Positions 1 to 8,941 of a DNA stretch of 8,941 bases are shown here, piece after piece; positions within the stretch are counted from its first letter, which is position 1; each line of letters begins with the position of its first letter. A program made the translations under genes and the position numbers. This DNA is from Candidatus Pacearchaeota archaeon. GTDB lineage: Archaea > Nanoarchaeota > Nanoarchaeia > Pacearchaeales > GW2011-AR1. The stretch lies in contig NZAS01000146.1 in assembly GCA_002686195.1 (NCBI GenBank), positions 1 through 8,941 of the forward strand, read 5' to 3'. The notes under the pieces were generated by a model. It was given only the letters and a program-made list of their open reading frames with translations, did no database searches and had not been told where the DNA came from.

Positions 1-297
1 GAGCACGCCCACTGGACGGGTGCTGCTGACCGCCTGAACCGAGAGGGCATCGTCAAGTTCTCGGGGTTCGGCTCGCAGGTATATGCCTACGAGGAGTTGG
101 TGGCCGAGATTGGCGCGGCTTTCACATGCGCCTATCTCGGAGTCAAGCGGGAAGGTCTGATGGACAATCATGTGGCCTACCTCGCCAACTGGCGCAAGGC
201 TCTCAAGGATGACCCGACTGTGATTCAGCGGGCCGCGAACGAGGCGGGCAAGGTCATGCGCTACCTCATAAACAAGGGCGAAGGTTCGGGGAGATAA
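1..297 (+). CDS. ArdC-like zincin metallopeptidase, C-terminal fragment (5' end outside window)
   Basis: Reading frame 1 is open from the first base to TAA at 295-297, giving the last 98 residues of a longer protein. It opens with EHAHWTG, which fits an HExxH zinc site whose first His lies just before the window. It continues with DRLNRE, then FGSQVYAYEELVAEIGAAF, matching the EELVAE helix that supplies the third metal ligand in the C-terminal zincin domain of ArdC-like antirestriction proteins and phage polyvalent proteins. The tail (AYLANWRKALKDDP, then an Ala-rich helix ending KVMRYLINKGEG) is also typical of that domain. ArdC proteins bind single-stranded DNA and protect incoming DNA from restriction; here only the peptidase-like domain is seen, so antirestriction activity is inferred. 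Codons are GC-rich compared with genes to the right. Confidence 0.75.
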   Translation, partial: EHAHWTGAADRLNREGIVKFSGFGSQVYAYEELVAEIGAAFTCAYLGVKREGLMDNHVAYLANWRKALKDDPTVIQRAANEAGKVMRYLINKGEGSGR

Positions 298-302
298 TCC
301 CC

Positions 303-350
303 GGCCCTTCGGGCCTTCCCCGAGGGGTTACACCTTCAAGGTGTAACCCC
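303..350 (+). terminator. Two tandem hairpins after the ArdC-like gene
   Basis: The first is a 5-bp GC stem with loop TTC (303-315). The second is a perfect 11-bp stem, GGGGTTACACC/GGTGTAACCCC (324-334 and 340-350), with loop TTCAA. A pyrimidine-rich run follows, but the U-rich stretch begins only about 16 bases later, so this is a probable terminator or mRNA-end stabiliser rather than a textbook intrinsic terminator. Confidence 0.55.
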
Positions 351-369
351 TCCCCTCTCTTCTCTCTTT

Positions 370-397
370 TCGTTTTCTCTTTTCCTATCAGTTACTC
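370..397 (+). promoter_or_regulatory. B-box promoter 1
   Basis: TCGTTT at 370-375, a 17-bp spacer ending in the conserved TTTCCTATCAGT (381-392), and TACTCA as the -10-like hexamer. It lies 21 bases before the start codon of the gene at 419. There is no A box upstream. Confidence 0.65.
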
Positions 398-418
398 ATT
401 CACATGGAGGCAATCACA

Positions 419-1111
419 ATGTCAAAACCCCGAGCAATCCTCAACGCTGGCAAGGTCGTAGAAATCACGGCTGTCAGCCTCATCGTCAAGGCTGGTGGTT
501 CTGCTGCTGGCACCATCCCCGGCTGGCGGGACTACATGGACTTTTGCAGCCTGTGGGATTTCGATGTGGACCCCACTGATGAGTCGAGCGCCCGCCAGCG
601 TACGACTAACCTCTACACCCCAGACGGCGAGCGCATCAACCCCGGTCGTGGCGAGCGCATCATCGATGCCAGCGTGGATGCTCCGATTCTGGGCGTGGAG
701 CATGCCCTACGGTCGCGCTTCCCGGTCAGCATCAAGGCTGGCGATAGCCGGGACATCACCGTGGACATTCCGGCCCTTCGGGGCTGGGTCGAGTCGGGCG
801 CTCCCCTGTGGACCTACTGTCTCAACGGAGAGTCGGAAGCCGTCTACTCTCGCGAAGGTGTCGTGCCGTGGGCTACCAACCTGACCATGCGCCGGGTCGA
901 TGCTGCTGCTGTCATCCGAGCGCAGGCGAAGATTGCCGACCCGTGGAGCATCGATGGACCCACCCGGTTCGCAAAGCTCCGCCGGATGAAGGTCGGCAAG
1001 TACGAGTACACCCGGTTCAACATCAACTGGAACAAGGTGCCTTCCCACCTGTGGATGGACTCCCAGTACATCCCCTTCGACCCCTCCGCTCCTCTGCCCT
1101 GCCCCTGGTAG
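419..1111 (+). CDS. Conserved hypothetical protein, 230 aa, paralogue of the product of 6139-6831
   Basis: I do not recognise a named family. The start at 419 is chosen because GGAGG at 405-409 is correctly spaced; an in-frame ATG at 404 overlaps that site and is not credible. The product is about two thirds identical, end to end and almost without gaps, to the 230-residue protein encoded at 6139-6831. The best conserved blocks are RAILN-GKVVEITAVS near the N-terminus, RINPGRGERIIDA (about residues 72-84), KAGDSRDIT (about 106-114), LRGWVESGAPLW (about 119-130), REGVVP and ADPWS. There is no signal peptide, transmembrane segment or recognisable catalytic motif, so it is probably a soluble cytoplasmic protein. 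A B box precedes it. Leu codons are of the CTN type with no TTG, unlike the genes to the right, and the coding sequence is much GC-richer than its paralogue. Confidence 0.9.
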   Translation: MSKPRAILNAGKVVEITAVSLIVKAGGSAAGTIPGWRDYMDFCSLWDFDVDPTDESSARQRTTNLYTPDGERINPGRGERIIDASVDAPILGVEHALRSRFPVSIKAGDSRDITVDIPALRGWVESGAPLWTYCLNGESEAVYSREGVVPWATNLTMRRVDAAAVIRAQAKIADPWSIDGPTRFAKLRRMKVGKYEYTRFNINWNKVPSHLWMDSQYIPFDPSAPLPCPW

Positions 1112-1118
1112 GGCAGGG
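1092..1118 (+). terminator. Hairpin over the stop codon of the 230-aa gene
   Basis: A 9-bp stem (1092-1100 with 1110-1118, core CTGCCCT/AGGGCAG, one G-T pair) encloses and includes part of the TAG at 1109-1111. No T run follows, so it may only attenuate transcription or stabilise the mRNA end. A smaller 6-bp hairpin, CGCGGG/CCCGCG, follows at 1133-1151. The rest of the gap up to 1193 shows no promoter. Confidence 0.35.
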
Positions 1119-1193
1119 GGCGACCCCTTCAACGCGGGAAAGTGGCCCGCGCACCAGGGAGGCACCCCCTCCCGCAGCATAGGAAGGTGACCC

Positions 1194-1391
1194 ATTCCCT
1201 CCGACTTCAACTATGAAGCCTGGATGAAGTGGCTCGTAACCCACGGTCTTGTAGAACAGGCCGAGGTTCCTGGGATGCTGAAGCGGATTGAGGCTGGCGA
1301 GAAAGTCAGCGTCAAGATTGCTTCAGGCTCCAGGGGCAAGGCGCGAGTCCATGGACATGGTACCGCTGTTCGCTTCTTGTCAAAGAAGTAG
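1194..1391 (+). CDS. Small hypothetical protein (65 aa) with apparent AUU start codon
   Basis: The frame opens after a TGA at 1188-1190 and closes with TAG at 1389-1391. An excellent SD (TAGGAAGGTGA, 1180-1190) sits 6 bases, counted from its AAGG core, before ATT at 1194; no ATG, GTG or TTG is available at that distance in this frame. Started there, the product begins (M)PSDFNYEAWMKWLVTHG and ends with a basic stretch, KVSVKIASGSRGKARVHGHGTAVRFLSKK. The only in-frame ATG that could serve instead, at 1224, has no SD and would lose ten plausible residues. AUU initiation is rare but known, as in E. coli infC, where it serves autoregulation. The family is unknown; the basic C-terminal half could bind nucleic acid. 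It has no promoter of its own and is probably co-transcribed with the gene at 419. Confidence 0.65.
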   Translation: MPSDFNYEAWMKWLVTHGLVEQAEVPGMLKRIEAGEKVSVKIASGSRGKARVHGHGTAVRFLSKK

Positions 1392-1403
1392 CAGCCCCGA
1401 GGT

Positions 1404-1424
1404 TGCACCCGTTCTCCGGGTGCA
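1404..1424 (+). other. Hairpin between stop codon and terminator
   Basis: A perfect 8-bp stem, TGCACCCG/CGGGTGCA, with loop TTCTC lies just upstream of the strong terminator at 1431. It may be part of a double terminator or protect the mRNA end. Confidence 0.4.
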
Positions 1425-1430
1425 CCCTCC

Positions 1431-1472
1431 AGCCCCTGGTGTGTGCCTCCCGCACACCAGGGGCTTTTCTTT
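1431..1472 (+). terminator. Strong intrinsic terminator
   Basis: A perfect 13-bp stem, AGCCCCTGGTGTG (1431-1443) with CACACCAGGGGCT (1453-1465), has a 9-base loop and runs directly into TTTTCTTT. It ends the left, GC-rich block of genes. Confidence 0.9.
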
Positions 1473-1484
1473 GTCCAAAATTCC

Positions 1485-1500
1485 GGGCAAAAACTTTACA
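1485..1500 (+). repeat. A box 1 (GGGCAAAAACTTTACA)
   Basis: One of ten ungapped 16-bp copies in the window with consensus GGGCAAAARNTTTRCA. It begins 20 bases after the terminator stem and ends 9 bases before the TTGATT hexamer of B box 2. Confidence 0.75.
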
Positions 1501-1509
1501 ATTCATTTT

Positions 1510-1537
1510 TTGATTTTCTATTTCTTATCAGTTATTA
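1510..1537 (+). promoter_or_regulatory. B-box promoter 2
   Basis: TTGATT at 1510-1515, a 17-bp spacer ending in TTTCTTATCAGT, then TATTAC. The predicted transcript would start close to the GGAGG at 1543-1547 of the phosphoesterase gene. A box 1 lies upstream at the standard distance. Confidence 0.7.
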
Positions 1538-1554
1538 CACACTGGAGGCAGGAA

Positions 1555-2235
1555 ATGATTTTGTATGTTGGAGACATTCACGGGTCTGTGGACAGCGTGG
1601 TTTCGGTTGATGAAGCTGCGGTGAAGGCTGGGGCTGATTGGGTCATCCAAGTTGGAGACTTTGGAATCTTCTGGCCTGGACGAGATTGCGCCGTTGCCAA
1701 GTACTTTCGCAAGCGTGCTCGTCAGGGTCGGCCCGGTCCAACGTGGTTGACTTGTGGTGGAAACCATGACAACTGGAAAAAGCTGTTTGAGTTGGCCGCC
1801 GCGCAAGGAGAGCCGGACTTGGTAGAGTTGGTGCCTGGCTGCTTTTACGTCCAGCGTGGATGCGTACATGATGTTGATGGAATCAAACATATCTTTTTTG
1901 GCGGTGCGGAGTCTGTGGATAAGCACACACGCGTAGAGGGAGAATCTTGGTGGTCAGAGGAAACCCCTACCTATGGGGAGTTCTCTAACTTCTCGGCTAA
2001 CTTGGAAGATGAAAAGCCGGAGGTTGTTGTCACCCATGAGGCTCCTTCGAGAATCCCTATATATAAAACCAACAGGGATTCATCTACTACGCCACGCAAC
2101 CTCGAAAACATTTTGAAAATGAGTACGCACACGCCTGCAAGGTGGTACTTCGGGCACCATCATGTCAAAGAGTCTTGGACTATTGATGGTGTTGAGTTTC
2201 ATTGTTGTGGGCTTCATGGTGAATATGTAAAATAG
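1555..2235 (+). CDS. Calcineurin-like metallophosphoesterase, 226 aa
   Basis: A complete set of metal-binding motifs of the calcineurin-like phosphoesterase superfamily is visible in order: GDIHG at residues 6-10 (Asp7, His9), GDFG at 34-37 (Asp35), GGNHD at 68-72 (Asn70, His71), THEAP with His161, and GHHH at 200-203. Such enzymes hydrolyse phosphomono- or phosphodiesters with two metal ions; the substrate cannot be read from the sequence. The protein is cytoplasmic, with no signal peptide or membrane segment. The start at 1555 follows GGAGG at 1543-1547; the same frame is open upstream to 1288, but that extension crosses a terminator and a promoter and is not coding. Seven of ten Leu codons are TTG, contrasting with the gene at 419. 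It forms a single-gene unit between two terminators, under A box 1 and B box 2. Confidence 0.93.
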   Translation: MILYVGDIHGSVDSVVSVDEAAVKAGADWVIQVGDFGIFWPGRDCAVAKYFRKRARQGRPGPTWLTCGGNHDNWKKLFELAAAQGEPDLVELVPGCFYVQRGCVHDVDGIKHIFFGGAESVDKHTRVEGESWWSEETPTYGEFSNFSANLEDEKPEVVVTHEAPSRIPIYKTNRDSSTTPRNLENILKMSTHTPARWYFGHHHVKESWTIDGVEFHCCGLHGEYVK

Positions 2236-2256
2236 CGGATAGCCTCCTCCCCCGCT

Positions 2257-2297
2257 CCCTCCATGCGTTTTGTGTATGCACACGCATGGAGGGTTTT
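2257..2297 (+). terminator. Intrinsic terminator of the phosphoesterase gene
   Basis: A 12-bp perfect stem, CCCTCCATGCGT (2257-2268) with ACGCATGGAGGG (2282-2293), has a 13-base loop and is followed by TTTT. It lies 21 bases after the stop codon. Confidence 0.85.
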
Positions 2298-2313
2298 ACA
2301 TGCCTATCTATCC

Positions 2314-2329
2314 GGGCAAAAAATTGACA
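2314..2329 (+). repeat. A box 2, orphan (GGGCAAAAAATTGACA)
   Basis: The copy starts 20 bases after the terminator stem, exactly as A box 1 does, but no B box and no + strand gene follow. It carries TTGACA where the others have TTTRCA. The rest of 2330-2375 is AT-rich with nothing recognisable. Confidence 0.65.
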
Positions 2330-2363
2330 TTTAAAACAAATTAAAATCCAGCAGGTGCCGGCA

Positions 2364-2379
2364 GGTTGTTTTACCAACC
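2364..2379 (+). other. Small hairpin abutting A box 3
   Basis: GGTTG (2364-2368) pairs with CAACC (2375-2379) around a 6-base loop; its last base touches the first base of A box 3. Weak on its own. Confidence 0.3.
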
Positions 2380-2395
2380 GGGCAAAAGTTTTACA
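2380..2395 (+). repeat. A box 3, orphan (GGGCAAAAGTTTTACA)
   Basis: The copy lies in the convergent gap after the minus-strand gene's terminator hairpin. It has no B box and no + strand gene downstream. Confidence 0.65.
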
Positions 2396-2399
2396 TGTG

Positions 2400-2446
2400 C
2401 CCCGAGGTGGAGCAGGGCCGCGTGTTCGCACGACCCTGCTCCGGGG
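2400..2446 (-). terminator. Long hairpin terminating the minus-strand gene
   Basis: A 9-bp stem, GGAGCAGGG (2409-2417) with CCCTGCTCC (2434-2442), is extended by CCCC/GGGG after a four-base bulge, with an inner CGTG-TTCG-CACG tetraloop. A second, smaller stem, CCCC-TAAATA-GGGG (2449-2462), overlaps the stop codon. No strong U run follows on the minus strand. The convergent position supports a terminator role. Confidence 0.6.
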
Positions 2447-2451
2447 TTCCC

Positions 2452-2841
<390 letters not shown>

Positions 2842-2873
2842 GATGTGCCTCCTTGCACTTCGGGTCTATGAAC

Positions 2874-2901
2874 GTATAACCGATAGGAAAGTGAAATTCA
2901 A
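2874..2901 (-). promoter_or_regulatory. B-box promoter 3 (minus strand)
   Basis: Read on the minus strand: TTGAAT (2901-2896), a 17-bp spacer ending in TTTCCTATCGGT, then TATACG. It directs transcription of the 129-aa gene and is the only reverse copy, showing that orientation follows the gene. Confidence 0.68.
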
Positions 2902-2909
2902 ATCTCTCC

Positions 2910-2925
2910 GGGCAAAAAGTTTACA
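2910..2925 (+). repeat. A box 4, shared by divergent promoters (GGGCAAAAAGTTTACA)
   Basis: The copy sits 8 bases from the -35-like hexamer of minus-strand B box 3 and 9 bases from that of B box 4, so it is centred near -52 for both units. Confidence 0.75.
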
Positions 2926-2934
2926 GTTCATTTT

Positions 2935-2962
2935 TTGATTTTGATTTTCTTATCGGTTATAT
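2935..2962 (+). promoter_or_regulatory. B-box promoter 4
   Basis: TTGATT at 2935-2940, a 17-bp spacer ending in TTTCTTATCGGT, then TATATC. It drives the small-gene operon 2994-3650. The leader here is the longest of the set (35 bases from GTTA to the start codon). Confidence 0.7.
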
Positions 2963-2993
2963 CACGATGGAACAAAAAACGAGAGGTATTCCA

Positions 2994-3233
2994 ATGAGAA
3001 ATGAAGCTGTGATTTCTGCGTGGCTTGCGGGCCGTCGAGCGTCTACCGCGAATCTGTCAACGGATGGGCAGGGGCTTTGGTCTTACAATCTTCTGATTGG
3101 TGACCGCTCCGATGGTCTGACCCGAATTTTTGACTACACGGCATCTGGTAACTATATCTCTCAAACAACGTCTTGCCACGTTGGATTGGCGATTCGCGGC
3201 ACTCCCGGCATGACTCTAACAAAGCCAAAATAG
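2994..3233 (+). CDS. Conserved phage hypothetical protein, 79 aa
   Basis: The start at 2994 follows GAGAGG at 2981-2986; an in-frame ATG at 2967 has no SD. The product begins MRNEAVISAWLAGRRASTANLSTD, followed by GLWSYNLLIG, an IFDYTASGNYISQTTSCHVGLA block and a short basic end. I recall similar small proteins in other large phages, usually unannotated; no catalytic motif is visible. It is the first gene of a four-gene operon and its stop codon overlaps the SD of the next gene (AGGAGAGG from 3232). Confidence 0.8.
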   Translation: MRNEAVISAWLAGRRASTANLSTDGQGLWSYNLLIGDRSDGLTRIFDYTASGNYISQTTSCHVGLAIRGTPGMTLTKPK

Positions 3234-3241
3234 GAGAGGCT

Positions 3242-3403
3242 ATGGATAAATCCGACTTGGAGGAATGGGTTGAATTTCTTACAAAACCCGTTTCTAAAAT
3301 TTCTAAAAACCCTTCAAATAAAATTTGCAGTTCATCCGTTGATCAAGACATAGAGCAATGGAAAGCAAAAATAAATAAGGATCAGGAGAAAGAAAATGCT
3401 TGA
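3242..3403 (+). CDS. Small hypothetical protein, 53 aa
   Basis: Begins MDKSDLEEWVEFLTKPVSKISKN and ends DIEQWKAKINKDQEKENA. It is soluble, charged and probably mostly helical, with no recognised family. The SD, AGGAGAGG, overlaps the stop of the upstream gene and is 2-4 bases from the start. The last 8 bases overlap the start of the next gene, suggesting translational coupling. Confidence 0.75.
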   Translation: MDKSDLEEWVEFLTKPVSKISKNPSNKICSSSVDQDIEQWKAKINKDQEKENA

Positions 3404-3476
3404 CTTTATTATAGGAGCGGTTATCATCTGGGTAGTCTTTCGCTTGTTGGATCACGTTTGGCGGAAGATTCGTTAA
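3396..3476 (+). CDS. Predicted single-pass membrane miniprotein, 26 aa
   Basis: MLDFIIGAVIIWVVFRLLDHVWRKIR: one hydrophobic helix (about residues 3-18) followed by a basic end, a layout that favours a cytoplasmic C-terminus. AGGAG at 3384-3388 gives good spacing, and the start overlaps the end of the upstream gene by 8 bases. Its role is unknown; phage miniproteins of this shape may act on host membrane proteins, but that is only a possibility. Confidence 0.65.
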   Translation: MLDFIIGAVIIWVVFRLLDHVWRKIR

Positions 3477-3503
3477 TCACACACATATATATGGAGATAT
3501 AAA

Positions 3504-3650
3504 ATGGAAGTAGCATTTGGAATTTTTGGAGTAGCATTTGGCCTGTGCGTTTACGCCCTCGCCTTTATTGGTGGCCGCCAGCTTTGGCAGCAACGCAAGC
3601 TTGTCCGCGTGCCTGTTTCTTCTACCCCTGTTAATGTAGAAGAAGATTAA
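3504..3650 (+). CDS. Predicted single-pass membrane protein, 48 aa
   Basis: MEVAFGIFGVAFGLCVYALAFIGG forms a hydrophobic N-terminal helix with small-residue (Gly/Ala) spacing. It is followed by a basic juxtamembrane stretch, RQLWQQRKLVR, and an acidic end, VEED. The SD, GGAGAT (3492-3497), is correctly placed. It is the last gene of the operon started by B box 4. It could be cleaved as a signal peptide, but no clear signal-peptidase site or lipobox is seen, so an anchored small protein is more likely. Confidence 0.7.
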   Translation: MEVAFGIFGVAFGLCVYALAFIGGRQLWQQRKLVRVPVSSTPVNVEED

Positions 3651-3668
3651 AGCCCCCGCGAGTCGCAC

Positions 3669-3691
3669 CGCGTGCACAATTTGTGTGCGTG
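3669..3691 (+). terminator. Possible weak hairpin after the small-gene operon
   Basis: CGCGTGCAC (3669-3677) can pair with GTGTGCGTG (3683-3691) using three G-T pairs around loop AATTT. No T run follows. It is reported because it lies where a terminator is expected. Confidence 0.3.
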
Positions 3692-3701
3692 CGTGCCCTC
3701 T

Positions 3702-3717
3702 GGGCAAAAAGTTTGCA
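3702..3717 (+). repeat. A box 5, first of a tandem pair (GGGCAAAAAGTTTGCA)
   Basis: This copy has a good dyad, GCAAA-AAG-TTTGC. It lies 25 bp upstream of A box 6, so the two copies are about 2.4 helical turns apart. Confidence 0.7.
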
Positions 3718-3726
3718 TACACGCGC

Positions 3727-3742
3727 GGGCAAAAGATTTACA
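3727..3742 (+). repeat. A box 6, second of a tandem pair (GGGCAAAAGATTTACA)
   Basis: This copy ends 10 bases before the TTGATT of B box 5, the standard arrangement. Confidence 0.72.
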
Positions 3743-3752
3743 TTTGGTATTT

Positions 3753-3780
3753 TTGATTTCTGCTTTCTTATCAGTTATAT
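3753..3780 (+). promoter_or_regulatory. B-box promoter 5
   Basis: TTGATT at 3753-3758, a 17-bp spacer ending in TTTCTTATCAGT, then TATATT (3776-3781), the best -10 match of the set. The predicted start would be at or next to the AAGGAG of the gene at 3801. Confidence 0.72.
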
Positions 3781-3800
3781 TGCTTTGAAGGAGAAATCAA

Positions 3801-4154
3801 ATGAGCATTACCCGACGACAGTTTTTCGCACGCATGCGTAAGCTTGGATATTCCAAGTCTCGTATGCAAATGACTCGGATTGGTCTTACCTATGTAAAGG
3901 AAGAGGATGGCAATCGCGTGACCGTGACTGTGCCAAAGCATCACGAGAGCACATTCCACATTCTTGGGGATGTTCCGTATAGCGGCATCTTCGTTGAAAA
4001 GATTGCAGGTCGTGAAACTAACTGGGGGACTCCAGTTGACACCAAGGCTCTTGGTCTTGAAATGTTTGAGGTGTGCTTGGGGCTTTGCTCTGGCGGCATC
4101 GAGATGGTCCGGCAACCTTTGGAGGGCCGCGCCGAAGGTGGCCCAGCAAAGTAA
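3801..4154 (+). CDS. Hypothetical protein, 117 aa
   Basis: I do not recognise the family. A basic N-terminal helix (MSITRRQFFARMRKLGYSKSRMQM, residues 1-24) precedes a mixed domain with a strand-like VTVTVPKHHES, then FVEKIAGRETNWGTPVD and an LGLEMFEVCLGLCSGGIEM segment; the tail is Gly/Ala/Lys. There is no signal peptide or clear membrane helix. AAGGAG lies 7 bases before the start. The gene opens an operon with the miniprotein at 4179 and probably reads on into 4339-5105. Confidence 0.82.
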   Translation: MSITRRQFFARMRKLGYSKSRMQMTRIGLTYVKEEDGNRVTVTVPKHHESTFHILGDVPYSGIFVEKIAGRETNWGTPVDTKALGLEMFEVCLGLCSGGIEMVRQPLEGRAEGGPAK

Positions 4155-4178
4155 TCTATTATTGTTGAGGGGGATGGC

Positions 4179-4292
4179 ATGAGAAAAGTAAAGACCAGCA
4201 GGAAGATTAGATTTCTGGTAGCTTGTGCCGTCGCCTTCTCAATGATTCTTGGAATGTTTGTCAAGGAAGATTGCGAAAAAGAAGGTAATTGA
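4179..4292 (+). CDS. Predicted membrane miniprotein, 37 aa
   Basis: MRKVKTSRKIRFLVACAVAFSMILGMFVKEDCEKEGN: a strongly basic N-terminus, one hydrophobic segment (about residues 12-28) and an acidic C-terminus, the positive-inside pattern of a type II anchor or an uncleaved signal. VACA could be read as a poor lipobox but is too close to the start of the hydrophobic segment. GAGGGGG at 4167-4173 serves as SD; the ATG at 4174 would give only two codons. The -35-like hexamer of B box 6 overlaps its stop codon. Confidence 0.6.
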   Translation: MRKVKTSRKIRFLVACAVAFSMILGMFVKEDCEKEGN

Positions 4293-4316
4293 ATTTCGTT
4301 TTCTTATCGGTTACTC
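4289..4316 (+). promoter_or_regulatory. B-box promoter 6 (internal to an operon)
   Basis: TTGAAT at 4289-4294 overlaps the upstream stop codon; the 17-bp spacer ends in TTTCTTATCGGT and is followed by TACTCT. There is no A box, so this promoter may be basal or constitutive within the regulon. Confidence 0.65.
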
Positions 4317-4338
4317 TGTTGTACACAAGGAGAATGAC

Positions 4339-4605
4339 ATGTTTATCGACGCAAATGAAATTATCACCCTTATCCAAGCCGCAAGGGATTGTGAGGCAAA
4401 GCTGCCAAAAGAGGAGCAGTGGATTCATGTTAGTGATATTGCAGCAACACTTCAGAAGCTGATTGACGATGAAGGTGCCCGCCAAGAAGCGGCGATGGAT
4501 AAGATGGCTGAAGATTACGAGGATGAGGAATACGGAAGGCTTGAGTGTGAAAACGCTGCAATCGAAAAGCAGCTTTCCATGCAAGATTGGCCGGGAGGAG
4601 TTTAG
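4339..4605 (+). CDS. Hypothetical acidic protein, 88 aa
   Basis: Begins MFIDANEIITLIQAARDCEAKLPKEEQWIHVSDIAATLQKLIDDEGA and ends with a very acidic helix (DKMAEDYEDEEYGRLECENAAIEKQ) and WPGGV. It is probably helical throughout and soluble; I do not recognise it. AAGGAG lies 8 bases before the start. The end overlaps the SD region of the downstream kinase, implying coupled translation. Confidence 0.8.
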   Translation: MFIDANEIITLIQAARDCEAKLPKEEQWIHVSDIAATLQKLIDDEGARQEAAMDKMAEDYEDEEYGRLECENAAIEKQLSMQDWPGGV

Positions 4606-4658
4606 AGATGACTGTTCACAGGAATATGTTTAATAAAAGAAACGAGGAGGAGTTTAAA

Positions 4659-5105
4659 ATGAGAACCCTTACTTTGATTCGCGGGATTTCTGGATGTGGC
4701 AAGACCACGCTGGCCCGACAGCTTGCCCTTGGTGGCTCTCGAAAGCTCCTCGCCGCTGATGATTATTTTGTTGGCAACGATGGAGTTTATCACTTTGACC
4801 CCTCTGGGCTACCCAAGGCTCACGCCTGGTGTCAGGAAGAAGCGTTGTCTGCTATGGAACAGGGGCTCCACGTCATTGTTCATAATACCTTTACTCAAAG
4901 GTGGGAGATGGAACCCTATCTCCAGATGGCGACCCAGCACGGGTATCAGGTGACTGTTGCTTCCATCTATGATGGAGGTTTGACAGACGAGGAGTTGACC
5001 GAGCGGAACGAGCATGGTGTGCCCTTGGCCGGCATCTCTCAAATGAGAGAACGCTTTGAGCATGACTGGAAGAATGGAAACCCAAAGCCTCCTTGGGAGA
5101 GGTAG
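4659..5105 (+). CDS. P-loop kinase, N4BP2L1-like (AAA_33 type), 148 aa
   Basis: The P-loop GISGCGKTT spans residues 9-17. It is followed by LAADDYF (Asp34, Asp35), DGVYHFDPSGLPKAHAWCQEEAL, VIVHNTFTQRWEMEPYLQMA and ERNEHGVP. This order is characteristic of the NEDD4-binding-protein-2-like family, related to polynucleotide 5'-kinase domains. Asn76 in HNTF matches the usual DNTN position with one substitution. The likely reaction is ATP-dependent phosphorylation of a nucleic acid or nucleotide, but the substrate is unproven. The start at 4659 is chosen from the GAGGAGGAG just upstream and because family members begin a few residues before the P-loop. An in-frame ATG at 4608 with its own SD, GGGAGGAG, could give a form 17 residues longer. 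It is the last gene of its operon, followed by a palindrome. Confidence 0.88.
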   Translation: MRTLTLIRGISGCGKTTLARQLALGGSRKLLAADDYFVGNDGVYHFDPSGLPKAHAWCQEEALSAMEQGLHVIVHNTFTQRWEMEPYLQMATQHGYQVTVASIYDGGLTDEELTERNEHGVPLAGISQMRERFEHDWKNGNPKPPWER

Positions 5106-5121
5106 CCTCCCTCCTTTCCCT

Positions 5122-5145
5122 CCCTTGGTGAAATTTCACCAAGGG
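5122..5145 (+). terminator. Perfect 24-bp palindrome after the kinase gene
   Basis: CCCTTGGTGAAA and its exact reverse complement TTTCACCAAGGG meet without a spacer, so an RNA stem of about 10 bp with a 4-base loop can form. No U run follows; A box 7 starts 4 bases later. It may be a terminator or a protein-binding palindrome. Confidence 0.6.
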
Positions 5146-5149
5146 TCCC

Positions 5150-5165
5150 GGGCAAAAACTTTACA
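5150..5165 (+). repeat. A box 7, orphan (GGGCAAAAACTTTACA)
   Basis: Identical in sequence to A box 1 but followed by an AT-rich stretch (including TATAAT at 5169-5174) and no B box or gene within 100 bases. Confidence 0.7.
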
Positions 5166-5193
5166 ATGTATAATATATACTAACTCATTCTCT

Positions 5194-5218
5194 TTATGTT
5201 TAACTACGTTAAACATAA
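5194..5218. repeat. Perfect 11-bp inverted repeat in the 5106-5332 gap
   Basis: TTATGTTTAAC and GTTAAACATAA flank a TAC loop. It is AT-rich with no T tract after it, so it fits an operator better than a terminator. The rest of this gap (5219-5260) shows nothing recognisable. Confidence 0.6.
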
Positions 5219-5260
5219 CATCTGATTCCAAGGTTGTCAAGTAAAAAAACAAATATTTTC

Positions 5261-5276
5261 GGGCAAAAAGTTTACA
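5261..5276 (+). repeat. A box 8 (GGGCAAAAAGTTTACA)
   Basis: The copy ends 9 bases before the TTGTAT of B box 7, the standard arrangement. Confidence 0.74.
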
Positions 5277-5285
5277 ACTCATTTT

Positions 5286-5313
5286 TTGTATTTGGCTTTC
5301 TTATCGGTTACTC
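5286..5313 (+). promoter_or_regulatory. B-box promoter 7
   Basis: TTGTAT at 5286-5291, a 17-bp spacer ending in TTTCTTATCGGT, then TACTCT. The bases after the promoter core (ctctg-tgtacaaggaga) closely resemble those of B box 6. Confidence 0.7.
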
Positions 5314-5332
5314 TGCTGTACAAGGAGACAAG

Positions 5333-5779
5333 ATGAACCCGATTGATGACACCGTTGGTAGCCCGATTTTCGTGGGTAGCGAAGCAGAAGCAAGTTCCAT
5401 GATTGGGCTTATTGATGTTTTTACGGCTCTCGACTCTTTTGTGACTGGGGTTTATCAATCCCTTCCTCGTGAAGTTGCAGACCTTGTGGCAACACGTATT
5501 TCGGGGGTGCTGCACTTTTGTGCTTCCAATAACTTGAATGGATTTCTTATTCCGCTCTGTGTCGAGGAAGGTCTTTCGCTCCACGCTTTTACGCCGAATG
5601 GAGTAGCTTCCTCTATCGTTGATGTGCCGGAAAGCGGCATTTCCTCAAAGTGGGTTCTTGCTCAGATTCAAGAGGCCGCCGAAAAGGACAGCCTTGTTTG
5701 CGACATGGCCCTCGCTCAGTTTCTCTGTGGCTTCGCTGGAGATGACCCATCGAATTGGATTCAGGTTCTCTCTGGATAG
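5333..5779 (+). CDS. Hypothetical protein, 148 aa
   Basis: I do not recognise the family. It is a mixed alpha/beta soluble protein with no cleavable signal or convincing membrane segment, although SMIGLIDVFTALDSFVTGVYQSL and FLIPLCVEEGLSLHAF are moderately hydrophobic. The start at 5333 follows AAGGAG at 5322-5327; the open frame upstream to 5234 crosses the promoter and is not coding. It is a single-gene unit under A box 8 and B box 7. Confidence 0.82.
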   Translation: MNPIDDTVGSPIFVGSEAEASSMIGLIDVFTALDSFVTGVYQSLPREVADLVATRISGVLHFCASNNLNGFLIPLCVEEGLSLHAFTPNGVASSIVDVPESGISSKWVLAQIQEAAEKDSLVCDMALAQFLCGFAGDDPSNWIQVLSG

Positions 5780-5811
5780 CTATAAGAATATGACTCGGCT
5801 CGTAAAATCGA

Positions 5812-5833
5812 CTTGACATATTCTTGACATATT
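5812..5833 (+). repeat. Tandem 11-bp direct repeat CTTGACATATT x2
   Basis: Two perfect adjacent copies (5812-5822 and 5823-5833), each with a consensus TTGACA. CATATTCTT, spanning their junction, also pairs with AAGAATATG at 5784-5792. They lie where an A box would be expected upstream of B box 8. Confidence 0.7.
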
Positions 5834-5851
5834 TAATCCAGCTTTCATTTT

Positions 5852-5879
5852 TTGATTTCCACTTTCTTATCAGTTATAT
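5852..5879 (+). promoter_or_regulatory. B-box promoter 8
   Basis: TTGATT at 5852-5857 within a T-rich tract, a 17-bp spacer ending in TTTCTTATCAGT, then TATATC. There is no A box; the tandem TTGACA repeat lies 18 bases upstream. Confidence 0.7.
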
Positions 5880-5899
5880 CCACGTACAAGGAGGCCGTC

Positions 5900-6091
5900 A
5901 TGGGCAAGAAGATTAAAAAGTTTGATGCACTGAAGGCTCACAAGGCTGCTGCTCGCAAAGCACACTTTGCAGCAGGTGGAACACTTGCTATGTGGCGTGG
6001 ACGTGCGGCTACGTTGGACGAGTCCACCTCAAAGGCACGTAAGAACAAGTTTGCTTGTCGAGGTTGGAAGTCGAACGATAACAACGAATAA
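5900..6091 (+). CDS. Small basic protein, 63 aa
   Basis: MGKKIKKFDALKAHKAAARKAHFAAGGTLAMWRGRAA, then a Ser/Thr/Lys-rich segment and an Asn-rich end. It is highly basic with an Ala/Lys helix near the N-terminus, so nucleic-acid binding is plausible but unproven. I recall similar KAAARKAHFAAGG proteins from other phages without a known role. AAGGAGG lies 6 bases before the start. It is a single-gene unit, closely followed by B box 9. Confidence 0.8.
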   Translation: MGKKIKKFDALKAHKAAARKAHFAAGGTLAMWRGRAATLDESTSKARKNKFACRGWKSNDNNE

Positions 6092-6119
6092 ATGATTTTT
6101 ACTTTCCTATCAGTTATAC
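6092..6119 (+). promoter_or_regulatory. B-box promoter 9
   Basis: ATGATT at 6092-6097, a 17-bp spacer ending in TTTCCTATCAGT, then TATACA. It starts at the first base after the upstream stop codon and has no room for an A box outside coding sequence. Confidence 0.68.
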
Positions 6120-6138
6120 ATGGGTACAGGAGGAAGAC

Positions 6139-6831
6139 ATGAAAGAACGAGCAATTCTAAATACAGGCAAGGTTGTTGAAATTACAGCCGTGTCTATCAT
6201 CGAGCAAGCGGGTGGCGCGCCTGCGGGCTGCTCCGAGGGCTGGAAGCACATACTCCATTACGCTAACTGTTTTGGCTTTGACTTTACGCACACAGATGAA
6301 AAGTCGGCACGCCAACGGAAGACCAATCTCTACACCGCAGATGGGCAGCGTATCAATCCGGGCAGGGGCGAGCGTATCATTGATGCAGTTGTCAAGGCTC
6401 CTATTCTTGGGCTGGAACACGCCATGTATGTAAGTATGCCTGTGAGCCTAAAGGCCGGAGATAGTAGGGATATCACTACGGATATCAAGGGCTTGCGAGG
6501 TTGGGTAGAGAGCGGTGCGCCTCTCTGGGTCTACTGTATCAACGGAGAGGCTGAGCCTGTGAGATACCGGGAAGGCGTGGTTCCTTATGCTACTGGTCTA
6601 ACTATGCAGCGGATTGATGTTGCAGAGGTTATCCGAGAGCAAGCCAAGACAGCCGACCCTTGGAGCGTGGAAGGTCCCAAGCGGTTCGCCTTCCTCCGCA
6701 ACATGAAGGTGAACGGGTATACTTACCCACGTTTCCGTATCAACTGGAAGTCTGTGCCCTCCAGCTTGTGGCTCGATGCCAAGCCCATCCCCTTCAACCC
6801 ATCGGCTTCCCTTCCATCCCCGTGGTGGTAG
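6139..6831 (+). CDS. Conserved hypothetical protein, 230 aa, paralogue of the product of 419-1111
   Basis: The product aligns end to end with the 230-residue protein of 419-1111, about two thirds identical by hand count. The variable segments are residues 21-50 (the region around GCSEGWKHILHYANC), the residues before PVSLKAGD, and the last third. Conserved blocks include RAILN-GKVVEITAVS, RINPGRGERIIDA, KAGDSRDIT, LRGWVESGAPLW, REGVVP and ADPWS. AGGAGG lies 6 bases before the start. Both copies are directly preceded by a B box without an A box, so the duplicated unit may include its promoter. Base composition is much lower in GC than in the other copy. The function is unknown; it is soluble with no catalytic motif that I recognise. 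Confidence 0.9.
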   Translation: MKERAILNTGKVVEITAVSIIEQAGGAPAGCSEGWKHILHYANCFGFDFTHTDEKSARQRKTNLYTADGQRINPGRGERIIDAVVKAPILGLEHAMYVSMPVSLKAGDSRDITTDIKGLRGWVESGAPLWVYCINGEAEPVRYREGVVPYATGLTMQRIDVAEVIREQAKTADPWSVEGPKRFAFLRNMKVNGYTYPRFRINWKSVPSSLWLDAKPIPFNPSASLPSPWW

Positions 6832-6837
6832 GCGGTC

Positions 6838-6853
6838 GGGCAAAAACTTTGCA
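6838..6853 (+). repeat. A box 9 (GGGCAAAAACTTTGCA)
   Basis: The copy begins 6 bases after the stop codon of the paralogue, with dyad GCAAA-AAC-TTTGC. It ends 15 bases before the -35-like hexamer of B box 10, the widest spacing seen. Confidence 0.72.
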
Positions 6854-6868
6854 CTCCGCCGCAGTTTT

Positions 6869-6896
6869 TCGTATTCTCCTTTCTTATCGGTTATAT
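6869..6896 (+). promoter_or_regulatory. B-box promoter 10
   Basis: TCGTAT at 6869-6874, a 17-bp spacer ending in TTTCTTATCGGT, then TATATG. It drives the overlapping gene run 6917-7621 and possibly the lipoprotein gene and the tRNA, since no other promoter is seen before 8070. Confidence 0.68.
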
Positions 6897-6916
6897 GTGG
6901 ATGTAAGGAGGCAGGT

Positions 6917-7162
6917 ATGAATCGGACTGATGAAGAAGTAGAAGCAGAAGTATCGAGGCAAGAACGACAGGCTGCCGAGGCCGCCGAGATTGAGACACAT
7001 ATTCAAGAATATAACTCTGATAGCCGCTCTGCCTGTAAAGAGTGGGTGTGGAATGGCGGCAGGCTTGGAGACGAATACTATTGGGCGCACATATGCGGCC
7101 AGAAATATTATCAACTTGATTCGCCCGTAAAATGTTATCTCGGGTGCGAGGAAGAAGAATGA
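6917..7162 (+). CDS. Small acidic hypothetical protein, 81 aa
   Basis: A charged helical N-terminus (TDEEVEAEVSRQERQAAEAAEIETHIQEYN) precedes an aromatic and Cys-containing part (ACKEWVWNGG, EYYWAHICGQKYYQLDSPVKCYLGCEEEE). Four Cys could bind a metal, but spacing does not match a standard zinc ribbon. AAGGAGG lies 6 bases before the start. The stop codon overlaps the next start as ATGA. Confidence 0.8.
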   Translation: MNRTDEEVEAEVSRQERQAAEAAEIETHIQEYNSDSRSACKEWVWNGGRLGDEYYWAHICGQKYYQLDSPVKCYLGCEEEE

Positions 7163-7296
7163 TGTTTGGAATGAAGTTTGGCTACTCTCCCGATAGAAGT
7201 AGGCAAGAGGCTATCATGGATAAAGTCAAGGAGCGCTTGAAGCGCGAAGCCTTGAGAGAATTGCAAGAGAAGGAGAAAAAGAAAAATGGGTCTTGA
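7159..7296 (+). CDS. Small basic helical protein, 45 aa
   Basis: MMFGMKFGYSPDRSRQEAIMDKVKERLKREALRELQEKEKKKNGS. It starts in an ATGA overlap with the gene before and ends 11 bases inside the gene after, so translation is probably coupled. Residues 15-42 form a highly charged, probably coiled helix. No family is recognised. GAGGAAGAAG within the upstream gene can serve as SD. Confidence 0.6.
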   Translation: MMFGMKFGYSPDRSRQEAIMDKVKERLKREALRELQEKEKKKNGS

Positions 7297-7621
7297 CCAA
7301 TACGCATTTGCTCGCAAGGATGATAAGCAAATTGAAATTGCTTATTGGCGTAAGCACGCAAACCTTGAAGGTTGGATGGCGAATCTTTATAAGGCTCGAA
7401 GTCCTTCAAAAGCGGACCATAGCTTTAACTGTGTTGAGTTAAAGCTATTTGAAGGAGACCTACTCCGACTTGCGAAGGAGCATGAGAGTCTTGAGCAGGC
7501 CGAAGGGTTCTTCTGGGGAACATCTCATCAAGAGGATGTTGTAAGCACGCAAGCGTTTATTGATAAGGCAGGCGTCTTGATAAAAGATGGGTGGGAAATC
7601 ATTTACACCTCTTGGTGGTGA
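7286..7621 (+). CDS. Conserved phage protein of the MGLDQYA type, 111 aa
   Basis: It carries the hallmark blocks of a small family that I recall from many marine and other large phages: MGLDQYAFAR at the start, EIAYWRKHANLEGWM (about residues 17-31), FNCVEL, a central L-x2-L helix, QAEGFFWGTS, and the C-terminal IIYTSWW. Relatives are sometimes given enzyme names, but no kinase or other catalytic motif is visible here, so the function should be regarded as unknown. AAGGAG lies 8 bases before the start, inside the preceding gene. The last residues form a conserved aromatic end, indicating that the frame is intact. Confidence 0.87.
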   Translation: MGLDQYAFARKDDKQIEIAYWRKHANLEGWMANLYKARSPSKADHSFNCVELKLFEGDLLRLAKEHESLEQAEGFFWGTSHQEDVVSTQAFIDKAGVLIKDGWEIIYTSWW

Positions 7622-7635
7622 TTTTGTTGCATGCG

Positions 7636-7672
7636 TCTGTGTTCATGAGTATTATTCATTCATGAACACAGA
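7636..7672 (+). promoter_or_regulatory. 13-bp perfect hairpin covering a start codon
   Basis: TCTGTGTTCATGA (7636-7648) pairs fully with TCATGAACACAGA (7660-7672) around an 11-base loop. The 3' arm contains the likely ATG at 7662 of the downstream gene. No T run follows, so it is not a canonical terminator for the gene ending at 7621. Confidence 0.65.
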
Positions 7673-7946
7673 TTGTCAAAAAGAAGACAGATTGTTAATC
7701 ACATCTGTGGCCGGAGCCGTTGCAAAATCAGTTCTCTATATATGTATCACAGTGGCTGCGTGTACGTGGATATCCGCATGCAATATTAGTGCCGCCACAA
7801 TAGAGGCCTGCCAAAGTTCTTGCAAGAGCTATGGTTCGCATATGGAGTCAGTTACATCTGGCAAGTGCGTATGTGCAAGTTACAGTTCTATATCAACTAC
7901 GCCTGACCCATGGGTAATACCAAGAGCAAGCAGCACAGCGAAGTAA
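7662..7946 (+). CDS. Putative small lipoprotein or membrane-anchored Cys-rich protein, 94 aa
   Basis: After a charged N-terminus (MNTDCQKEDR) comes a hydrophobic segment, LLITSVAGAVAKSVLYICITVAAC, with lipobox-like VAAC (Cys34) and a second candidate, ISAC (Cys40). A Cys-rich part follows (EACQSSCKSYGSHMESVTSGKCVCAS), then a Ser/Thr/Pro end. It could be a lipoprotein, possibly of the outer-spanin or surface-exclusion kind, or a single-pass membrane protein; neither is shown. Start choice is uncertain: 7662 lies inside a 13-bp hairpin and lacks an SD. The frame is also open from an ATG at 7587, overlapping the upstream gene, which would add 25 residues without a better SD. The stop codon is immediately followed by the tRNA. 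Confidence 0.55.
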   Translation: MNTDCQKEDRLLITSVAGAVAKSVLYICITVAACTWISACNISAATIEACQSSCKSYGSHMESVTSGKCVCASYSSISTTPDPWVIPRASSTAK

Positions 7947-8031
7947 GGCCGGATGATGGAATAGGTAGACATGACAGATTCAAAATCTGTTGCCCATGGG
8001 CGTGAGGGTTCGACTCCCTCTTCGGCTACCA
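7947..8031 (+). tRNA. tRNA-Leu (anticodon CAA), CCA encoded
   Basis: All arms are visible. The acceptor stem is GGCCGGA with TTCGGCT, including G-U pairs at 1:72 and 6:67. The D-stem is ATG/CAT with AGG in the loop. The anticodon stem is ACAGA/TCTGT with loop TTCAAAA, hence anticodon CAA reading UUG. A 13-base variable region can form a small GCC/GGC stem, as in class II tRNAs. The T-arm is GAGGG/CCCTC with loop TTCGACT. Discriminator A73 is as expected for Leu, followed by encoded CCA. It begins directly after the stop codon at 7946, so it must be cut out of a longer transcript unless it has its own promoter. Confidence 0.93.
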
Positions 8032-8042
8032 CAATCTAATCC

Positions 8043-8058
8043 GGGCAAAAACTTTGCA
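8043..8058 (+). repeat. A box 10 (GGGCAAAAACTTTGCA)
   Basis: Identical to A box 9. It begins 11 bases after the tRNA and ends 11 bases before the -35-like hexamer of B box 11. Confidence 0.74.
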
Positions 8059-8069
8059 TTTAAACTTTC

Positions 8070-8097
8070 TTGTATTCTCTTTTCCTATCGGTTATCC
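8070..8097 (+). promoter_or_regulatory. B-box promoter 11
   Basis: TTGTAT at 8070-8075, a 17-bp spacer ending in TTTCCTATCGGT, then TATCCT. It drives the SprT-like gene and the gene after it. Confidence 0.68.
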
Positions 8098-8121
8098 TTT
8101 CGTATAACGGAGGTAATCAAG

Positions 8122-8688
8122 ATGTTCAGACCCGATATCAAAGCAATGTTTGTCCGATTGAACGACGAACATTTCAACGGCGAGATTCCCGACATTCCTG
8201 TTTTGTGGAATACTCGAATGACCACAACTGCTGGTTATGGCCGATACAAAAGAAGCGGGCTTGCCGAAACTTTTGCCAGTCGCGGCCAAACCCTTGAGCC
8301 GACCAAGATTGACTTGTCGGACCAGTTGTTCCGAAACGAGGACTACGACCTTGCCAAGATTGAGCGTACTTTGATTCACGAAATGGTTCATGCCTTTTTG
8401 GTTCACAAGTATAACGAGAAAGGCCATACTCGGCGCTTCCAGAATATGATGACCAGAATCACTGGCGAATATAAGAATCATCGTTGTCACAACTATAACA
8501 CGGAAGGTTTGCGTCGGAAGCAGGAAAAGAAAGTCAAGTGGACTTGCACTGGCTGTGGTGCCGAGGGCTGGAAGGTCCGTATGCCAAAGAGGCCCAATGG
8601 GCATATTTGTCGGGGTTGCAGGAGTCGTGTTGTATTCGTAGATACGAGAAAGCAGACCTCTATCAACATGTTCCCCCCAAAGTTTTAG
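8122..8688 (+). CDS. SprT-like zinc metallopeptidase, 188 aa
   Basis: The catalytic motif HEMVH is at residues 86-90, and a GH at 101-102 (KGHTRRF) supplies the expected third His. The N-terminal part (MFVRLNDEHFNGEIPDIPVLWNTRMTTTAGYGRY) is typical of the SprT/Spartan fold. A C-terminal zinc ribbon is seen as CTGC (142-145) and CRGC (163-166). The family includes Spartan/SPRTN, which degrades DNA-protein crosslinks, and many phage and bacterial members of untested role; proteolysis during DNA replication is a reasonable inference. CGGAGG lies 9 bases before the start. Seven of ten Leu codons are TTG, matching the tRNA just upstream. It is the first gene of a unit under A box 10 and B box 11; the next gene's SD begins in its stop codon. 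Confidence 0.92.
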   Translation: MFRPDIKAMFVRLNDEHFNGEIPDIPVLWNTRMTTTAGYGRYKRSGLAETFASRGQTLEPTKIDLSDQLFRNEDYDLAKIERTLIHEMVHAFLVHKYNEKGHTRRFQNMMTRITGEYKNHRCHNYNTEGLRRKQEKKVKWTCTGCGAEGWKVRMPKRPNGHICRGCRSRVVFVDTRKQTSINMFPPKF

Positions 8689-8698
8689 GAGAGTAAAA

Positions 8699-8941
8699 AT
8701 GTCTTACGATAATGTGCCAGACGATTGGGGATGTTATTATACTAACTGTGGTTATTGTGGTACTCGGTATCACATGAGCGAGGGTGGGTGTGATTGTGAC
8801 GAAGGTGCTATTGCGGAGTCCGACAGGCCTTGGCTTCAAGACTCTGGATATGAATGGGAAGATGGCAACTGGGTACGATTCGTTTGCTCATCAACACATA
8901 CTTGCAGGCGCAACCATGTTGATGGAAAGATAAAGGTTGGA
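8699..8941 (+). CDS. Cys-rich hypothetical protein, 3' end outside window
   Basis: Starts at 8699 after AGGAGAG, overlapping the upstream stop region, and stays open for 81 codons to the end of the window. It begins MSYDNVPDDWGCYYTNCGYCGTRYHMSEGGCDCDEGA, with CxxC (NCGYCG) and GCDCD, suggesting one metal-binding knuckle; two further Cys occur near residues 63-69 (FVCSSTHTC). I recall similar MSYDNVP proteins in other large phages without a known role. It is co-transcribed with the SprT-like gene. Confidence 0.8.
   Translation, partial: MSYDNVPDDWGCYYTNCGYCGTRYHMSEGGCDCDEGAIAESDRPWLQDSGYEWEDGNWVRFVCSSTHTCRRNHVDGKIKVG

Follow-up and report, generated by a model that had tools for sequence, protein, structure and literature searches.

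A conserved spacer word marks a predicted phage-specific promoter class in an uncultured jumbo-phage family

The 8,941-nt stretch of contig NZAS01000146.1 analysed here (the window) carries the same short block in front of eleven genes, set between two hexamers as in a bacterial promoter, which raises the question of what might read a word that lies in the spacer. An initial annotation had described the eleven copies as a phage promoter family. All 11 were found at the positions it gave and with the hexamers it listed, and the 17-bp distance from hexamer to hexamer was recovered in 11/11. The extended core, TTTCYTATCRGTTAY, had 11 exact matches in the window and 0 across 200 dinucleotide shuffles. 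Scored with a matrix derived from them, the 11 sites reached 36.1–42.6 and the rest of the window 5.5 or less.

The upstream hexamer TTGATT is found in four of these B sites, all on the plus strand: 1510–1544 (core 1521–1534, predicted start 1544; before a metallophosphoesterase gene at 1555), 2935–2969 (core 2946–2959, predicted start 2969; gene at 2994), 3753–3787 (core 3764–3777, predicted start 3787; gene at 3801) and 5852–5886 (core 5863–5876, predicted start 5886; gene at 5900). TTGAAT is found at 4289–4323 on the plus strand (core 4300–4313, predicted start 4323; gene at 4339) and at 2867–2901 on the minus strand (core 2890–2877, predicted start 2867; gene 2841–2452), and TTGTAT at 5286–5320 (core 5297–5310, predicted start 5320; gene at 5333) and 8070–8104 (core 8081–8094, predicted start 8104; SprT-like gene at 8122), both plus. 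The remaining plus-strand sites are 370–404 (TCGTTT, core 381–394, predicted start 404; before the gene at 419, a paralogue of that at 6139), 6092–6126 (ATGATT, core 6103–6116, predicted start 6126; gene at 6139) and 6869–6903 (TCGTAT, core 6880–6893, predicted start 6903; gene at 6917).

None of the 11 cores overlaps the gene calls used, by which roughly 25% of the window is intergenic, and each points at the downstream gene, as expected of sites said to be oriented with genes and not scattered inside them. Start codons follow the core end by 19–33 nt at the ten sites on the plus strand and by 34 nt at the one on the minus strand (coordinates 2876 and 2841). The description of a block preceded by a hexamer and five free bases held for the block; the first of the five bases is T in 11/11 and therefore not free. 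At 22–23 nt from the core start T was observed in 10/11 sites, followed by a purine in 11/11. If transcription starts at this purine, about 23 nt past the core's first T, leaders would span 11–26 nt, in line with the very short leaders predicted earlier.

Conservation was evaluated over the 11 sites, without small-sample correction and with sites gathered by the block itself, and amounted to 1.49 bits/position in the -35-like hexamer, 1.84 in the 12-bp block and 1.10 in the -10-like hexamer, with 1.55 for the whole 17-bp spacer and 0.27 and 0.18 for the flanks. The spacer block is thus more conserved than either hexamer, as had been noticed before. Searching for the 12-mer at up to two mismatches gave 12 window matches, where shuffles averaged 2.19 and reached 8 at most; the twelfth match (2818–2829) is not a member of the B family. 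As no intermediate site was gained by allowing two mismatches, the conservation of the block does not appear to be an artefact of how sites were selected. The sites resemble sigma70 extended -10 promoters in their 17-bp spacing, in TTG in most upstream hexamers, in an invariant TA at the -12/-11 place and in a conserved G two bases earlier. Unlike sigma70 promoters, their hexamers match TTGACA and TATAAT at a mean of only 3.4/6 and 3.7/6 (11 sites), and the spacer is conserved upstream of -15, contrary to what is expected of host sigma70 promoters; E. coli polymerase reportedly makes no specific contacts to the spacer upstream of -15 (PMC2613000).

Ordinary host sigma70 promoters could look alike simply through recent duplication, and a duplicated gene pair, 419/6139, does exist in the window, with core variants C and A common to both of its promoters. 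The promoters at 370 and 6092 are identical over 14/14 core positions and over 3/6 hexamer positions, yet the upstream flanks of the paralogues agree at 10/34 positions and their silent third positions at 29/93, which is near chance. To judge from these diverged paralogues, with an identical core amid flanks and silent sites near chance, the spacer block is kept by selection and not by copying. The low flank values of the whole family speak against recent duplication as well, as do three promoters in a related contig (G001) that have the same core in differing surroundings. On these comparisons the duplication explanation appears already contradicted, and we regard it as the least credible of those considered. 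Searches for relatives of the duplicated protein confirmed none, whether among viral contigs (28 pattern stretches), genome contigs (124), phages or plasmids.

The phage origin assumed in the initial annotation is supported by genes and repeats shared with G004, a 232-kb phage contig. Matches to G004 were found for 5 of the 19 window ORFs, at 38–69% identity, and together with an upstream repeat, the A element, common to both, and the exact B core in G001 they tie the window to the G001/G004 family. The window thus appears to belong to the same jumbo-phage family, although it holds no hallmark gene such as terminase. Neither its DNA nor its SprT protein had relatives among phages. With a long pattern, the exact core matched one viral contig, G001. 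A short pattern matched at least 120 viral stretches, with a single match in each of the 80 listed, and was uninformative; the exact core was found in 0/21 terminase relatives.

G004 has repeated promoter blocks of its own, 15 of type I and 15 of type II (17 regex matches, of which 38790 and 75998, on the minus strand, were removed by eye as chance), with hexamer spacings of 17 and 16 bp, respectively. In G001 the window's exact core occurs three times (mirror control 0), after groEL, before g9 and before g17, which are the places of type II blocks in G004. The same three places in G007 carry TTTCTACACCRRCTAY-like blocks, close to the blocks of G008 and G011. G002 has looser blocks there, and its block showed no excess over the mirror control (10 vs 6 at one mismatch, 88 vs 80 at two). 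In G003 and G005 no clear block was seen at the G004 type II places. With differing blocks or the exact core at matching places in G001, G004, G007 and G002, promoter positions seem to be retained, and the word differs from lineage to lineage. Such lineage-owned versions suggest a fast-evolving viral reader protein.

The region before g17 was considered further at 26 loci. L311 and L312 (25% and 21% identity) were omitted, and at 8 of the remaining 24 (L299, L301–L305, L309, L310) no block was recognisable by eye. Ten of the 24 leaders, chosen by eye for a readable core and including the close relatives L292, L294 and L297, were folded singly because their alignment was too gappy for pair counting. 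In these ten a 5–8 bp hairpin begins 9–11 nt past the core's last A, against a background of 4%, a position that agrees with the predicted transcription start.

With respect to the polymerase involved, the full window pattern had 7 single matches in genome contigs of 84,980 species and never two per listed stretch. This rules out a host promoter class with this exact pattern in the genome collection. Because the core's reverse complement resembles a flagellar -10, a FliA-like promoter on the opposite strand was weighed, on paper alone; inspection by eye showed no second box to match, and the idea was given up. A phage-encoded RNA polymerase, either T7-type single subunit or phiKZ/AR9-type multisubunit, would account for a 14-bp block that hardly varies and lies near gene starts, and promoter families with distinctive words are likewise reported for the jumbo phages AR9 and phiKZ. 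Those promoters are served by a phage polymerase, however, and none was found in 22 records related to the window, which are fragments and do not include the window's own genome: PF00940 (T7-type) matched 0/22 (T7 control E 9.9e-110) and PF04998 (beta-prime) 0/22 (controls 14/14). Distant phage beta-prime-like subunits can escape the PF04998 model. A phage-encoded polymerase is consequently rated very improbable. The initial annotation had named a phage factor or a modified polymerase; the lineage-specific blocks favour the former and the 22 records speak against a phage-made form of the latter. Two observations add weight to a phage-encoded reader: related phages have different blocks at the same places, and the window pattern matches no bacterial promoter family in the collection searched.

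A phage sigma factor might alone read the whole B promoter, block included, with no extra activator. A phage sigma had been proposed as something to look for, and sigma region 2 (PF04542) was indeed found in 21 of the 22 related records, 7 of which matched it twice; in G004, two sigma genes occur alongside two promoter types. One sigma type resembles RpoH along its entire length (G011 protein, TIGR02392 E 5.6e-55, 186.9 bits, under the 323.1 cut-off). Neither sigma type follows the motif, however. Only G004, G006, G008, G011 and G013 were found to carry the RpoH-like sigma. G007 has blocks yet gave no tblastn match to the five RpoH-like proteins, even though its contig continues for 33 kb beyond g17 in the direction in which the others carry the gene, at a distance of 23–28 kb. 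The RpoH-like sigma was ruled out as the reader, as its distribution does not track the motif. Sigma contacts are not known to reach -24 to -18, which was also counted against sigma acting alone, and this explanation is considered unlikely, if the least so of the alternatives. The universal sigma looks like a late sigma, since its sequence is well conserved and an apparently conserved AT-rich motif precedes structural genes.

That AT-rich motif is the likelier late promoter here, more so than B. T4 late promoters (gp55 sigma, TATAAATA) are similar insofar as the jumbo-phage family encodes a sigma with region 2; they consist only of an 8-bp -10 motif, positioned between -13 and -6, whereas B reaches about -35. 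According to PMC1524935, T4 middle promoters have a weak or absent -35, are served by a phage DNA-binding protein on host polymerase and have conserved bases beside the -10, with the Mot box GCTT at -30 to -27, 11–13 bp before TATAAT. B sites share with these MotA/AsiA-dependent promoters the weak -35 and conserved bases also beside the -10. They differ from them in showing TTGWWT and no GCTT at -30 to -27, in a word at about -24 to -13 that abuts the -10 and differs by lineage, and in a -10-like hexamer that, unlike TATAAT, does not keep its last T (4/11).

Alternatively, the block might be an operator at which a phage repressor shuts off host-type early promoters, as in mycobacteriophage L5. 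According to PMC9283540, L5 repressor sites (stoperators and operators) are, like B, short and asymmetric, present in many copies in short intergenic regions and in one orientation relative to transcription, so that the orientation of B in 11/11 is a property shared with them. The nearness of B to gene starts and its hexamers, weak yet sigma70-like at 17-bp spacing, would also fit early promoters under such control. Sites of the L5 stoperator type would be expected outside promoters as well. Operators and stoperators require no fixed register to a -10 or start site, yet in the window the -35, the -10 and the start-site step keep one common register in 11/11 sites. Every type I site of G004 likewise holds a fixed register with a -10-like TA and a start-site step, which in G004 reads Y, then mostly G. 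Immunity repressors are furthermore a trait of temperate phages and, we infer, nothing here hints at lysogeny. The operator explanation is accordingly held to be improbable, somewhat more so than sigma alone.

A second repeat, GGGCAAAAASTTTRCA, which the initial annotation had overlooked, has 10 copies in the window, all on the plus strand. These A elements start 25–31 nt upstream of 6 of the 10 plus-strand hexamers, at varying distances: 1485–1500 (25 nt before hexamer 1510), 2910–2925 (25 nt before 2935, and in opposite sense upstream of the minus-strand promoter), 3727–3742 (26 nt before 3753, and itself 25 nt after the element at 3702–3717), 5261–5276 (25 nt before 5286), 6838–6853 (31 nt before 6869) and 8043–8058 (27 nt before 8070). 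Copies at 2314–2329, 2380–2395 and 5150–5165 have no B box nearby, and the other four plus-strand hexamers, including those at 4289, 5852 and 6092, have no A element nearby. G004 has 78 copies against 2 in the control, arranged as helically phased arrays. Across viral contigs, the window's A word gave 14 single matches and no cluster.

The explanation we favour, at a probability of about 0.68, is a phage-specific promoter class used by host RNA polymerase together with a fast-evolving phage specificity protein. The B box would form the core of such promoters for small non-structural genes in an uncultured jumbo-phage family, probably expressed before the late genes, with the host polymerase core initiating at the conserved purine. 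Bases at about -24 to -13 would be recognised by a specificity protein that the phage itself encodes; an activator or a sigma-appropriating factor is the likeliest candidate. This reader would change fast between lineages and the DNA word would follow, with promoter positions staying in place. A further protein, bound upstream to A elements lying at about -60 to -45, may assist in the window and in G004. Among ten proteins of the G001 left arm, Pfam recognised no DNA-binding domain, only HSP20 in a single protein.

Promoters that are specific to a phage and recognised by one of its proteins on the host polymerase have precedents. In the present family, by contrast, the conserved word lies within the spacer, whose bases polymerase is not known to read, and it differs at the orthologous promoters of related phages; no description of such promoters was found in the open-access literature, to which the search was confined, subscription papers and preprints being outside its scope. 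A more far-reaching reading, rated at less than even odds, is a new mode of promoter takeover in which a phage protein reads the -35/-10 spacer of its own promoters, with a new specificity per lineage and, in one lineage, helically phased upstream arrays for a second protein. If this is true, sister phages within one host would be unable to use each other's promoters. The family would offer a natural series in which a DNA-binding specificity could be followed as it changes along with its many sites. A reader protein yet to be discovered is predicted for these abundant, uncultured jumbo phages, and the phased A arrays of G004 offer a second DNA-binding protein that can be tested for.

The window (8,941 bases, 49.6% GC) encodes a run of small genes, including a metallophosphoesterase, an AAA/kinase-like protein, a SprT-like protein, two paralogues of unknown function and one tRNA-Leu (anticodon CAA, 7947–8031) just upstream of B promoter 11. 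A minus-strand gene (2841–2452) additionally encodes an acidic DEDEDEDEDED run through a CTCGTC-type repeat at 2505–2531. All 11 predicted B promoters of the initial annotation, each made up of a −35-like hexamer, a spacer block and a −10-like hexamer, were confirmed at their places. The extended core TTTCYTATCRGTTAY had 11 exact matches in the window and none in 200 shuffles, and a matrix built from the sites scored them at 36.1–42.6, with the next best place in the window at 5.5. None of the sites overlapped the gene calls used and every one was oriented toward a gene.

The proposal that the spacer is conserved above the hexamers was borne out, as the 12-bp block carried 1.84 bits/position compared to 1.49 for the upstream and 1.10 for the downstream hexamer (flanks 0.27 and 0.18; n = 11, uncorrected). 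A closer comparison was possible between the paralogues at 419–1111 and 6139–6831. Their proteins are 68% identical (155/229) and match nothing in Pfam or PHROG; the protein database contains 8 members of their family, one of which is encoded on a 348-kb contig. Within this pair the promoter core is identical at 14/14 positions, while divergence is seen in the hexamer (3/6 identical), in the 34 bases preceding the promoter (10/34) and at the third codon positions of conserved residues with four- or six-fold degeneracy (29/93). On this comparison, selection preserves the block, whereas the hexamers and flanks drift. Conversion between the two genes, if confined to the core, could in principle also account for the identity.

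A DNA-level search of the phage collection with the window gave no match. Searching viral contigs with the long B pattern returned a single contig, G001 (82.8 kb), in which three exact window cores lie on the same strand, each upstream of a gene (mirror control 0). G001 is a jumbo-phage fragment encoding DNA polymerase III alpha-like, PurZ-like and UvsX-like proteins, a terminase, a portal and a sigma factor. With its terminase as query, relatives were found encoded on 143 contigs, of which 80 were kept (longest 395 kb); for annotated phages, the 20 listed out of 99 records showed at most 26% identity to it. Twenty-one further records, picked mostly by length, were added to give 22 in total, and the exact window core occurred in 0/21 of these. 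Five of 19 tested window ORFs were shared with the 232.5-kb contig G004 at 38–69% identity, and among the same ORFs four matched G005 and one G003. The PurZ-like protein (G001:C1:9490-10509; phrog_1211, E 5.9e-65) has orthologues in G002, G003, G004, G005 and G007, a hint that DNA in this phage family may contain modified adenine.

G004 repeats the same kind of promoter with words other than that of the window. Type I, TTGATCTCTTATCCTAGTYSGGTTAT, occurs in 15 copies at 4.1–17.3 kb with 17 bp from TTG hexamer to TAT; type II, TTGCACCATATCCCAGSCSGGTTATA, gave 17 regex matches at 18.2–79.1 kb (15 after two were dropped by eye) with 16 bp. As both sets were collected by exact words their conservation values are inflated and were not used. 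One of the three G001 cores follows groEL and the other two precede g9 and g17, the latter an ATPase gene; a type II block occupies each of these places in G004. G007 carries TTTCTACACCAGCTAT, TTTCTACACCGACTAC and TTTCTGCATCATCTAC there, its word matching genome-wide 4 times at two mismatches vs 2 in the control. Looser blocks were seen by eye in G002, the word of which was not above control (10 vs 6; 88 vs 80), and no clear block was seen at these places in G003 or G005. Upstream of g17, a TTTYTNNAYCRRYTAY-type block could be read in about half of 24 loci, another word in L288–L291 and L306, and no block by eye in 8 (L299, L301–L305, L309, L310).

The A element, GGGCAAWNNNTTTRCA, is a second repeat. 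At up to one mismatch the window contains 10 copies (control 1) and G004 contains 78 (control 2), compared with 2–6 each in G001, G002, G003, G005 and G007 (controls 0–1). The G004 copies cluster in the type I region, with 73 copies (up to two mismatches) at 4–22 kb in helically phased arrays of both orientations, many tandem at 33–34 bp and some far from any B promoter. Same-strand neighbours lie 23–25, 33–35 or 44–45 bp apart (24 pairs), giving a vector length of 0.92 at period 10.1 and 0.91 at 10.5, reached by 0/5000 uniform draws. The sequence between neighbours is mostly unrelated, two interveners being nearly identical. At plus-strand type I promoters the A start precedes the −35-like hexamer by 23 bp in 11/13 and by 34 bp in 2/13. 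Such spacing would be expected if a protein bound the helix along a single face. Distances in the window were less strict (25, 25, 26, 25, 31 and 27 bp), and 4/10 plus-strand B boxes had no A element nearby.

With numbering that begins at 0 on the first core T, 10/11 B sites have T at position 22 and 11/11 a purine at position 23. If position 23 is +1, leaders would span 11–25 nt for the plus-strand sites and 26 nt for the minus-strand site. An ATG at 404 would then coincide with the first base of its transcript and another at 2967 would precede the start, leaving start codons 419 and 2994, and this +1 would explain their choice. Hairpins were examined at 10 of the 24 g17 loci, chosen for a core placeable by eye rather than for a hairpin and including three near relatives. 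A 5–8 bp stem of differing bases began 9–11 nt past the last A of the core in 10/10, against a background of 4% of random 30-mers from the same loci, which supports a transcript start there in the g17 orthologues. The hairpin upstream of g17 (L287–L310) would be 5′-terminal, following the promoter at a fixed position with changing bases, and may protect the transcript 5′ end. Folding the window's own leaders gave no hairpin of this kind.

The host core polymerase is most likely used by these phages, since PF04998 and PF00940 were each found in 0/22 records while their controls worked (14/14 control genomes positive for PF04998, and T7 positive for PF00940). PF04542 (sigma region 2) was found in 21/22 records, with two matches in 7. 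The universal sigma has 209 homologues (120 listed) and a predicted model with mean pLDDT 81.9 and pTM 0.46, the best Foldseek matches of which were largely sigma chains at TM-scores of 0.20–0.29, low because domain placement is uncertain. Upstream of some structural genes in G001, G002 and G007 stands an AT-rich motif, ACTATTAATA or ACTAATAWT (without control), which suggests that the universal sigma serves late genes; in G004 the motif was absent before g71 and g25. This possible late-promoter motif, as ACTATTAATA or ACTAATA, lies before structural and HU-like genes at G001:73814, 21636 and 78312 and in orthologues, likewise without control. An RpoH-like sigma is encoded in G004, G006, G008, G011 and G013 (NCBIfam was run on that of G011 only). 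It is a poor candidate for reading the block because it is missing from G007, although G007 carries blocks, and because its five carriers have three quite different words. G001 encodes two proteins judged GroEL-like by eye from their sequences, and one Hsp20 protein (g2, g47, g22). Together with the RpoH-like sigma, a heat-shock type, of some family members, they suggest a possible phage heat-shock programme. We infer that the reader of the block is a fast-changing putative phage protein. For E. coli polymerase, no specific contacts with the spacer upstream of −15 are reported (PMC2613000).

Among known systems T4 middle promoters work most like B, with a phage protein on host polymerase and a weak −35. 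B is not a T4 middle promoter, since the T4 box is placed at −30 to −27 (PMC1524935). The stoperators of L5, as described in PMC9283540, resemble B in asymmetry and orientation, but a fixed promoter register is a feature of B and not of stoperators. Reliance on host polymerase together with phage sigma factors is described for jumbo phages of another group (PMC7824862). We rate B as phage-specific promoters that would be read via a phage specificity factor, an already known kind. What is unusual in B is that the spacer holds the word and that this word differs from one lineage to the next.
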